From: Bacteroidales bacterium
Lineage (GTDB): Bacteria > Bacteroidota > Bacteroidia > Bacteroidales > TTA-H9
DNA: 64,000 nucleotides
Direction of reading: 5' to 3'
Assembly (NCBI GenBank): GCA_028689615.1
Contig: JAQVCV010000006.1
Location: 1 to 64,000, forward strand
In this document: piece by piece, positions 1 through 64,000 of the stretch
How positions within the stretch are numbered: the first letter of the stretch is position 1
Layout of the letters: every line of letters begins with the position of its first letter
Position numbers and translations under genes: made by a program
Notes under the pieces: generated by a model
What the model saw: only the letters and a program-made list of their open reading frames with translations
Databases searched by the model: none
Told to the model about the DNA's origin: nothing

Positions 1-536
1 GGTTCAAGATCCAGGCCATTTTTAGTAATAACACTAGGAGCTGCAGAGGGCTTATAAGACTCCAACATCTGGATTCCACTCACAATTACCTGATTTTTAT
101 CAAAAAACACTTCGACCGGAATCTTATAACTAAATTTTTTATCAGGAAAGAATCTATCGTTGATTGAAAGTTCAAGCTCATAAACACCAACTGGCAGCGA
201 AATCCGTTGTTGATCAATAAAATCGAAAAAAGATGAAGTAGTATCAGGCTGTTCTGGACTCCACAATTCGTATTTCCGAAACGCCTTAATCACCGAATCC
301 TGTCTAAATATCATCGTTATATGCAATGCACCTCTGAACATGCCATTCTCTTGCTTTTCAAAAACTACACTATTACCTCTGACTCCAAGGTAAGTTTCGA
401 GATAAGTACCATCTTCAGGAGAATAGAACGTTGCAAAATTAAATCCGGCGTTCAGTTTTTTGGCTGAACATTGATTAGTGTAAATGATTAAAAAACTCAA
501 AACCATTGAGGTTAGAAAGAGGATTCTTCGTCTCAT
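1..536 (-). CDS. GWxTD domain-containing protein, N-terminal part (partial)
   Basis: Not in the ORF track because it runs off the left edge; I read it from the reverse strand. The ATG is at 534-536 and the frame stays open to base 3, giving 178 codons. The protein starts with a signal peptide (MRRRILFLTSMVLSFLII...) followed by a beta-rich region containing FYSPEDGTYLETYLG, which resembles the N-terminal region of Bacteroidota proteins that end in a GWxTD domain. The diagnostic C-terminal domain lies outside the window, so the family call is from the N-terminal half only. It is probably exported; I see no good lipobox (TNQC is not canonical). Function of the family is unknown to me. Confidence 0.55.
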   Translation of the reverse strand, partial: MRRRILFLTSMVLSFLIIYTNQCSAKKLNAGFNFATFYSPEDGTYLETYLGVRGNSVVFEKQENGMFRGALHITMIFRQDSVIKAFRKYELWSPEQPDTTSSFFDFIDQQRISLPVGVYELELSINDRFFPDKKFSYKIPVEVFFDKNQVIVSGIQMLESYKPSAAPSVITKNGLDLE

Positions 537-681
537 ATTACGTTTATTCTTTATTTCAATTCGGTTGTAAAGGTAGCATTTTTCCTGATAAACATGGCTT
601 GAGCCAACCAATGCCTAATAGTTGTCAGACGTTAAAAAGAGTTGACACGTTTACTTTTCTTAAGAAAACTTTTAGCGCCAC

Positions 682-711
682 TTGCCGTGATCAAAAAAAG
701 TAGTAATTTTG
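682..711 (+). promoter_or_regulatory. promoter of tRNA-Ser(TGA)
   Basis: Bacteroidota-type promoter: TTG at 682-684, 19-base spacer, TAATTTTG at 704-711. The tRNA starts 5 bases after the -7 box. Confidence 0.7.
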
Positions 712-716
712 CCGCC

Positions 717-801
717 GGAGAGATGGCAGAGTGGTCGATTGCGGCGGTCTTGAAAACCGTTGACCTTCACGGGTCCGGGGGTTCGAATCCCTCTCTCTCC
801 G
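717..801 (+). tRNA. tRNA-Ser (anticodon TGA)
   Basis: Acceptor GGAGAGA pairs with TCTCTCC, discriminator G. Anticodon loop is CTTGAAA (anticodon TGA) and the T arm has GGTTCGAATCC. A long variable arm is present, as expected for serine. CCA is not encoded. ORF-track frames through here are spurious. Confidence 0.95.
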
Positions 802-818
802 CTTCCATAAAAAAATCT

Positions 819-853
819 AAAGACTCATCAAGATTTTTGATGAGTCTTTTCTT
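819..853 (+). terminator. terminator after tRNA-Ser(TGA)
   Basis: Perfect 12-bp stem AAAGACTCATCA / TGATGAGTCTTT with a 7-base loop, followed by TTTTC-rich sequence. Confidence 0.8.
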
Positions 854-919
854 TTTCAAGCAATTAAGAGTTTTAAAAGCATCCTCCCAGTTTTTTTTCA
901 TTTTTTTTAGCTCCAACCC

Positions 920-948
920 TTGCTGCATCTATAATTTTCGTAATTTTG
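920..948 (+). promoter_or_regulatory. promoter of tRNA-Ser(CGA)
   Basis: TTG at 920-922, 18-base spacer, TAATTTTG at 941-948; the tRNA starts 5 bases downstream, the same geometry as the first tRNA-Ser. Confidence 0.7.
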
Positions 949-952
949 CAGC

Positions 953-1041
953 GGAGAAATGCCGGAGTGGTCGAACGGGACTGACTCGAAATCAGTTGTA
1001 CCCATTATGTGGTACCGGGGGTTCGAATCCCTCTTTCTCCG
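953..1041 (+). tRNA. tRNA-Ser (anticodon CGA)
   Basis: Acceptor GGAGAAA pairs with TTTCTCC, discriminator G. Anticodon stem ACTGA/TCAGT encloses loop CTCGAAA (anticodon CGA). Long variable arm, T arm GGTTCGAATCC, no encoded CCA. Second serine tRNA of this pair; each has its own promoter and terminator. Confidence 0.95.
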
Positions 1042-1043
1042 CT

Positions 1044-1073
1044 AAAAGAAACCACTATGGTTTCTTTTTTTTT
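1044..1073 (+). terminator. terminator after tRNA-Ser(CGA)
   Basis: AAAAGAAACC / GGTTTCTTTT stem with loop ACTAT and a run of T. Confidence 0.75.
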
Positions 1074-1275
1074 GCCCCTAAAAACACGTGTCATAAACTC
1101 TAACACTTCAAGGAAATTACATGTCCTAAAATTTCACTTCAGGTCAGTAATACACGATCAATATTTTTATAAATTAAACAATTTCAGCTTTTTGTTTTGT
1201 TGGGTACAATCATTGCAAGGTATGGCCAGAAATCATATTCCCGTCTAAATAGATGGAAAATAAAAGCCTATACAA

Positions 1276-2697
1276 ATGACAGTAAGAAACAATGCTATGA
1301 TTACCAGAAGAGAACTTATCAGAAGGATTTGTACTCTCTTTAAGAACAATCAATTGGTTGAGCAAATTGATCGTATTCAATTGCATATGCGTCCAAAAGA
1401 TAGCAATTCATTCAGGTGTTGCATATATAAAGATCGGGCAATCATCAACTATAAGATTATGCCAATTCTGGGTTATCGTGTTGATGAAGAATGTGATGAA
1501 TTAGATCCACCAAGTTTTTACGCAAAAATGGCTATGGTAAGGGATAAACCAATTCCAGACCGCTTGATCAGTGTAATTGGAGAGGCATGCAGCTCCTGTC
1601 CTTCAGAAAGTTATCAGGTAACCAATCTTTGTCAGGGGTGCGAGGGCCAATTCTGTATGATGAATTGCCCGAAAAATTGCATTGAAATGGTAAATGGCCA
1701 TGCCATTATCGATCAGGAAAAATGTGTCCTTTGCGGACGTTGCCAATCGGTATGTCCCTTTCATGCAATTGTGCATATGGGTATTCCGTGCAGCGAAAAT
1801 TGTCCGGTAGATGCTATCACTAAAGATACAATGGGAAAGGCAGTTATCAATCACGAAATCTGCATCAGATGCGGTAAATGCCTCGATCATTGTCCATACG
1901 GTGCTATTACTGAAAGATCACACTTGATCGATGTACTGAAAGCACTAAGATCGGAAGAAACTGTTGTAGCCCTTATCGCACCCGCGTTGGCCGGACAGTT
2001 TAAATGCACCTTATCGCAATTAACAGCTGCTATTCAACAAGTAGGTTTTGATCAAGTGATTGAAGTTGCGGAAGGTGCAGAAGAAACGATCAGGTTGGAA
2101 GGCAAGGAGTGGGAACACAAAATGGCCGCGGGGCAAAAATTCTTAACTTCATCATGTTGCGCTTCATACCAACAACTTGTTGCAAGAGTATGTCCCTCTC
2201 TTGGCGAATTTGTCTCTGATACACCTTCACCCTTAAGTTTAACGGCAGGGATGCTGAAGAGCAGCCAAAACAATTCAAAGCTTGTATTCATCAGCCCTTG
2301 TATCGCTAAAAAACTTGAATCCCAATCACATCAACTTACTGATTTTACGCTAACTATAGAAGAACTTGGAGCAATGTTTGCTGCTTACGGTGTGGAATTC
2401 AATACCGCTATTGATAATGAAGTGCAAACAAAGCAAGTTGATAAAAGTGCCAGATGTTTCGCTTATAGCGGAGGGGTAAGTCAAGCTGTAGGTCGGAAAG
2501 CTGGTGATGAATTTAAGCCTCACATTATTAATGGACTGAATCGAAAAGAGGTCAAATGGCTTCAAAACCAGACCAAAGCCATAAAAACTGATTTCAATTT
2601 TATAGAAGTAATGGTTTGTGAGGGCGGATGTGTTAATGGTTGTGACGTAATTGCCAATCCATTGGCGGCAACAAACCAAATTAGAAACATATCATAA
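1276..2697 (+). CDS. [FeFe]-hydrogenase-like protein with N-terminal 4Fe-4S ferredoxin domains
   Basis: 473-residue soluble protein. Residues about 105-210 carry cysteine clusters for [4Fe-4S] centres (CVLCGRCQSVCP at 150-161, CIRCGKCLDHCP at 196-207, plus CQGCEGQFCMMNCP). Residues about 225-460 match the large-subunit domain of [FeFe] hydrogenases. The H-cluster loops are visible but altered: TSSCCASY (C294, C295) for the usual TSCCPxW, SPCIAKKLE (C342), and EVMVCEGGCVNGC (C448, C452, extra C456) where the family usually has GGCxxGGG. All four H-cluster cysteines remain. This looks like the monomeric group B type found in anaerobic Bacteroidota; H2 production, uptake or sensing cannot be told apart from sequence. 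A second ATG at 1297 is a possible start. The cluster continues with a small ferredoxin-like gene 10 bases downstream. HydEFG maturases are not in this window. Confidence 0.85.
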   Translation: MTVRNNAMITRRELIRRICTLFKNNQLVEQIDRIQLHMRPKDSNSFRCCIYKDRAIINYKIMPILGYRVDEECDELDPPSFYAKMAMVRDKPIPDRLISVIGEACSSCPSESYQVTNLCQGCEGQFCMMNCPKNCIEMVNGHAIIDQEKCVLCGRCQSVCPFHAIVHMGIPCSENCPVDAITKDTMGKAVINHEICIRCGKCLDHCPYGAITERSHLIDVLKALRSEETVVALIAPALAGQFKCTLSQLTAAIQQVGFDQVIEVAEGAEETIRLEGKEWEHKMAAGQKFLTSSCCASYQQLVARVCPSLGEFVSDTPSPLSLTAGMLKSSQNNSKLVFISPCIAKKLESQSHQLTDFTLTIEELGAMFAAYGVEFNTAIDNEVQTKQVDKSARCFAYSGGVSQAVGRKAGDEFKPHIINGLNRKEVKWLQNQTKAIKTDFNFIEVMVCEGGCVNGCDVIANPLAATNQIRNIS

Positions 2698-2707
2698 GAT
2701 TTTAGTT

Positions 2708-2959
2708 ATGAACAAGATAAAAGTAGAAATTTCCATCGGCACCTATTCGTATATCATGGGAGGAGCCCAATTGTTGGAGGCACTCAAAAACCTTGAACCA
2801 TCAGTCAGCGAATTATTTGATTTAGTTCCAGTAATTTCAATCGCCAATTGCAATGAAGATACCGGACACAAACCGCCATATGTTTCTGTTAACGGAAATC
2901 CGCTTGAAGAGGCAACCTTGGCATTTGTTTTAACTGCCGTGAGGAGAGAAATTAAGTAA
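2708..2959 (+). CDS. degenerate thioredoxin-like [2Fe-2S] ferredoxin, hydrogenase partner
   Basis: 83 residues. I start it at the ATG at 2708; the track's 2651 start lies inside the hydrogenase gene. The pattern VEISIGTYSYIMGG near the start and SIANCNEDTGHKPPYVSVNG near the middle aligns by eye with the small thioredoxin-like ferredoxins (NuoE/HoxE C-terminal type) that accompany [FeFe] hydrogenases, which normally read IxIGSSCxxxG and LCxxxCxxGPxxxVNG. Only one of the four cluster cysteines (C48) is present here, so it probably cannot hold a [2Fe-2S] cluster in the usual way. It may be a structural or regulatory partner of the hydrogenase. The family call is my inference from motif spacing. 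Confidence 0.6.
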   Translation: MNKIKVEISIGTYSYIMGGAQLLEALKNLEPSVSELFDLVPVISIANCNEDTGHKPPYVSVNGNPLEEATLAFVLTAVRREIK

Positions 2960-3100
2960 TTGATTTTCAAATAAAAATACTTCAATCCTGCGATTCACAA
3001 TCAACATTTTTGAGCCCAAGACAGAGATTTGCGGGGACCTTATTGCTTTTGTTTTGGAAATGATTACTATCTTTATGGCGGATTTTAACGACAAATTTAT

Positions 3101-3442
3101 ATGCCGCTCATACGAATCCAAACGAATACTCCAATCCCAAGCGGAACAGGTTTCAACGAGTCTATAACCTGTGCTTCATCGGAATGGCTAGGAAAGCCCA
3201 AGCGTTACATCATGGTTCAACTATTACCAGAGATGCGGATGACGATGGCCGGACAGCCAGATCCTTGTGCTTTCATTGAAGTAATCAGCATTGCACTTTC
3301 GCGAAGTCAGATAAAAACAGTGAGTTCTGAATTGACGAAGTTAATTTCACGGGAGCTTTCCATAAAATCGGATCGCATCTACATTGAGTTTAAAAATGGC
3401 GAGGCAGAAAATTGGTGCTGGGATGGAGTTACTTTTGGTTAA
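3101..3442 (+). CDS. MIF-family tautomerase (phenylpyruvate tautomerase-like)
   Basis: 113 residues, the usual length for the macrophage migration inhibitory factor / D-dopachrome tautomerase family. Met is followed directly by Pro2, the catalytic base of the tautomerase superfamily once Met is removed. The segment ASSEWLGKPKRYIMVQL and the C-terminal RIYIEFKNGEAENWCWDGVTFG match MIF-like trimers. Expected to act on enol/keto forms such as phenylpyruvate; the true bacterial substrate is unknown. It lies 21 bases before the amidase gene on the same strand and may be cotranscribed with it. Confidence 0.85.
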   Translation: MPLIRIQTNTPIPSGTGFNESITCASSEWLGKPKRYIMVQLLPEMRMTMAGQPDPCAFIEVISIALSRSQIKTVSSELTKLISRELSIKSDRIYIEFKNGEAENWCWDGVTFG

Positions 3443-3462
3443 TAACTAATTATAAGAACATT

Positions 3463-4266
3463 ATGAAAGTTGGATATTATCAATTCATGCCTGAATGGAA
3501 GAACCCCAGAGCAACTCTTCAAAAGATCAAACAACGTCTTAAGGGCGAGAAGTTCGATTTATTGGTGCTCCCCGAACTCTTCACAACAGGCTATCTCCTT
3601 TCCGAAAAGGAAATTTGGAAGTTTGCAGAGGATTTGGAAGAGAGTCGAACCATCGATGAATTATCCAAAATATCGGCATCGGCCGGGGGGTACATTTGTG
3701 GATCAATTTTAGAGAAGGATGATGATGACTACCTTTATAATACAGCGATCTTTGTTGGCCCCGACGGGTTGGAGGGATCATACCGAAAACACCACTTGCC
3801 AGACATTGAAAAGGTAAATCTTAGCAGTTCATGGGACGATCCAAAACTGTTTGATCTAGGCGATGCAAAAGCCGGCGCTCTAATATGTTTCGACCTTTGG
3901 TTTCCGGAACTTACCAGAATAATGACCCGCAAAGGGTTGCAGTTGCTTTGTCACCCGGCTGCCTTTGGAGGTGCCGATACGCCTGATATTGTGAGAATAA
4001 GAGCAATTGAAAACAGGGTCTTCATTGTATCAGCAAACCTTATTGGAGAAGAAAGTGACGATCTTCAATCATTTAAATACAGGGGTGCCAGTCGGATTGT
4101 ATCACCTGAAGGGCTAATTCTGGCCGAATCAGGTGAAAACGAAGATTTGTTGTTTCTTGATTTGAATCCTGAAGACGCAAACCACAAAAAGCTATCTTTT
4201 TGCGATAATCTTTGGTCTGAATGGAATCATTATAAAACTGAATTCTCATCCAACGCTCAACCATAA
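3463..4266 (+). CDS. nitrilase-superfamily carbon-nitrogen hydrolase
   Basis: 267 residues from the ATG at 3463 (MKVGYYQF). The track start at 3412 overlaps the tautomerase gene and adds residues unlike the family. The Glu-Lys-Cys triad is visible: E in LPELFTTGY, K in YRKHHLP, and C in GALICFDLWFPE. These enzymes hydrolyse amides or nitriles in the cytoplasm; the substrate (omega-amide, carbamoyl-putrescine type or other) cannot be assigned. A bidirectional terminator follows. Confidence 0.85.
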   Translation: MKVGYYQFMPEWKNPRATLQKIKQRLKGEKFDLLVLPELFTTGYLLSEKEIWKFAEDLEESRTIDELSKISASAGGYICGSILEKDDDDYLYNTAIFVGPDGLEGSYRKHHLPDIEKVNLSSSWDDPKLFDLGDAKAGALICFDLWFPELTRIMTRKGLQLLCHPAAFGGADTPDIVRIRAIENRVFIVSANLIGEESDDLQSFKYRGASRIVSPEGLILAESGENEDLLFLDLNPEDANHKKLSFCDNLWSEWNHYKTEFSSNAQP

Positions 4267-4293
4267 GCTCAACCGTAAAATAAGGTGATAAAA

Positions 4294-4325
4294 AAGGCTG
4301 CTTAACGAGCAGCCTTCTCTTTTTT
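4294..4325. terminator. bidirectional terminator between amidase and ppk2
   Basis: AAGGCTGCT / AGCAGCCTT 9-bp stem, loop TAACG, with A-run on the left and T-run on the right, so it can serve both converging genes. Confidence 0.85.
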
Positions 4326-5235
4326 AGTAAACCGATGGCACAAATGTTTGCTCCTCGATAGGTGGTCGCACATATCCTTTTCCTTCATGCCTAGGAGGTA
4401 ACTCCATCGAGGGGGGAGTTAAATCTTCGTAAGGTATGACACTTAGAAGATGAGCGATACAGTTCAATCTGGCTCTCTTCTTGTTATCTGCTTCAACCAC
4501 CCACCAAGGAGAAAGCTTGGTATCAGTATATGCAAACATTTCATCTTTTGCTTTTGAGTATTCCACCCAACGATTTCTTGACTCAATATCCATTGGGCTG
4601 AGCTTCCATCGTTTTGTGGGATCGTGAAGCCTGGCTTGAAATCGTTTTTCCTGCTCATGATCGCTTACCGAGAACCAGTACTTAACCAGTACAATGCCCG
4701 ACCTGATCAACATTCGTTCAAAATAGGGGCATGACCGAAGAAATTCCCAATATTCCTCATCAGTACAAAACCCCATAACACGCTCAACACCTGCTCTGTT
4801 ATACCAACTCCTATCAAAGAGCACTATCTCACCTGAGGCAGGTAAATGAGGGACGTATCGTTGAAAATACCATTGGGTTTTTTCCCTTTCTGTTGGAGTT
4901 CCGAGGGCGACAACCTTGCAAGATCTGGGATTAAGCGGTTCGATAATTCTGTTAATAACACCCCCTTTCCCAGCAGCATCTCTTCCTTCAAAAATGACTA
5001 CAAGCTTGAGACCTTTCATTTTGATCCATTCTTGAAGCTTGACCAGTTCTATTTGTAATCGTTGCAACTCAGATTCATAGAATTCATCGGTCAATTTCGG
5101 TTTTTCAGAAGAAATTGTCGTCAGAGCTGTCCCAGCCGATAGGTGTTCAGGTTGATACTTCTTCGGGAATGACTCTGGGTAATAACTATCTTCTTCAATT
5201 GGATGATCATGTTTTTTCGAATGCTTGCTATCCAT
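4324..5235 (-). CDS. ppk2: polyphosphate kinase 2 family protein
   Basis: 303 residues, the length of one-domain PPK2 enzymes. A charged N-terminal tail (about 55 residues) precedes the P-loop kinase core with Walker A FEGRDAAGKGG and the second motif LFDRSWYNRAGVERVMGF. The GRDAAGKGG and DRSWYNRAGVE motifs are typical of PPK2, which transfers phosphate between polyphosphate and nucleotides in the cytoplasm, mostly favouring NTP or NDP formation from polyP. Class I versus other classes is not certain from sequence alone. It ends at the shared terminator and has 21 bases to the next upstream gene. Confidence 0.9.
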   Translation of the reverse strand: MDSKHSKKHDHPIEEDSYYPESFPKKYQPEHLSAGTALTTISSEKPKLTDEFYESELQRLQIELVKLQEWIKMKGLKLVVIFEGRDAAGKGGVINRIIEPLNPRSCKVVALGTPTEREKTQWYFQRYVPHLPASGEIVLFDRSWYNRAGVERVMGFCTDEEYWEFLRSCPYFERMLIRSGIVLVKYWFSVSDHEQEKRFQARLHDPTKRWKLSPMDIESRNRWVEYSKAKDEMFAYTDTKLSPWWVVEADNKKRARLNCIAHLLSVIPYEDLTPPSMELPPRHEGKGYVRPPIEEQTFVPSVY

Positions 5236-5256
5236 AACGAAATGTTTTTAAAACAA

Positions 5257-6093
5257 TTAGTGACATTTGTTTAAATAGGAAGTGATCAATTCGTCATAAA
5301 GTAAAATCAAATGACGCATTAAATCATTGTCAGTTGAAAATCGATACTCCTCTAATTGCCTAACAGGAAGCACCTTAGGCGAAGTGCCTGTTAAAAACAA
5401 TGCCTGAACACCACTTAACTCATTATACATCAGCGGTTTTTCATTAACAAGGATTCCGTTTGATCGTGCGATTTCGATAACCTTGTTTCGGGTAATTCCT
5501 CCTAAAACCAACTGTGATGGAGCAGTTGAAACTTCATTCTGGCCTGTTACAAAAAAAACATTACTTCTGCTTCCTTCGGTTATTCTTCCAAAACGATCAA
5601 CTAAGATAACTTCAAAGAGATTTCGCTTTTGAATGATAATATCAGAGGCTTCCCTTAAGGATGCATCTTTTTCCTTTATCTCGGGATTTCCTCTGGCAGC
5701 AAAGTAAAACATCGTATCGACGCCACTGGCATATTGCGTCGGGATTGGAAGCGATAAGGGCAAAGAATAAACCAAGAGGTGTTGAAGCTCCCTAGACTGA
5801 CGATCAAATGTCAATGAGATTTCGATCTTCCCTTCTCTAATTTCATTGCTTTTAATGACAGCGGCAACTGCTGTTTCGAGATTTATCAACCATTGTGAAT
5901 CCCATTTGCATGATGCCAGAATGATTGAATTCTGCAACCTATACAGGTGATCTTCAAGAAAAAGAGAGACTCCTTGCTGCACTCTTAAAACTTCATAGAT
6001 TGCAACACAACCATCGAACAGTTGACTATCAATTACATTGCATTCAACTGTGCGATGGTCAAACCAAATATGAGGATGTGCGCAAACAATCAT
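5257..6093 (-). CDS. class IV aminotransferase
   Basis: 278 residues from the ATG at 6091-6093 (MIVCAHPHIWF). The track extends it to 6240, but that overlaps the DUF3127 gene, which ends at 6110, and the extra residues are not family-like. Fold-type IV PLP enzyme: the likely Schiff-base lysine lies in GNPEIKEKDAS, followed by FGRITEGSRSNVFF, a conserved segment shared by branched-chain aminotransferases and aminodeoxychorismate lyases. The short length and loose motifs do not allow a choice between those two activities. It probably shares a transcript with the DUF3127 gene, 16 bases upstream. Confidence 0.8.
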   Translation of the reverse strand: MIVCAHPHIWFDHRTVECNVIDSQLFDGCVAIYEVLRVQQGVSLFLEDHLYRLQNSIILASCKWDSQWLINLETAVAAVIKSNEIREGKIEISLTFDRQSRELQHLLVYSLPLSLPIPTQYASGVDTMFYFAARGNPEIKEKDASLREASDIIIQKRNLFEVILVDRFGRITEGSRSNVFFVTGQNEVSTAPSQLVLGGITRNKVIEIARSNGILVNEKPLMYNELSGVQALFLTGTSPKVLPVRQLEEYRFSTDNDLMRHLILLYDELITSYLNKCH

Positions 6094-6109
6094 GCGATTG
6101 GTTTTCTGG

Positions 6110-6499
6110 TTAGAAAGGAAGATCGTCGGTGGCTGCGTTTTCGTTATTGTCAATATTCTGACTCCAAACCGGCGCTTCAGGCCTTTGTTCGGGTTGAGAA
6201 GCCGCATTGGGCAAAGCAGCACCTGCCGAAAGCCTTTCAATTTCCCAGGCTCTTACATCGGTGTACCAACGTTCATTGTATTCTCTAGATTCTATGCTTA
6301 TTTGTGCCTTAACTTCATCTCCTTCGTTGAGAGCTTTTACTGCGGCAGTTTTATCTCCCCAAGCAATGAGGCAGATTTTTTTTGGATATTGGTCAAGTGT
6401 TTCAATGATAAAATTCTGTTTTACCCAACGCCCATTCCGACCTTCACCTGAAACTTCAGGTAAAGCTTTTACAAATTTTCCTCTAATTGATAAGTCCAT
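6110..6499 (-). CDS. DUF3127 OB-fold protein with SSB-like acidic tail
   Basis: 129 residues. The first 95 residues fit DUF3127, a small Bacteroidota-restricted family that looks like a single OB fold (MDLSIRGKFVKALPEVSGEG..., then QNFIIETLDQYPKKICLIAWGD). Residues about 95-124 are a low-complexity linker rich in Ala, Pro, Gln and Asn, and the protein ends DDLPF, almost the DDDIPF tip by which single-stranded DNA-binding proteins recruit DNA repair and replication partners. I infer a ssDNA- or nucleic-acid-binding role; the family itself has no assigned function known to me. Confidence 0.75.
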   Translation of the reverse strand: MDLSIRGKFVKALPEVSGEGRNGRWVKQNFIIETLDQYPKKICLIAWGDKTAAVKALNEGDEVKAQISIESREYNERWYTDVRAWEIERLSAGAALPNAASQPEQRPEAPVWSQNIDNNENAATDDLPF

Positions 6500-6510
6500 A
6501 GTATATAGTA

Positions 6511-6984
6511 TTAATATTCAATTTTTTCGACAATTTCAAGCCATTCTCTAAATGGTTGATTGGAGTCAACTCCACCAATCCTCTCCTGAGGGATTGATCG
6601 CAGGTTCATGGGAAGAGCTAACTCTTTGTATATCAAAGAATCGTCAAAACCAGCTTGAGCGGCATCCGCTTTTGTCGCCCCAAAAAAAACTGCTTTAGGC
6701 CTCGCCCAGTATATTGCACCCAGGCACATGGGGCATGGTTCACAGCTAGAATATACAATGCAATCATCAAGCTGGAATGTACCAAGCTTTTTACAGGCTG
6801 CCCTAATTGCGTTAACCTCAGCATGAGCAGTAGGATCGTTTGTGGTTGTGACTGAGTTTCCTTCGGCTGCAATAATCTGATCATTTTTCACAATTATACA
6901 ACCAAAAGGTCCGCCTTTCCCCTTCTTCACGTTTTCCAACGCCAGATGAACAGCCTGTTCTATGTAAGTTTGATGGATAGTCAT
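6511..6984 (-). CDS. guaD: guanine deaminase (CDA-fold nucleoside/base deaminase)
   Basis: 157 residues. The zinc site of the cytidine-deaminase fold is complete: HAEVNAI (His and catalytic Glu) and PCPMC (two Cys). The stretches CKKLGTFQLDDCIVYSSCEPC and AQAGFDDSLIYKEL match the B. subtilis-type guanine deaminase rather than TadA tRNA adenosine deaminase. It converts guanine to xanthine in purine salvage. It sits 11 bases after the DUF3127 gene's start, so it is upstream of it on the minus strand, possibly in one transcript. Confidence 0.85.
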   Translation of the reverse strand: MTIHQTYIEQAVHLALENVKKGKGGPFGCIIVKNDQIIAAEGNSVTTTNDPTAHAEVNAIRAACKKLGTFQLDDCIVYSSCEPCPMCLGAIYWARPKAVFFGATKADAAQAGFDDSLIYKELALPMNLRSIPQERIGGVDSNQPFREWLEIVEKIEY

Positions 6985-7073
6985 GTAAACTACATTTTTG
7001 TTTGTAAAGATACTAATTCAGGTGCTTATTGAAAAGACAATGTTTAAAAAAACAGTAAAGAGCCTGCTAACTA

Positions 7074-7757
7074 CTACAAATTCCACAACTCTGTTCTGTC
7101 GGGGCTTTCCAACGCTTTTTCCAAAACAACTAAAAACTCCTTTCTGGGGATGCTTCTGGCGCCAAGGCTTTTCAGATGATCAGTTTGCTGCTGAGCATCA
7201 ATAAAATAAATTCCAAGCTCCTTCACTTTTAAAACCAAATGGTAAAACGCAAACTTTGATGCATTGCTCATGAAATGAAACATCGATTCGCCAAAGAATG
7301 CCTTACCGAGTACTACACCATACAGTCCACCAACGAGTTGCCCCTGATAATATGTTTCCACACTGTGAGCATATCCCAATCTATGCAAGGTTTTATAAGC
7401 TTTGACAATTTCGGGGCTAATCCATGTTCCTTCCTGATTTGGGCGCAATACTTTTGAACAATTTGTAATTACATCAACAAAGTTCGTATCATACTTAATC
7501 TCGAACTTTCCCGAATTAATTACCTGACGCATACTGTGAGAACATCTATAGTTCTCCGGCAAGAGAATCAGTCTTGGATCGGGCGACCACCACAAAATTG
7601 GATCACCGGGAGTAAACCAAGGGAATACACCACTTTTGTATGCAAGCAAGAGACTATCGGTAGATAAGTTACCTCCAACAGCCACAAGACCTTCCTTTTC
7701 GGCCTGAGCAGAAAACGTATATCCCCTATATTTCTCTTCAAGAGCAATAACTGCCAT
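7074..7757 (-). CDS. aat: leucyl/phenylalanyl-tRNA--protein transferase
   Basis: 227 residues, normal length. The segment EGLVAVGGNLSTDSLLLAYKSGVFPWF and PILWWSPDPRLIL are hallmarks of the Aat family, which adds Leu or Phe to the N-terminus of proteins with basic N-terminal residues as a signal for ClpAP degradation. Cytoplasmic. It follows the threonine aldolase gene by 29 bases on the minus strand and is probably cotranscribed. Confidence 0.95.
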   Translation of the reverse strand: MAVIALEEKYRGYTFSAQAEKEGLVAVGGNLSTDSLLLAYKSGVFPWFTPGDPILWWSPDPRLILLPENYRCSHSMRQVINSGKFEIKYDTNFVDVITNCSKVLRPNQEGTWISPEIVKAYKTLHRLGYAHSVETYYQGQLVGGLYGVVLGKAFFGESMFHFMSNASKFAFYHLVLKVKELGIYFIDAQQQTDHLKSLGARSIPRKEFLVVLEKALESPDRTELWNL

Positions 7758-7786
7758 AAAATTTTCGATGTTTTAAGAATGTTTCC

Positions 7787-8833
7787 TCAAGCTGGATTGT
7801 TTTTTTCTGGGCGAAGCGATTGAAAACTATCAAGGGCGTGATCAACCATTGAACTGCTGATATCCAAATGAGTAACTAACCTAATGATCCCTGGTCCAAA
7901 TTTGCTGACAAGAATACCTTTTTTCTTGAGTTGATATATCACGTCTTGATCAGAAATCTCTGGACGAAGATTAATCATAACAATATTACTTTGCACTTCC
8001 TCAACACTTTGAACCCATGAACAATCCATCAATTTTTGTCCTAACAATCTGGCATGGTAATGATCTTCAGCCAGCCTTTCAATATTGTTGTTAAGGGCAA
8101 AAATGCCTGCTGCTGCCAGGTATCCAGCCTGCCTCATCGCGCCTCCAAGAAGCTTTCTTACCCTAACAGCTTTTTTGATAAAATCTTGGTTGCCAAGTAA
8201 TACTGAGCCAACAGGAGCCCCCAGGCCTTTGCTTAAGCATACTGAAATTGATTCAAACATAGATCCGTACATGGCAGGATTCGAATGATCGTAAGTCATG
8301 GCATTAAATATCCTTGCACCATCGAGGTGGAATTTTAAATTATGTGCTTTTGCCAGCGTGCTAATTTTTTGCAATTCGTTGACATTCCATACCGAACCAC
8401 CACCTTTATTGCAGGTATTTTCAGCGACAATAAGTCGTGTAAATGCTAAATGGTAATCTTCAGGATCGTTGATGTTTTGAGCAACCTGTTCAGCGGTGAA
8501 CCTTCCTCTGTCACCTTTGATAAGTCTTACAGAAGCTCCTGAATTAAAGGCTATTCCGCCTCCTTCATAATGGTAAACATGCGACAAATCTCCACAAATT
8601 ACTTCATCACCCGGCTGTGTATGTAGTTTTATAGCAATCTGATTAGCCATAGTTCCCGAGGGACAAAACAAAGCGGACTCATAGCCGAACATACCAGCAA
8701 TCATCAATTGCAATTCAATCACAGTTGGATCTTCTTTGTAAACATCATCACCCACCTTTGCACCCATCATTGCCTGCAACATCTCTGTGGTAGGCCGAGT
8801 AACCGTATCGCTCCTTAAATCAATTATATTCAT
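7787..8833 (-). CDS. ltaE: low-specificity L-threonine aldolase
   Basis: 348 residues. Fold-type I PLP enzyme beginning [15 protein letters not shown], the signature N-terminus of threonine aldolases. The PLP lysine is in [14 protein letters not shown]. It cleaves threonine or allo-threonine to glycine and acetaldehyde. Only 7 bases separate it from the class III aminotransferase gene upstream, so the two almost certainly share a transcript. Glycine cleavage protein GcvT is encoded elsewhere in the window. Confidence 0.92.
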
Positions 8834-8840
8834 AGTTTCA

Positions 8841-10031
8841 CTATATTTCCGATAAACTTTTCAAGATTAAACTTAGCAACAGCCTGCATTCTTCGGTAGA
8901 AATAGTAAGGGGAGGGGCGATTCTAAAAGAAGTTGTATGAAACAAAAACCGATCGGTCAACAAGCCATTTGCAGTCATACGACACATCACAGCATCCAGA
9001 TCGTCCTGATTGTTCATTTCTACTGCAATCATCAGCCCCCGACCTCTGACTTGTCGCACACGCGGATGGTCAGAAAGGCCATCAATAAAAATGGAAGCCT
9101 TTTCATTAACGGAACAAAGTAGATTTTCATCAACAATCAAATCAATGGCACTCAGAGATGCCGCGCATGAAACGGGATGACCTCCAAAAGTTGTAATATG
9201 TCCCAGCATAGGATTTTGCGTAAGAGAGTGCATAATTTGATCAGAAGAAACAAATGCACCTATTGGCATTCCTCCTCCCATAGCCTTGGCAAGGCATAAT
9301 ATATCAGGAATAATTCCAAACTGTTCAAAAGCGAACATCGATCCGGTTCTGCCGAATCCAGTCTGCACTTCATCAAATACCAAAAGAGCACCAGTATCAT
9401 TGCATTTCCTTCGAAGGTCATTCAAGAAAGAAGGTTTGGGAAGAATAATTCCCGCTTCAGCCTGAATAGGTTCAACAATAACACAGGCAACCTGTTCGTC
9501 GATCAGAGCCAGATCATCAAAAGAATTAAAATTAAGTTGTTTAACTCCAGGCAGAAGAGGTCTGAAGGCTTGTTTCAGACTTTCGTGCCCCAGAATACTC
9601 AAAGCCCCTTGTGTTCCGCCATGGTATGCATTGTAAAAAGAGCAAACCATCGGACGTTTCAAGTATCGCTTCGCCAATTTCATTGCACCCTCAATGGCTT
9701 CACTTCCCGAGTTGACCAAATAAACGGAATTAAGGCGGGATGGTAGGAGGGAGGTCAATCTTTCGGCAAGTTGAGTTTGCGGAGACTGAATCAATTCACC
9801 ATAAACCATAACATGCATATACCTCTGCACCTGTTTTACAATGGCTTCAACAACTTTAGGATGACAATGACCGACGTTGCTCACCGATACGCCAGAAACT
9901 AAATCAGCAAATCGACGGCCATCAGGGGTATAAAGCCATATGCCAGAAGCCCTCTCTATCTCTATTCCAAGTGGCTGGTTTGATGGAAGAGCCAAATAAC
10001 GAAAAAAAAGTTCTCTGTTCGACAATTGCAT
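8841..10031 (-). CDS. class III (aspartate aminotransferase-fold) aminotransferase
   Basis: 396 residues. Omega-aminotransferase signature: [18 protein letters not shown] for PLP phosphate binding, [17 protein letters not shown], and the Schiff-base lysine in [14 protein letters not shown]. Substrate in this family ranges over ornithine, acetylornithine, 4-aminobutyrate and others, and cannot be assigned. First gene of the run with threonine aldolase and Aat. Confidence 0.85.
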
Positions 10032-10045
10032 AGTAATACAAAGAC

Positions 10046-11041
10046 TTATTTCTGAATTTTTTCAGATTTGATAACCACGGAAAGAAAGACGGAGAAAAAC
10101 AAAACTCCAGCCACTATCAAAAGGGCCACCGTTGACGGTATCTTATAAAAATCGGCTAACAGCATTTTTATACCTATGAAGGATAAAATGATAGCAAGTC
10201 CATAGTTTAAAAAACGAAACATACTAATGAAGTTCGCTAAAAGGAAATATAAGGCACGCAGACCCAAAATTGCAAAGATATTTGATGAATAAAGTATAAA
10301 AGGATCGGTGGAAATCGCGAAAATAGCAGGGATGGAATCTACTGCGAAAAGTATATCTGTAGCTTCAATAACGGCAACCACCAACAACAATGGGGTAGCC
10401 ATCAATCGACCTTCCTTTCTCACCATAAAACTTCCTCCATGATAACCCTCTGTTACTGGTAAAAACTTTCGAATAAGCCTGACCACTATGTTATTGGCGA
10501 AGTCTGATTCCGAGTCTTCAGTTCTGAATGCTGATTTGATTCCTGCATAAATTAAAAAAATGCCAAAAAAGACAAGTAAAACATTTAGATGAATAACATG
10601 TCCAAATAACTCAAAAGGAGGCAGATAAACCAAATTGATGAGCCATACTCCACTAAAAATGAACACAGCCCTGGAAATAATGGCCCCAATTATACCGTAA
10701 AACAGCACTTTGTGTTGGTATTGCGCAGGTACCTTGAAATAGCTAAAAATCAAAACAAAGACGAAAAGATTATCTATAGAAAGTGCTTTTTCGATAAGAT
10801 ATGCAGAAAGGTAATCGGAAAAATTCTCTTTACCCAGATAATGCCATACAAACACAGAAAAAGCAAGCGCCATAAAAACCCAGATCAGAGTCCATATAAG
10901 CGCCTCCTTGTTTGTTATCTTATGAGGATTTTTATTAAATACACCTAAATCAATGATTAACATTGAAAGCACAGCTATTCCAAAACCAATCATCAGATAC
11001 GTTTCACTAAAGAGAATTTGACCTAGTGTACAAGTAATCAT
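10046..11041 (-). CDS. TerC-family integral membrane protein
   Basis: 331 residues from the ATG at 11039-11041 (MITCTLGQILF). The track's start at 11071 is a TTG that lies inside the -7 promoter box, so it cannot be used. At least eight hydrophobic segments; family motifs EKALSIDNLFVF and EATDILFAVDSIPAIFA, whose acidic residues are thought to bind metal. TerC/Alx proteins are inner-membrane proteins linked to manganese homeostasis, metallation of exported proteins and tellurite resistance. It has its own promoter and is divergent from the SDR gene. Confidence 0.9.
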   Translation of the reverse strand: MITCTLGQILFSETYLMIGFGIAVLSMLIIDLGVFNKNPHKITNKEALIWTLIWVFMALAFSVFVWHYLGKENFSDYLSAYLIEKALSIDNLFVFVLIFSYFKVPAQYQHKVLFYGIIGAIISRAVFIFSGVWLINLVYLPPFELFGHVIHLNVLLVFFGIFLIYAGIKSAFRTEDSESDFANNIVVRLIRKFLPVTEGYHGGSFMVRKEGRLMATPLLLVVAVIEATDILFAVDSIPAIFAISTDPFILYSSNIFAILGLRALYFLLANFISMFRFLNYGLAIILSFIGIKMLLADFYKIPSTVALLIVAGVLFFSVFLSVVIKSEKIQK

Positions 11042-11068
11042 TGCATTTATTTCATTTGCGAAGAAATG

Positions 11069-11076
11069 CAAAAGTA
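11069..11076 (-). promoter_or_regulatory. -7 box of terC promoter
   Basis: TACTTTTG read on the minus strand, 27 bases upstream of the ATG at 11041. It overlaps and rules out the TTG start in the ORF track. Confidence 0.65.
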
Positions 11077-11276
11077 CAGAAATTTAATTTCAGCGATGTG
11101 AACCTGATGCAGCATACTGCCAGCAAGAAAAGAATAAAGACAACAAGTCTATTCAAATACTTGCAGGAATGCCACTTAGAAACTTCAAAAAGAAAAATGG
11201 GGATCTTGTCAATTCATAATTACATATTAAGCATATTAAATTTCAATCCCAAAATTCTATGTAACCAGAATATGTG

Positions 11277-11284
11277 TAACTTTG
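11277..11284 (+). promoter_or_regulatory. -7 box of SDR gene
   Basis: TAACTTTG, about 48 bases before the ATG at 11333; it includes the TTG used as start in the ORF track. The 11072-11276 stretch holds only the two divergent promoters as far as I can see. Confidence 0.6.
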
Positions 11285-11332
11285 AAACTTCTTAATCGCA
11301 TTACAGAACGTGAATATTTTGGACCATTAAAA

Positions 11333-12151
11333 ATGACCCAACAAGATAAAAAAGTGGCAGTTATAACCGGAGCCTCTTCAGGTATTGGGTTATCATTGTC
11401 AAGAGAATTTGCCAAAAAGGGATGGAATCTGGTTCTGGGTTCAAGAAACATACATCGGCTTGAAGAAATAAAGAATGAATTAGAAATCAACGGAATAACA
11501 ATTATTATACAAAGCACAGATGTTAGAATAGAGTCTGATTGTCAGGAACTTATAAATAAATGCATAATTTCTTTTGGACGCATTGATGTAATGGTCAACA
11601 ACGCTGGTATTTCAATGCGAGCCCTTTTTGGAGAAGTTAAACTTCATGTAATTAAGGAGGTAATGGATGTTAACTTTTGGGGAACAGCATATTGTTCTCA
11701 CTACTCATTGCCTTGGCTTATAGAAAGTAAAGGAACCTTGGTTGGCGTAATTTCAATAGCAGGTTATATTGGATTGCCAGGAAGGTCAGCTTACTCCGCT
11801 TCAAAATTTGCGATGAGAGGATTGCTAAATACTATAAGAGTCGAAAACCTTAAGAAAGGATTGAATGTTTTGGTGGTTGCGCCGGGGTTTACAAGATCCG
11901 ATATCAGGAAAAACGCCTTGAACCCTGAAGGACTGCATCAAGGAGAAACACCCAGAAATGAAGAAAAGATGATGTCGTCGGAAGCAGTTGCTGTAGAGAT
12001 TATTAGAGCAATTGATAAAAGGAAATCTTCGTTAGTACTTACTTTTTGGGAAGGAAAATTTACTGTTTTTCTATCCAAATTATTCCCCCGTTTGCTCGAC
12101 AGATTGGCCTATGCACACATGGCTAAAGAGCCAAATTCACCTTTTAAATAA
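11333..12151 (+). CDS. short-chain dehydrogenase/reductase
   Basis: 272 residues from the ATG at 11333. Classical SDR: nucleotide-binding TGASSGIG, NNAG at the end of beta-4, and the YSASK (Tyr-x3-Lys) active site following VISIAGYIGLPGRSA. A basic residue pattern after beta-2 (GSRNIHRLEE) suggests NADP(H). The C-terminal tail includes WEGKFTVFLSKLFPRLLD, an amphipathic segment often seen in DHRS7-like SDRs that act on lipids or steroids, but the substrate is unknown. A small unknown gene follows after 15 bases. Confidence 0.88.
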   Translation: MTQQDKKVAVITGASSGIGLSLSREFAKKGWNLVLGSRNIHRLEEIKNELEINGITIIIQSTDVRIESDCQELINKCIISFGRIDVMVNNAGISMRALFGEVKLHVIKEVMDVNFWGTAYCSHYSLPWLIESKGTLVGVISIAGYIGLPGRSAYSASKFAMRGLLNTIRVENLKKGLNVLVVAPGFTRSDIRKNALNPEGLHQGETPRNEEKMMSSEAVAVEIIRAIDKRKSSLVLTFWEGKFTVFLSKLFPRLLDRLAYAHMAKEPNSPFK

Positions 12152-12166
12152 TTAAAAATCAAATAT

Positions 12167-12649
12167 ATGAAAAAAATTAACATTGAAATTCTTCCTGGAA
12201 TAGGAATTCATGGGTTAAAATTTGGTTCAACAAAACAACAAGTTGAGATATTCTTAGGTTTGCCTGATGAAAGAGATACTATAGATGCCGAAGATGAAAT
12301 GCTTGAAGAAGCTACCGTTTGGCATTATTGGGATCTGTATTTGTCTGTTTTTTTTTCGGGTGATAATCACAATCAATTAGTTGCTTTTGAGACAGATCAT
12401 CTTGAAGCTGTCCTTTTTCAAAAAAAAATCTTCAAGATGAATGAGAAGCAATTGATAGATCTTCTGAAAGAGAAAAAGATCTATGATCTAGAAGAAGACA
12501 CCGAACCATGGGGAGAAAAAAGACTGACCTTTCATGATTTAGGCATGGATTTTTATTATGACGGAAACAGATTGGAGACCATCAACTGGTCAGCGTGGTA
12601 TGACGAAAACAACAAGATGGTTTTCCCTGAACAGAACGCTTTCAACTGA
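12167..12649 (+). CDS. hypothetical acidic protein
   Basis: 160 residues, no signal peptide or membrane segment; I do not recognise the family. The opening IEILPGIGIHGLKFGSTKQQVEIFLGLPDE resembles the first motif of small proteins that begin with a G-x-x-x-G-x-S turn and an LGxPD helix end, seen in several immunity-like and envelope families, but that is weak. The sequence is strongly acidic with many aromatic residues (WHYWDLYLSVFF, WSAWYDE). It follows the SDR gene closely and is probably in the same transcript. Confidence 0.7.
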   Translation: MKKINIEILPGIGIHGLKFGSTKQQVEIFLGLPDERDTIDAEDEMLEEATVWHYWDLYLSVFFSGDNHNQLVAFETDHLEAVLFQKKIFKMNEKQLIDLLKEKKIYDLEEDTEPWGEKRLTFHDLGMDFYYDGNRLETINWSAWYDENNKMVFPEQNAFN

Positions 12650-12666
12650 TAATTGAGCATATGCAT

Positions 12667-13593
12667 TCATTTAAGTCGTTTTCCGTTCAAGCGACTTAAG
12701 GGATGATAAAGATTAATCGTAGATTTTAAATAAGCAGCATCAAGATGAGTGTAAATCTCTGTGGTCAAAATAGAAGCATGGCCCAAAAGAGTTTGCACAA
12801 CTCGAAGATCAGCACCTCCTTCAACCAAATGTGTTGCAAATGAGTGTCTGAAAGTGTGAGGACTGATCTTCTTCTTTACGCCAGCCTTAAAAGCTAATTC
12901 CTTAATTATGGAAAAAATCGAAATCCGACTTAAAGATGCTCCAAATTTGTTTAAAAACACAAAATCCTCATTTCCAGACTTTACAATCTGAATATTTCTA
13001 CGAGTATCTAAGTAATCACATAAAGCGTTCTTGGCCAAATCTCCGATTGGTACCAACCGCTGTTTATTGCCTTTTCCAACTACGGTTAAGCAATCAATAT
13101 CTAACCGAAGTTGAGACAGTTTTAACGAAACCAATTCCGACACCCGTAAACCGCAACCATACAAAACCTCAACCATCGCCCTATTTCTGTACCCATCAAC
13201 TTTGCTAAGATCAACTGCCAGTATAATTGCCTCGACATCAGCAACAGATAAGACTTCGGGTAACTTTCTTCTTAGTTTTGGAAGCTCAACCATATCAGCA
13301 GGGTTGCTATCTATCAGGTCATCAATTATTAAGTAATTGAAGAAACTCCTTAAGCCTGAAAGAATTCTGGCTTGAGAAGAGACAGCTAGTTCCAACTTGT
13401 TAAGGTATTGTATATAATTAAGCACGACTTTCTGAGAAACTTCAGTTGGAGAGATCTCCAAATTTTTATAATGTAAAAACCTAATAAACAACGATAAATC
13501 ATGAGAATAAGCCTTTACGGAATTGGTACTTAACGACTTCTCAGAAGACATAAAATACTGATAATCTGACAAATATTGATTCCAATCATTCAT
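12667..13593 (-). CDS. xerD: site-specific tyrosine recombinase XerD
   Basis: 308 residues from the ATG at 13591-13593 (MNDWNQYLSDYQYF), 12 bases after a -7 box; the longer track ORF would start upstream of its own promoter. The catalytic set is complete: Arg in GCGLRVSEL, Lys in VVGKGNKQR, HTFRHSFATHL (His, Arg), GHAS (His) and the Tyr nucleophile in TTEIYTH. N-terminal SAM-like core-binding domain at residues about 1-95. Length and features fit XerD, which resolves chromosome dimers at dif with XerC and FtsK. An 8-bp inverted repeat (TTAAGTCG/CGACTTAA) lies in its last codons. Confidence 0.9.
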   Translation of the reverse strand: MNDWNQYLSDYQYFMSSEKSLSTNSVKAYSHDLSLFIRFLHYKNLEISPTEVSQKVVLNYIQYLNKLELAVSSQARILSGLRSFFNYLIIDDLIDSNPADMVELPKLRRKLPEVLSVADVEAIILAVDLSKVDGYRNRAMVEVLYGCGLRVSELVSLKLSQLRLDIDCLTVVGKGNKQRLVPIGDLAKNALCDYLDTRRNIQIVKSGNEDFVFLNKFGASLSRISIFSIIKELAFKAGVKKKISPHTFRHSFATHLVEGGADLRVVQTLLGHASILTTEIYTHLDAAYLKSTINLYHPLSRLNGKRLK

Positions 13594-13605
13594 AATTTCA
13601 GGAAA

Positions 13606-13613
13606 CAAAATTA
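13606..13613 (-). promoter_or_regulatory. -7 box of xerD
   Basis: TAATTTTG on the minus strand, 12 bases from the ATG, implying a very short leader. Confidence 0.6.
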
Positions 13614-13729
13614 CAAGCATTCCTGATAGTTCCAACGCGAACCTCAAAGATACCATTATCAAGAAGCCGAACAACAAAACAAGGGTTGCTTAGCAATGCT
13701 GTAAACAAATTTCGGAATTGAAAATTGCC

Positions 13730-13737
13730 TACATTTG
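13730..13737 (+). promoter_or_regulatory. -7 box of FAH-family gene
   Basis: TACATTTG, 11 bases before the ATG at 13749; the TTG start used in the ORF track lies upstream of it. Confidence 0.6.
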
Positions 13738-13748
13738 CTAAAAAAATT

Positions 13749-14360
13749 ATGAAAATAATTTGCATCGGACGAAATTACCGCGAACATGCCAAGGAGCTAA
13801 ACAATCCAGTTCCAGAAGTACCTGTGTTTTTTTTAAAACCAGAAACAGCATTACTACCTAAAAACCATCCGTTTTTATATCCCGAAATTACAAACGACTT
13901 ACATTTTGAGGTTGAGTTAGTTCTAAGAATTTGCAAACTTGGGAAATATATAGAAAAGAAATATGCTGTAAATTATTATGATAGCTTGGGAATAGGTATA
14001 GATTTTACAGCCCGCGATTTACAGATTCAATGCAAGAAGCAGGGGCTTCCATGGGAAATAGCAAAAGCATTTGATCATTCTGCACCTGTTAGCAATTTCA
14101 TCCCCATCCACCAACTAAACAAAGAAAAAGGAATCAATTTTCGTCTGGAGCTCAACAATCAAGTAGTTCAAATAGGTAATTCTAGCGAGATGTTGTTTTC
14201 ATTTGAAGAAATAATTGCTTACATAAGTAGATTTATCACACTCAAGGAAGGGGATTTAATTTTCACCGGAACCCCTGCCGGAGTTGGTGCCGTAAAAATC
14301 GGTGATTTGCTGCAAGCATTCATTGAGAATGAGTCCATGTTGACTCTAAAAGTGAAATAG
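13749..14360 (+). CDS. fumarylacetoacetate hydrolase (FAH) family protein
   Basis: 203 residues from the ATG at 13749 (MKIICIGRNYREHAKEL). The N-terminal GRNYREHAKE, the metal-binding acidic segment HFEVELVLRI, the FTARDLQ motif and ending GDLIFTGTPAGVG are family signatures. FAH-fold enzymes hydrolyse or decarboxylate 2-keto acids such as acylpyruvates and oxaloacetate with Mg2+ or Mn2+. The short form resembles YcgM/FAHD1-type acylpyruvase or oxaloacetate decarboxylase; substrate unproven. It has its own promoter and is divergent from xerD. Confidence 0.88.
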   Translation: MKIICIGRNYREHAKELNNPVPEVPVFFLKPETALLPKNHPFLYPEITNDLHFEVELVLRICKLGKYIEKKYAVNYYDSLGIGIDFTARDLQIQCKKQGLPWEIAKAFDHSAPVSNFIPIHQLNKEKGINFRLELNNQVVQIGNSSEMLFSFEEIIAYISRFITLKEGDLIFTGTPAGVGAVKIGDLLQAFIENESMLTLKVK

Positions 14361-14489
14361 TCTAGTTAGCATAAGATCAAATTGTTGTCAGCAATTTAGA
14401 AGCCAATTCCCGAAATCGAATGAGTTGCTTTTGAAACAAGTTTGATGCTTAAATAAAGGCATACATCATTTAATTCAACACATTTATTT

Positions 14490-15308
14490 TCAATTATTTA
14501 TGTTTTTTGCCATTCTCATAATCAAGCGATCAGGAATGGAAACCATGTTATAGGTAGCGTTGAAAACAACGTGATCATTTATTTTACATACGAGACTGCA
14601 CCCATATGATTTGTTCAAAACATATCTGTCAAAATGGATGAAATATTTGATTTCTTTGGAAGGGACTTTTATATGAGATGGTTTTGGAATGAAAATCTTC
14701 AATGATTGATAGAATGGCGAAACACAATCAGCATTTGACTTTTTGTCAAGAAGATTGTGTATTTCTTTCTCAACGTCAGATAAAGGCTCATTAATTGCTT
14801 TGAATAAGGCCATACTTGCATAAGATATTGAAAATAACAGGGATGAGTAAGCATCATCATTGATTTTCATTATATTCTTAAATTCTTCTAACTGATTTTC
14901 TGCAAAGGGTAAAGAGCGATCGACCCACTCAGAAGAGTCAAACAATTCATAATCATCAATATAAGTTGCGAAACTGTATTTTTCATTAAGACTAAAGCAA
15001 TCACGACCATTGATAGCATGAAGACTTAAAGAGGGGGGAAAGGTGTCTTCGGGACGGCAGAAAAATGTAACAAACTCATCTTCACTTGTTATAGAGTTAA
15101 AATAAAACTGGTACAAATTAGGCAGGTCCTTATCAGTAACACTATTCCAACATTTCGACATCAACGAGCACAACAATAACATTCCAGGAACAATAACTCG
15201 TTTACCATTGGTATGCATATAATTAGTGTCATGAACAATATTTGAATCATGGGTTACCTTACAGAAATCAGAAACCAGTTTTGCAGAAAAAGACGACGAA
15301 TAATGCAT
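14490..15308 (-). CDS. MaoC-like hot-dog fold protein
   Basis: 272 residues. The N-terminal segment LVSDFCKVTHDSNIVHDTNY followed by GKRVIVPGMLLL matches the hydratase motif of MaoC/R-hydratases (GDxNPxH ... hGMl); both the Asp and His of that motif are present. The rest is divergent and could form a second hot-dog domain, as in double hot-dog hydratases. Substrate would be a 2-enoyl thioester, by family analogy. It is isolated on its strand, has its own promoter (15324-15331), and a 20-bp perfect inverted repeat sits directly upstream. AT-rich compared with the housekeeping genes. Confidence 0.5.
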   Translation of the reverse strand: MHYSSSFSAKLVSDFCKVTHDSNIVHDTNYMHTNGKRVIVPGMLLLCSLMSKCWNSVTDKDLPNLYQFYFNSITSEDEFVTFFCRPEDTFPPSLSLHAINGRDCFSLNEKYSFATYIDDYELFDSSEWVDRSLPFAENQLEEFKNIMKINDDAYSSLLFSISYASMALFKAINEPLSDVEKEIHNLLDKKSNADCVSPFYQSLKIFIPKPSHIKVPSKEIKYFIHFDRYVLNKSYGCSLVCKINDHVVFNATYNMVSIPDRLIMRMAKNINN

Positions 15309-15323
15309 AAGCTAATTTTACCG

Positions 15324-15331
15324 CAAATATA
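15324..15331 (-). promoter_or_regulatory. -7 box of MaoC-like gene
   Basis: TATATTTG on the minus strand, 15 bases upstream of the ATG; the large inverted repeat at 15342-15384 covers where the -33 element would be. Confidence 0.6.
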
Positions 15332-15341
15332 AAACTATTTC

Positions 15342-15384
15342 TTACCACATGGTTAAATATTGTAAATATTTAACCATGTGGTAA
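15342..15384. repeat. 20-bp perfect inverted repeat, operator-like
   Basis: TTACCACATGGTTAAATATT (15342-15361) and its exact reverse complement (15365-15384), separated by GTA. Each arm contains its own nearly symmetric ACCA...TGGT pair. It lies between the DUF721 gene and the MaoC-like gene and overlaps the latter's -33 region. It could be an operator, or a terminator of the DUF721 transcript, though no good T-run follows on the minus strand. Confidence 0.85.
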
Positions 15385-15417
15385 AATTTTTATCGATTAC
15401 AGCAAAAAGCAGTTACG

Positions 15418-15702
15418 TTATAAGAAGCGAATCTGACTTATAACCATTCGCTTTAAATAAACATTTATTGACTTTATTAGCTTAGATTTCGAGTAGAATA
15501 ACTCAACTCTTAGCACCGGGTTGCTAATATAAACAAACAAAGTGTCACCATTTAACCGTATATTATCAGTTTGAGCAGCAATACTCTTTCCAACAATCAC
15601 ATTCCATGCTGATGAAACCTGAAAGTCAAGCAACTTTTCGTTTCCCGAATGCTCATGCAGCAATTGTTTAATACACTGTCCTATAGTGATTTCGTCGGAC
15701 AT
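15418..15702 (-). CDS. DUF721 (DciA-like) protein
   Basis: 94 residues, the length of the short DUF721 family. Conserved pattern WNVIVGKSIAAQTDNIRLNGDTLFVYISNPVLRVEL is characteristic. Related DciA proteins load the replicative helicase DnaB in most bacteria; whether this short form does the same is an inference. No membrane segment. It starts 28 bases after the TPR gene's stop on the same strand and is probably cotranscribed with it. Confidence 0.85.
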   Translation of the reverse strand: MSDEITIGQCIKQLLHEHSGNEKLLDFQVSSAWNVIVGKSIAAQTDNIRLNGDTLFVYISNPVLRVELFYSKSKLIKSINVYLKRMVISQIRFL

Positions 15703-15729
15703 ACTAAGATTTTTTCATTTATAAACTGA

Positions 15730-17088
15730 TCAGAACTTAAAAGATTTTACTATTTTTTTTGAGAACAAACGCCAGACAAGAATGACAATCAGAACGAATA
15801 CGACACTATATAATACAATTAGATGTTTTTTTTCAGCCAATAAGTAATTGTTTAGTTTTTCAATCGTAGTCTTATTGGTATTCAACTTTTGTTGCATAGT
15901 CAAAACACCTTTGGAACTCGAAATATTCACACTATCAATGAAGTTTTCATACAATTGAATAAAAGAGATTGAACTTTTGCTATTGTTATCCAAAATGTAT
16001 AGCTGAATAAGTTTCACATAAGCCTGCCGGATATATTTTAAGTTATTATTCTTAATTGCTTCTTTTAAACTTTTTTTTAGAAAAACTTCAGCTGTATCTA
16101 TTTCTCCTTTCTTCATGTAATTTATACCCAAATTAGCGTATGAACTTGCAATTAAAGTACTTTTTGAGTTCAATCGAATAAGCAAAGCTTCATTATTATT
16201 TAATATTGCAAGATCCCATTCTTCTCGCAGATAGAATATATGAGATATTCTAGTATAAATATTTGCTGCATTAATATAATCTTTAGCCAGAAGAGAGTAT
16301 TCTAAGGCTTTTTCGTAATTATAAAGAGAACTGTCCAAATTATTTAATTCAACGTAGTAGTCTGCTAAGGCAATTCGAGCCGTTGTCATATTGTTAAGAT
16401 TTCTACTCTCAATCGACAGTCTATGAAGATCACGAACAAATTCACGAGCTTCAACATAACGCTTTTCCCGCAGATATTGCATTACCAACATTTTTTTTGC
16501 GGAAATCAATACCCTATAGTTTTTATATTCAGTTGCGCGTTTAATTGAAGATTGAATATAGCTATTAAACAATTGATTATCTCCTAATTTATAATATATT
16601 AAAGCCACGTATAAATATAACTCATCGTCATATTGATTTACCTCTCTCTCCAAAGAAAAATCAATCGCATCTAGAAAATACTTCAAAGCCATATTATAAT
16701 TATCTAAACCTAAGTATGCCCTACCTAATTCCATTTGGCAGAACAGATTACGCTTATTATTACTAACGATGTAATCATTATCAATAATCTTCAAGTAATT
16801 CTCAATTGCTTGGTTCTGTCTTCCAATTTTGTTATTTAGTTCAGCTAAGTGAAGACTTAAAACACATTTCTTTTTTTGATCTCTTTCCATCTCTGCTGCT
16901 TCAAGGCCTTCTGAAGCAAGATTAAGTGCTGTTGAGTAATCTCCAACAGAAATAGCTTGATTAATTGTTTTTAGCTTATTCTGAAATGACAGATCGCCTT
17001 CGGGTTTACCATTCTTCTGCTCCCCGCTTATTACATGAAGGGTGCAACATATAAAAAAAATTAAGAACAGAAGAGTAGTACGGTTCAT
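15730..17088 (-). CDS. TPR-repeat protein with one C-terminal membrane segment
   Basis: 452 residues. Signal peptide (MNRTTLLFLIFFICCTLHVISG), then roughly nine tetratricopeptide repeats from residue about 35 to 385, a short coiled region, and one transmembrane helix (LIVLYSVVFVLIVILVWRLF) followed by only about ten residues ending KKIVKSFKF. In Bacteroidota this arrangement usually continues into a LuxR-type DNA-binding domain or a histidine kinase; here the cytoplasmic output is missing. It may signal through a partner or be a remnant. The gene is AT-rich. Its promoter is at 17111-17118. Confidence 0.8.
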   Translation of the reverse strand: MNRTTLLFLIFFICCTLHVISGEQKNGKPEGDLSFQNKLKTINQAISVGDYSTALNLASEGLEAAEMERDQKKKCVLSLHLAELNNKIGRQNQAIENYLKIIDNDYIVSNNKRNLFCQMELGRAYLGLDNYNMALKYFLDAIDFSLEREVNQYDDELYLYVALIYYKLGDNQLFNSYIQSSIKRATEYKNYRVLISAKKMLVMQYLREKRYVEAREFVRDLHRLSIESRNLNNMTTARIALADYYVELNNLDSSLYNYEKALEYSLLAKDYINAANIYTRISHIFYLREEWDLAILNNNEALLIRLNSKSTLIASSYANLGINYMKKGEIDTAEVFLKKSLKEAIKNNNLKYIRQAYVKLIQLYILDNNSKSSISFIQLYENFIDSVNISSSKGVLTMQQKLNTNKTTIEKLNNYLLAEKKHLIVLYSVVFVLIVILVWRLFSKKIVKSFKF

Positions 17089-17110
17089 ATAAGTTAATCT
17101 CTTTTCATGT

Positions 17111-17118
17111 CAAAAGTA
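17111..17118 (-). promoter_or_regulatory. -7 box of TPR gene
   Basis: TACTTTTG on the minus strand, 22 bases upstream of the ATG. Confidence 0.6.
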
Positions 17119-17308
17119 AACATTTTGTTCGAGATAAGCTCCTGAAAAATCCCGACAAACTGTAATCATCAAACACATCCATCTAAGATACTAAACAATT
17201 CACAGAAATATTTATCATAAATATTTGATTTTAACAACATTATATTAGACATCTGTTCCCAGATTAAAAAAAATGAAAGAATAAATGCTTCCATATCCTA
17301 TAAACCAC

Positions 17309-17316
17309 TAACTTTG
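17309..17316 (+). promoter_or_regulatory. -7 box of COG2403 gene
   Basis: TAACTTTG, 43 bases before the ATG at 17360. The rest of 17119-17308 shows no gene or hairpin I can support. Confidence 0.6.
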
Positions 17317-17359
17317 CCAAGTTTTTAAATCACCTACAAACCCAAAAGAAATACGAGAA

Positions 17360-18727
17360 ATGAAACGAAATGTGATTATTATCGGTGCTGCTGGAAGAGA
17401 TTTCCACAATTTCAACACTTTCTACAGAGGAAAAGCCGAGTACAATGTAGTAGCATTTACTGCTGCACAGATTCCTGATATTGACGGAAGAAAATATCCA
17501 GCTGAACTTGCAGGGGCTGATCTTTATCCGAATGGAATTCCAATTCTTGCGGAAGAGAACTTACCACAACTCATCAAGGACCTCAATGCCCATGATTGTG
17601 TTTTCGCTTATAGCGATGTTCCGTATAAAAGATTAATGAACATTAGTGCCATAGTTAACACTGCTGGTGCAAACTTCATTTTACTTGGACCTGCCGAAAC
17701 TATGGTAAAAAGCACTAAACCAGTAATTGCAGTTGGTGCAACACGCACTGGTTGTGGCAAAAGTCAGACATCAAGGCGTGTTATCGAGATACTGATGGAG
17801 CAAGGTCTCAAAGTTGTTGCTGTTAGACATCCTATGCCATACGGAGATTTGGTTGCACAAAAAGTTCAACGCTTTGCAAAGGTTGAAGATCTGGCTAAGC
17901 ATAAATGCACCATTGAAGAAATGGAAGAATACGAACCACATGTAGTAAGAGGAAATGTTATTTATGCTGGAGTTGATTATGAGGCCATTCTGAGGGCTGC
18001 TGAAAACGATCCTGATGGTTGCGATGTAGTGCTTTGGGATGGTGGAAATAATGACTTTCCATTCTACAAACCCGATTTAATGATCGGTGTTGCAGATCCT
18101 CATCGTCCCGGTGCTGAAGTTTCATACTATCCTGGTGAAGTTGTTGCCCGTATGTCAGATGTTATTGTGATCAATAAGATTGATTCAGCATCTTTTGAGA
18201 ACATACAAAAGGTTCGCGATAATATTGCTGCTATTAATCCTAAAGCCAAAGTAATTGATGGTGCATCTCCTTTGACTGTGGACAAACCTGAACTTATCAG
18301 AGGAAAACGTGCCTTGGTTATTGAGGATGGTCCTACCCTGACTCATGGTGAAATGAAAATTGGTGCCGGAACCGTTGCTGCAACTAAATTTGGGGCTGCA
18401 GAGCTTGTTGACCCAAGAAACTATGCGGTTGGAAAACTTGCCGAGACTTTTAAAATTTATCCCAATATTGGTACTCTTCTGCCAGCTATGGGTTATGGCG
18501 ATCAGCAGGTTAAAGATTTGGAAGCAACCATTTCAAACACTCCTTGCGATGTGGTAGTAATTGCAACCCCCATCGATCTTAACAGGATAGTAAAAATCGA
18601 TAAGCCAACAGTAAAAGTGGGCTATGATTTGCAAGAAATTGGCCACCCCAACCTCGATGAGGTTCTTTGTGACTTCATTAAGGATCACAATCTAGCTCCA
18701 AAGAATGGCTGTTCCTGCTGTAAATAA
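17360..18727 (+). CDS. COG2403 GTPase-like protein (cyclic 2,3-diphosphoglycerate synthetase family)
   Basis: 455 residues. N-terminal Rossmann-like part (NVIIIGAAGRDFHNFNTFYRG), then a P-loop AVGATRTGCGKSQTSRR at about residue 128-144, acidic metal-binding motif VLWDGGNNDFPF, and NKID as in GTPases. The protein ends CSCCK, a possible metal site. The family contains the archaeal cyclic 2,3-diphosphoglycerate synthetase, but most members are bacterial and have no proven role. Its position directly before pyrB-pyrI, separated by a terminator, suggests a link to carbamoyl-phosphate or nucleotide metabolism; that is inference. Confidence 0.75.
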   Translation: MKRNVIIIGAAGRDFHNFNTFYRGKAEYNVVAFTAAQIPDIDGRKYPAELAGADLYPNGIPILAEENLPQLIKDLNAHDCVFAYSDVPYKRLMNISAIVNTAGANFILLGPAETMVKSTKPVIAVGATRTGCGKSQTSRRVIEILMEQGLKVVAVRHPMPYGDLVAQKVQRFAKVEDLAKHKCTIEEMEEYEPHVVRGNVIYAGVDYEAILRAAENDPDGCDVVLWDGGNNDFPFYKPDLMIGVADPHRPGAEVSYYPGEVVARMSDVIVINKIDSASFENIQKVRDNIAAINPKAKVIDGASPLTVDKPELIRGKRALVIEDGPTLTHGEMKIGAGTVAATKFGAAELVDPRNYAVGKLAETFKIYPNIGTLLPAMGYGDQQVKDLEATISNTPCDVVVIATPIDLNRIVKIDKPTVKVGYDLQEIGHPNLDEVLCDFIKDHNLAPKNGCSCCK

Positions 18728-18736
18728 TTGATAATT

Positions 18737-18761
18737 GGCGACGAAAGTCGCCTTTTTTTTT
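18737..18761 (+). terminator. terminator after COG2403 gene
   Basis: GGCGAC / GTCGCC stem with GAAA loop and nine T. Confidence 0.9.
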
Positions 18762-18798
18762 GCCCAAAATCCATTTCTAAATATTTAAATTATCTAAA

Positions 18799-19704
18799 AT
18801 GAAAAATCGAAGTCTTGTTTCTATCAATGATTTCACAAAGGCTGAGCAATTACAAATACTCGATAGAGCCGAGGAGTTTGAAAAGAACCCAAATCAAAGG
18901 ATCTTGCAAGGCAAAGTAGTTGCATCTCTCTTTTTTGAACCCAGCACCCGAACAAGGTTAAGTTTTGAAAGTGCTGTTAATCGATTGGGTGGTCGTGTAA
19001 TTGGCTTTAGTGATGCCAATAGTTCGAGCACATCAAAAGGTGAATCCCTCAAAGATACCATTCTGACTGTATCTAATTACAGCGATCTTATAGTGATGCG
19101 TCACCCGATCGAAGGATCAGCAAGATGGGCGAGTGAGGTAGCTTCGGTACCTATTATTAATGCCGGAGACGGAGCAAACCAGCATCCAACTCAATGTTTA
19201 CTAGATTTGTACACCATTCGCCAGACTCAGGGAACTCTTGATAACCTGAATATCGCGTTCGTAGGTGATTTGAAATATGGCCGAACTGTACACTCGTTGG
19301 TTATGGCATTAACGCAGTTTAATACAACTTTTCATCTAATTTCTCCGACGGAATTAAAACTCCCCAGCTCAGTCAAGATGTATATTAAAGACGCCAATCT
19401 TGAATATCATCAATACACAGAAATAACCGATGCTATACCTAAAATCGACATTCTTTTTATGACAAGAATCCAAAGGGAGCGATTCTCTGATCCTATGGAA
19501 TATGAACGGGTTAAAAATTCCTACATTCTCAAAAATTCAATGTTAGAGAAATCCAGGCAGAATTTAAAAATCCTGCATCCCCTTCCCAGGGTTAATGAAA
19601 TAAATGAAGATGTTGATCCTAATCCAAAAGCCTACTATTTCCAGCAAGCTTTGAATGGGGTTTTTGTAAGACAAGCTTTAATTGCGAAAATTCTTGGTGT
19701 TTAA
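18799..19704 (+). CDS. pyrB: aspartate carbamoyltransferase catalytic subunit
   Basis: 301 residues, normal length. Carbamoyl-phosphate site [12 protein letters not shown], loop with [18 protein letters not shown] and the aspartate-binding MTRIQRERF segment, plus HPLPRVNEI. It makes N-carbamoyl-aspartate, the committed step of pyrimidine synthesis, in the cytoplasm. pyrI follows and, as in enterobacteria, would form the c6r6 allosteric enzyme. I see no clear attenuator between the upstream terminator and the ATG. Confidence 0.97.
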
Positions 19705-19723
19705 AACTATCAAATTATCTATC

Positions 19724-20188
19724 ATGAGCACAGAACTCAGAAAAGAACTTATTGTTTCTGCCATCGAAAACGGAACTGTTATCGATCACATCCCTTCAAA
19801 CTCCGTCTTTCAAGTTATGAAAATTTTAGAATTGGATAAAACTACCAATCAAGTTCTGTTTGGAACCAACCTTGAAAGTCAAAAATTTGGAAGAAAAGGG
19901 ATTATTAAAGTCCGTGAAAAATTCTTTACTGACACGGCTATCAACAAAATAGCGCTTGTAGCTCCCAATGCCACATTAATTGAAATTAGGAGTTTTAAGG
20001 TTGTAACAAAAAGGAAGGTCAATGTTCCTGATAATGTTGAAAACATTGCGAAATGTTTTAATCCCAAATGCATAACAAACATTGAACAAGTTCCTACAAG
20101 GTTTAAAGTAGTTGACAAGACGGAACTGCGCCTTTTATGTCACTACTGCGAAAAAATCACTAAGAAAGAGAACATCCATTTCATTTAG
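19724..20188 (+). CDS. pyrI: aspartate carbamoyltransferase regulatory subunit
   Basis: 154 residues from the ATG at 19724 (MSTELRKELIVSAIENG); the track start lies inside pyrB. N-terminal allosteric nucleotide-binding domain (GTVIDHIPSNSVFQVMKIL) and C-terminal zinc domain with four cysteines in the expected pattern, CFNPKC ... CHYC. It confers feedback control by CTP and ATP on PyrB. The gene is 19 bases after pyrB and ends before a strong terminator. Confidence 0.95.
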   Translation: MSTELRKELIVSAIENGTVIDHIPSNSVFQVMKILELDKTTNQVLFGTNLESQKFGRKGIIKVREKFFTDTAINKIALVAPNATLIEIRSFKVVTKRKVNVPDNVENIAKCFNPKCITNIEQVPTRFKVVDKTELRLLCHYCEKITKKENIHFI

Positions 20189-20226
20189 GGTTAATTTATT
20201 CTTTTTTAACTATTTAACCATTATTT

Positions 20227-20260
20227 TAAAATGAAGTCAATTCTTGACTTCATTTTTTTT
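20227..20260 (+). terminator. terminator of pyrBI
   Basis: ATGAAGTCAA / TTGACTTCAT 10-bp stem, loop TTC, followed by eight T. Confidence 0.85.
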
Positions 20261-20490
20261 AAATGCTGTCCCGAAATCATTGGTTTTTATATGAAAATGC
20301 ATTATATCATTTATCCTATATCGTATAGTTTTATTGTTTATAATAATTGACTGAAATCTAATTAATAATCATTATTTCAGGCATTTAGTCATACTATTGT
20401 GTTTTTGAAGGCCCTATCGGATAAGAACAATACGACTTCTAATTAATAAATATTTCTATAATTAACTATTTATAAGCCCAGTACGACGTT

Positions 20491-20505
20491 TGGCACAACA
20501 ATTGA
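20491..20505 (+). promoter_or_regulatory. possible sigma-54-type promoter
   Basis: TGGCAC, 5 bases, TTGA: the GG and the G of the -12 element are 10 bases apart as in sigma-54 promoters, but the consensus GC at -12 is GA here. It precedes the structured RNA candidate by about 11 bases. Upstream, 20316-20328 (CTATA-TCG-TATAG) is a possible activator palindrome. Confidence 0.4.
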
Positions 20506-20515
20506 GATATTCTAT

Positions 20516-20658
20516 ATGCTGTTGCAGGTAAAACTTGGTAATAAACCAAATTAAACTCTCTTTACCTACTTTTCATTAGTTGTTTTTGTTGTTTTAAGTT
20601 ATTAAGTACTTTTTGATTACTTTTTCCGGTTCGCAGTGATGCGCACCGGTTTTTTTTT
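20516..20658 (+). ncRNA. candidate structured small RNA
   Basis: The 600-base gap between pyrI and the AOR gene contains no supportable ORF, but has an isolated strong terminator at 20626-20658 well beyond the pyrI terminator. Between it and the sigma-54-like element are nested stems: AGGTAAA (20526-20532) with TTTACCT (20561-20567) enclosing TTGGT (20535-20539) with ACCAA (20545-20549). This layout, promoter-like box, nested hairpins and intrinsic terminator, fits a small RNA of about 140 nt. I do not recognise the family. The 5' end is an estimate. Confidence 0.5.
20626..20658 (+). terminator. orphan intrinsic terminator
   Basis: CCGGTTCGCA / TGCGCACCGG stem (one mismatch), loop GTGA, followed by nine T. 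GC-rich in an AT-rich surrounding and with no coding gene ending near it. Confidence 0.8.
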
Positions 20659-20734
20659 ATAGGCGACAGAATAGCCTCTCTTTCTTTTATAAATCCTATG
20701 AATTATGATGGGCTTTTATCGATTCAAACACCAA

Positions 20735-20768
20735 TGAAAAAAGGCTCTTGCAAGAAATTGCAAGAGCC
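20735..20768 (-). terminator. terminator of AOR gene
   Basis: GGCTCTTGCAA / TTGCAAGAGCC 11-bp stem with a GAAA-type loop; T-run on the minus strand. Confidence 0.85.
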
Positions 20769-20792
20769 GTGAAATTCTCACTGATTAGCAAG

Positions 20793-22952
20793 CTAATCCT
20801 GAAGAGGAGATACAATCTCGATCAGTTCAGGAAGATCCATCCCAATACTTTTTAAATGCTCTATTTTGGGTACACCGTTTTTCGTCCAGCCACGTCTCTC
20901 GTAAACAGCATCCAAGAGCTTCTCATATTGATCTTCTCGGTAATTTCTAATAATAGCCATCTTTTCCAGTGTGGATTTACCTTCAGGATCAACACCTAAT
21001 AACTCTTTCAATTGTTTATCATATCTTTCTTGTCTGGATTCATATTCCTCTTGAGTCACGGGACCGGCAGCCCTGTAGGGTTGAGCATCATGCTTTCGAA
21101 GTCCAAAACCACGACGAATATTGAATATGCGTTGGAAATTGTACACACGTTCCGATTGTCGAATCATTTCAATTTTGTCAATGTTTTGACCAGTTACTCC
21201 ATTATATACTGTTATGTAGTTATCGACATGCTCTGGTATCTTGGCAGGTTCGTCGGTATATTTATTGTTTTCAGGGGTAACGTCGTTCCAAACAATTTTG
21301 CAAAGTCCCATTAAACCAAACCAGGTTCTAAACATTGGGAAATAGTGCAATGCTTCTGCCTTCTTTTCAAAAGTCGGAATTTGGTTGTTAACCATATCCA
21401 TGAAAATGAGCCATGCTTCATCATGTTGTGGACCTTTATTTGTCATTGCATAGCCACCTTGTTGTGCGAGTGATTCTTTAGATACATATTGCGAATACTC
21501 CAATCCTTTGTTCTCCATTCCAATATCCTGAAGGAATTTGGGATCGGCACCATACTCCTTAACAAATATCTGTTTTAATTTTCGAACTCCGAGGCCTGCC
21601 ATTTTACCGAAGCCCTCTCCACGAGCTAATTGATGAAGCAATTCAAGCGAATCAGGAACGTTTCCAAAACTGAGTTCCAACCCTCCGGTAATCTCCTTAT
21701 TGATGATTCCAGCCTCATAACATTCCATAAGAAATGCAACGATAGTACCCCAGGTTATTGTACATATTCCGTAAGTATCGCAGTAAAAATTTGCCTCGAT
21801 TATTGCATCGTAATCAAAAATGCCAAGATTAGAGCCAAGGCCAGCAGCAGTCTCATATTCAGGGCCATCAACAATTACCTTTGTTCCTTTATAGGGACCT
21901 GTTTTTAATTCGAAATCATCAACACCTTTAGCACATTGCATAGCGCATCCCAACCAGCAGGCATCGTTGATTCCCAAGGTAAAATATTTGTCACGTAAAA
22001 GGTCTGAGTGAATCTTAATAGCATCCTTATGGCTACCATACTTAAAGTTGTGAGTCGGCAACAAATCATAATCGCTCATCACGTTGACAATATTGGCTGT
22101 CCCTTTCTTTCTCATCTGGTTTTGCTTATCGTCCAAATCTACCATTTCCTTAGTATAACGTCTTCCTCGTTCCATGATAGACTCTAAATCAGCAACATTA
22201 TTTAAATTTCCACTCACCCCGGCAATCTTAGCAACTATTGCCTTAATCTTCTTATCACGCATAACGGTACCCAGGCCACCTCTGCCAGCTTGTTTCAGTC
22301 TGACTTTTTTTCGCTTAACGTCCCAGAATGTGAAATTTATCATTCCAATCAGAGAGTGTTCGGCTGCAGCACCAGTGGAAACAATACCTATATTTTTTGC
22401 ATCTTTTTCATTTTCAGAGAATGCTTCAGTAAGTTCTTCAGCTAAAAGATGCGAGTCAACAGTAAATCCAGGATCTTCAAAAATCTCAATCCGGTGATTT
22501 ATACCATCTATGAAAATGATAACATCCTTTTCAGCTTTTCCTTGAAGTTCGAGAGCATCAAATCCAGCGAATTTTGTAAAGGGACCGAAATACCCACCAA
22601 CATTGGAGTCCATGATTGAATCTGTTTGTGGCGAAATTGACACAAGTAGCGATTTCCCTGCACCGGAATATTGCGTAATCCCACCTACTGGACCTGGACT
22701 AATAATAATTTCATTTTCAGGATCATTCCATTTTGTTGTAGGAGTAGTTGCATCCCAAAGAAGTCGTAAACCAAATCCTTTCCCACCAATGAACTTATCC
22801 TTCATTAACTGAGATACAGGTTTTTCTTTTATTTCGCATGACCCTACATTTATATATAGTGTACGGTTGTTATAACCACGCTGGATTGGCCACCAAGAAT
22901 AGGTGTAATCTTTTAAAACAGTCCTTTTGGATAAGAGTTCCTTGTATGACAT
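20793..22952 (-). CDS. aldehyde:ferredoxin oxidoreductase family tungsten/molybdenum enzyme
   Basis: 719 residues from the ATG at 22950-22952 (MSYKELLSKR); the track start is a TTG at the edge of the promoter. AOR fold: N-terminal domain with IGGKGFGLRLLWD, SPGPVGG and SGAGKSLLVSISP, then the [4Fe-4S] cysteines CWLGCAMQC (C332, C336, C340) and a later MGLCKIVWND. The family uses a bis-pyranopterin tungsten (sometimes molybdenum) cofactor to oxidise aldehydes to acids with ferredoxin as acceptor. It is about 100 residues longer than typical AOR, with an N-terminal extension of about 30 residues and a longer C-terminus. Cytoplasmic. Substrate unknown. ThiF- and ThiS-like genes lie just across the divergent promoter region. 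Confidence 0.88.
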   Translation of the reverse strand: MSYKELLSKRTVLKDYTYSWWPIQRGYNNRTLYINVGSCEIKEKPVSQLMKDKFIGGKGFGLRLLWDATTPTTKWNDPENEIIISPGPVGGITQYSGAGKSLLVSISPQTDSIMDSNVGGYFGPFTKFAGFDALELQGKAEKDVIIFIDGINHRIEIFEDPGFTVDSHLLAEELTEAFSENEKDAKNIGIVSTGAAAEHSLIGMINFTFWDVKRKKVRLKQAGRGGLGTVMRDKKIKAIVAKIAGVSGNLNNVADLESIMERGRRYTKEMVDLDDKQNQMRKKGTANIVNVMSDYDLLPTHNFKYGSHKDAIKIHSDLLRDKYFTLGINDACWLGCAMQCAKGVDDFELKTGPYKGTKVIVDGPEYETAAGLGSNLGIFDYDAIIEANFYCDTYGICTITWGTIVAFLMECYEAGIINKEITGGLELSFGNVPDSLELLHQLARGEGFGKMAGLGVRKLKQIFVKEYGADPKFLQDIGMENKGLEYSQYVSKESLAQQGGYAMTNKGPQHDEAWLIFMDMVNNQIPTFEKKAEALHYFPMFRTWFGLMGLCKIVWNDVTPENNKYTDEPAKIPEHVDNYITVYNGVTGQNIDKIEMIRQSERVYNFQRIFNIRRGFGLRKHDAQPYRAAGPVTQEEYESRQERYDKQLKELLGVDPEGKSTLEKMAIIRNYREDQYEKLLDAVYERRGWTKNGVPKIEHLKSIGMDLPELIEIVSPLQD

Positions 22953-22980
22953 ATAATTGAAGTTGTGATTTTCTTGAGTA

Positions 22981-22988
22981 CAAATATA
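22981..22988 (-). promoter_or_regulatory. -7 box of AOR gene
   Basis: TATATTTG on the minus strand, 28 bases upstream of the ATG. Confidence 0.65.
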
Positions 22989-23162
22989 CAATAAATGTCG
23001 GAAATACTCCTTTCCATCCTAAAAATCAGATATGTAGGGTCGTGCATATCGACTTCATACACAAAACCAGTCAACCTTCTTTATTTCCGCATGTTAACTA
23101 AAAACGTTATCTTAATAATTCATTTGTATCGTTGCTTGTTATTGATTGAAAGAACTTTTCGC

Positions 23163-23170
23163 TATTTTTG
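23163..23170 (+). promoter_or_regulatory. -7 box of small winged-helix gene
   Basis: TATTTTTG, 16 bases before the ATG at 23187. Confidence 0.6.
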
Positions 23171-23186
23171 ACAAAATTTTTGACTT

Positions 23187-23366
23187 ATGGATACTCATGA
23201 AGCAATTCTACATGCTCTCCAAAACAGTGAGAAGCCGATGAAAGCCGGAGAAATAGCTAATGCTATCGGAATTGATAAGAAAGAGGTTGATAAATCCATC
23301 AAAACCTTGGTTAAAGAATCAAAACTTCACTCACCAATGAGGTGTTATTACGCTTTAACACGCTAG
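23187..23366 (+). CDS. small winged-helix (HTH) protein
   Basis: 59 residues, too short for the ORF track; read directly from the sequence. MDTHEAILHALQNSEKPMKAGEIANAIGIDKKEVDKSIKTLVKES then a C-terminal PMRCYYALT wing. The helix-turn-helix (AGEIANAIGIDKKEVDKSIKTLVKE) with a short beta wing is typical of stand-alone winged-helix proteins of the MarR/transcription-factor type. It has its own -7 box and sits between the AOR gene and thiF, so it may regulate that neighbourhood; that is inference. Confidence 0.75.
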   Translation: MDTHEAILHALQNSEKPMKAGEIANAIGIDKKEVDKSIKTLVKESKLHSPMRCYYALTR

Positions 23367-23444
23367 TTGTTTAATTGTGTCAATTTATCTCTAGTCTGAC
23401 GCAGATGTAGGGCACTTCCGAAACAATAACAAAATAAATATTCC

Positions 23445-24074
23445 ATGAATGTGGATTTTCAATCAGCTAATATTTTAAAAGTCAGACATTTCCTTCGCTC
23501 ATTCAAGGTTGGCATTGCTGGGGCTGGAGGGTTAGGAAGTAACTGTGCCGTTGCATTAGCCAGAACCGGTATTGGTCATTTGGTAGTAGTTGATTTCGAT
23601 ATTGTTGAACCATTAAACCTTAATCGTCAGTATTTCTTTGCAAACCAAATAGGGAAGAAGAAAGTGGAAGCTTTAAAGGAAGTTATTTCCTGGATTGACC
23701 CTGACATCCAGTTTACAGCAATTCACGAAAAATTATCAAGCCAGAACCTGTTAAATTTTTTTAAGACCTGTGATATAATTGTGGAGGCATTTGATAAAAT
23801 TGATCAAAAAAAGATGATTGCAGAAACTATACTATCATCCGGCATATCTGCCCCTCTTGTAATGGGATCAGGTATGGCAGGATTGAATCATACACAACTG
23901 TTGGTTGAGCGGTATGATAGATTGATTGTGTGCGGAGATCAAATTACCGAGGTGAGCGGCAATCAAATACCTATGGCTCCAAGAGTTGCAATGGTTGCAA
24001 ACCTTCAAGCAAACGAAGTTTTAAATTTTTTGATGAAAGATTTCACTTTTGATTATGAAGATACTTCTGAATAA
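23445..24074 (+). CDS. ThiF-family sulfur-carrier adenylyltransferase
   Basis: 209 residues, short E1-like form. Rossmann ATP-binding GIAGAGGLGSNCAVALARTGIG, the DFDIVEPLNLNRQYF motif with the adenylate-contacting Arg and Asp, and AFDKIDQKKM. It lacks the zinc-binding CxxC pair of MoeB and E. coli ThiF. The family activates the C-terminal GG of ThiS or MoaD-like carriers. The partner ThiS gene overlaps its 3' end. No thiG or thiH is nearby, so the sulfur may go to thiazole made elsewhere or to pterin cofactor for the adjacent AOR. Confidence 0.85.
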   Translation: MNVDFQSANILKVRHFLRSFKVGIAGAGGLGSNCAVALARTGIGHLVVVDFDIVEPLNLNRQYFFANQIGKKKVEALKEVISWIDPDIQFTAIHEKLSSQNLLNFFKTCDIIVEAFDKIDQKKMIAETILSSGISAPLVMGSGMAGLNHTQLLVERYDRLIVCGDQITEVSGNQIPMAPRVAMVANLQANEVLNFLMKDFTFDYEDTSE

Positions 24075-24258
24075 CCGCGATACACACTATTCTGACACTA
24101 CTCTAAGTATTGCAGACATTATCACCAAAGAGAATTTTTCTTACAAACGACTGGTTACCAGGCTAAATAACAAAGTCGTGAGAGACGAGGAGCAAAAGAC
24201 TACTTATGTAAAAAATGGCGATCGGTTAGAGATAATTCACCTAATGGCAGGAGGCTAA
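24055..24258 (+). CDS. ThiS/MoaD-like sulfur carrier protein
   Basis: 67 residues from the ATG at 24055, overlapping the end of thiF by 20 bases in another frame, so the two are translated from one message. Beta-grasp fold size, with KNGDRLEIIHLMAGG at the end; the C-terminal Gly-Gly is the adenylation and thiocarboxylation site. The pattern matches ThiS more than MoaD, but with an AOR next door either role is possible. Confidence 0.88.
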   Translation: MKILLNNRDTHYSDTTLSIADIITKENFSYKRLVTRLNNKVVRDEEQKTTYVKNGDRLEIIHLMAGG

Positions 24259-24305
24259 TTTCTAAATACAGAGCGAGAACAAATCTGCCTGCAATTGACC
24301 TTTTA

Positions 24306-24860
24306 TTATTTGAATTTTAATGAATTAGCGCCGTAATTCAGCAAAGGATCGCCTGCATGATGGTAATATCCTTTTGTGTATCCTAAAAGTTGTTCGTGGA
24401 TTAAACCCGTCAAGCTATTATCTTTCATGCTGTCAGACAAATGAGTAACAACAATGTTTGCAATAAACATATCGTGACTTCCTAACTGTAATATTTCTAC
24501 TACCTCGCACTCAAGCGATACAATGGCCTCACCAACTCTAACCGTGTCCAACTTTTCACACAACAAGGGAGTGAGGCCTGTTTCTTTAAATTTATCAAAT
24601 ATTTTGCCCGTTTTCGTTCCACAAAAATCAACCTCTTGAACCAAGGTGGAGGGCATCAAATTGATAACAAATTGCCTCATTTCGGATATAAGGTGATGCG
24701 AAAATCTTTCCTTTCTGACCGAGATGTAACACATTGGAGGAGTGGAATTAACCGTTCCTGTCCAAGCAATTGTGATTAAATTGGGTGATGCCACCGCCCC
24801 ACACGATATAAGTGCAGCGGGAACTGGATAGATCACTGATTCAGGGCTTTTAAGGATCAT
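24306..24860 (-). CDS. flavin reductase-like FMN-binding protein
   Basis: 184 residues. Split-barrel FMN-binding family (DIM6/NTAB): YPVPAALISCGAVASPNLITIAWTGTVNSTPPMCYISVRKERFSHHLI covers the flavin-binding core, and the C-terminal half carries the conserved GHHDMF-like element (LGSHDMFIANIV). Such proteins reduce flavins or act as flavin-dependent oxidoreductases; related archaeal proteins are ferric reductases. It converges on thiS with 47 bases between them. Confidence 0.85.
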   Translation of the reverse strand: MILKSPESVIYPVPAALISCGAVASPNLITIAWTGTVNSTPPMCYISVRKERFSHHLISEMRQFVINLMPSTLVQEVDFCGTKTGKIFDKFKETGLTPLLCEKLDTVRVGEAIVSLECEVVEILQLGSHDMFIANIVVTHLSDSMKDNSLTGLIHEQLLGYTKGYYHHAGDPLLNYGANSLKFK

Positions 24861-24921
24861 ATCAATTCGATTAAATTTTCATGACAAATTTAGAATGATC
24901 ATTTGAAATGATCACCATTTT

Positions 24922-24950
24922 GTTGGACAATTTCAGGAATCGTATCTTTG
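24922..24950 (+). promoter_or_regulatory. promoter of guaA
   Basis: TTG at 24922-24924, 18-base spacer, TATCTTTG at 24943-24950; the ATG is 31 bases downstream. Confidence 0.65.
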
Positions 24951-24981
24951 CAGGTCATTAAACATCCAACACCTTTTTCAA

Positions 24982-26511
24982 ATGCTGGAGACCATCATTA
25001 TACTTGATTTCGGTTCACAATACACCCAATTAATTGCCCGAAGAATCCGAGAATTAAATGTTTACTGCGAGATTCATCCCTGGAATAAATGTCCCGAACT
25101 GCATTCAGGGGTCAAAGGAGTCATCCTGTCAGGAAGCCCCTTTTCAGTTCGCGATCCAAAATCTCCTGCTCCCGATTTGTCATCATTGCGTGGAATAGTT
25201 CCCATTCTGGCTATCTGTTATGGTGCACAATATCTGGCTCAACTGAGTGGGGGAGAGGTGGCTCCTTCAGCCATCAGAGAATATGGAAGGGCTAATTTGG
25301 GGTTTGTAAATTCTGAGAATTGCCTTTTCCATGGCATTACAAAAGGAAGCCAGGTATGGATGTCGCATGGCGACACAATTCTGAGCACACCTGGTTCATT
25401 CCAAATTGTAGCTAGCACTCCTGATGTTAGGGTTGCAGGATATCAAATCACTGGAGAAAAAACTTGGGGAATTCAGTTTCACCCGGAAGTTTACCACAGC
25501 CTGGAAGGAAAAAAATTGCTCTCAAACTTTGTAGTGGAAATCTGTGAATGCCAAGGCACCTGGACGCCCGGTAGCTTTATCAACCTGACTGTTGAAGAGC
25601 TTAAAGCAACCTTGAGCTCTGACAGGGTGGTACTTGGATTATCAGGTGGGGTTGATTCATCAGTTGCCGCGGTTCTGCTTCACCAGGCAATCGGACCGCG
25701 GTTGCATTGTATCTTTGTGGATAACGGTTTGTTGCGGAAAAATGAGTTCGATCAGGTATTAGAATCCTATAAGGGACTGGGTCTCAATGTTAAAGGAGTA
25801 GATGCTTCAGAAAAATTCTACAGCGCATTGCACGGGCTGACTGAGCCTGAAGAAAAAAGGAAAGCAATTGGCAAAACTTTTATTGAAGTATTTGATAGTG
25901 AATCGAATAAACTTGAAGGAGTAGCATGGCTTGGACAAGGGACCATTTATCCGGATGTAATCGAATCGCAATCTGTAAACGGTCCCAGCGCAACCATCAA
26001 GTCTCACCATAATGTTGGCGGTTTGCCAGATTATATGAAACTAAAGATTGTTGAACCACTTAGAAGTTTGTTCAAAGACGAAGTTCGCAAAGTGGGAAAG
26101 GCATTGGGAATGCCAGCCCATTTACTTGGTCGTCATCCATTTCCGGGTCCAGGTCTGGGAATCAGAGTACTTGGAGAGGTAACCCCTGATCGGGTAAAGA
26201 TTCTTCAAGAAGCTGATGCAATATTCATTGAGGGACTAAAGGAATGGAAGCTCTATGATGAAGTATGGCAAGCAGCAACCATATTGCTTCCTGTCAGATC
26301 GGTAGGTGTAATGGGAGATGAGCGCACTTATGAAAATGTTGTAGCTCTCAGAGCAGTTCAGAGTACTGATGGAATGACAGCCGATTGGGTTCACCTGCCT
26401 TATGAGTTCTTATCGAAGATTTCAAATGATATTATTAATCGAGTAAAAGGCATAAATCGAGTGGTTTATGATATCAGTTCAAAACCACCAGCCACCATTG
26501 AATGGGAGTAA
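24982..26511 (+). CDS. guaA: GMP synthase (glutamine-hydrolysing)
   Basis: 509 residues. Class I glutamine amidotransferase domain (residues about 1-190) with nucleophile in ICYGAQYLA and [14 protein letters not shown] pyrophosphatase P-loop [14 protein letters not shown] near residue 218; C-terminal dimerisation domain ending in [11 protein letters not shown]. It converts XMP to GMP. A LysM gene begins 14 bases downstream and may be cotranscribed. Confidence 0.97.
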
Positions 26512-26525
26512 ATAATTCTAGATCA

Positions 26526-28565
26526 ATGAAATTTCAAAGGTTCATCATTTTTTTTTCGACTTTTCTGCTCTTTGGGGCGTGGTTTGAGGTAGCAAAAAGC
26601 CAAACAGTAACAATTTCGCCTGTAATCCAGAAAGATAACGGAGTCGAATATTATCTGCATACGGTACAAAGAGGTGAAACTCTTTACCGCATTTCAAAAA
26701 CCTACCAAGTTAGCGTTGATGATATTGTAAAAATGAACCCAAGCGTTCAATCTGGACTGAAGCCTTTGCAAGAACTGAAAATTCCGAAGAAAAATGCAAC
26801 CGATCTGAAACCAGATACGAGCAAACCAGGGAGTTATATATATCATATTGTGAGGCAAGGTGAAACCCCCGAAAGCATTGGACTCATCTATGATATAAGC
26901 AGCAAAAAACTGTTAGGCTTTAATGAAGGTGTCATTTTGCCACTTCAGAAAGATCAAATTCTCAAGATTCCGGTAGATTATGCTGATGACCAGAAAGTTG
27001 AAAATCAACCTCCTCCATCCCGACCTAAATTTCATGTTGTTAAACCTAAGGAGACTTTATTTGGCATTAGCAGATTGTACGGACTCTCTATCATTGACTT
27101 GCTCTCGGCTAACCCTAAGGCAGAGCAAAAACTACAAGTTGGCGACACCCTCACCATAGAAACTCAGGAGGCAGTAAATTCCGAAACTCATACCAATTCA
27201 CATGCAGTTGAACATGACAAACATATTGTAAAGAAAAAAGAGACCTGGTATGGGATTTCTAAACAATACGGTTTATCAGTCAGTGAATTACAAGAATTGA
27301 ACGAAGGAATTACAACCTTGTCGCCAGGACTTGAATTGGTTATCAAAAAGAAAAGTATAGTAAAAACCCCAGAAGAAGTACCAGAGAAAATTACACAAAA
27401 CAACAGTCAGGCAGATTTAATAACCATTCAATCTCAGACAATTGATGAAAAACCCAAAACGAAGGACAGCACTTCTGCTGTATTTAATGTAGCTCTGCTG
27501 ATACCTCTTGATCTTGATAAACAACCCGATACCCTTGTAACAGAGGACAATGAAACAGAGAAAATGCTTCAGCAACAATTCAGATTTCTCCCATTTTATG
27601 AGGGCCTTAGAATAGCTGCCGACTCGCTGGCCAGGCTTGGAGTGAAAATTGAACTCACAACATATGATGTTCCAAAAGATTCAGATAAACTCAGTCAACT
27701 ATTGAAAAGTTCATCCTTGACGGAATCTGATATCATAATTGGACTAGTGTATGCAAATGACTTTAATAAACTTGCTCAATTTGCTGCCAATCATCAAATC
27801 CCACTGTTAAATCCACTCACGAAACGGAGAGAATCTGTTAAAGATAACCCATGGGTTGTTAAAATGCAAACTGATGAGACAAGCCGCCTATCTTCAATAG
27901 CTGAATATCTAAAAACATCGAATAAGAAGCACGACTTTATTATCTCGCGGCAAAACAAATACCAACTTGGGGCAGAATCAAAAGAGATTAGCAATATGTT
28001 AAACTCACTGAGAACAAGCAATCCAAAGCTTGTTGGCAGAGTTGATATCATCATTGACAGCATTGATCGATTGAAAACCTTAATTAATAAGGCCGAGAAT
28101 CCAATCGTTTTTTCTTTAGCTGAAAACCCTGCTTATGTAATGGACTACCTCAGAAAATTGAGTTCTGGTAAAGAAATTTCTACCCTTGAAGCAATGTTTG
28201 GACTACCTGATTGGGACCAGATGGAAAAGCTTGAAACAATGCACCTTGAAGAATTAAACGTTATCATGCCACGTGCTTTCCATGCCAGATACAGACATTA
28301 CACCTTGGATGGCTTTCTGTCCGACTACCAGAATCGTTTTGCGCAAGACCCTGTAGAAATGTCATTTATGGGTTTTGATGCCCTTTGGGTTGCGGGTCAA
28401 GCCTTTCAGTCGCACAAAGGTCTTATTGAATATTTAAGAGGAAACTCGGTAGAAGGAATTTTAGCCAAATACCGTTTTAGTTCAGTTGAGGGACAGGGGC
28501 TGGAAAATACTTTTTGGAATCTTTACAAAATTGAAAACTACAACATTAAAGTTGTAAATCGTTAA
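26526..28565 (+). CDS. LysM-repeat protein with type 1 periplasmic-binding domain
   Basis: 679 residues from the ATG at 26526; the track start overlaps guaA. Signal peptide (MKFQRFIIFFSTFLLFGAWFEVAKS), then four LysM-like repeats (YYLHTVQRGETLYRISK, YIYHIVRQGETPESIG, FHVVKPKETLFGISR, KHIVKKKETWYGISK) to about residue 290. The C-terminal half (FNVALLIPLDLD to the end) is a type 1 periplasmic-binding-protein fold, as in amino-acid receptor proteins. It probably binds peptidoglycan in the periplasm and a small ligand; the Bacteroidota family has no proven role known to me. Confidence 0.85.
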   Translation: MKFQRFIIFFSTFLLFGAWFEVAKSQTVTISPVIQKDNGVEYYLHTVQRGETLYRISKTYQVSVDDIVKMNPSVQSGLKPLQELKIPKKNATDLKPDTSKPGSYIYHIVRQGETPESIGLIYDISSKKLLGFNEGVILPLQKDQILKIPVDYADDQKVENQPPPSRPKFHVVKPKETLFGISRLYGLSIIDLLSANPKAEQKLQVGDTLTIETQEAVNSETHTNSHAVEHDKHIVKKKETWYGISKQYGLSVSELQELNEGITTLSPGLELVIKKKSIVKTPEEVPEKITQNNSQADLITIQSQTIDEKPKTKDSTSAVFNVALLIPLDLDKQPDTLVTEDNETEKMLQQQFRFLPFYEGLRIAADSLARLGVKIELTTYDVPKDSDKLSQLLKSSSLTESDIIIGLVYANDFNKLAQFAANHQIPLLNPLTKRRESVKDNPWVVKMQTDETSRLSSIAEYLKTSNKKHDFIISRQNKYQLGAESKEISNMLNSLRTSNPKLVGRVDIIIDSIDRLKTLINKAENPIVFSLAENPAYVMDYLRKLSSGKEISTLEAMFGLPDWDQMEKLETMHLEELNVIMPRAFHARYRHYTLDGFLSDYQNRFAQDPVEMSFMGFDALWVAGQAFQSHKGLIEYLRGNSVEGILAKYRFSSVEGQGLENTFWNLYKIENYNIKVVNR

Positions 28566-28637
28566 TTATCAATATTTCAAATTTCAAATCAATTACTTTC
28601 GCAAATACTAAGTCAATCTTAGCAAAAAAAATCTACC

Positions 28638-29741
28638 ATGAAAAACACTGCTTTCACCAAATTTCACGAAGCACTTGGCGCCAAAATGGTTCCTTTTGCA
28701 GGATTCAACATGCCCGTTCAATATGATGGATTAATTATTGAACACCAGATTGTTCGTAACGGAGTTGGGGTCTTTGATGTATCTCATATGGGAGAGTTTT
28801 GGGTAAAAGGCCCCAATGCTTTCCAATTCGTTCAATTTCTTACCTCAAATGACGTATCAGCATTATTTGACGGCAAGGTTCAATACAGCTGCTTCCCTAA
28901 CGGGAAAGGGGGGATAGTTGACGATTTGCTGGTTTACAGAATCAACGAGGAAACATATCTGTTGGTTGTAAATGCTGCAAATATTGATAAAGACTGGGCA
29001 TGGTGCTCTTCACATGCAAGCCGGTTTGGATTGACGGTTGGGAAAGAACTTTACAATGCTTCAGATGAAATTGCTCAGTTGGCTGTTCAAGGACCATTGG
29101 CACTCAAAGCAATGCAGAAGCTCACTTCAACTCCGATCGAGGACATGGAATACTATACCTTTAAGAAGCTAGAATTTGCAGGAGTAAAGGATGTTATTCT
29201 CAGTACTACAGGTTATACTGGAAGCGGCGGATGCGAAATCTATATGGCAAACGAGGATGCCGATAAAATCTGGAAGGCTGTTTTTGAAGCTGGCGAAGAA
29301 TTTGGCATTAAACCCATTGGACTTGGAGCACGTGATACTCTGCGCCTTGAGATGGGATTTTGTTTGTATGGTAACGACATTAACGATACAACGTCACCCC
29401 TCGAAGCTGGTTTGGGATGGATCACAAAATTTAACGACGCTAAAGACTTTGTTGACAAAGAATTCATGCTCAATCAAAAAGCCAATGGATTATCCAGAAA
29501 ACTTATTGGTTTTGAAATGATTGACAAAGGAATTCCCCGTCAACATTATCCCATTTGCGATTCAAATGGCAACGCAATAGGCGAAGTAACGTCTGGCACT
29601 ATGGCTCCGTCTCTCAACAAAGCCATCGGGATGGGGTATGTTCCAACATCTGTTAGCAAACCAGATAGTGAGATTTTCATTGAAATTAGAGGGAAACTTC
29701 TTAAAGCAAAAGTTGTTAAGTTCCCTTTTTACAAAGGATAA
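28638..29741 (+). CDS. gcvT: glycine cleavage system aminomethyltransferase (T protein)
   Basis: 367 residues, full length. [29 protein letters not shown] at the start, [21 protein letters not shown] and [20 protein letters not shown] are T-protein signatures. It moves the methylene group from the lipoylated H protein to tetrahydrofolate and releases ammonia. gcvH and gcvP are not in this window. A strong terminator follows. Confidence 0.97.
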
Positions 29742-29761
29742 TTCAATAACAAATGAGTAAA

Positions 29762-29799
29762 GCAGGAGCTGCCAATTTGACTGCTCCTGCCTTTTTTTT
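29762..29799 (+). terminator. terminator of gcvT
   Basis: GCAGGAGC / GCTCCTGC stem with 13-base loop and eight T. It lies inside the 5' part of the longer ORF-track HAD frame, so that frame's start is wrong. Confidence 0.8.
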
Positions 29800-29830
29800 C
29801 AAAAGCTCTCCTGGTAATTCGTTTTTCACT

Positions 29831-30499
29831 ATGATAAAAGCTGCTCTATTCGATTTAGATGGACTATTGATTGACACTGAACCACTTTGGGAAGAAGCAG
29901 AAATACAAGTGTTTAAAAACATCGGCATTGAATTAACAAGTGAACTGTGCCACAAAATTAAAGGATTCAGGGTTGATGAATCAATCAACAACATTCTGAG
30001 GCAATTCCCAATTGAGCTTAATATTAATGTATCAGACATAGAAAACGCCATACTTCAGAGAGTTAGCAATTTGATAGAGCAAAAAGGGAAGGGGATGCCT
30101 GGCTTTGTATATATACTCCACTTCTTTAAATCGAGAAATATCAAAACCGCTGTGGCCTCCTCATCAAAACTAGTAATCATTGACGCTGCACTAAACAAAT
30201 TGGGGATAAACCATCACTTTGAATCCATATGCTCTGCTGAATTTGAGCCATACGGAAAACCTCATCCGGGAGTATTTCTGACAGCAGCAGCCAAACTTGG
30301 TGCTCAACCAGAGGAATGCATTGTTTTTGAAGATTCCCTTAACGGAATTATTGCAGCAAAAGCTGCCAGAATGAAAGCCGTTTTGATACCCGATAAAACA
30401 CTGTCAGGCGATAAACGTGTTGCAATTGCTGATCTGGAGTTAAAATCACTTCTAAACTTTAAGGAAGACCATCTAAAACTCTTTGAAAAACAAAGCTAA
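29831..30499 (+). CDS. HAD-superfamily hydrolase (beta-phosphoglucomutase-like)
   Basis: 222 residues from the ATG at 29831 (MIKAALFDLDGLLIDTEPLW); upstream residues in the track cover the gcvT terminator. HAD motif I DLDGLLIDTEP, motif II VASSSK, Lys and motif III in EPYGKPHPGVF and CIVFEDSLNG. The alpha-helical cap of subclass I is present. Sequence resembles 2-deoxyglucose-6-phosphatase and beta-phosphoglucomutase-type sugar phosphatases. Substrate unknown. Confidence 0.88.
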   Translation: MIKAALFDLDGLLIDTEPLWEEAEIQVFKNIGIELTSELCHKIKGFRVDESINNILRQFPIELNINVSDIENAILQRVSNLIEQKGKGMPGFVYILHFFKSRNIKTAVASSSKLVIIDAALNKLGINHHFESICSAEFEPYGKPHPGVFLTAAAKLGAQPEECIVFEDSLNGIIAAKAARMKAVLIPDKTLSGDKRVAIADLELKSLLNFKEDHLKLFEKQS

Positions 30500-30611
30500 C
30501 TAGGTACTTTTTCTGTTTTAACAAATCATTAATTCAAAGCAATCTTCTTGTTATTCTAGATTGGGAGTTGTTACTTTGCCGATTGTTTTTTTTAACACCT
30601 CCTACACCCAT

Positions 30612-32330
30612 ATGCCACTTGTTTCCATTATTTTAACAATATTCACTCTCATTGGTGCTATTGGTTTGTTCCTTTTTGGAATGAAACTAATGAGTGAAGC
30701 ATTGCAAAAAGTGGCAGGTCAGCGGATGCGAGGTATCATTTCGGCAGTAACAACCAATCCATTTCGAGGGCTCACTTCCGGAATTATTATAACAGCAGCA
30801 ATACAGTCATCTTCAGCATCTACTGTAATGATAACCGGCTTGGTAAACGCAGGTTTACTTAGCCTTCGACAGTCGCTTCCTCTCATTTTTGGAGCAAACA
30901 TTGGCACAACTTTGAAATCTTGGTTGATATCTACGATAGGGTTTCGAATTGATTTAAACCAAATATTGTTGCCAGTTGTGGCCATCAGCCTCTTTTTTCT
31001 TTTTTCGCAAAACTTTAAAAAAAAGTCAGTTGGTGAGCTCTTAATGGGTTTTGCCTTATTGTTTATGGGTTTGGAACTGCTTAAAGAATACTTGCCCGCA
31101 ATTAATGAAAATTCTCAATTGGTCAGCTATCTAAAAGGAATAGGATCAGGAGGCTTCTCAACTACACTGTTGTTTGTTGCTGCCGGAGCTGCGTTCACAG
31201 CAATAATACAATCGTCTAGTGCCGGAATTGCACTTACCCTTGCCATGCTCAACAATGGGTGGTTCTCATACGAATTTGCGGTGGCCATGATACTTGGAGA
31301 AAATATAGGGACTACACTTACCGCAAATCTTGCCGCAATAGTTGCTAACAACCAAGCAAAAAGAGCCGCCTTATCTCATTTCTTGTTCAATTTCACAGGG
31401 GTTGCATTTATCCTCTTATGGTTTTCGCCATTCATTGATCTCACAAGTTGGCTAACGAAAACGATTACAGGCAATCAACTATCAGAACCATCAACAATGC
31501 TGATCGGGCTTTCGATGGTTCATACCGTGTTCAACCTTCTCACCACAATCCTTTGGATGAACCTGACAACCACCATGATGAAGTTGACAACTTTCATTAT
31601 TCCTGACAAGAAAAACAAACCAAGGCAACGCTACAGGTTGATTCAGAACCATTACCTGCTTAAAACAACAGAATTTTCATTACTGCAGGCAAAAAAAGAG
31701 ATACACCAACTTTCCAAAAAGAGTCGTCAGTTTTACAACTTAATCCCTGAATTGCTTGTAGAAAAAGATGATGATGGATATCAAATCCTTGCAGGAAAAT
31801 TTGAACTATTAAAAAGAGAGATTGAAGCAACGGCAAAAGAAGTTGAGCACTACCTTTCTCAGCTTAACGAGAATGAATTGAGCATTGAGGGGAAAGCCAG
31901 GAAAAAAGCCATGCTTGACATAAACTTACAGATGAAAAACATCATGCATGCCTCAATTCAAATGGCCAGAATAGTGGAAGACAAAAACACCAAAAAAGTT
32001 TGGTTTACCCCAAAGCAACGCTTGAACCTTAACAAGATGTTTGACCTTGTCAATGAATCTCTGCGAGTTATGTCAGAAAACCTGGCTGGAGAATACCATT
32101 TGGCACAATTTGACTACTCGCACGAGATTGAGCAAAGCATTAACAACTTACGTGACAAATTAAGACAAAAAACCATAGAAAACATCGAACGGGGAAAATA
32201 CTCGGTTGAAGGGGGAAATTTCTACAACGAATTGTTTTCGTTAAGCGAAAAAGTTGGTGATTATATTCTCATGATCAATAATGCCCTTGCAGCCTGTCAG
32301 GCAAATCCACCCACCACGATCAACAGGTAA
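30612..32330 (+). CDS. Na+/phosphate cotransporter family protein with PhoU-like domain
   Basis: 572 residues from the ATG at 30612 (MPLVSIILTIF); the track uses an upstream TTG. Eight or nine membrane segments with the inverted repeat hallmark of the NptA/Slc34 family: ITAAIQSSSASTVMITGLV and FTAIIQSSSAGIALTLAML, both QSSSA motifs. Residues about 380-560 form a helical PhoU-like regulatory region. Imports inorganic phosphate with sodium. Inner membrane. Confidence 0.9.
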   Translation: MPLVSIILTIFTLIGAIGLFLFGMKLMSEALQKVAGQRMRGIISAVTTNPFRGLTSGIIITAAIQSSSASTVMITGLVNAGLLSLRQSLPLIFGANIGTTLKSWLISTIGFRIDLNQILLPVVAISLFFLFSQNFKKKSVGELLMGFALLFMGLELLKEYLPAINENSQLVSYLKGIGSGGFSTTLLFVAAGAAFTAIIQSSSAGIALTLAMLNNGWFSYEFAVAMILGENIGTTLTANLAAIVANNQAKRAALSHFLFNFTGVAFILLWFSPFIDLTSWLTKTITGNQLSEPSTMLIGLSMVHTVFNLLTTILWMNLTTTMMKLTTFIIPDKKNKPRQRYRLIQNHYLLKTTEFSLLQAKKEIHQLSKKSRQFYNLIPELLVEKDDDGYQILAGKFELLKREIEATAKEVEHYLSQLNENELSIEGKARKKAMLDINLQMKNIMHASIQMARIVEDKNTKKVWFTPKQRLNLNKMFDLVNESLRVMSENLAGEYHLAQFDYSHEIEQSINNLRDKLRQKTIENIERGKYSVEGGNFYNELFSLSEKVGDYILMINNALAACQANPPTTINR

Positions 32331-32346
32331 TTTTGCCCTTATTTCG

Positions 32347-32354
32347 TAAATTTG
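32347..32354 (+). promoter_or_regulatory. -7 box of argS
   Basis: TAAATTTG, 19 bases before the ATG at 32374. Confidence 0.6.
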
Positions 32355-32373
32355 CAGCTTATTACACATTCTT

Positions 32374-34161
32374 ATGAACCATCATGCCTCAGTTGTGGCC
32401 TCTGCCACAGTTTCTTATGTTCAAGAAAAGTACCAGTTATCTATTGACACTGAAACACTCATTTTACAACCAACCCGCAAAGATTTCGAGGGTGACATCA
32501 CCCTGGTAGTCTTCCCTCTGGCGAAAATCCTTAAAAAGTCACCAACCGAAGCAGCAAACGAAATTGGCGAAGCCTTGATTGATAAAATAAGCGAAATCAA
32601 CAGGTTTAACGTTGTGCAAGGTTTTCTCAACATCTCTATGAGTGACTCCTACTGGATTGACCAACTGAAATACATCAGCCAGGATGACTTTTTCGGACAA
32701 ACAATGCCCTCCGACAATGAATCCCCTATACTTGTTGAGTACTCATCTCCAAACACAAACAAACCTCTGCACCTGGGGCACATCCGAAACAATCTGCTTG
32801 GAAATTCCATTAGCCGCATACTCGCAGCCAACGGCAAACGTGTTGTTAAAGTTAATCTGGTAAACGATAGGGGAGTGCATATCTGCAAATCGATGTTGGC
32901 CTGGCAAAAATGGGGTGAAGGAGAGACTCCAGAATCAAGCAAACTAAAAGGCGATCATCTGGTTGGAAAATATTATGTAGAATTCGACAAGCATTACAAA
33001 GAGGAGATTGCTCAACTAAAAGCCACCGGTATATCTGACGAAGAAGCCGAGAAACAATCAGTGTTGATGGCTGAAGTCAGAGAGATGTTAAAAAAATGGG
33101 AAGATAACGACAAAAAAACCAGGCAATTGTGGCACAAAATGAACAACTGGGTATATGACGGATTTCACGACACCTACTCCAGGATGGGCATCACCTTTGA
33201 CAAAATTTATTATGAATCTGATACTTATCTGAAAGGGAAAGACCTGGTAAAACTTGGCTTAAACCAAGGGATTCTTTTTCAGAAGCCAGATGGCTCCGTC
33301 TGGATCGACCTCACAAATGAAGGGCTGGACGAAAAGCTTCTACTAAGAAGCGACGGGACTTCGGTTTATATGACCCAGGATTTAGGTACTGCCCAATTGC
33401 GATACAATGAGTTTCATCCTCAAAAAATGATTTATGTTGTTGGCAATGAGCAAAACTACCATTTTGATGTATTAAAGTTGATTTTATCCAAAATCAAGAT
33501 GCCCTGGGCAGAAACCATACAGCACCTCAGTTATGGTATGGTAGAACTTCCGGCTGGTAAGATGAAAAGCAGAGAAGGAACCGTTGTGGATGCCGATGAT
33601 TTGATGGAGCAGATGCATCAAACAGCTAAACAAATGACTGAGGAACTGGGCAAAACCGGAGATATGACAGCCGGGGAAGCTTTTGAACTGCATCGTAAAG
33701 TTAGCCTTGCAGCTTTGAAGTACTTCATCCTAAAAGTTGATCCTAAAAAGAATATGCTGTTCAACCCCGCCGAATCTATCGACTTTAATGGCAATACAGG
33801 CCCATTTATTCAATACACCTATGCTCGCATTTGCAGCATTATGCGAAAATCGGGCATTCAACTTGCAGACATTGAGATTAATACCATACAATTAACTCTA
33901 AAGGAAAGGATGATCGTAAGATTGTTGGCCCAATTTGCATCAACCATCCAAGAAGCCGGGCAAACCTTTAGTCCTGCAATCGTTGCGAATTATTGTTATG
34001 ACCTTGCTAAAGAGTTTAACCAGTTTTACCACGACCATAGCATTCTTCAAGAACCAGATCAATCGATCAGGGATTTCAGAATCATACTTGCCAATCAGGT
34101 TTCAAAAGTATTGCAAACAGGAATGAGCCTCTTGGGCATAGAACTTCCAGAGAAGATGTAA
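32374..34161 (+). CDS. argS: arginyl-tRNA synthetase
   Basis: 595 residues. Class I synthetase with HIGH motif in PLHLGHIRNNLLG, the KMSKS counterpart GKMKSREGT, and the C-terminal DALR anticodon-binding domain (FIQYTYARICSIMRKSG). The N-terminal additional domain (about residues 1-110) is present. Charges tRNA-Arg; a tRNA-Arg(ACG) gene lies at 38796. Confidence 0.97.
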   Translation: MNHHASVVASATVSYVQEKYQLSIDTETLILQPTRKDFEGDITLVVFPLAKILKKSPTEAANEIGEALIDKISEINRFNVVQGFLNISMSDSYWIDQLKYISQDDFFGQTMPSDNESPILVEYSSPNTNKPLHLGHIRNNLLGNSISRILAANGKRVVKVNLVNDRGVHICKSMLAWQKWGEGETPESSKLKGDHLVGKYYVEFDKHYKEEIAQLKATGISDEEAEKQSVLMAEVREMLKKWEDNDKKTRQLWHKMNNWVYDGFHDTYSRMGITFDKIYYESDTYLKGKDLVKLGLNQGILFQKPDGSVWIDLTNEGLDEKLLLRSDGTSVYMTQDLGTAQLRYNEFHPQKMIYVVGNEQNYHFDVLKLILSKIKMPWAETIQHLSYGMVELPAGKMKSREGTVVDADDLMEQMHQTAKQMTEELGKTGDMTAGEAFELHRKVSLAALKYFILKVDPKKNMLFNPAESIDFNGNTGPFIQYTYARICSIMRKSGIQLADIEINTIQLTLKERMIVRLLAQFASTIQEAGQTFSPAIVANYCYDLAKEFNQFYHDHSILQEPDQSIRDFRIILANQVSKVLQTGMSLLGIELPEKM

Positions 34162-34167
34162 ATTAAA

Positions 34168-34199
34168 AAAAGGCACCGTGAAAGCGGTGCCTTTTTTTT
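34168..34199. terminator. bidirectional terminator between argS and beta-helix lipoprotein
   Basis: GGCACCG / CGGTGCC stem, loop TGAAAG, A-run before and T-run after. Confidence 0.85.
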
Positions 34200-35626
34200 C
34201 AATGAAACTCGTAAGCCCCAACATCGGGCATTTCAGTTCGGGAGAAACCTTCAAGATCAGCAGGCACCCCCATGTCAACCCCTGAATTCACTAAGGGAGA
34301 TAAGGTGTCGGGGTGTAAATTGTAATTAGCAGCATCAACGAACAAAGGATCTACATTCGCTGTGACATTCACAAAAGAGGGATCTGAAATGATGTTCCGT
34401 GTGGTTTTCAGAAAACAATGATCAAACAGGAATGTAAAAGTTCCAACATCCGGATGCGAATCAATCAGCAGTTCATCCTCTTGGTTACCAAATACAACGC
34501 AGTTTCCAAAAAACACGTTTGTGGGCTCGACTCTGACAACCTCGTTGTTGCTAACGAAATAGTTTTTAACAACCACAGAAGGGAGGTTTCGTACCGAAGA
34601 ACTCCACAGATTTCCAACGGATGCATGTATAAATGAATACTGTCCCCCGTTCAATGCAAGGGCATAACTACCACATCCTGAGATGGCCAGATTCACGCCC
34701 TCAATCCAAGTCGCATTACCGGCAATCCCCCCCAAACTCATATTCCTGATTTGAGTATTTGAAATCAGCAGTTGAGGCATTGCAAAATCGTCGGGGTTAT
34801 CGACCTGTATTGCAAGTGTAGCATTCTCAATAACAGCATGGTTAACAACACATTGATCAGCACCTTCAGAAATCCAGAGGCCATTCCATTGCCCGGGCAG
34901 ATCACGATAAAAAGCATCCAGCCGGTCGTTTCTAAACAATACAGGATTATCAGCAGAACCCTGGACAAGCAGAACACCATCACGATACACCATCAACATG
35001 CCTTGATTGTGAAAATATACTTTAGCTCCTTCATTAATAGAGAGAACTGAAGCAGAATCAACTACCAGCCAACCATAAACAACATGAGGCTTATCGGAGT
35101 GCCACGTCACTTCCCCTTGCACAACAGAATAAGCAGGAAAATTAGCAGGAAAGTGATCAGGGGTGTGATAATAAGCGTCCTGTCCCCATGCAACAAGCTC
35201 AACGGCTTGGAGATTTCCGTTGGTTTGGAATGCAATCTGACCAGTAACTACCAATGGAAGATTTTGATTAACAGGATCAATCGTCACGTTAATAAAAATG
35301 AATAAACTGTCACCGCTGTCCAACTCAACGTCAGTTGCACTGGTTGCCGGTTTTCCGTCGATATTTATTTTGTAAGCATCAGTTGATCCGATCAGTGATA
35401 TTTTGGAAATAACCACTTTCGATTTGTTGGGGTTGTACACCTTCAAAGACTGTGTATAAGAACCGATAGTGGTAAAAACGGTATCAAAAACAATTGTATC
35501 AGTGGAAAATGATAGCTTAAAGGAAGGATCGGAGTCGGGCTCTTCATCAGTGCAGGAGGTTAGCAGAGAAGAAGAAACAAACACCAAAAAAAATGCCGTC
35601 AAGCATAAGTGATAGCAAAACTTCAT
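34199..35626 (-). CDS. lipoprotein with parallel beta-helix region
   Basis: 475 residues. Signal peptide with lipobox LLTSC near residue 25, so it should be lipid-anchored. Residues about 40-170 look like an immunoglobulin-type domain (TIVFDTVFTTIGSYTQSLKVYNPNKSKVVISKI). From about 190 onward short repeating strands typical of right-handed beta-helices follow (VYFHNQGMLMVYRDGVLLVQG, IWIS..., ISNTQIRNMSL...). It ends GVPADLEGFSR...PDVGAYEFH, a common end of Bacteroidota beta-helix proteins. Likely surface or periplasmic, ligand unknown. Confidence 0.85.
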   Translation of the reverse strand: MKFCYHLCLTAFFLVFVSSSLLTSCTDEEPDSDPSFKLSFSTDTIVFDTVFTTIGSYTQSLKVYNPNKSKVVISKISLIGSTDAYKINIDGKPATSATDVELDSGDSLFIFINVTIDPVNQNLPLVVTGQIAFQTNGNLQAVELVAWGQDAYYHTPDHFPANFPAYSVVQGEVTWHSDKPHVVYGWLVVDSASVLSINEGAKVYFHNQGMLMVYRDGVLLVQGSADNPVLFRNDRLDAFYRDLPGQWNGLWISEGADQCVVNHAVIENATLAIQVDNPDDFAMPQLLISNTQIRNMSLGGIAGNATWIEGVNLAISGCGSYALALNGGQYSFIHASVGNLWSSSVRNLPSVVVKNYFVSNNEVVRVEPTNVFFGNCVVFGNQEDELLIDSHPDVGTFTFLFDHCFLKTTRNIISDPSFVNVTANVDPLFVDAANYNLHPDTLSPLVNSGVDMGVPADLEGFSRTEMPDVGAYEFH

Positions 35627-35753
35627 AAGAAAACGATGCTTTTAAAATGACAAAATTAGAGGTATTACGATGAAGTTGATGAAAAATTGCACTAAAACCG
35701 ACAAAAAAGAGCTAAAGAACTATCAAGTAACGAAATAATTCATTGATTATTTG

Positions 35754-35761
35754 TAATTTTG
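35754..35761 (+). promoter_or_regulatory. -7 box of rpsA
   Basis: TAATTTTG, about 110 bases upstream of the rpsA ATG, giving an unusually long leader for this window. Confidence 0.6.
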
Positions 35762-35766
35762 CAATT

Positions 35767-35871
35767 CGTTTCCAATCCCGGAGCAATTCTGTTAAATAAC
35801 TGAATATTAACCCGGTAATTTATAAACGTTTTCCGGGAGGCGTTTATTTGATTGCCACAGATAAATTAATA
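35767..35871 (+). promoter_or_regulatory. candidate structured leader of rpsA
   Basis: Two CCCGG copies (35777-35781 and 35811-35815) could each pair with CCGGG at 35833-35837, and ATAAACG (35822-35828) pairs with CGTTTAT (35841-35847). The alternatives cannot all form together. S1 genes are often autoregulated through leader RNA, so this may be a protein-binding site. This is inference from pairing only. Confidence 0.4.
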
Positions 35872-37761
35872 ATGAGCGAACTCGAAACCAGTAACATCAA
35901 CGAGATACCAGCAGTGGAGCCCGTTGCTGAAGTTACAGAAAAGCCACAGGCAAAACCTTCACATGTTGAACCCGAACCTTTTGATTGGGGAAGCATTGGA
36001 AAAAAATCGGTTGGCTACTCAGCTGCTGAAAAAGCACGTCTCGAATCGATGTACGATCAAACCCTCAGTTCAATTGTTGAACACGATGTAATTGAAGGGA
36101 TTGTGGTTGCAAAAAACACTAGAGAAGTAGTTGTAAACATTGGGTTTAAATCAGATGGATTGATCCCAATCTCAGAACTGAGGTACAATCCGGACCTGAA
36201 AGTTGGTGATAAACTTGAGGTTTATGTTGAAAGCCAGGAAGATGGAACAGGTCAATTGGTTTTATCGCATAAAAAAGCCCGCACCCTCCGTTCATGGGAG
36301 CGCGTCAACCAGTCTTTTGACAGTCAGGAAATTATTAAAGGTTATGTTAAATGCAGAACCAAAGGAGGCTTGATTGTTGACGTATTTGGAATTGAAGCAT
36401 TCCTTCCGGGTTCTCAAATTGATGTTAAACCTATCCGCGACTACGATATGTTCGTTGATAAGGTGATGGAATTTAAAGTTGTCAAAATCAACCACGAATA
36501 CAAGAATGTGGTAGTATCTCATAAAGCCCTGATCGAAGACGAAATTGAAGCTCAAAAAGCAGAAATTATCGCCAAACTTGAAAAAGGCCAGGTACTTGAA
36601 GGCACTGTTAAAAACATCACTTCATACGGGGTATTTGTTGACCTGGGTGGTGTTGATGGCCTGATTCATATTACCGACTTGTCATGGGGGCGCATCAATC
36701 ATCCTGAAGAGATCGTTACTCTTGACGAGAAAATCAAAGTTGTTATCCTCGATTTTGATGAAAACAAAAAGCGTATTGCATTAGGACTTAAACAGCTCAC
36801 ACAACACCCATGGGATTCTTTGAGCGAAGGTCTAAATGTTGGCGATACCATTAAAGGTAAGGTAGTTGTGATAGCCGACTATGGTGCCTTTGTTGAGATT
36901 GCACCCGGAGTTGAAGGGTTAATCCACGTTTCGGAGATGTCGTGGTCACAGCACCTACGCACAGCTCACGATTTCCTTAAAGTAGGCGACGATGTAGAAG
37001 CCGTAATCCTGACCTTGGATCGCGAACAGAGGAAAATGTCGTTGGGTATGAAACAACTGATTCCGGATCCTTGGATTGCAATCCGCGACCGTTATCCAAT
37101 CAATTCAAAGCACAATGCCACCGTTCGCAATTTCACAAACTTTGGAATCTTTGTTGAACTTGAAGAAGGAGTTGATGGTTTGATCCACATTTCTGACCTT
37201 TCATGGTCGAAAAAGATCAAACATCCGGCTGAGTTTACCAAAATTGGAGATACCATCGAGGTAATTGTTCTTGATGTTGACATCGAATCACGTCGTCTGA
37301 GTTTAGGGCATAAACAACTCGAAGAGAATCCCTGGGATGTTTTCGAGACTGTTTTCTCGGTAGGATCGATTCACAAAGGCACCATCATTGCCAATGCCGA
37401 TAAAGGTGTAGTTGTATCGTTACCTTATGGCGTAGAGGGCTTTGTTCCAAGTCGTCATATGCAGAAAGATGCCTCCGAAGAGATCAAAGTTGAAGATTCA
37501 CTCGAGTTTAAAGTGATTGAATTTGTAAAAGACAGCAAAAAAATCATTCTTTCACAAGTTCGTCCTCATCAGGAAGCCTCAGAAAAACCTGCTTCTGACA
37601 AACCCAAACTCGAAAAGCAACCCAAAGATGGTCAACAGAACACTAAAAATCAGATTAAAAAACTGAAAGACAATCTGGAAAGAACCACCTTAGGTGACAT
37701 TGAAGCCCTTGCCAATCTGAAATCAGAAATGCAGGAAGAAGAAAAGAATAATGAAGCTTAA
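35872..37761 (+). CDS. rpsA: 30S ribosomal protein S1
   Basis: 629 residues from the ATG at 35872 (MSELETSNINEI); the track uses a TTG upstream inside the leader hairpin. After an acidic N-terminal tail of about 65 residues there are six S1 RNA-binding domains, recognisable by repeats such as GVFVDLGGVDGLIHITDLSWGRI, GAFVEIAPGVEGLIHVSEMSW and GIFVELEEGVDGLIHISDLSW. The C-terminus is a charged, Lys/Glu-rich tail. It helps mRNAs, especially those without Shine-Dalgarno sites as in Bacteroidota, bind the small subunit. Confidence 0.95.
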   Translation: MSELETSNINEIPAVEPVAEVTEKPQAKPSHVEPEPFDWGSIGKKSVGYSAAEKARLESMYDQTLSSIVEHDVIEGIVVAKNTREVVVNIGFKSDGLIPISELRYNPDLKVGDKLEVYVESQEDGTGQLVLSHKKARTLRSWERVNQSFDSQEIIKGYVKCRTKGGLIVDVFGIEAFLPGSQIDVKPIRDYDMFVDKVMEFKVVKINHEYKNVVVSHKALIEDEIEAQKAEIIAKLEKGQVLEGTVKNITSYGVFVDLGGVDGLIHITDLSWGRINHPEEIVTLDEKIKVVILDFDENKKRIALGLKQLTQHPWDSLSEGLNVGDTIKGKVVVIADYGAFVEIAPGVEGLIHVSEMSWSQHLRTAHDFLKVGDDVEAVILTLDREQRKMSLGMKQLIPDPWIAIRDRYPINSKHNATVRNFTNFGIFVELEEGVDGLIHISDLSWSKKIKHPAEFTKIGDTIEVIVLDVDIESRRLSLGHKQLEENPWDVFETVFSVGSIHKGTIIANADKGVVVSLPYGVEGFVPSRHMQKDASEEIKVEDSLEFKVIEFVKDSKKIILSQVRPHQEASEKPASDKPKLEKQPKDGQQNTKNQIKKLKDNLERTTLGDIEALANLKSEMQEEEKNNEA

Positions 37762-37782
37762 TTCCTTATTCAGATAATAAGC

Positions 37783-37812
37783 AAAACCGGGGTGCATGCC
37801 CCGGTTTTTTTT
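37783..37812 (+). terminator. terminator of rpsA
   Basis: AACCGGGG / CCCCGGTT stem, loop TGCATG, followed by T-run. It abuts the rnz promoter. Confidence 0.9.
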
Positions 37813-37819
37813 ATCTTTG
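37812..37819 (+). promoter_or_regulatory. -7 box of rnz
   Basis: TATCTTTG, 9 bases before the ATG at 37829 and directly after the rpsA terminator's T-run. Confidence 0.6.
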
Positions 37820-37828
37820 CTCTTCTAT

Positions 37829-38731
37829 ATGAAAATCATAATATTAGGAAGTGGGGCTGCTGTGCCAACCGTTGATCGGGGCTTGAGCTCCCTGGCTGTT
37901 CAGGTTGGTCGCGAGGTGTTGTTGCTTGATTGCGGAGAGGGTACGCAAACACAATTACGCAAATTTAAAGTTAAGTGGGGCCAAATAAACCATATCTTCA
38001 TCTCACATCTGCATGGAGATCATTATTTTGGATTGCCCGGTCTTCTATTCACTTACCATCTGTATAATCGCAAAAAACCTCTTCACCTATATGCTCATTC
38101 TGAACTAAAGCAATTGCTGGAGAACATTTTTTCGATTTCGCAATCTCAATTGTGTTACCAAACTGTTTTTCATGAAATAGAAAAAGACAAGAACCAGGTT
38201 TTGATAGAAAGCAACCATTTTAAAGTTGAAGGAATCCCGTTAACCCACCGCATACCAAGCACCGGCTTCCTGATGTCAACACGAACAGGTGATCGTAGGA
38301 TAAAACGCGAATTTTTGGATAACTACCAACCCGATCGGTCTCTGCTTCCAGCCATCAAACGTGGAGCGAATTATGCAAATAATAGCTTAACACTTTTAAA
38401 TCAAGAGATTACTCATGATGGCAAACCGGCAGCAAAATTTGCCTACCTATCTGACACTGCCTTTCAACCAAGCATAATTGAATCCATTGGAGGCTTTCAA
38501 CTTGTTTATCATGAAGCTACTTTTGCGAGCGACCAATCAGAAATTGCAGCAATGAAAGGGCACACCACAGCAGCTCAGGCAGCTGAAATAGCAAAAAGAG
38601 CCAAGGTTGAAAGACTAATTCTCGGACATCTGTCATCAAGAATAGCATCAATCGATAACTTTTTAAACGAAGCTAAGGCAATATTTACCAATACCTTCGT
38701 AGCAAGCGATGGTGATATTTATGAGATCTAA
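37829..38731 (+). CDS. rnz: ribonuclease Z
   Basis: 300 residues from the ATG at 37829 (MKIIILGSGAAVP). Metallo-beta-lactamase fold with the zinc motif SHLHGDHYFGLPG, a glycine-rich opening, AYLSDTAFQ and a late HLSSR. tRNase Z family protein that trims the 3' ends of tRNA precursors; since three of the four tRNAs here do not encode CCA, such an activity is needed. Its start follows its promoter by 9 bases. Confidence 0.93.
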   Translation: MKIIILGSGAAVPTVDRGLSSLAVQVGREVLLLDCGEGTQTQLRKFKVKWGQINHIFISHLHGDHYFGLPGLLFTYHLYNRKKPLHLYAHSELKQLLENIFSISQSQLCYQTVFHEIEKDKNQVLIESNHFKVEGIPLTHRIPSTGFLMSTRTGDRRIKREFLDNYQPDRSLLPAIKRGANYANNSLTLLNQEITHDGKPAAKFAYLSDTAFQPSIIESIGGFQLVYHEATFASDQSEIAAMKGHTTAAQAAEIAKRAKVERLILGHLSSRIASIDNFLNEAKAIFTNTFVASDGDIYEI

Positions 38732-38775
38732 AAAAAAATTCACTTAAAACCCTTGCACGGTTAAGAAAAAGAGCA

Positions 38776-38783
38776 TACCTTTG
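38776..38783 (+). promoter_or_regulatory. -7 box of tRNA-Arg
   Basis: TACCTTTG, 12 bases before the tRNA. Confidence 0.65.
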
Positions 38784-38795
38784 CACCGCAATTAA

Positions 38796-38872
38796 GGCTC
38801 CGTAGCTCAACTGAATAGAGCATCTGACTACGGATCAGAAGGTTATAGGTTTGAATCCTATCGGAGTCACCA
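38796..38872 (+). tRNA. tRNA-Arg (anticodon ACG)
   Basis: Acceptor GGCTCCG pairs with CGGAGTC (one G-T), anticodon stem TCTGA/TCAGA with loop CTACGGA (anticodon ACG, expected to be edited to ICG). Discriminator A, then CCA, encoded in the gene, unlike the other three tRNAs here. Confidence 0.95.
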
Positions 38873-38874
38873 GA

Positions 38875-38916
38875 AAATCAGCCCGTTACAATGACTTGTA
38901 ACGGGCTGATTTGTTC
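38875..38916 (+). terminator. terminator of tRNA-Arg
   Basis: Perfect 17-bp stem beginning AAATCAGCCCGTTACAA with loop TGAC; begins three bases after the encoded CCA. T-run is weak (TTTGTTCC). Confidence 0.8.
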
Positions 38917-39072
38917 CTTTTTGAAATCAATTCCAGAAACAACACATCTAATATCTGAATAAGATTATTACATTCAAAATTCAAAAAACTGAAAAACAAC
39001 AACATAGATTTTATTTATTTCATGTTTTAAGTAAATGGCACATGTTTTGACCTTGTATGGAAAACACATACC

Positions 39073-41349
39073 ATGAAACTCAGAAATCTTTTCCAATTAG
39101 TTATTGCAGTTCTGTTTGTTTTTACCTCATGCAGGAAAAACGTTACCGATCCTCAGGCTCCTGTAGTGGCTAAGTCAATTGACTTAAGCGTAACAGATAA
39201 TTTCAGTTGGTCAACTACCAGAGCTGTTGATCTCAAAATTCATATGGAATCAGAAAATGCCAGCGGTTTGCTTAGTAGAATAAGGATTTTTACAAGCGAT
39301 CCGTCTAATGGTGGTAAATGGGTAGCGCAAGGCTCGGCTGGCTATGGATTCCCATTTACAGCTGAAATAATTTTACCTACTTATACCGAAGGGATTTGGA
39401 TAGAAGCACAAAAAGCAGATGGATCGCAAGAAATTGTTTATCAAACTGTTCAATCAGGCTCATTGGAATATACATTCAATTCAACAAAGCAAGTAGAATT
39501 GAAATCTGTTGCCTCCGGGCCGGATTGTTCAACAGGTTGCGACCAAACCATTTCAGGTTCAGGCACGGTAACCATTAAAAATGGCCTAACATACTGTGTT
39601 ACTAACTCATTTACTGGCACCATTAATTTTGAACACTGGAATGGTGGTGGCACCTTAAGGGTATGTGGTAATGCTTCTCCGCAAAGCATCAACAACATGG
39701 GTAATAATTGCCACATTGTGGTTGCAGACGGTGGAACCTTTTCCATCCAATCTCTTGTAATGGATGGAACCAGCTCATTTACCGCCTGGAACACCTCAAC
39801 TGCCACTGTCGGTTCTTTAAATATGAATATGACCAGTACGACCTTCACCAATTACTCATCTAACTTTTTGATTGAAAACACTTTCAGCCCTAACGGAACC
39901 GTTACAAACTATGGATCGCTTATTATACAAGGAGACTACAACGGTAATTCACCAAACGGACAGTTGATCAATTCAGGTACAATAACACTACTCTCAAGCC
40001 TGAGCATGAATAACAATCTGACAAACAGTGGCACAATAAACATTGGCAATCACTTGAATTTAAACACCAATCACAGCTTCAATAACAGTTGCAAAATCAT
40101 TGTCCAGAACAACGCTAACTTAAACAGCGGCACATTCACTATGAATGGTGGATATCTTCAAGTAGGAGGGACCTATCAAATCAATGGATCGTCACAATTT
40201 ATAATGCAAAACCAATCGATGGTTTCAGCAGTTAATGTTATACTTAATAAAGGAATTAGTGGTGCCGGAAGTAAAAACACCATCAAAACATCGGGCAATG
40301 CAACCATCAATGCATCGCAGACAGTTTCAGGAGCAATTGAATGGGCTGATAACGACGCTGTTTTAACTAACGGTAGCGTAAACCAGTTCGTTGGCGGAGC
40401 TACTTTTGTTCTGACATCAAATGCAACTAATTATATCCCTGTTAGCGCTTGCAACCCGACGGGAATTGGTAATCCGGTAGTTTCTGATACCGATGGCGAC
40501 GGAGTTGCTGATGTAATTGACGATTACCCTACAGACCCGACAAGAGCTTACAACAACTACTATCCCTCATCAACATCCTGGTCGTCGTTAGCTTTTGAAG
40601 ACTTGTGGCCCAATTATGGTGATTACGACCTAAACGATCTGGTTGTTAACGTTCGCTTCAACCGGATCACCAATGCTCAAAACAAAGTAGTTGATTTGAT
40701 TAATGTATATGATGTTAAAGCAGTTGGAGGAGCCTTACACAATGGATTCGCGTTTCAACTTGATCAGGTAGATGTGGGATCCATTCAAAGTGTTACCGGA
40801 TATCAATTAAGTGGTGATAGTTATATAAACTTGGCTTCAAACGGGTTAGAAGAAGGGACAACGAAGCCCGTAATCGTAGTTTGGGATGATGCTGATAATG
40901 CAATCAACAGGGTAGGGGGTACTTTTTTCAATACTGAAGACAATGGTTTAATTGGAACCTCAGATATAGTGACTATTACAGTTCACTTTAACACGCCACA
41001 AACCGGGAATTCGGTTGGGTTACCTCCTTACAATCATTTTTTAATCAAAGGGAAAAACAGAGGTACTGAAATCCATCTTTCAGGTTCAGTTCCTACAAGT
41101 AAAGTAAATACTGCTCTTTTTGGAACCGGTGATGATGACACCAATCCTGGTACTGGAAAATTTTATAAATCAGCGACAAATTTGCCGTGGGCAATTTTTA
41201 TCGCTGAAGAATTTGACCATCCTTTAGAAAGAATAGACATAGTTAACGCACATCTCAAATTTGCTGCATGGGCACAATCAAATGGTTCACAATACACAGA
41301 TTGGTACATGAACAAAGCTGGTTACAGAAATGCGAACAACATCTGGTAG
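39073..41349 (+). CDS. LruC-domain lipoprotein with beta-helix region
   Basis: 758 residues. Signal peptide with lipobox FTSC near residue 20. Residues about 150-430 are Asn/Ser/Thr/Gly-rich short repeats (e.g. NNNLTNSGTINIGNHLNL) typical of a beta-helix. Then a calcium-binding-like turn DTDGDGVADVIDDYP and a C-terminal LruC domain starting near FEDLWPNYGDYDLNDLVVNV. LruC domains are common in Bacteroidota surface lipoproteins and were first seen in Leptospira. Probably exposed on the outer membrane; ligand unknown. Composition is strongly biased to Asn, suggesting an extracellular role. Confidence 0.85.
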   Translation: MKLRNLFQLVIAVLFVFTSCRKNVTDPQAPVVAKSIDLSVTDNFSWSTTRAVDLKIHMESENASGLLSRIRIFTSDPSNGGKWVAQGSAGYGFPFTAEIILPTYTEGIWIEAQKADGSQEIVYQTVQSGSLEYTFNSTKQVELKSVASGPDCSTGCDQTISGSGTVTIKNGLTYCVTNSFTGTINFEHWNGGGTLRVCGNASPQSINNMGNNCHIVVADGGTFSIQSLVMDGTSSFTAWNTSTATVGSLNMNMTSTTFTNYSSNFLIENTFSPNGTVTNYGSLIIQGDYNGNSPNGQLINSGTITLLSSLSMNNNLTNSGTINIGNHLNLNTNHSFNNSCKIIVQNNANLNSGTFTMNGGYLQVGGTYQINGSSQFIMQNQSMVSAVNVILNKGISGAGSKNTIKTSGNATINASQTVSGAIEWADNDAVLTNGSVNQFVGGATFVLTSNATNYIPVSACNPTGIGNPVVSDTDGDGVADVIDDYPTDPTRAYNNYYPSSTSWSSLAFEDLWPNYGDYDLNDLVVNVRFNRITNAQNKVVDLINVYDVKAVGGALHNGFAFQLDQVDVGSIQSVTGYQLSGDSYINLASNGLEEGTTKPVIVVWDDADNAINRVGGTFFNTEDNGLIGTSDIVTITVHFNTPQTGNSVGLPPYNHFLIKGKNRGTEIHLSGSVPTSKVNTALFGTGDDDTNPGTGKFYKSATNLPWAIFIAEEFDHPLERIDIVNAHLKFAAWAQSNGSQYTDWYMNKAGYRNANNIW

Positions 41350-41371
41350 CAAATTCGTTAAAAATAAGAGC

Positions 41372-41402
41372 AGAGCAGGAGTAAAATCCTGCTCTTTTTT
41401 TT
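41372..41402 (+). terminator. terminator of LruC gene
   Basis: AGAGCAGGA / TCCTGCTCT stem, loop GTAAAA, eight T. Confidence 0.9.
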
Positions 41403-41430
41403 AACGTCCCTACAGACAGAACGCTTTTGC

Positions 41431-41438
41431 TATATTTG
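41431..41438 (+). promoter_or_regulatory. -7 box of DUF3298 gene
   Basis: TATATTTG, 17 bases before the ATG at 41456. Confidence 0.6.
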
Positions 41439-41455
41439 TATGCAATTGAAAACCT

Positions 41456-42550
41456 ATGAACAAATTACTCAGAATAATCGGCCTGGTGCTCATAATCACG
41501 AGCGTAAGGATATCCATAGCTCAAAACTTTCCTGATGGTTACACACACTATCAAGGAACAATTAACAACAACATCCCTGTTATCCTTGACCTTGTGAGTT
41601 CAGGAAATAGGGCAGAGGGTTTTTACACCTATTCAACTCCAGAAAACAACTCAGTCAAGTCTATACGATTTATAGGATCATGGGATGTTGCCAATCAACA
41701 GCTTACGCTAAAAGAATTCGAGAACCCAGAAGGATCATTTTTTCAACTAAGACTGGCAAACCGGGGAAAACTCGAGGGGAAATGGCATCCTGGTGATCAC
41801 GTTGTTGAACTTGAATCCAATTTGGAGGAGTCTTACCCCGAAGGAAGTATCAGGCTGACAACTCACAGCAAAGCACTTAGTCACACTCTTTTCCCGATGA
41901 TGAAAGAGAGTCCTCGCGCTTCATATCTTATAGTGTGCCCCGAAGCAATTGCTGGAAAGCAGAACGAAATATCTGATTCGATAAATAAAAAAATTGCTTC
42001 GCTCTTTTTTAACCAACCAGTTTATAATGAAAGCTTTACCAAAATAATCGAGAAAGAGAGTAAAAGATATTTTGAGATGTATGTTGATCAAAACCAAGAT
42101 ACCTACAGCAGGGCTGAGCGTACCAATACGTTTTGCTGGGATAAACATCTTAATCTGATGATTTTCAGCAATGCGAAGCACATTTTAAGCTTTGGTGTCA
42201 AACAATATGCTTTCACGGGAAGCGGAAAAGGAATGACAGTAAAAAAGGTTGCGAATGTTTCCCTCAGATCAGGCAAAACTTTGATTTTAAACGATTTCAT
42301 AACTGATCATGATATGCTGTCACGTTTAAATACTCTAATAAACCAGAAAATCAGAATCCAATTCGATCTTTCTGAAACAGAAAATTTAACTAATCAAGGC
42401 TTTTATTCAGAAACCATCCCAACAACAGACAATTTCGGAATTACTTCAGATGCGTTTATCTTTTATTACAACCCTTACGAAATTGGGAACGCATCCATAG
42501 GGGCAATCGAAGTTGTTGTTGCGTTTTCCGAATTAGGATTATCACACTAA
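41456..42550 (+). CDS. exported DUF3298-containing protein
   Basis: 364 residues. Signal peptide (MNKLLRIIGLVLIITSVRISIA) with cleavage near SIA-QN. The C-terminal third shows the DUF3298 hallmark TTDNFGITSDAFIFYYNPYEIG followed by IEVVVAFSEL; DUF3298 is shared with the anti-sigma factor RsiV, where it binds lysozyme. The N-terminal half is a beta-rich region (TGTINNNIPVILDLV and GKLEGKWHPGD). Likely periplasmic; no membrane anchor is seen, so direct RsiV-like signalling is unlikely. Confidence 0.8.
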   Translation: MNKLLRIIGLVLIITSVRISIAQNFPDGYTHYQGTINNNIPVILDLVSSGNRAEGFYTYSTPENNSVKSIRFIGSWDVANQQLTLKEFENPEGSFFQLRLANRGKLEGKWHPGDHVVELESNLEESYPEGSIRLTTHSKALSHTLFPMMKESPRASYLIVCPEAIAGKQNEISDSINKKIASLFFNQPVYNESFTKIIEKESKRYFEMYVDQNQDTYSRAERTNTFCWDKHLNLMIFSNAKHILSFGVKQYAFTGSGKGMTVKKVANVSLRSGKTLILNDFITDHDMLSRLNTLINQKIRIQFDLSETENLTNQGFYSETIPTTDNFGITSDAFIFYYNPYEIGNASIGAIEVVVAFSELGLSH

Positions 42551-42690
42551 ATCAGTTTATTAGTTGCATTTTTTTTACAAGAAAGACCCATCGTTAATAC
42601 GAATAAAGCAACCACAACTTAACATAATATAAATTATAGGACAAATATTGTGTAAAAATTCTTATGTATCCGGCAACAAAAACCGACACC

Positions 42691-43527
42691 TCATATAGAG
42701 CAAACCGAAATGTAGATAGAATTGCCTGACAAAACAAACTCAAGCATTTTTTTATCGCGATCCTTCAACAAAATGGACTCCTTTGATTTGTTTACAAGGG
42801 AAAAACGATCAGTCAGCGTTGCCTTTAATCCAAAACTGTTGAAATCGGATTTTGCAGCCTGCTCTTCATTGTATATCAGAATAATTTTAATTTGATCTAA
42901 GTTTGTAGAACGAATTGCATAACCTTTTGAAAATTGCTGAAAATTCGAAAATCCAAGCGAGTAAACCGATGAAAATCCAGCACGGCCAACAAATGCCACT
43001 CCATGAATATCAAACAAAGAATCTGCCAGCGGGAAACTGGTAAGATCATAGTCGGGATAACCCTGAAAATCAGCAGAAAATTGGTTATAAAACGAAGACA
43101 ACATGTTAACAGAATCAGACTTATTCTCGGCAGACAGGACGAAATAAAACGATCCTTTAACAGCCATTAAATACCCATTTCCAAAAGCTTTACAGGCATC
43201 ACTGCCCAACAGCGAAGGAAATGGCCTCCTTGCCGAAAAAACTCCCCACGAACTTTCTGCATTGTTCATTTGGTAAACCTCTACCCTAACCATGTTGTTT
43301 GTTTTTGAGTATGAGGCAACTCCAACATGCTGAAATCCATACTCAAGGAACAAATCAGCCCCCCCGTCGATTAAAAAGAAGAGATCATCTCCCGAGTAAT
43401 ATTCGGCCTCAGTATTACGCTCCCAGGGACCCACAGACTTTTTCATTGTAAACGATGGCTGTGCCGTCATATTCACCGAAAGACAGACAAGCACACAGAT
43501 AGAAAAGAGATATCGTGCCACAAGCAA
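42691..43527 (-). CDS. exported DUF6599-family protein
   Basis: 278 residues with a signal peptide (MLVARYLFSICVLVCLSVNMTAQ). The stretch YYSGDDLFFLIDGGADLFLEYGFQHVGVASY followed by VEVYQMNNAESSWGVFSARR fits DUF6599, a family of exported proteins from anaerobic bacteria. It starts immediately after the DUF362 stop codon (no gap) and is surely cotranscribed with it. Function unknown. There is no gene in 42551-42690 that I can support. Confidence 0.75.
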   Translation of the reverse strand: MLVARYLFSICVLVCLSVNMTAQPSFTMKKSVGPWERNTEAEYYSGDDLFFLIDGGADLFLEYGFQHVGVASYSKTNNMVRVEVYQMNNAESSWGVFSARRPFPSLLGSDACKAFGNGYLMAVKGSFYFVLSAENKSDSVNMLSSFYNQFSADFQGYPDYDLTSFPLADSLFDIHGVAFVGRAGFSSVYSLGFSNFQQFSKGYAIRSTNLDQIKIILIYNEEQAAKSDFNSFGLKATLTDRFSLVNKSKESILLKDRDKKMLEFVLSGNSIYISVCSI

Positions 43528-44421
43528 TTATATTTCAACTATGGTAACTTTAGAAGGATCGGATGATCCCAAACCTGCCGCTTCCCCTGTCTCGAGGGTT
43601 GGTACATCAGAAACAGCAAAGCCGAGAAGCCTCGCACAGTATGCATCTATCGCCACCACATCTTTGCCCACGATTACTTTTCCCGGATAAACAATTTCGC
43701 CAGGGCCGGAAGGGCCATTCGTAATGATCCCCGCCTGGGCATCCACTATAGTCAGATCGGGTTTTCTGATTGCAAAAATATCGGTTATGCATTGAGCCAG
43801 ATACACAGGATCGTTGCGTTTTGGACCATTTAGATGCATGGTAACATTGGTTGCTCTGGTACAAAGCCCCATCAAATTCTTCATGGCACAAGTGAGAATG
43901 GTTGTTGCATGATGCTTTGCAATTGGAATATTAATAAAAACATCAATATGAAACAATTCTGATACCACCTCTGCCTTTTTCAACTCCTTTGCCCCACGCA
44001 CAGAATCAATTCTGACAAAATTGATTGAATCGTATTTTGCTGGAAATGAGTTTTTCTCTACATTTTTGATCCGTTCAATTACTGATGACAAAGCATGGTA
44101 ATTTTTAGCCTTCTTCCAATAAGAATCTTTTACGGCCTGAAGACACACAACTTCTGAAGCTCCAGCATCGAAGCACATTTTAATTACTGCCAAACTTACG
44201 TCAGGATCAACATAAGCCCCCCTCTCTTCAAAGTCAGAGTTAATGAGAACACCTACCTTCTGACCAGGTTTGATATAAGAAGCCATTCCACCAGATGCAT
44301 TCAAAGCCACATTAGTTGCGCGAAAAGCATTGGTGTCGTTAACAACCACTATCCTCTCTAATTGAGAACTAACAGTCAACACCATGAATAAGAAAGCTGA
44401 TAGAAAAAATGAACGGTGCAT
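43528..44421 (-). CDS. exported DUF362 protein
   Basis: 297 residues from the ATG at 44419-44421 (MHRSFFLSAFLFMVLTVSSQ); the track's upstream start adds residues before the signal peptide. DUF362 signatures: FINIPIAKHHATTILTCAMKNLMGL and PDLTIVDAQAGIITNGPSGPG. Many DUF362 proteins carry ferredoxin domains; this one does not, but has several single cysteines. Exported, so it acts in the periplasm or beyond. Paired with the DUF6599 gene. Function unknown. Confidence 0.85.
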   Translation of the reverse strand: MHRSFFLSAFLFMVLTVSSQLERIVVVNDTNAFRATNVALNASGGMASYIKPGQKVGVLINSDFEERGAYVDPDVSLAVIKMCFDAGASEVVCLQAVKDSYWKKAKNYHALSSVIERIKNVEKNSFPAKYDSINFVRIDSVRGAKELKKAEVVSELFHIDVFINIPIAKHHATTILTCAMKNLMGLCTRATNVTMHLNGPKRNDPVYLAQCITDIFAIRKPDLTIVDAQAGIITNGPSGPGEIVYPGKVIVGKDVVAIDAYCARLLGFAVSDVPTLETGEAAGLGSSDPSKVTIVEI

Positions 44422-44479
44422 AGGAAAATTATTATTACAAAAAGATTGATATATTAAAAAACATGCCAAATAGATAAAC

Positions 44480-44487
44480 CAAATATA
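44480..44487 (-). promoter_or_regulatory. -7 box of DUF362-DUF6599 operon
   Basis: TATATTTG on the minus strand, 58 bases upstream of the DUF362 ATG. It shows that this pair can be transcribed separately from the kinase operon upstream. Confidence 0.55.
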
Positions 44488-44561
44488 ATCAACATATTAA
44501 ACAGAAATAATCAACAAAAGTGTTCAATATAGAACCGTGTTTGTTCGATAAAGAACACATG

Positions 44562-45569
44562 TCAATCATTTCTACACTTAGTGAGGAATGCCTCTCTGGC
44601 TTCCCCTTTATTCACCAGCTCAAAAAATGAGTCAATATAATTCTGAGTTTGTAAACCGTCTGATTCATTTTTGAACTCAATATTTTTAACAGACTGAATT
44701 AAGGCCGATCTCTGTTGTAAAAAAAGTCTGATGACCGAATCTACTTCTTCGGGCGATTTACAATGACCGTTGTAATACCTCTCGGTAACAGAGTTAATTG
44801 GCAAATGAGGCGCCGGAATGGCATAGGGTGCATTGACTAACCCGCTAAAGTCGAAATCGTGTGGAATTGGAATTGGAGGTTTTCCACTGGTTGCCAGTAG
44901 CTTAATATTGTGTAACGCCTTAATACTCCAATCAGTATTACCAATCATATATTGAAACATTGCCATTATCAACATGTGATAGGGCTCAGTGAATTGTGGA
45001 TTAATATTCTGTACTTCAATTATTTTACCTTCATATCTTTTTGCTAATGATTCATCGCTCTCAATGAAGAATGCAGGCTTGGTTATAGTGTCGGATCGAT
45101 TCTCCGGATCAATCCAATGAATATAAACCAAGCGGGTTTTAAAGTGTACTGGAGATAAAAGACTGTACATATGATAAGCAAGGTACTCTTTGAGTACTCT
45201 GGCTTCACCATCTGAATCAGAAGTGCAATGAGTTACAAGTTTCAACTTATCTTCACCTTCAAAAACAGTCCTCTTCACCTCTTTCTTCTTAAAATTAACT
45301 CTCAAAGGTGGGAAAGAACAATGATTAGCGTTTCTTCTAAAGCTACCTCTGGGTCTGATTTGAATATGAAAGGTATCCTGGCTATTCAAGTACAAAATCG
45401 CTGCGTGGTCGTCGGGATAATCCCCTACATCAGCCACTACTGACTTAAGATCAGCTACAATGCTGAGAGTAAGCGGATCGGCAGATGAAAAAAAACCACT
45501 TTGATTTACAGCAGACTGGCCAAAACTTACTAGAGGAAGAATAACGTAAAGAAAAGCATACTTTTTCAT
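44562..45569 (-). CDS. secreted CotH-like kinase, second copy
   Basis: 335 residues with a signal peptide (MKKYAFLYVILPLVSFGQS). The layout matches CotH-type secreted protein kinases: RPRGSFRR (about 72-79), DKLKLV with a Lys at 110, VLKEYLAYHMYSLLSP, catalytic-loop-like IGNTDWSIKALHNIKLL (Asp213, Asn221) and metal-binding-like IPHDFDFSGLV (Asp238, Asp240). CotH enzymes phosphorylate extracellular or spore-coat proteins with ATP. It overlaps the phosphatase gene by ATGA, so it is translationally coupled. Substrate unknown. Paralogue of the kinase at 47206. Confidence 0.65.
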   Translation of the reverse strand: MKKYAFLYVILPLVSFGQSAVNQSGFFSSADPLTLSIVADLKSVVADVGDYPDDHAAILYLNSQDTFHIQIRPRGSFRRNANHCSFPPLRVNFKKKEVKRTVFEGEDKLKLVTHCTSDSDGEARVLKEYLAYHMYSLLSPVHFKTRLVYIHWIDPENRSDTITKPAFFIESDESLAKRYEGKIIEVQNINPQFTEPYHMLIMAMFQYMIGNTDWSIKALHNIKLLATSGKPPIPIPHDFDFSGLVNAPYAIPAPHLPINSVTERYYNGHCKSPEEVDSVIRLFLQQRSALIQSVKNIEFKNESDGLQTQNYIDSFFELVNKGEAREAFLTKCRND

Positions 45570-47209
45570 AACAAAGTTTGTATTAATTGTTGCACACTTC
45601 CGTTTGACAGAATCTTAAACAGCTTATTGTCATTAATAATCATTAAAACCTGAGAGTTGATTGTATCAGAGAACGGGACGTTAACTGCTACCACCTTCCC
45701 ATCAAAAAGCAACACAATTTGTGGGACCTCTGTATGCCCTACAACAATTCTGTCAACATCAAATTGTTTCAATGTAAGATCAACAATACTGTCAGTAATT
45801 GATTTGGTTGTATCAAAGTTTTTAAAGTAAGACCGGCTCCATAATGGACCTTTGTCGAGCATGAGCAATCGTTCAGTTTCAGATATTGAAGGGACAGGCG
45901 AAGTAAAAAAATTCTTAACAAGGTAATTTATCGAATCAAGAGGCAATTTACTTTCTAACAATTCTTTGCTAACTCCTGCATGAACAAACAGTGTTTTCCC
46001 TGATCGAAACATGGCTGGCCTGGTTCGCATAAATTTGCCCAGGTAGGATTCCATGGAAAACAGTTCGTTGGAACTATAATTGAAATAGCGCCACAGGTTC
46101 GTATAATTTGAATGGACATAAGATATATCGCCAACCAGCAACAACTCCTCATGATTGCCCAGCAGATATACCACCTCTCCCCCACTCTCTTTTGCCTGGA
46201 TCATGAGATCGTGAACAAACCACAAAGTTTGGGTTACCTCATCACCCCGGTCAACCAAATCCCCAATAAATATCAAGCGGTTTTTTCGATAACTCCATCT
46301 TGAAGAATTGTCAACAATACCTGCATTCTTAAGAAGCCCGAGCAATTGCTTTAACTGTCCGTGTACATCGCCAACAACAACTATAGTATCACTCTTATCG
46401 CTTTGATAATTGTTGTTAACAAGAGTCATGTCACTCATTATGACTCTATTACAATGCATTTGGCGATCGTAAAAAACAACTTGAGGCTTTTTCTCAACAA
46501 TCGTATCTACCCGAAAGGTTTTTCGTTGGGCAGAATCGTGATAAAACCACGAGATTTTATATGTTAGACTATCAAAATCAACCACATAAGGACCATCTTT
46601 GAATGATGGCCATAATGCTGAAGCATTCTGAACCTGCAACATCGATTGCAAATAATTGTATAAAATAGGTAATCTCTCACCATCCACTTTGCTCATTATG
46701 CTTTTGCCGGAATGATCGCGTTTTGCTATACGTGCACCGGCTTCAACCAATAAACGAGCCATCCTTATGTCGTTTTCGGGTCGAATAAAATGAAGAGAAA
46801 TGCGTCCAAGTTGATCTTCCTGATTTGGGTTTGCTCCGGCCATGATCAATTTCCTGACAATCTGCCTGTTGTTAATATAAACAGCAGACCCGAGCGGGGT
46901 TCGTGCATAACTTGAAAAATTTGGAGAAGCTCCAGCAAGAAGCAAGCAGTCAACTATTTCTTCTCTGCCACTATGGATAGCAAAAGTTAACAGAGTGTTC
47001 TTCTTCCTTTTATCCGCAAAAATATCAGGAGTTTGATATTCAGACAACAATGATCGCACTTCATGCGGAGTTCCTTTTTTAATTGCATTGACTAATTCAG
47101 TTGAGGCAACAGTTGGGGAGGTTGCAATTACCTGGGTTTTAGGTTTCAAATTAAAAACCAGCAAAAAAACAATCACCAACAAACACTTACGATTCAAATT
47201 ATCAATCAT
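45566..47209 (-). CDS. exported ankyrin-repeat / PPP-family metallophosphatase
   Basis: 547 residues. N-terminal hydrophobic signal (LLVIVFLLVFNLK), four or so ankyrin repeats at residues about 35-180 (NTLLTFAIHSGREEIVDCLLLAGASPN and similar), a linker, then a calcineurin-like Ser/Thr phosphatase: VVVGDVHGQ (280), FIGDLVDRG (316), LLGNHE (351), FVHAGV (410) and VVGHTEVPQ (491). All PPP metal ligands are present. The ankyrin-PPP fusion with a signal peptide is unusual. It is joined by ATGA overlaps to a CotH-like kinase on each side, which suggests it removes the phosphates those kinases add. Confidence 0.85.
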   Translation of the reverse strand: MIDNLNRKCLLVIVFLLVFNLKPKTQVIATSPTVASTELVNAIKKGTPHEVRSLLSEYQTPDIFADKRKKNTLLTFAIHSGREEIVDCLLLAGASPNFSSYARTPLGSAVYINNRQIVRKLIMAGANPNQEDQLGRISLHFIRPENDIRMARLLVEAGARIAKRDHSGKSIMSKVDGERLPILYNYLQSMLQVQNASALWPSFKDGPYVVDFDSLTYKISWFYHDSAQRKTFRVDTIVEKKPQVVFYDRQMHCNRVIMSDMTLVNNNYQSDKSDTIVVVGDVHGQLKQLLGLLKNAGIVDNSSRWSYRKNRLIFIGDLVDRGDEVTQTLWFVHDLMIQAKESGGEVVYLLGNHEELLLVGDISYVHSNYTNLWRYFNYSSNELFSMESYLGKFMRTRPAMFRSGKTLFVHAGVSKELLESKLPLDSINYLVKNFFTSPVPSISETERLLMLDKGPLWSRSYFKNFDTTKSITDSIVDLTLKQFDVDRIVVGHTEVPQIVLLFDGKVVAVNVPFSDTINSQVLMIINDNKLFKILSNGSVQQLIQTLL

Positions 47210-48225
47210 AGTTTAGGCACCTCCATGCATTCTCGATTTAGTAACTTGATACCGTAGGATGGATCATCCACAATATCCCAAAAATCGTCGAGATATTTGA
47301 GCATCCTTTTTCTGGTGCTCTCTGTTAAAAAGTCAGCATTTTGGATTAAAAGGTCGATAGCAGGCTTTTTCTCTCTGTAAGCCTTAAAAGCAGCTTTCCA
47401 GGTACTATCATCCTGACAATAACCCAAAAAAAGTCTTTGCCTGACATTTGCCAGTTCATATTTTGGGTTAGGGATGGCATAAGGAGCAGACACCAAACCA
47501 CTCCAGTCGAAATCGTATGGGATCATTATTGGAGGAAGGTGTGGATTGGTACTTAAAAGCTCAATGTTATGAGGTTCGGTGACTGACCAGTCGGTATTGC
47601 CGATCATGTATTGAAACAAGTCAACCAATACCATATTGCTTATATCAGTTTCCAAAGCGCTGATACCGGAGGCATTCCATATCTTACCTCTATTCCTAAT
47701 CGCCAAAGCATCATCGTCTTCGATAAAAAAGGCCGGCATACGGGTGGTATCAGCAACGCCATCCATTGTTGAAACTAAAGCCAAATCAATCAGGCGTACT
47801 TTAAAACTAAAAGGGGTGATAATATTAAAGATTTTATAAGCGAGGTATTCCTTTAACAAACAGGATACATGCTCCTTTGATCCAGGTTTGCAAGGCATTA
47901 CCAATTTGAGCTTGTCCTGATGGTTGAATATTGTTTCTTTAACCTCTTTTTTCGCGAAATTAACCAGCAAGGGTGGATTAGCGCAATTGCGACGGTCGCA
48001 CCTGAATTTCCCCCTTTTTCGCACCCTCACATGAAGCTCGGTTGCGGATATCCTTAATAATCCGGGATGGTATTTAGGATCGGTGCAAAGCTCGCTATAG
48101 ACAGAATCGGCAGAAAATTTCAGGACAATTTGAAGGGCAGAATCGCTGTTAAACAATTGGGGATTGGATTGTGAACTGGAAAAATACCCTGTTAACACGA
48201 GGCTAAGTAAGAACAGATATCTCAT
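47206..48225 (-). CDS. secreted CotH-like kinase, first copy
   Basis: 339 residues from the ATG at 48223-48225 (MRYLFLLSLVL); the track start is a TTG. Signal peptide, then the same set of motifs as the downstream paralogue: RKRGKFRCDRR, DKLKLVMPC, LLKEYLAYKIFNIITPFSFKVRL, IGNTDWSVTEPHNIELL and IPYDFDWSGLVSAPYAIPNP. The paralogues share roughly the whole length by eye but differ at many positions, an old duplication. Starts 11 bases after the DUF4956 stop and overlaps the phosphatase gene by ATGA. Predicted to act outside the cytoplasm. Confidence 0.65.
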   Translation of the reverse strand: MRYLFLLSLVLTGYFSSSQSNPQLFNSDSALQIVLKFSADSVYSELCTDPKYHPGLLRISATELHVRVRKRGKFRCDRRNCANPPLLVNFAKKEVKETIFNHQDKLKLVMPCKPGSKEHVSCLLKEYLAYKIFNIITPFSFKVRLIDLALVSTMDGVADTTRMPAFFIEDDDALAIRNRGKIWNASGISALETDISNMVLVDLFQYMIGNTDWSVTEPHNIELLSTNPHLPPIMIPYDFDWSGLVSAPYAIPNPKYELANVRQRLFLGYCQDDSTWKAAFKAYREKKPAIDLLIQNADFLTESTRKRMLKYLDDFWDIVDDPSYGIKLLNRECMEVPKL

Positions 48226-48236
48226 CAAACCAATTG

Positions 48237-48899
48237 TTAAAAATTATTGGAATCCAAAGCCTTTTCTTCCGCAAACCCCATCTTTTTCTTATCATAAAAG
48301 TAATAGATGATCAACTTCACGTTATCTTTGGCAAAATCGATCTGCCCCACCTCTACCCTGTTTATTTTCAGTCCTGTACGTCGTTCCAAATCATCGATAA
48401 AGAGCCTCTTGTTCTGCGGTTTAATATATTCTAAATTATCATATATAACAGTCTTGCTTGATTCATGACGATACATCCAGAAGTATTCTCCAGACCATAA
48501 TATAATGATAATAACAGCATTAGTAAATATGAGTTCTGCAATGGTAATTCCAGAGGAGAGTGCATTGATAATTGAAACACCAATAACAACAAACAGGTAA
48601 GTCATTTCTTTGATAGGAATCGTGTCGGTTCGGTAACGTATAATCCCAAACACAGCGAAAAGGCCCAACGCAAATCCGAGTTGCAGTCGAACATTTTCCA
48701 GCAGATAAGACAATGAGAACACCACCATTCCTATGAGCATGTAAGTGAAAAGATAGTCTTTACGACGTGCGGTTGAGTAGTACACATACCGAACTATAAC
48801 AATAAGCATCAGGAAATTGAATACCATTCTTAACACCAGCTCAAGCAAACTGGCTGAATCAAAGACAGGTGTTCCAAACAAAATATACTCTGAGAACAT
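48237..48899 (-). CDS. DUF4956 integral membrane protein
   Basis: 220 residues with four membrane segments (FNFLMLIVIVRYVYY, FTYMLIGMVVFSLSYLL, LGFALGLFAVFGIIRYRT, VSIINALSSGITIAELIFTNAVIIIILW) and a cytoplasmic-looking C-terminal domain of about 80 residues. The GLFAVFGIIRYRTDTIPIKEMTYLFVVIG core is the DUF4956 signature. In other bacteria DUF4956 genes often lie beside VTC-domain polyphosphate polymerase and CotH genes; here it heads the kinase-phosphatase operon and no VTC gene is present. Likely the membrane partner of the system. Confidence 0.85.
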   Translation of the reverse strand: MFSEYILFGTPVFDSASLLELVLRMVFNFLMLIVIVRYVYYSTARRKDYLFTYMLIGMVVFSLSYLLENVRLQLGFALGLFAVFGIIRYRTDTIPIKEMTYLFVVIGVSIINALSSGITIAELIFTNAVIIIILWSGEYFWMYRHESSKTVIYDNLEYIKPQNKRLFIDDLERRTGLKINRVEVGQIDFAKDNVKLIIYYFYDKKKMGFAEEKALDSNNF

Positions 48900-48907
48900 T
48901 GTTTGAT

Positions 48908-48915
48908 CAAATTTA
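48908..48915 (-). promoter_or_regulatory. -7 box of DUF4956-kinase-phosphatase operon
   Basis: TAAATTTG on the minus strand, 8 bases from the DUF4956 ATG. Confidence 0.6.
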
Positions 48916-48950
48916 CAATTAGCAATGCGAAGATAACGAATTTGGAATTA

Positions 48951-48984
48951 AAAAAAGCGTCGTGAAAACAATTCACGACGCTTT
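48951..48984 (-). terminator. terminator of Omp28-like gene
   Basis: AAAGCGTCGTGAA / TTCACGACGCTTT 13-bp stem; T-run on the minus strand. It separates the Omp28-like gene from the kinase operon. Confidence 0.9.
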
Positions 48985-49004
48985 GTTATTCAGCAATATA
49001 CGAC

Positions 49005-50696
49005 TTATCGTTGTATGAACACCTTTTTCACAAGTACACCGTTGTCAGTTTGCATCCTTAATAGGTAAATCCCATTGGGGAGGCCGCTCACATCGAGGGA
49101 GAGATCGTGATTTCCAGCATTGAGATTGCCATATGAAGATTTGAAGATTTCCTTTCCGGTGAGATCAGAAATGATTTGAATTACACTGGATGCACTTTTC
49201 AGTGAGAGATCGATGCTTAGAAAATCTGAAGCAGGATTCGGATGAACTGAAAGTGAAGGCTCAACTGATCGATTAGCGATTCCAACATAACTGTCAACAT
49301 AAAACTGTGTAAATGACTCATAGCCAAATTTATTGGCTACAAAGAAATTATGACCTTCTGAATCAAACAGTTTTACAAAACCAATACCGTTATCGCAGCA
49401 GAGACCGTTGCCACCGGCATCGAGCGCGTGAAAAGTATAACAGGTATTGATAGGAAGCTGGATAGTATCTTTGTAGAGTGTTGATTGGTTGGGATAAGGA
49501 CCGCCCTGTTCCACAACATCACCATTAACATCCCGTATTTCCCAAGTAAAATCAGCAGGAGATTTGTCGGTTTTTACCTGAACAATAACATCAGGAACTG
49601 CCTTAAATCCCATAGGAATTACAACTGTAAGAGTATCATTTTCAGGATACTCATCGGCAGAGCCATTCGGCATTTCAGACCAAACTTTAAGCACGTTGTT
49701 TTCCTCAAGATCAAAATTGTAAGCCGGCAAGGTAAGGATAGATTTTTTAAAGACACCCAGATTCCCGGTATAGTTATAAACCATAGGGGTTCCGTCGTTA
49801 ACCTGATATTTAACGATGGTTTGTGACAGGCTGTTTTGGCCATTATTTCTGAGAGTTACGACTGGTTCAACCATTCCAAAACAGTTGGCCGGTGCCAGAT
49901 TTTCAATTAGCAGAATCTCAGCATCGTTGCTGTAAAGCGGAGTTACCTCATCCGTTTTGCTGTTTGCGGCTTGATAAACCTCTTTTGTCTGATTGTTTTG
50001 AACAAAACCGATCGCGGCCAATTCTGATGGTGTGAATACATTTGCGAGTTTCCAATCACCTTCAATCACATAATAATCACCTGATTCCATGGTAGGCAAA
50101 GTGGTTCCGGCGAAACCCGGGAGCATTTTCTTAAGCACATTGTAAAAATCTTTTTCACCATTTGAACCAGGTGCAGAATTGTAATGCATATGCTTCTCTA
50201 TAACAGCCAGATGTCCAATCATCGGCGAGCCGGTCATTGTAGCAGTGGCCTTGATGAGCATCAGCAAGTGCAAAGTATCCTGAGTAGAATTTAAGGTGTG
50301 TTTAATTTCGATTTCACAAGGAGAAGGCATTGCATATCTGGCGTTAACGGTATTGATGTTCCATCCGGTAGGAAATCCCGAGAAATAATTACCATCAAGC
50401 ACTGAATGAGGAACACCGGTTACACCATAATAACTTACTCGGGCACTGGGATCTTCAGTATTATGCAAATACATAGGATCGTAACCAGGCCATGAAACGT
50501 GGTAGTTGATTGACGTAATTTTCTCAGGGTTCGAGGTTAACAGATTATGAATCCATGGGTTTTGGCTTGCACAAGGCCCGCAGGAGGCTTGTGTAAACTC
50601 TTCAAGCAATACAAGGCGTTGAGATTTTGGGGCTTGCCCATACACCATCGTAATTGAAACCACCAGAATGGCGGCAAACGAGACAAGAGATTTCAT
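49005..50696 (-). CDS. Omp28-like protein with type IX sorting domain
   Basis: 563 residues. Signal peptide (MKSLVSFAAILVVSITMVYG), then a thioredoxin-like Omp28 domain with LLEEFTQASCGPCASQNPW (CxxC at about residues 39-42) and GVTGVPHSVLDGN. The C-terminal 80 residues (SVHPNPASDFLSIDLSL ... GIYLLRMQTDNGVLVKKVFIQR) are a type IX secretion sorting domain. So it is a cell-surface or secreted protein with a possible redox centre. It diverges from another type IX cargo gene. Confidence 0.9.
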   Translation of the reverse strand: MKSLVSFAAILVVSITMVYGQAPKSQRLVLLEEFTQASCGPCASQNPWIHNLLTSNPEKITSINYHVSWPGYDPMYLHNTEDPSARVSYYGVTGVPHSVLDGNYFSGFPTGWNINTVNARYAMPSPCEIEIKHTLNSTQDTLHLLMLIKATATMTGSPMIGHLAVIEKHMHYNSAPGSNGEKDFYNVLKKMLPGFAGTTLPTMESGDYYVIEGDWKLANVFTPSELAAIGFVQNNQTKEVYQAANSKTDEVTPLYSNDAEILLIENLAPANCFGMVEPVVTLRNNGQNSLSQTIVKYQVNDGTPMVYNYTGNLGVFKKSILTLPAYNFDLEENNVLKVWSEMPNGSADEYPENDTLTVVIPMGFKAVPDVIVQVKTDKSPADFTWEIRDVNGDVVEQGGPYPNQSTLYKDTIQLPINTCYTFHALDAGGNGLCCDNGIGFVKLFDSEGHNFFVANKFGYESFTQFYVDSYVGIANRSVEPSLSVHPNPASDFLSIDLSLKSASSVIQIISDLTGKEIFKSSYGNLNAGNHDLSLDVSGLPNGIYLLRMQTDNGVLVKKVFIQR

Positions 50697-50794
50697 ATAA
50701 AAAAATTTGGTTAAAGTATTTAGAGCAAAGGTATAAAAACATCAAGAATGAAGCGAAATGCCTGCAGAAAAAAGATCAAATAGAGAAAAACAAG

Positions 50795-50802
50795 TATATT
50801 TG
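50795..50802 (+). promoter_or_regulatory. -7 box of duplicated-domain type IX gene
   Basis: TATATTTG, 39 bases before the ATG at 50842. Confidence 0.6.
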
Positions 50803-50841
50803 CGAGCCAAACATTTTATATTACAAACCTATTCAAAATCT

Positions 50842-51942
50842 ATGAAAAGAATCGTTACGCTAATGTCGGCTCTGGCTGTATTGAGTGCCGGTGCTCAAAA
50901 TTATCAGGTTCTCAACAAATTAGGAGAACCACTAACAAATGGCACCACCATAACCATGGGAGGAGCCGTTGGACCAACTGCCGGTGTTGCCCATTTGGAT
51001 GTAAAAAACGTTGGTTCAGAACCACTCAACCTGATGGCAAAGAAAATTGTCATTACCTCAGATCCTAATCAGGTTACAATGTTTTGCTGGAAATATTGTT
51101 ATCCCCCATTTGTTACCAATCCGACCGATACAGTTGTGCTTTTACCCGATTCTGTTTTCTCCGGATTCTCTGCTGATTTCATCTCCCCTCAGGATGTTTA
51201 TCTCCCAATTGAGGTTCGTTACGTAATTTTCAAAGCTGAAGATCCCAACGACAGCATCTCCTTCTCTTACCGTTACATTCCTTCCAGTTTTCAAATGAAA
51301 CATGGCAACGAACTGCTCTCGTCTGAGTCAGTTGTTGAAGTAACAGCCCCTGTGGTTGATGAAGCTAAAGTTGAAATTCACCTGCAGAATGTTTCCAATG
51401 CATCGGCAGATGTTTTGGTAAGACGTACCGATTTGAGCACCCTGGCCGGAGCCGCTAATTATTTCTGCTGGAAGGAGTGTTACAGCCCAAGCGTCTTTGT
51501 TTCACCTGATGACCAATTCGTTACCATTGCACCTGGTGCCACTACCGAAAACTTCAGCGGACACTACATGGCCAACAACCAATTCGGATCGTCAGTAACA
51601 CGTTACACTTTCTTTGACAAGCGCAACCCTGCTGACTCAACATGGTTTCTTGTCAGATATACTACAGATGGTACTGGCGTTTCTGATTTACAAAACAATA
51701 CTTTCAATTGTAGGCCAAACCCTGCTACCAATCAAGTGACCATATCCTTCAACCAATCGATTGCTGATGGCAACTTGAACATTTACAACCTTAACGGAAC
51801 ATTAATCCGTTCTATTCAACTAGAGAACGGAATGTCTGAGCTTGGGATATCGGTATCAGACCTTGCTAGCGGAGTGTATTTCTACACAATTGAAACCGCC
51901 GGCAAGCGCCTTGCTGCCAACAAACTTGTTATAGCCAGGTAA
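50842..51942 (+). CDS. type IX-sorted protein with two related cysteine-bearing domains
   Basis: 366 residues from the ATG at 50842 (MKRIVTLMSALAVLSAGAQ), a signal peptide; the longer track start is upstream of the promoter. The body is two similar beta-rich domains of about 130 residues each, with matching hallmarks: MFCWKYCYPPFVTNP in the first and YFCWKECYSPSVFVS in the second, each followed by RY(V/T)(I/F)F. The C-terminal 80 residues (NCRPNPATNQVTISF ... LAANKLVIAR) are a type IX sorting domain. The paired Cys may form a disulfide. Function unknown. Confidence 0.8.
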   Translation: MKRIVTLMSALAVLSAGAQNYQVLNKLGEPLTNGTTITMGGAVGPTAGVAHLDVKNVGSEPLNLMAKKIVITSDPNQVTMFCWKYCYPPFVTNPTDTVVLLPDSVFSGFSADFISPQDVYLPIEVRYVIFKAEDPNDSISFSYRYIPSSFQMKHGNELLSSESVVEVTAPVVDEAKVEIHLQNVSNASADVLVRRTDLSTLAGAANYFCWKECYSPSVFVSPDDQFVTIAPGATTENFSGHYMANNQFGSSVTRYTFFDKRNPADSTWFLVRYTTDGTGVSDLQNNTFNCRPNPATNQVTISFNQSIADGNLNIYNLNGTLIRSIQLENGMSELGISVSDLASGVYFYTIETAGKRLAANKLVIAR

Positions 51943-51974
51943 TTACAGGCTAAAACTTCAATAAATCAATGAAG

Positions 51975-52012
51975 CAGGGAAATCACAACAAGGATTTCCC
52001 TGTTTTCTTTTC
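51975..52012 (+). terminator. terminator of duplicated-domain gene
   Basis: CAGGGAAATC / GATTTCCCTG stem, 8-base loop, then TTTTCTTTT. Confidence 0.8.
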
Positions 52013-52013
52013 G

Positions 52014-52021
52014 TAAGTTTG
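52014..52021 (+). promoter_or_regulatory. -7 box of LytS-like gene
   Basis: TAAGTTTG, 29 bases before the ATG at 52051. Confidence 0.6.
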
Positions 52022-52050
52022 CATTCAGACTTAACAAAGCCCTTTTGAGG

Positions 52051-52761
52051 ATGGACTATTGCTCGATAATGTTGATTGTTGTTCTGTTTCTGGTGTTGGT
52101 TTTCTTTTTTTATCAACATTATAAACCAAACGTATCACAAAAGAACAGCTTGCTTCAAACCCTGCATCTTGTTCAATATCGCTATCAATGCGATCCTCAT
52201 TGCCTTCTAAATCAGATAAACAGCCTTGCCTCTCAAACAACAAGATTAAATTCCAATGAGTTGCAAACGCGAATAATCGAATTTGGGAGAGGCTTGAGAA
52301 GAAACTTAACCTATTCGACCCAGATATTGCAAACTATAAACCAGCAGATTGAGGAATCTGAGATGGTTATTAAAAGAGAATATAGCCAAACAATTCCACC
52401 TGTAAATTTGAATTGTAGTTTGGAAACCACTGATATTGTTTGGCAGTTGCTCCCTTCGCATATCCTCCCCAACCTTGTAAAAGCTATCCTGAGAGCCAAC
52501 AACCAAAACCAGATAAAGGAGATTCGCATTGAGTTCAGAATGTTAGCACAAGATGTTCTTATCACCTTTAACCCCATCCCCCACGCGCGTTTTGAGCTGC
52601 CAAAAGGGTTACCATTTGAGTTGCTTTGTGCCCAGAAAAACTACTTCAACTCAGTTGTAAAAAATTCATTTTCAATAAATTTTGATAACTCAAACCCTGT
52701 TAATTGCTCTTTTAAAGTTACCTATAATACCCGTGCCAACAGGTTCGGTTCTACAAAATGA
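52051..52761 (+). CDS. degenerate LytS-type histidine-kinase-like membrane protein
   Basis: 236 residues from the ATG at 52051; the track uses a TTG two codons earlier. One N-terminal membrane segment (IMLIVVLFLVLVFFFY), then YRYQCDPHCLLNQINSLAS, which matches the QxxPHFLFNxLN phosphoacceptor motif of LytS/YehU kinases with His kept. The C-terminal part (LLPSHILPNLVKAILRANN) resembles the N-box, with the usual VENA changed to VKAI, and no recognisable glycine-rich ATP lid follows. So ATP binding is doubtful and it may be a pseudokinase. It overlaps trmH by ATGA. Confidence 0.65.
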   Translation: MDYCSIMLIVVLFLVLVFFFYQHYKPNVSQKNSLLQTLHLVQYRYQCDPHCLLNQINSLASQTTRLNSNELQTRIIEFGRGLRRNLTYSTQILQTINQQIEESEMVIKREYSQTIPPVNLNCSLETTDIVWQLLPSHILPNLVKAILRANNQNQIKEIRIEFRMLAQDVLITFNPIPHARFELPKGLPFELLCAQKNYFNSVVKNSFSINFDNSNPVNCSFKVTYNTRANRFGSTK

Positions 52762-53468
52762 TTATGGATACACATAAAAAACTTCAACTCATTCAATATC
52801 TGGAAACTTTCCTGACCGAATCCAGAAAAAGCCGCTTTGACGAAGTTATCAGGCACCGTATGCGTCATCTGACAGTAGTCCTCGAAAACGTATATCAATC
52901 ACACAATACAAGTGCTGTGCTTCGTAGTGCCGATTGCCTTGGAATACAAGATGTTCATATTATCGAAAACAACAACAATTACCAGATAAATCCCGATGTA
53001 GCACTGGGAGCATCAAAATGGCTGTCGATACACCGTTACAACGGAGAAAAAAACAACACCCCATCAGCCTACAAATGGTTAAAAAACAACGGTTACGCCG
53101 TTTTTGCCACAACTCCACACACACAAAGCTGTACCTTAGAAGACCTCCCTGTAAACAGGCCTTTGGCTCTCGTTTTCGGAACTGAAAAGCAGGGACTGAC
53201 AGATTGGGCCATCGAAAACGCCGACGGGTGGGTTAGAATCCCCATGGTTGGTTTTACTGAAAGTTTCAACATTTCAGTTTCTGCAGCCCTTTGCATGCAT
53301 TATCTGGCCGACAAAATACGCAAGAACATTCCCGGATGGGAAATACGACCAAAAGAACTGTTGGACATCAGGTTAGAATGGATTAGGAACAGCATCGACC
53401 GTTGTGAACTGCTTGAGGAGCGTTTTTTTGAGAAAAATGCAAAACCTCAGCCTAGCTTACTAAAATAA
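52758..53468 (+). CDS. trmH: tRNA (guanosine-2'-O-)-methyltransferase
   Basis: 236 residues. SpoU/TrmH fold with the deep trefoil knot: N-terminal VLENVYQSHNTSAVLRSADCLGIQDVHII, LALVFGTEKQGLTDWAIENADG and IPMVGFTESFNISVSAALCMHYL (the three SpoU motifs). Methylates G18 in the D loop of tRNAs with S-adenosylmethionine. The ATG at 52758 overlaps the stop of the upstream gene; ATG at 52764 is an alternative. Its last 22 bases overlap the end of murD on the other strand. Confidence 0.92.
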   Translation: MIMDTHKKLQLIQYLETFLTESRKSRFDEVIRHRMRHLTVVLENVYQSHNTSAVLRSADCLGIQDVHIIENNNNYQINPDVALGASKWLSIHRYNGEKNNTPSAYKWLKNNGYAVFATTPHTQSCTLEDLPVNRPLALVFGTEKQGLTDWAIENADGWVRIPMVGFTESFNISVSAALCMHYLADKIRKNIPGWEIRPKELLDIRLEWIRNSIDRCELLEERFFEKNAKPQPSLLK

Positions 53469-54835
53469 TTCTGGATCAATTGCTTGTAGATCGTTCCCCT
53501 CTCTTCAAAGTTTTTGAACTGATCATAACTTGAAGCTGCTGGCGACAACAGACAACGCTCATGAGATGGAGTATTGCCGCAAGCATAAAGAACCATTTGT
53601 TCAAACGTTTCAAAATAAACCATTTTCGGGGAGTTTTCGCCAGAGACTTTCAACAACTGCATCATTCTTTTGCCTGCATTCCCTGTAAAAAGCATCAACT
53701 GCACATCGTCAGATTTGATTTGCAACAGTTTGCTGTAATCAATCCCTCGATCATGTCCCCCTAAAAGCAGCGTATGAACCCTTCCTAACGATTGCAAAGC
53801 AGCCAGAGTTGCTTCGGGTATCGTACTTATACTGTCGTTAAAAAACTCGATATTCTTGTGAATTCCAACATATTCAAGCCTGTGCTCAAGAGGTTGAAAA
53901 CTTAAGATTCCTTCACGAATCACCTCAACAGGAACTTTATTCAAAAAACATGCAGCAGCAGCGGCAGTAATATTCCCCATATTATGCAATCCCCTGAGTC
54001 TGGTCGCTGAAAAGTCTGACACAACCTCCCCTTTCATTCCAGAAAGGGTGCAAACTGTTTTTCGACCATCGAAGAAAAAGCCCTCCTCAACTTCAGAGAG
54101 AGAAAAAGGCACGGGCTTGCCCGGGAAAACGCTGCTTTCAACCAGTGTAAGCAAATCTTCATTATCAGCCCCGTAGATAAAATAATCAGATTCTAATTGA
54201 AATAGAGCGATTCTGCTTTTGGCATACTGGTATGCCTGATAACTTGAATAATGGTCGAGGTGTTCTTCAAAAAGATTGAGGAACAAGGCAGTACGAGGTG
54301 AATGGTTCACCAATTCCAACTGGTGTGAACTCAACTCCATTACAATGTTTGTCTCATTATCAATGGAATCAATAACGCTAAACGGTGGAATCCCAATATT
54401 TCCGGTAAGGACAGTATTGGGATTGTTCAATTTCATGATATGATAAATCAGGGAAGATGTGGTTGACTTACCTTTGGTGCCTGTTATTCCTATCACCTGA
54501 TTGCGGAACAACATTAAAAAGAGTTCTGTTTGTGAAGTAACCTTTGTACGATCGGCATGCTGAAGCAACCCCATTGAAATTCCGGGGGTTTTAACAATTA
54601 TATCAAATTGATTCAGACTTTCAAGATACTTTGGCCCTAGAATAAACGTTACTCTTTGCTTATAGTGAGAAAATTGCGCAAGAACAGGTAAATCCGGATT
54701 GCCATCAGCCACGAAAAAGTGCTGATCTGCGAAATTCAACAACAGCCAATCGAGCAAGGCCCTACCCTCACGCCCAAAACCCAGGATTAAAACACGGCGG
54801 TTGCTAATCAAATCAGACAGACTGGGGTTCATCAT
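53447..54835 (-). CDS. UDP-N-acetylmuramoyl-L-alanine:glutamate ligase (MurD-type)
   Basis: 462 residues from the ATG at 54833-54835, 4 bases after the upstream stop. Mur ligase with N-terminal Rossmann domain (RRVLILGFGREGRALLDWLL), the ATP P-loop GITGTKGKSTTSSLIYHIM, central NIVMELSSHQLEL and the C-terminal domain with LLGGHDRGIDY. The family adds glutamate to UDP-MurNAc-L-Ala in the cytoplasm. It is directly downstream of a MurL-type epimerase gene, so it may be the MurD2 form that adds L-Glu, which MurL then turns into D-Glu. Sequence alone cannot prove the stereospecificity. Confidence 0.88.
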   Translation of the reverse strand: MMNPSLSDLISNRRVLILGFGREGRALLDWLLLNFADQHFFVADGNPDLPVLAQFSHYKQRVTFILGPKYLESLNQFDIIVKTPGISMGLLQHADRTKVTSQTELFLMLFRNQVIGITGTKGKSTTSSLIYHIMKLNNPNTVLTGNIGIPPFSVIDSIDNETNIVMELSSHQLELVNHSPRTALFLNLFEEHLDHYSSYQAYQYAKSRIALFQLESDYFIYGADNEDLLTLVESSVFPGKPVPFSLSEVEEGFFFDGRKTVCTLSGMKGEVVSDFSATRLRGLHNMGNITAAAAACFLNKVPVEVIREGILSFQPLEHRLEYVGIHKNIEFFNDSISTIPEATLAALQSLGRVHTLLLGGHDRGIDYSKLLQIKSDDVQLMLFTGNAGKRMMQLLKVSGENSPKMVYFETFEQMVLYACGNTPSHERCLLSPAASSYDQFKNFEERGTIYKQLIQNYFSKLG

Positions 54836-54839
54836 TGTG

Positions 54840-56198
54840 TTATTGCAAAAGGTTTTCAAAAACGGCAGGTAAGTTATGGTTGGAATTGACTTCGGCTAAA
54901 AGGCGGTTGAATTCATCAGGGCTCGGTTCTATTTGAAAGTCAGCTAAAAAAGCATTTACCAAATCGGCCTTTTCTCCCTTGGTGGCTATGTATTGAACAG
55001 CGGCCAATACCTCCGATACAGTTCCAACACATTCAAAAGGTTTGGTTGGAGCTTTGCCCGTCAATTCATACAACAAAGGCATTAGAGAAATGTCGTCGAG
55101 CAAAGGGTGTCCTACCAATTGGTGTACCCTGTTCACACCTAAAAATGGTGCTAGCATTACAGCCGTAAACAAGCATTTGGGGCATTTTCCGCACCACGAA
55201 TCAGACTTGCTCCCAACATTGCAACTGCGAAACACCTCGTGATGATCCGGAAAACCACTGAAACGAGATGCGATTTGCAACTCGTTAAGAGGCCTCAGGA
55301 AACTGAAATAGTTGAAATCTGTAACAAAATTGGTTTTTACATAATGTCTAAAATCATTCTCAAAATCAATTGTTTTAGAGTATTGATGGTTGACATTCAA
55401 GCCAGGCACTGTGCTTTCATTTGCACTTGCTTCGTTGCTAAGCGCGATATGCCGGGCACCGGTTATGGCAGCTGCTGGTAGTGTTGCAAAAGCTAATAAA
55501 GCCGAAAAAGGAGTATGCCCGTTCAGATAGCCTTCATTATTCAACTTCAGCATAAGGGGATCAAGTTTGCGGCTAACATTAAATACGTCCTCCTCATTAA
55601 AACCAGCACGCAACGCGCACTGTGCCGAAGCACCACGAGGATTAACAATAAAGGGAATTGCATCTAAACCAGCTCTTTTCAACAGTTCAAGAGTAACAAC
55701 AGAGTCTTTTCCTCCACCAACAGGAACAAGAACCCGTTGAGAGAAGTTAGAAAAAGCAGAATTGGGCTTAAGGGCTGTACAAGTCGATGAAATATCCATA
55801 AAATCAGCGATGGAACAAGTGATGTTATTCAGGTAAAAAAACTCACCCAATCCATTGTAGTACAAATTTTTCCACCATTGTATATTCTCATCAGTCAGAA
55901 ATCCCGCTTTAATTACAACCTGAGGAGAGCAAGTAATTTTCCAATAACTCACGAGTTCAGCCAACCCTAAGTTAAAAGCTAGCAAATCCCATTCACCATT
56001 GCGGCCATCAATTTGGTTTTGATAGCGGGGAGGAACATGATAAATAAGTTCAGGCTTAAAAAAGTAAGTATCAGAAATATTAAAGTTAAACTTGAAGACA
56101 ATTGTTGTCTGAAAGATTTCTACAGAAAAGCTCTCAAAGGAAAAAACCGGAAAGAGTTTTCTGAATTTTAAAAAATCAAGTTGTCGGTTCTGGCGCAT
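54840..56198 (-). CDS. murL: MurL-like UDP-MurNAc-L-Ala-L-Glu epimerase
   Basis: 452 residues from the ATG at 56196-56198 (MRQNRQLDFLKF). Motifs that I associate with MurL: LVSYWK..., NGLGEFFYLNN, VLVPVGGGKDSVVTLELLKRAG (P-loop-like, residues 161-166), GYLNGHTPFSAL, SNEASANE, NHQYSKTIDFE, FLRPLNEL, WCGKCPKC and KPFECVGTVSE. In Xanthomonas MurL, an ATP-dependent epimerase, converts UDP-MurNAc-L-Ala-L-Glu to the D-Glu form after MurD2. Here it lies directly upstream of a MurD gene, which fits. The call rests on motif memory. A PP-loop ATPase of unknown function is the alternative. Confidence 0.7.
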   Translation of the reverse strand: MRQNRQLDFLKFRKLFPVFSFESFSVEIFQTTIVFKFNFNISDTYFFKPELIYHVPPRYQNQIDGRNGEWDLLAFNLGLAELVSYWKITCSPQVVIKAGFLTDENIQWWKNLYYNGLGEFFYLNNITCSIADFMDISSTCTALKPNSAFSNFSQRVLVPVGGGKDSVVTLELLKRAGLDAIPFIVNPRGASAQCALRAGFNEEDVFNVSRKLDPLMLKLNNEGYLNGHTPFSALLAFATLPAAAITGARHIALSNEASANESTVPGLNVNHQYSKTIDFENDFRHYVKTNFVTDFNYFSFLRPLNELQIASRFSGFPDHHEVFRSCNVGSKSDSWCGKCPKCLFTAVMLAPFLGVNRVHQLVGHPLLDDISLMPLLYELTGKAPTKPFECVGTVSEVLAAVQYIATKGEKADLVNAFLADFQIEPSPDEFNRLLAEVNSNHNLPAVFENLLQ

Positions 56199-56214
56199 CA
56201 AATTGGAATGGTAT

Positions 56215-56222
56215 TAAATTTG
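56215..56222 (+). promoter_or_regulatory. -7 box of YqgE gene
   Basis: TAAATTTG; the gene's two possible starts are 26 and 77 bases downstream. Confidence 0.55.
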
Positions 56223-56298
56223 CGAACGAGGATGAGCTTACAGTTGAATGCTCTCAATAAAGAAGGAGCAAAATTATGAAAAACCCCACACAACGCTT

Positions 56299-56889
56299 AT
56301 GAACAATCAAAATGAGCCCCCGGGCAATGGCTTTAGCAAGCTTAAACCAAGTGCAGGAAAAATTCTTATTTCTGAACCATTTATGAACGATTTTTTCTTT
56401 GGTCGTTCAGTTGTACTTCTGGCAGAGCATAACCATGAAGGGAGTGTTGGCGTGGTGATCAATAAGCCATTAAAATACAGGGTGAAAGACATACTTGACG
56501 ACTTGATCGACTACGATGATTTTTTATATCTGGGAGGTCCTGTAAACAAGGAGCACCTGCTGTATGTGCACACATTAGGAGATTCGGTTCCCGGGTCTGT
56601 CGATTTAACTGGTGGCTTTTGGTGGGGAGGCGACTTGCAACGCATCAAGCATTTAATTACTGCAAGAGTTGCCAATCCGAACAACCTCCGATTTTTTTCA
56701 GGTTATTCGGGTTGGTCGTCGGGTCAATTGGAAGGTGAACTCAAACGCCGATCGTGGCTCATCTCAAATAGCAACACCCAGGTAATTCTTGACTCCAGGG
56801 CAGACAGGATATGGAGAAACAGCGTTTTGCAAGCAGGAAAGAGGTTTTCCTCCTGGGTAAACTTCCCTTTAAGTCCAGAATTAAACTAG
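56299..56889 (+). CDS. YqgE/AlgH family protein
   Basis: 196 residues from the ATG at 56299 (MNNQNEPPGNG); an in-frame ATG at 56248 would add 17 residues and cannot be excluded. Family core GKILISEPFMNDFFFGRSVVLLAEHNHEGSVGVVINKPL and YLGGPVNKEHL, and the end FFSGYSGWSSGQLEGELKRRSW. The family is widespread and conserved, with no settled biochemical role; AlgH was once linked to alginate regulation in Pseudomonas. Confidence 0.85.
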   Translation: MNNQNEPPGNGFSKLKPSAGKILISEPFMNDFFFGRSVVLLAEHNHEGSVGVVINKPLKYRVKDILDDLIDYDDFLYLGGPVNKEHLLYVHTLGDSVPGSVDLTGGFWWGGDLQRIKHLITARVANPNNLRFFSGYSGWSSGQLEGELKRRSWLISNSNTQVILDSRADRIWRNSVLQAGKRFSSWVNFPLSPELN

Positions 56890-56921
56890 ATCCATTGTCC
56901 GGTTTTCCTTCAGAAAACCCA

Positions 56922-56929
56922 TACCTTTG
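56922..56929 (+). promoter_or_regulatory. -7 box of Sua5/YciO gene
   Basis: TACCTTTG, 20 bases before the ATG at 56950. Confidence 0.6.
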
Positions 56930-56949
56930 CAACTTTTAAATTTAAAGTG

Positions 56950-57588
56950 ATGAGCCAGTTGCTTCAGATACATCCTGACAATCCCAATCCGCGACATATT
57001 AAAACTGTTCTTGAATGCCTGCGCGATGGGGGCATAATTATTTATCCAACAGATACTGTTTATGGAATGGGTTGTGATCCAAAGCAATCCAAAGCCTTTG
57101 ACAGGCTTGCCCAAATCAAGGGGATCAAAAGAGATAAAGCCGATTTTTCGTTAATCTGCCACGATCTGAAGCAACTTTCAGATTTTACCCGTCCCATAAG
57201 CAATGATGTTTTTCGGATGATGAAACGGCTTTTGCCCGGCCCATACACCTTTATTCTTGAAGCCAACAACAACGTTCCCAGGCTTTTTCAGAGCAAAAAG
57301 AAAACAGTTGGAATCAGGGTTCCTGACAACAATATCATTACTACCGTTGTAAGAGAATACGGCAGCCCGATAGCGAACACCTCAATACACGATGAAGACA
57401 CTTTGCTTGAATACATTACTGATCCGGAATTGATTTTCGAGCGGTACGAAAAGTTGGTGGATATCGTAATTGACGGTGGCTACGGCGATAATGAAGCATC
57501 AACAATCATCGATTGTTCTGCTGACGAATTGGTGCTGGTGCGCGAAGGAAAAGGAAGTGTGGATGGGGTTTTGTCCTTACGAAATTGA
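56950..57588 (+). CDS. Sua5/YciO/YrdC-family threonylcarbamoyl-AMP synthase-like protein
   Basis: 212 residues from the ATG at 56950; the track's first codon is GTG. GGIIIYPTDTVYGMGCDP, IKGIKRDKADFSLICHD, LLPGPYTFILEA and VGIRVPDNNI match the YrdC fold that makes threonylcarbamoyl-AMP for tRNA t6A37. The short form and IKGIKR segment suggest the YciO branch, whose activity is weaker in E. coli. Cytoplasmic. Confidence 0.88.
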   Translation: MSQLLQIHPDNPNPRHIKTVLECLRDGGIIIYPTDTVYGMGCDPKQSKAFDRLAQIKGIKRDKADFSLICHDLKQLSDFTRPISNDVFRMMKRLLPGPYTFILEANNNVPRLFQSKKKTVGIRVPDNNIITTVVREYGSPIANTSIHDEDTLLEYITDPELIFERYEKLVDIVIDGGYGDNEASTIIDCSADELVLVREGKGSVDGVLSLRN

Positions 57589-57667
57589 TAAACAGTGTAT
57601 AAAAATATTTCATGAATTTTTTTTGAAAAAAACATGTCTAATGTTTGGCTGGTAAAGGAAAAACCCC

Positions 57668-57675
57668 TACCTTTG
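57668..57675 (+). promoter_or_regulatory. -7 box of tRNA-Lys
   Basis: TACCTTTG, 24 bases before the tRNA. Confidence 0.6.
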
Positions 57676-57699
57676 CAGCCTCAAAACCAGAGAACGGAA

Positions 57700-57772
57700 G
57701 ACTAAGTAGCTCAGCAGGTAGAGCACATCCCTTTTAAGGATGGGGTCCTGGGTTCGAGCCCCAGCTTGGTCA
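57700..57772 (+). tRNA. tRNA-Lys (anticodon TTT)
   Basis: Acceptor GACTAAG pairs with CTTGGTC (one T-G pair), discriminator A; anticodon stem CATCC/GGATG with loop CTTTTAA (anticodon TTT); T arm GGTTCGAGCC. CCA not encoded. Confidence 0.95.
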
Positions 57773-57777
57773 CAAAA

Positions 57778-57801
57778 AAACCGCCGAAAGGCGGTTTTTT
57801 T
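57778..57801. terminator. bidirectional terminator between tRNA-Lys and rrf2-type gene
   Basis: CCGCC / GGCGG stem extended by A-T pairs, GAAA loop, A-run and T-run on either side. Confidence 0.9.
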
Positions 57802-57835
57802 GTTTTATCAACTTTTAAAAAACTTCTTAAAAAGG

Positions 57836-58240
57836 CTAATACACCAGCATATCGCTCAGTTTGTTGTCGCTCAGGTATTTTTTAATTTCAACGGTAGTTT
57901 TATTAACAATACCACCCATCAAGCACTTGCTAAAAGGGCATACCTGCCGTTCGAGCGGACAACCAGTAGGTACGATAGGGCCTTCAATGCACTCGTAAAT
58001 TTCGAGAAGTGAGATTGACGCAGGATTTTTGGCTAGTACAAAACCACCCGATGGGCCTCTTGTTGATTTAACGAGGCCTTCCTTTACAAGTCGTTGCATC
58101 ACTTTTGCCAGATGATTACGCGACGATCCTGTACGCTCAGCGATCATCCCTACATTAATCAGAGTTTCTGATTTCGCTATCAGCACCATAGCATGTATAG
58201 CTATGGATGAAGCCTCTGATAACTGGACAATTTTATTCAT
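57836..58240 (-). CDS. Rrf2-family transcriptional regulator with cysteine cluster
   Basis: 134 residues from the ATG at 58238-58240 (MNKIVQLSEASS). Winged helix at residues about 1-65 (IAERTGSSRNHLAKVMQRLVKEGLV and STRGPSGGFVLAK), then three cysteines in the C-terminal region (CPLERQVCPFSKC), the NsrR/IscR pattern that can bind an iron-sulfur cluster. Such regulators sense nitric oxide, oxygen or Fe-S status. A perfect palindrome in its promoter suggests autoregulation. A typical anaerobe stress regulator. Confidence 0.9.
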   Translation of the reverse strand: MNKIVQLSEASSIAIHAMVLIAKSETLINVGMIAERTGSSRNHLAKVMQRLVKEGLVKSTRGPSGGFVLAKNPASISLLEIYECIEGPIVPTGCPLERQVCPFSKCLMGGIVNKTTVEIKKYLSDNKLSDMLVY

Positions 58241-58259
58241 AAATAAGTATTTGAATGCG

Positions 58260-58281
58260 CAAATATCCTGATAATTTATCA
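58260..58281 (-). promoter_or_regulatory. rrf2 promoter and candidate operator
   Basis: GATATTTG (58260-58267, minus strand, one mismatch to TAnnTTTG) next to the palindrome TGATAA-T-TTATCA at 58269-58281. Position and symmetry suit autorepression by the Rrf2 protein. Confidence 0.5.
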
Positions 58282-58355
58282 AACAAGCATCAAATTGCTG
58301 CCAATTAATAAAGAAATAAACAACGTGATTGAATAGCGATAATCCAGTATAACAA

Positions 58356-59138
58356 TCAGTTTACCCTGATAAAGTTATAAGTGATGTATCCTTTTTGCTC
58401 TTCAACTGCAGCCGGATCGGGTGTAAATTTACTTTTAAGAGCAGCTTCCCGGGCCACTTTCCACAGCCCCTGATCGGTGACTGTAGTTCCAATATTGGTA
58501 TCAGGAATGCGTTTACCTGCCACAGCTCTGATCACATTGCCCTGCCTGTCAACGATTATTTCAACCACCACACGTCCTTGTTCCTGCGAGTTATACGGTG
58601 GTTCGTTCAGATAAACTTTACCACGTCCTGTTAGATTGAAAGAGACGCCGCTGTTGCCCTGCCCAGTTCCTGTATAATTATTGGAATTTGGGTTCCCGTT
58701 TGGCTTTCCCTGGTCTCCCTGACCACCAGCTATGCCTTGCGACGCATTTGCGTTTCCATTGGTCTTCCCTTTGTACAAAGCATTTGCATTTACCACAGGT
58801 TCAGATGGTTTGGTTTCTTCGGGTTTCTTCTTTTCTTCAACAGGTTTTTCATCTTTCTTGTTCTTCCCTTTATCGGCAAGGGCCACTGATTCGGGATCAG
58901 GACTCGACATCACTTGTCCCTGATCGGCCTTTTGGGCAGGAGAAGATGCTGGCTGAGCAACATTAGCAGAAGGTGAAGTACCAAGTCCCTGATCGCTAAA
59001 CCCAAGATTCACCTCAACCCCTTCTTCACCGGGCAGAGGCAGAGGAGTAGAAAAACCAAGGTAAAGCAACGCAAGCAACAACAATCCATGAAAAATCACA
59101 GTTCCTGCAAGAGCTTTTTTGTTGTCGTTGGTAAGCAT
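58356..59138 (-). CDS. TonB-like energy transducer
   Basis: 260 residues from the ATG at 59136-59138 (MLTNDNKKAL). One N-terminal membrane segment (ALAGTVIFHGLLLLALLYLGF), then a long linker of Pro, Glu, Lys, Gly and Asn (residues about 50-165) that would cross the periplasm, and a C-terminal TonB-like domain (YNSQEQGRVVVEIIVDRQGNVIRAV ... KGYITYNFIRVN). It starts 4 bases after exbD, so the three genes form an operon. Powers outer-membrane transport or envelope processes. Confidence 0.85.
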   Translation of the reverse strand: MLTNDNKKALAGTVIFHGLLLLALLYLGFSTPLPLPGEEGVEVNLGFSDQGLGTSPSANVAQPASSPAQKADQGQVMSSPDPESVALADKGKNKKDEKPVEEKKKPEETKPSEPVVNANALYKGKTNGNANASQGIAGGQGDQGKPNGNPNSNNYTGTGQGNSGVSFNLTGRGKVYLNEPPYNSQEQGRVVVEIIVDRQGNVIRAVAGKRIPDTNIGTTVTDQGLWKVAREAALKSKFTPDPAAVEEQKGYITYNFIRVN

Positions 59139-59142
59139 CACC

Positions 59143-59580
59143 TTATGGGTTTGCGGGTTTGGTTGCAAGAATCACTTTAAACTTATTACCAGTTTGTGAA
59201 TTCAGTTCGTTTACAATATCGAAAACATTCACGATGTACTGTACGGGAACCGTTTTATCGCAGCGGAGAACTACTGAAGCATCTTCAGGTTGGCCGTTCA
59301 GGCTGGAGGAGATGAATTCAGAAAGTACGTTTAGATCGGCCACAATTGGCCTCCCGTTTTTATTTGCATCAACCTGATACTGAAATTTATCATCGATGTA
59401 AACGGTTACCGTTTGACGTGCCATAGTTTTGCTTTTGCTATCGGGCAGAAGCAATTTAACGGCGTTTGGACTAACTAATGTACTGGTTATCATAAAGAAT
59501 ATCAGTAAAAGAAAGACCAAATCCGACATGGAGGCAGTGCTAAAGTCGAGCCGGCGTTTATTTCTTGTGTTAATAGCCAT
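59143..59580 (-). CDS. exbD: ExbD/TolR biopolymer transport protein
   Basis: 145 residues with one N-terminal membrane segment. LDFSTASMSDLVFLLLIFFMITSTLVSPNAV places the conserved acidic residue (Asp of SMSDLVF) at the start of the helix, as in ExbD/TolR, where it takes part in proton flow. The periplasmic domain follows. Second gene of the ExbB-ExbD-TonB operon. Confidence 0.9.
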   Translation of the reverse strand: MAINTRNKRRLDFSTASMSDLVFLLLIFFMITSTLVSPNAVKLLLPDSKSKTMARQTVTVYIDDKFQYQVDANKNGRPIVADLNVLSEFISSSLNGQPEDASVVLRCDKTVPVQYIVNVFDIVNELNSQTGNKFKVILATKPANP

Positions 59581-59591
59581 ATCGAGAGAAA

Positions 59592-60317
59592 TTACGAAGC
59601 AGGTTCGTTGAGCAGATCCATGAATTCGGTAGCTGTAGCTTCTAGTTTGAAAACCAGCTTCTCAATTCTGGCAACCAGAATGTTGTAGGCTACATATGCT
59701 AAAATTCCAACAATAAGTCCACCTACCGTTGTAACCATAGCTTCATAAATGCCACTTGAAAGAATTTGTATATCGATGTTGTTACCGGCCATGGCCATGT
59801 TGTAGAACGCTTTTATCATACCTGTAACAGTCCCAAGAAAGCCGAGCATGGGACCTGCTCCCGAAATGGTGGCCAACCCGGCAATATTCTTCTCAAGTTT
59901 TGAAACTTCGAGTTTTCCAACGTTTTCAATCGTGGCATTAATGTCATTCAACGGACGCCCCAACCGTGAAAGGCCTTTTTCAATCATCCGGGCAATCGGA
60001 GAGTTGTTGGCTTTACACAAAGCTTTTGCAGCATCTAGTTTTCCGTCGTGAATAAAATCACGCAGGTTGTTCATAAAATTTCCATCTTCACGTGAAGCCC
60101 GATTTATGGCCAGATACCTGTCGATGAATATATAGACTGCAATGAGGCTCATAATGCCTAAAACGGCCATGATCCAACCGCCTTTAAGAGCCAGATCAAA
60201 GGCTGGCAACGATACTTCACCGGCAACTTCTGTAGCTGCAGACTGAATGCGTTGAAGAGTGTCGGATACAGTGCCACTTACGGGCATTGTTTGTAGAAAG
60301 AATCCTGCTAACATCAT
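59592..60317 (-). CDS. exbB: ExbB/TolQ/MotA-family proton channel protein
   Basis: 241 residues with three main membrane segments (IMAVLGIMSLIAVYIFID, GLATISGAGPMLGFLGTVTGMIKAFYNMA and MVTTVGGLIVGILAYVAYN). The GxPMLGFLGTVTGMIKAF motif defines the family. Together with ExbD it uses the proton gradient to drive the TonB protein. An extra N-terminal hydrophobic part (MMLAGFFLQTMPVSGTVSD) looks like a signal-type leader. First gene of its operon. Confidence 0.92.
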   Translation of the reverse strand: MMLAGFFLQTMPVSGTVSDTLQRIQSAATEVAGEVSLPAFDLALKGGWIMAVLGIMSLIAVYIFIDRYLAINRASREDGNFMNNLRDFIHDGKLDAAKALCKANNSPIARMIEKGLSRLGRPLNDINATIENVGKLEVSKLEKNIAGLATISGAGPMLGFLGTVTGMIKAFYNMAMAGNNIDIQILSSGIYEAMVTTVGGLIVGILAYVAYNILVARIEKLVFKLEATATEFMDLLNEPAS

Positions 60318-60459
60318 ATTAATGCAAATTTGTGGCTAAATTAACGCTTACAATCAACCAATGAAAACCTCAACCACCAAATTTTGTCAACAGGTGGCTG
60401 TTGATAACCATAACTTCTTAAACAGCAATTTAGTATTTTCTGCCATTTTTTTAAAATGC

Positions 60460-60590
60460 TTTACAAAATTAATCCTTTCGCAACTATACGCAAGAGGAAT
60501 TCCTACAAAACTAAACCAACTTTGTAAAAAATATTCATAACTATTGCAACTTTACAAAAAAGGCCTATTTTTACGTGTTGTTTTACAAAA
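60460..60590 (+). promoter_or_regulatory. cluster of TTTACAAAA sites upstream of ROK regulator
   Basis: TTTACAAAA occurs at 60460-60468, 60551-60559 and 60582-60590, with a partial copy (CTACAAAA) at 60503-60510 and the inverse TTTGTAAAA at 60521-60529. Likely operator sites for the adjacent regulator. No gene is present in 60318-60600. Confidence 0.5.
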
Positions 60591-60600
60591 AGTTATTTTG

Positions 60601-61842
60601 ATGAATAAATCGTCAGAGATCAATCATTTATTCAGGAGTTTCCAGGTTACTACACTTGGAAAAAAGAAGCAAAACCTCCAAAGAAGCATTGTAAGCCAAT
60701 TGTTTCATCAGGGAGCTTCTTCAAGTCCCGAACTCAGCAAGAAACTGAACGTGAGCATACCCACCATGAATCGTGCTTTGACAGAATTAAGCAAAAACAA
60801 TATTGTCAGCGATTTAGGTCCAGGAAGTTCGATTGGGGGCAGACGTCCGAACCTTTACGGGATCAACCCTGATGCTGGCTATGTATTAGCAATCGACATC
60901 AGCCGGTTTTCGTTCAGAATAGCTTTAATGAACCTGTCCAATACATTCGTAGGCAGAGTAATACATCACCACAAACCACTTGAAAACAACATTGAATATA
61001 TCGATCATGTTGTAGCAAAAGCCATTCAATTCGTTCAGGAGGGTTGCCATGGCACAGAAAACCTGATTGGAGCCGGTATAGCCATTCCTGGTTTGATAAA
61101 TCCGGAAACAGGAAACAGCCTCACTCATTTTACATTCAGTGAAAAGCCTGTCCGCGATTTGTTTCAGGACAAATTGGGTGTTCCGGTTTATATTGACAAC
61201 GATGCCCGAATGATGACGCAGGGAGAGGCGATGTTTGGCCTTGCAAAAGGTAAAACCAACATCCTTTGCCTTAATATTGGGGCTGGCTTAGGAATGGGAA
61301 TGATTCTGGGTGGCAAGATCTTTCAGGGAACAAGTGGTTTTGCCGGAGAATTCGGGCACATTAAGATGCTCGACAAAAGCCATCAATGTTATTGCGGCAA
61401 AAACGGTTGTCTGGAAACTTTTTGTTCTGGTCCTGCTTTGGAGCGGCAAGCTCTCGAAGAGCTTGCAAAAGGGAGTACCAGTGCTTTGGGAAGCATCGAG
61501 AAACCCACTTATGAAGAGATCATCAGAGCAGCCTTAGCCGATGATTATCTGGCAATCAGACTTATAAGCGATTGTGGTTATTGGTTGGGGAAAGGACTTG
61601 CAACTCTTATTCACTTACTTAACCCCGAGATGATTATCCTGGGAGGTGCTGTTTCAGCTGCTGGAAATATCTTACTTGATCCTGTAAACCAGTCTCTTAA
61701 CGAATATACCATCAGCAAAGTAAGAAGAGAAGCTACAATTCTAACATCCAACCTTGGCGATAAAGCCGCATTATATGGAGCTCATTCTCTGGTAATTAAC
61801 AACACTTTCATCCAGGCTTATTCCCCTGATCTTGTATCGTAA
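60601..61842 (+). CDS. ROK-family transcriptional regulator (NagC/XylR type)
   Basis: 413 residues from the ATG at 60601 (MNKSSEINHLFRSF). N-terminal winged helix at residues about 20-90 (SSSPELSKKLNVSIPTMNRALTELSKNNIV, then GGRRPNLYGI), followed by an actin-fold ROK domain with ILCLNIGAGLGMGMILGGKIF and the zinc motif GHIKMLDKSHQCYCGKNGCLE. It probably binds a sugar or sugar phosphate and controls carbohydrate genes. CutC and a beta-galactosidase follow on the same strand, and repeated TTTACAAAA sites lie upstream. Confidence 0.88.
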   Translation: MNKSSEINHLFRSFQVTTLGKKKQNLQRSIVSQLFHQGASSSPELSKKLNVSIPTMNRALTELSKNNIVSDLGPGSSIGGRRPNLYGINPDAGYVLAIDISRFSFRIALMNLSNTFVGRVIHHHKPLENNIEYIDHVVAKAIQFVQEGCHGTENLIGAGIAIPGLINPETGNSLTHFTFSEKPVRDLFQDKLGVPVYIDNDARMMTQGEAMFGLAKGKTNILCLNIGAGLGMGMILGGKIFQGTSGFAGEFGHIKMLDKSHQCYCGKNGCLETFCSGPALERQALEELAKGSTSALGSIEKPTYEEIIRAALADDYLAIRLISDCGYWLGKGLATLIHLLNPEMIILGGAVSAAGNILLDPVNQSLNEYTISKVRREATILTSNLGDKAALYGAHSLVINNTFIQAYSPDLVS

Positions 61843-61875
61843 CACATTTTAAATTAACCAAATAATTATTTCAAA

Positions 61876-64000
<2,125 letters not shown>

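Follow-up and report, generated by a model that had tools for sequence, protein, structure and literature searches.

A putative sigma-54-controlled small RNA gene and its candidate regulon in an uncultured family of Bacteroidales

The Qrr sRNAs of Vibrio and CrcZ of Pseudomonas are switched on through sigma-54 by an activator of the NtrC class (LuxO and CbrB, respectively). To our knowledge, dedicated stress circuits of this kind, in which a sigma-54 regulon under activator control includes an sRNA, have so far been described mainly in Proteobacteria, and we know of very little about the roles of sigma-54 in Bacteroidota. No report of a sigma-54-driven sRNA in Bacteroidota was found in the open-access literature. 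Sigma-54 dependence has been reported for glmY (PMC3162934), and Bacteroides thetaiotaomicron has the paralogous, multicopy, trans-acting intergenic sRNAs GibS and FopS, with promoters of the sigma-ABfr or promoter-motif-2 (PM2) type (PMC11697453).

We have analyzed a stretch of 64,000 nucleotides of a Bacteroidales genome (hereafter, the window), and describe a previously uncatalogued RNA gene in the gap between pyrI and a convergent gene for an aldehyde ferredoxin oxidoreductase-like protein (AOR). On the sequence evidence, we assign a probability of roughly 0.83 to its being a stand-alone, regulatory sRNA gene under activator-controlled sigma-54. The features of the gap are as follows.

20228-20256, plus strand: intrinsic-terminator-like hairpin ending the pyrBI transcript (13-pair stem, then a T run), which separates pyrBI from the RNA gene
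20312-20327, no strand assigned: candidate distal enhancer (UAS) dyad TATCCTATATCGTATA, matching 11 of the 13 specified positions of TATCCG-NNN-TCGGATA and starting 206 bp before 20518
20408-20423, no strand assigned: candidate proximal half-site CTATCGGATA for this motif, which starts 110 bp upstream of 20518 and is weak when taken singly
20491-20505, plus strand: predicted sigma-54 promoter TGGCAC-N5-TTGA (-24/-12)
20518-20658, plus strand: small RNA gene of about 140 nt, predicted start 20517/20518
20520-20543, plus strand: 5' hairpin UGUUGCAGGU-AAA-ACUUGGUAAUA
20552-20565, plus strand: invariant, mostly unpaired segment UAAACUCUCUUUAC, a candidate seed or protein-binding site
20596-20622, plus strand: accessory A/U-rich stem-loop, variable between lineages but present in most copies
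20626-20658, plus strand: intrinsic terminator with a GNRA-type (GUGA) loop and nine T
20743-20768, minus strand: terminator of the convergent AOR gene, a boundary of the gap outside the RNA gene

The new RNA resembles GlmY/GlmZ of enterobacteria, which depend on sigma-54 and the GlrR activator, in having paralogous intergenic copies, a sigma-54 box, upstream activator sites and an intrinsic terminator. It differs from them, however, in enhancer motif, phylum and neighbours, shows no sequence or covariance match to them in the Rfam scan, and has no visible link with glmS. With Qrr and CrcZ it shares the predicted control by an NtrC-class activator through sigma-54, but no homology at the Rfam gathering score, the sole CrcZ match being a 9-bit chance hit on the other strand. 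GibS and FopS, which are also marked by an R1 seed, are likewise multicopy intergenic sRNAs of Bacteroidales, and their promoters differ from the sigma-54 type predicted here; order- and class-wide searches with models of the new RNA gave no credible homologue outside its one family. The covariance check proposed in an earlier, sequence-only reading of this gap matched no Rfam family: none (GlmZ, Qrr, CrcZ, 6S and others) exceeded the gathering threshold, and none was credible at a permissive E-value either.

The pyrI stop lies at about 20188, and the gap beyond the pyrBI terminator is AT-rich (26% GC over 20261-20490). Homologues of the RNA gene were found in eight of the nine genomes of one uncultured Bacteroidales family, the single genome without it being 76% complete. 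The genome of the window carries a second copy, 85% identical to the first, and the match spans exactly 20518-20658. The RNA adjoins pyrI in six genomes (G003, G004, G005, G006, G007 and G008). In G000 and G001, the second copy is flanked by a GRAM-domain-like ORF and a hydrolase, and proximity to pyrI and AOR is incidental. The locus of this second copy, with neighbours as in the relative GWE2_42_24, also occurs on contig QKAV01000099.1 (L039), which is labelled Crocinitomicaceae SZUA-381 and is probably misbinned or mislabelled.

The RNA start GCTGTTGCAGGT is invariant in all 11 copies examined, and alignment of the same gap in relatives, which the sequence-only reading had suggested, gave a block conserved in every copy from 20518 to the T run of the terminator. 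That reading had proposed a regulated small RNA of about 140 nt, and the proposal is supported by these start-to-terminator boundaries together with the paralogues, the synteny, the lack of a conserved ORF, the enhancer dyads and the presence of rpoN in the genome. In a covariance search of 393 genomes of the order, only terminator-like matches of 33-37 bits were obtained outside the family, and these were rejected as homologues since they are without the promoter and the 5' core. With a promoter-plus-core model applied to 395 genomes of the class, true copies scored 82-84 bits and everything elsewhere at most 22.7 bits; the latter matches were rejected as chance.

The TGGCAC-N5-TTGA element lies where it had been noticed earlier, with TGGCAC (20491-20496) and TTGA (20502-20505) separated by a 5-nt spacer (20497-20501), and the window copy has GA rather than GC at the -12 element when compared with the consensus TGGCAC-N5-TTGC. 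All of the 11 copies have the pattern TGGYAY-N5-TTG, and its distance to the invariant start, 12-14 nt, is that expected for sigma-54. The pattern stands within otherwise diverged DNA: over the 200 bp upstream, anchored at GCTGTTGCAGGT, the mean identity between copies is 0.32-0.46. The genome encodes RpoN (PF00309 match) and ten strong sigma-54 activator domains (PF00158 matches).

Every copy has a distal dyad TATCCG-NNN-TCGGATA, located between -190 and -220 and scoring 10 to 13 of 13. Its score was not reached by any of 300 shuffles in eight of the 11 copies and was reached by 0.3-3% of shuffles in the other three; these include the window copy, where TATCCTATATCGTATA is the best match in the region -260 to -161 and 0.7% of dinucleotide shuffles reach its score. 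The proximal half-site keeps the same register (start at -108 to -111) in most copies, each being weak. These candidate enhancer sites, dyads at -190 to -220 and half-sites at about -110, fall within the range of 80-250 bp upstream expected of sigma-54-dependent genes. Near activator genes, where autoregulation might be sought, no dyad scored 11/13 or higher. The layout of the RNA gene is that of sigma-54 transcription under strict control by an enhancer-binding protein, as predicted from these sites.

Within the RNA, the 5' hairpin is paired in 96.7% of cells across 10 copies, and because its pairs are almost invariant it receives no support from covariation. The segment UAAACUCUCUUUAC does not vary among the 11 copies, even where the downstream part is missing. 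The middle part is U-rich and variable and is lost in G005 and G008, which lack the accessory stem-loop. The lone GC-rich terminator of the sequence-only reading is confirmed: the stem occupies 20626-20649 and the nine T occupy 20650-20658, and in a comparison of 10 copies two pairs of the terminator have changed in a compensatory way, from CG to UA. The nested stems of that reading (AGGTAAA/TTTACCT around TTGGT/ACCAA) exist in the window copy and form its own minimum-energy fold, but they find no support in relatives, since the inner end pair is broken in eight of 10 copies and no pair shows a compensatory change; the elements that relatives do support are the 5' hairpin, UAAACUCUCUUUAC and the terminator. 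Taken by itself, the window copy folds only modestly better than shuffles (z -1.9 for 20491-20658 and z -1.0 for 20518-20664). Because this is unremarkable and structure alone is no proof, the case rests on conservation. At two unrelated Bacteroidales loci (L053:1501-1630 and L054:1501-1627), the terminators have the same CAGNGAUG-type (GNRA-like) loop as the RNA gene, and such terminators may be common throughout the order.

When the family genomes were searched for the dyad, a conserved operon emerged whose two small ORFs encode about 59-65 and 44-47 amino acids (e.g., MSIHSVEDLLVVFQRRCC... and MINLVIALFLLGAFAGSILYELRNAPTAEEQEDGSYRFV...), the second having a hydrophobic N-terminus. It lies directly downstream of metK in most species, and no Pfam family was found for either protein. 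In G001, G003, G004, G005, G006 and G008, the DNA ahead of the operon carries dyads and a sigma-54-like box; in the window's genome, where the operon is also present, the dyad is weaker and lies about 207 bp upstream of the predicted start. Its locations are as follows.

L145:3037-3430 (G000:C22): small-protein operon in the window's genome, downstream of metK
L089, L091, L092, L093, L094 and L096: other loci of the small-protein operon

Since the same dyad and sigma-54-like box precede both the RNA gene and this operon, a small regulon is likely, and the operon appears to be controlled by the same activator. Beyond the operon in L091 and L093, a tmRNA-like 3' end (GGAGCTGCGGAGAGTCGAACTCCGGTCC, complementary strand) adjoins the metK operon in two genera.

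We propose that an enhancer-binding protein of the NtrC class would bind the dyads upstream, one about 200 bp and the other about 100 bp away, and drive sigma-54 RNA polymerase at 20491-20505, giving a transcript of about 140 nt that would end at the intrinsic terminator; the same activator would also control the two-small-protein operon. The 5' hairpin and the 3' terminator may protect the exposed UAAACUCUCUUUAC segment, and from this architecture, in which the ends are protected and an invariant segment is exposed, we infer a trans-acting sRNA, the segment most likely acting by imperfect base pairing with mRNAs. We favour base pairing as the mode of action, with some reserve. The sequence GTAAAGAGAGT is absent from the window's genome outside the RNA genes and no 11-nt complement occurs elsewhere; no antisense target of the invariant segment was common to different species; and duplexes with the starts of the small-protein operon, pyrB, pyrI and AOR were no better than those of shuffles. 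Bacteroides sRNAs, FopS among them, pair near start codons (PMC11697453), and the lack of a long match is therefore compatible with pairing. The main rival to base pairing is that the same sigma-54-controlled RNA titrates a protein, as a sponge of the CrcZ or Csr type, through this segment. The pyrimidine-rich character and invariance of UAAACUCUCUUUAC in all copies and the absence of a long complementary site would suit such a role, but each RNA carries the motif a single time and titrating RNAs usually contain repeats of theirs, no candidate protein emerged, and we regard titration as distinctly the less probable of the two.

Explanations other than an sRNA gene are much less probable. A small peptide translated from an internal TTG or ATG start is very improbable: a TTG-initiated frame of 47-48 codons does exist in some copies (e.g., G000b and G004), but in the window copy it is absent or stops early, indels between copies are not multiples of three, and no frame is common to the copies, in agreement with the earlier remark that no ORF explains the gap. 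Equally improbable is an intergenic element of the REP or MITE type, repeated or mobile, as might be suggested by the fact that two genomes have two copies each; no genome has more than two, each locus keeps its neighbours across species (pyrI, or the GRAM-domain ORF and hydrolase), all copies have the promoter and enhancer motifs upstream, where the DNA is otherwise unrelated, and phage, plasmid and viral collections contained no match to the RNA gene. The position between pyrBI and AOR, next to pyrI in most relatives, could point to an untranslated region or attenuator of one of these genes, but this we consider the least probable of all, since pyrI and AOR each have their own terminator (20228-20256, and 20743-20768 on the minus strand), the paralogue adjoins unrelated genes and the RNA gene has its own predicted promoter.

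The sRNA gene reading thus provides an RNA family together with its promoter, its enhancer motif and another member of the regulon, each open to direct test. In addition, conservation that begins sharply at a -24/-12 promoter can be used to locate sRNA genes in uncultured lineages. For the biology of the family, it seems somewhat more probable than otherwise that Bacteroidales possess an undescribed activator-controlled sigma-54 regulon with TATCCG-NNN-TCGGATA enhancers, which would comprise one or two copies of the new sRNA and the operon of two small proteins, one of them possibly membrane-anchored, and which may serve as a dedicated stress circuit.
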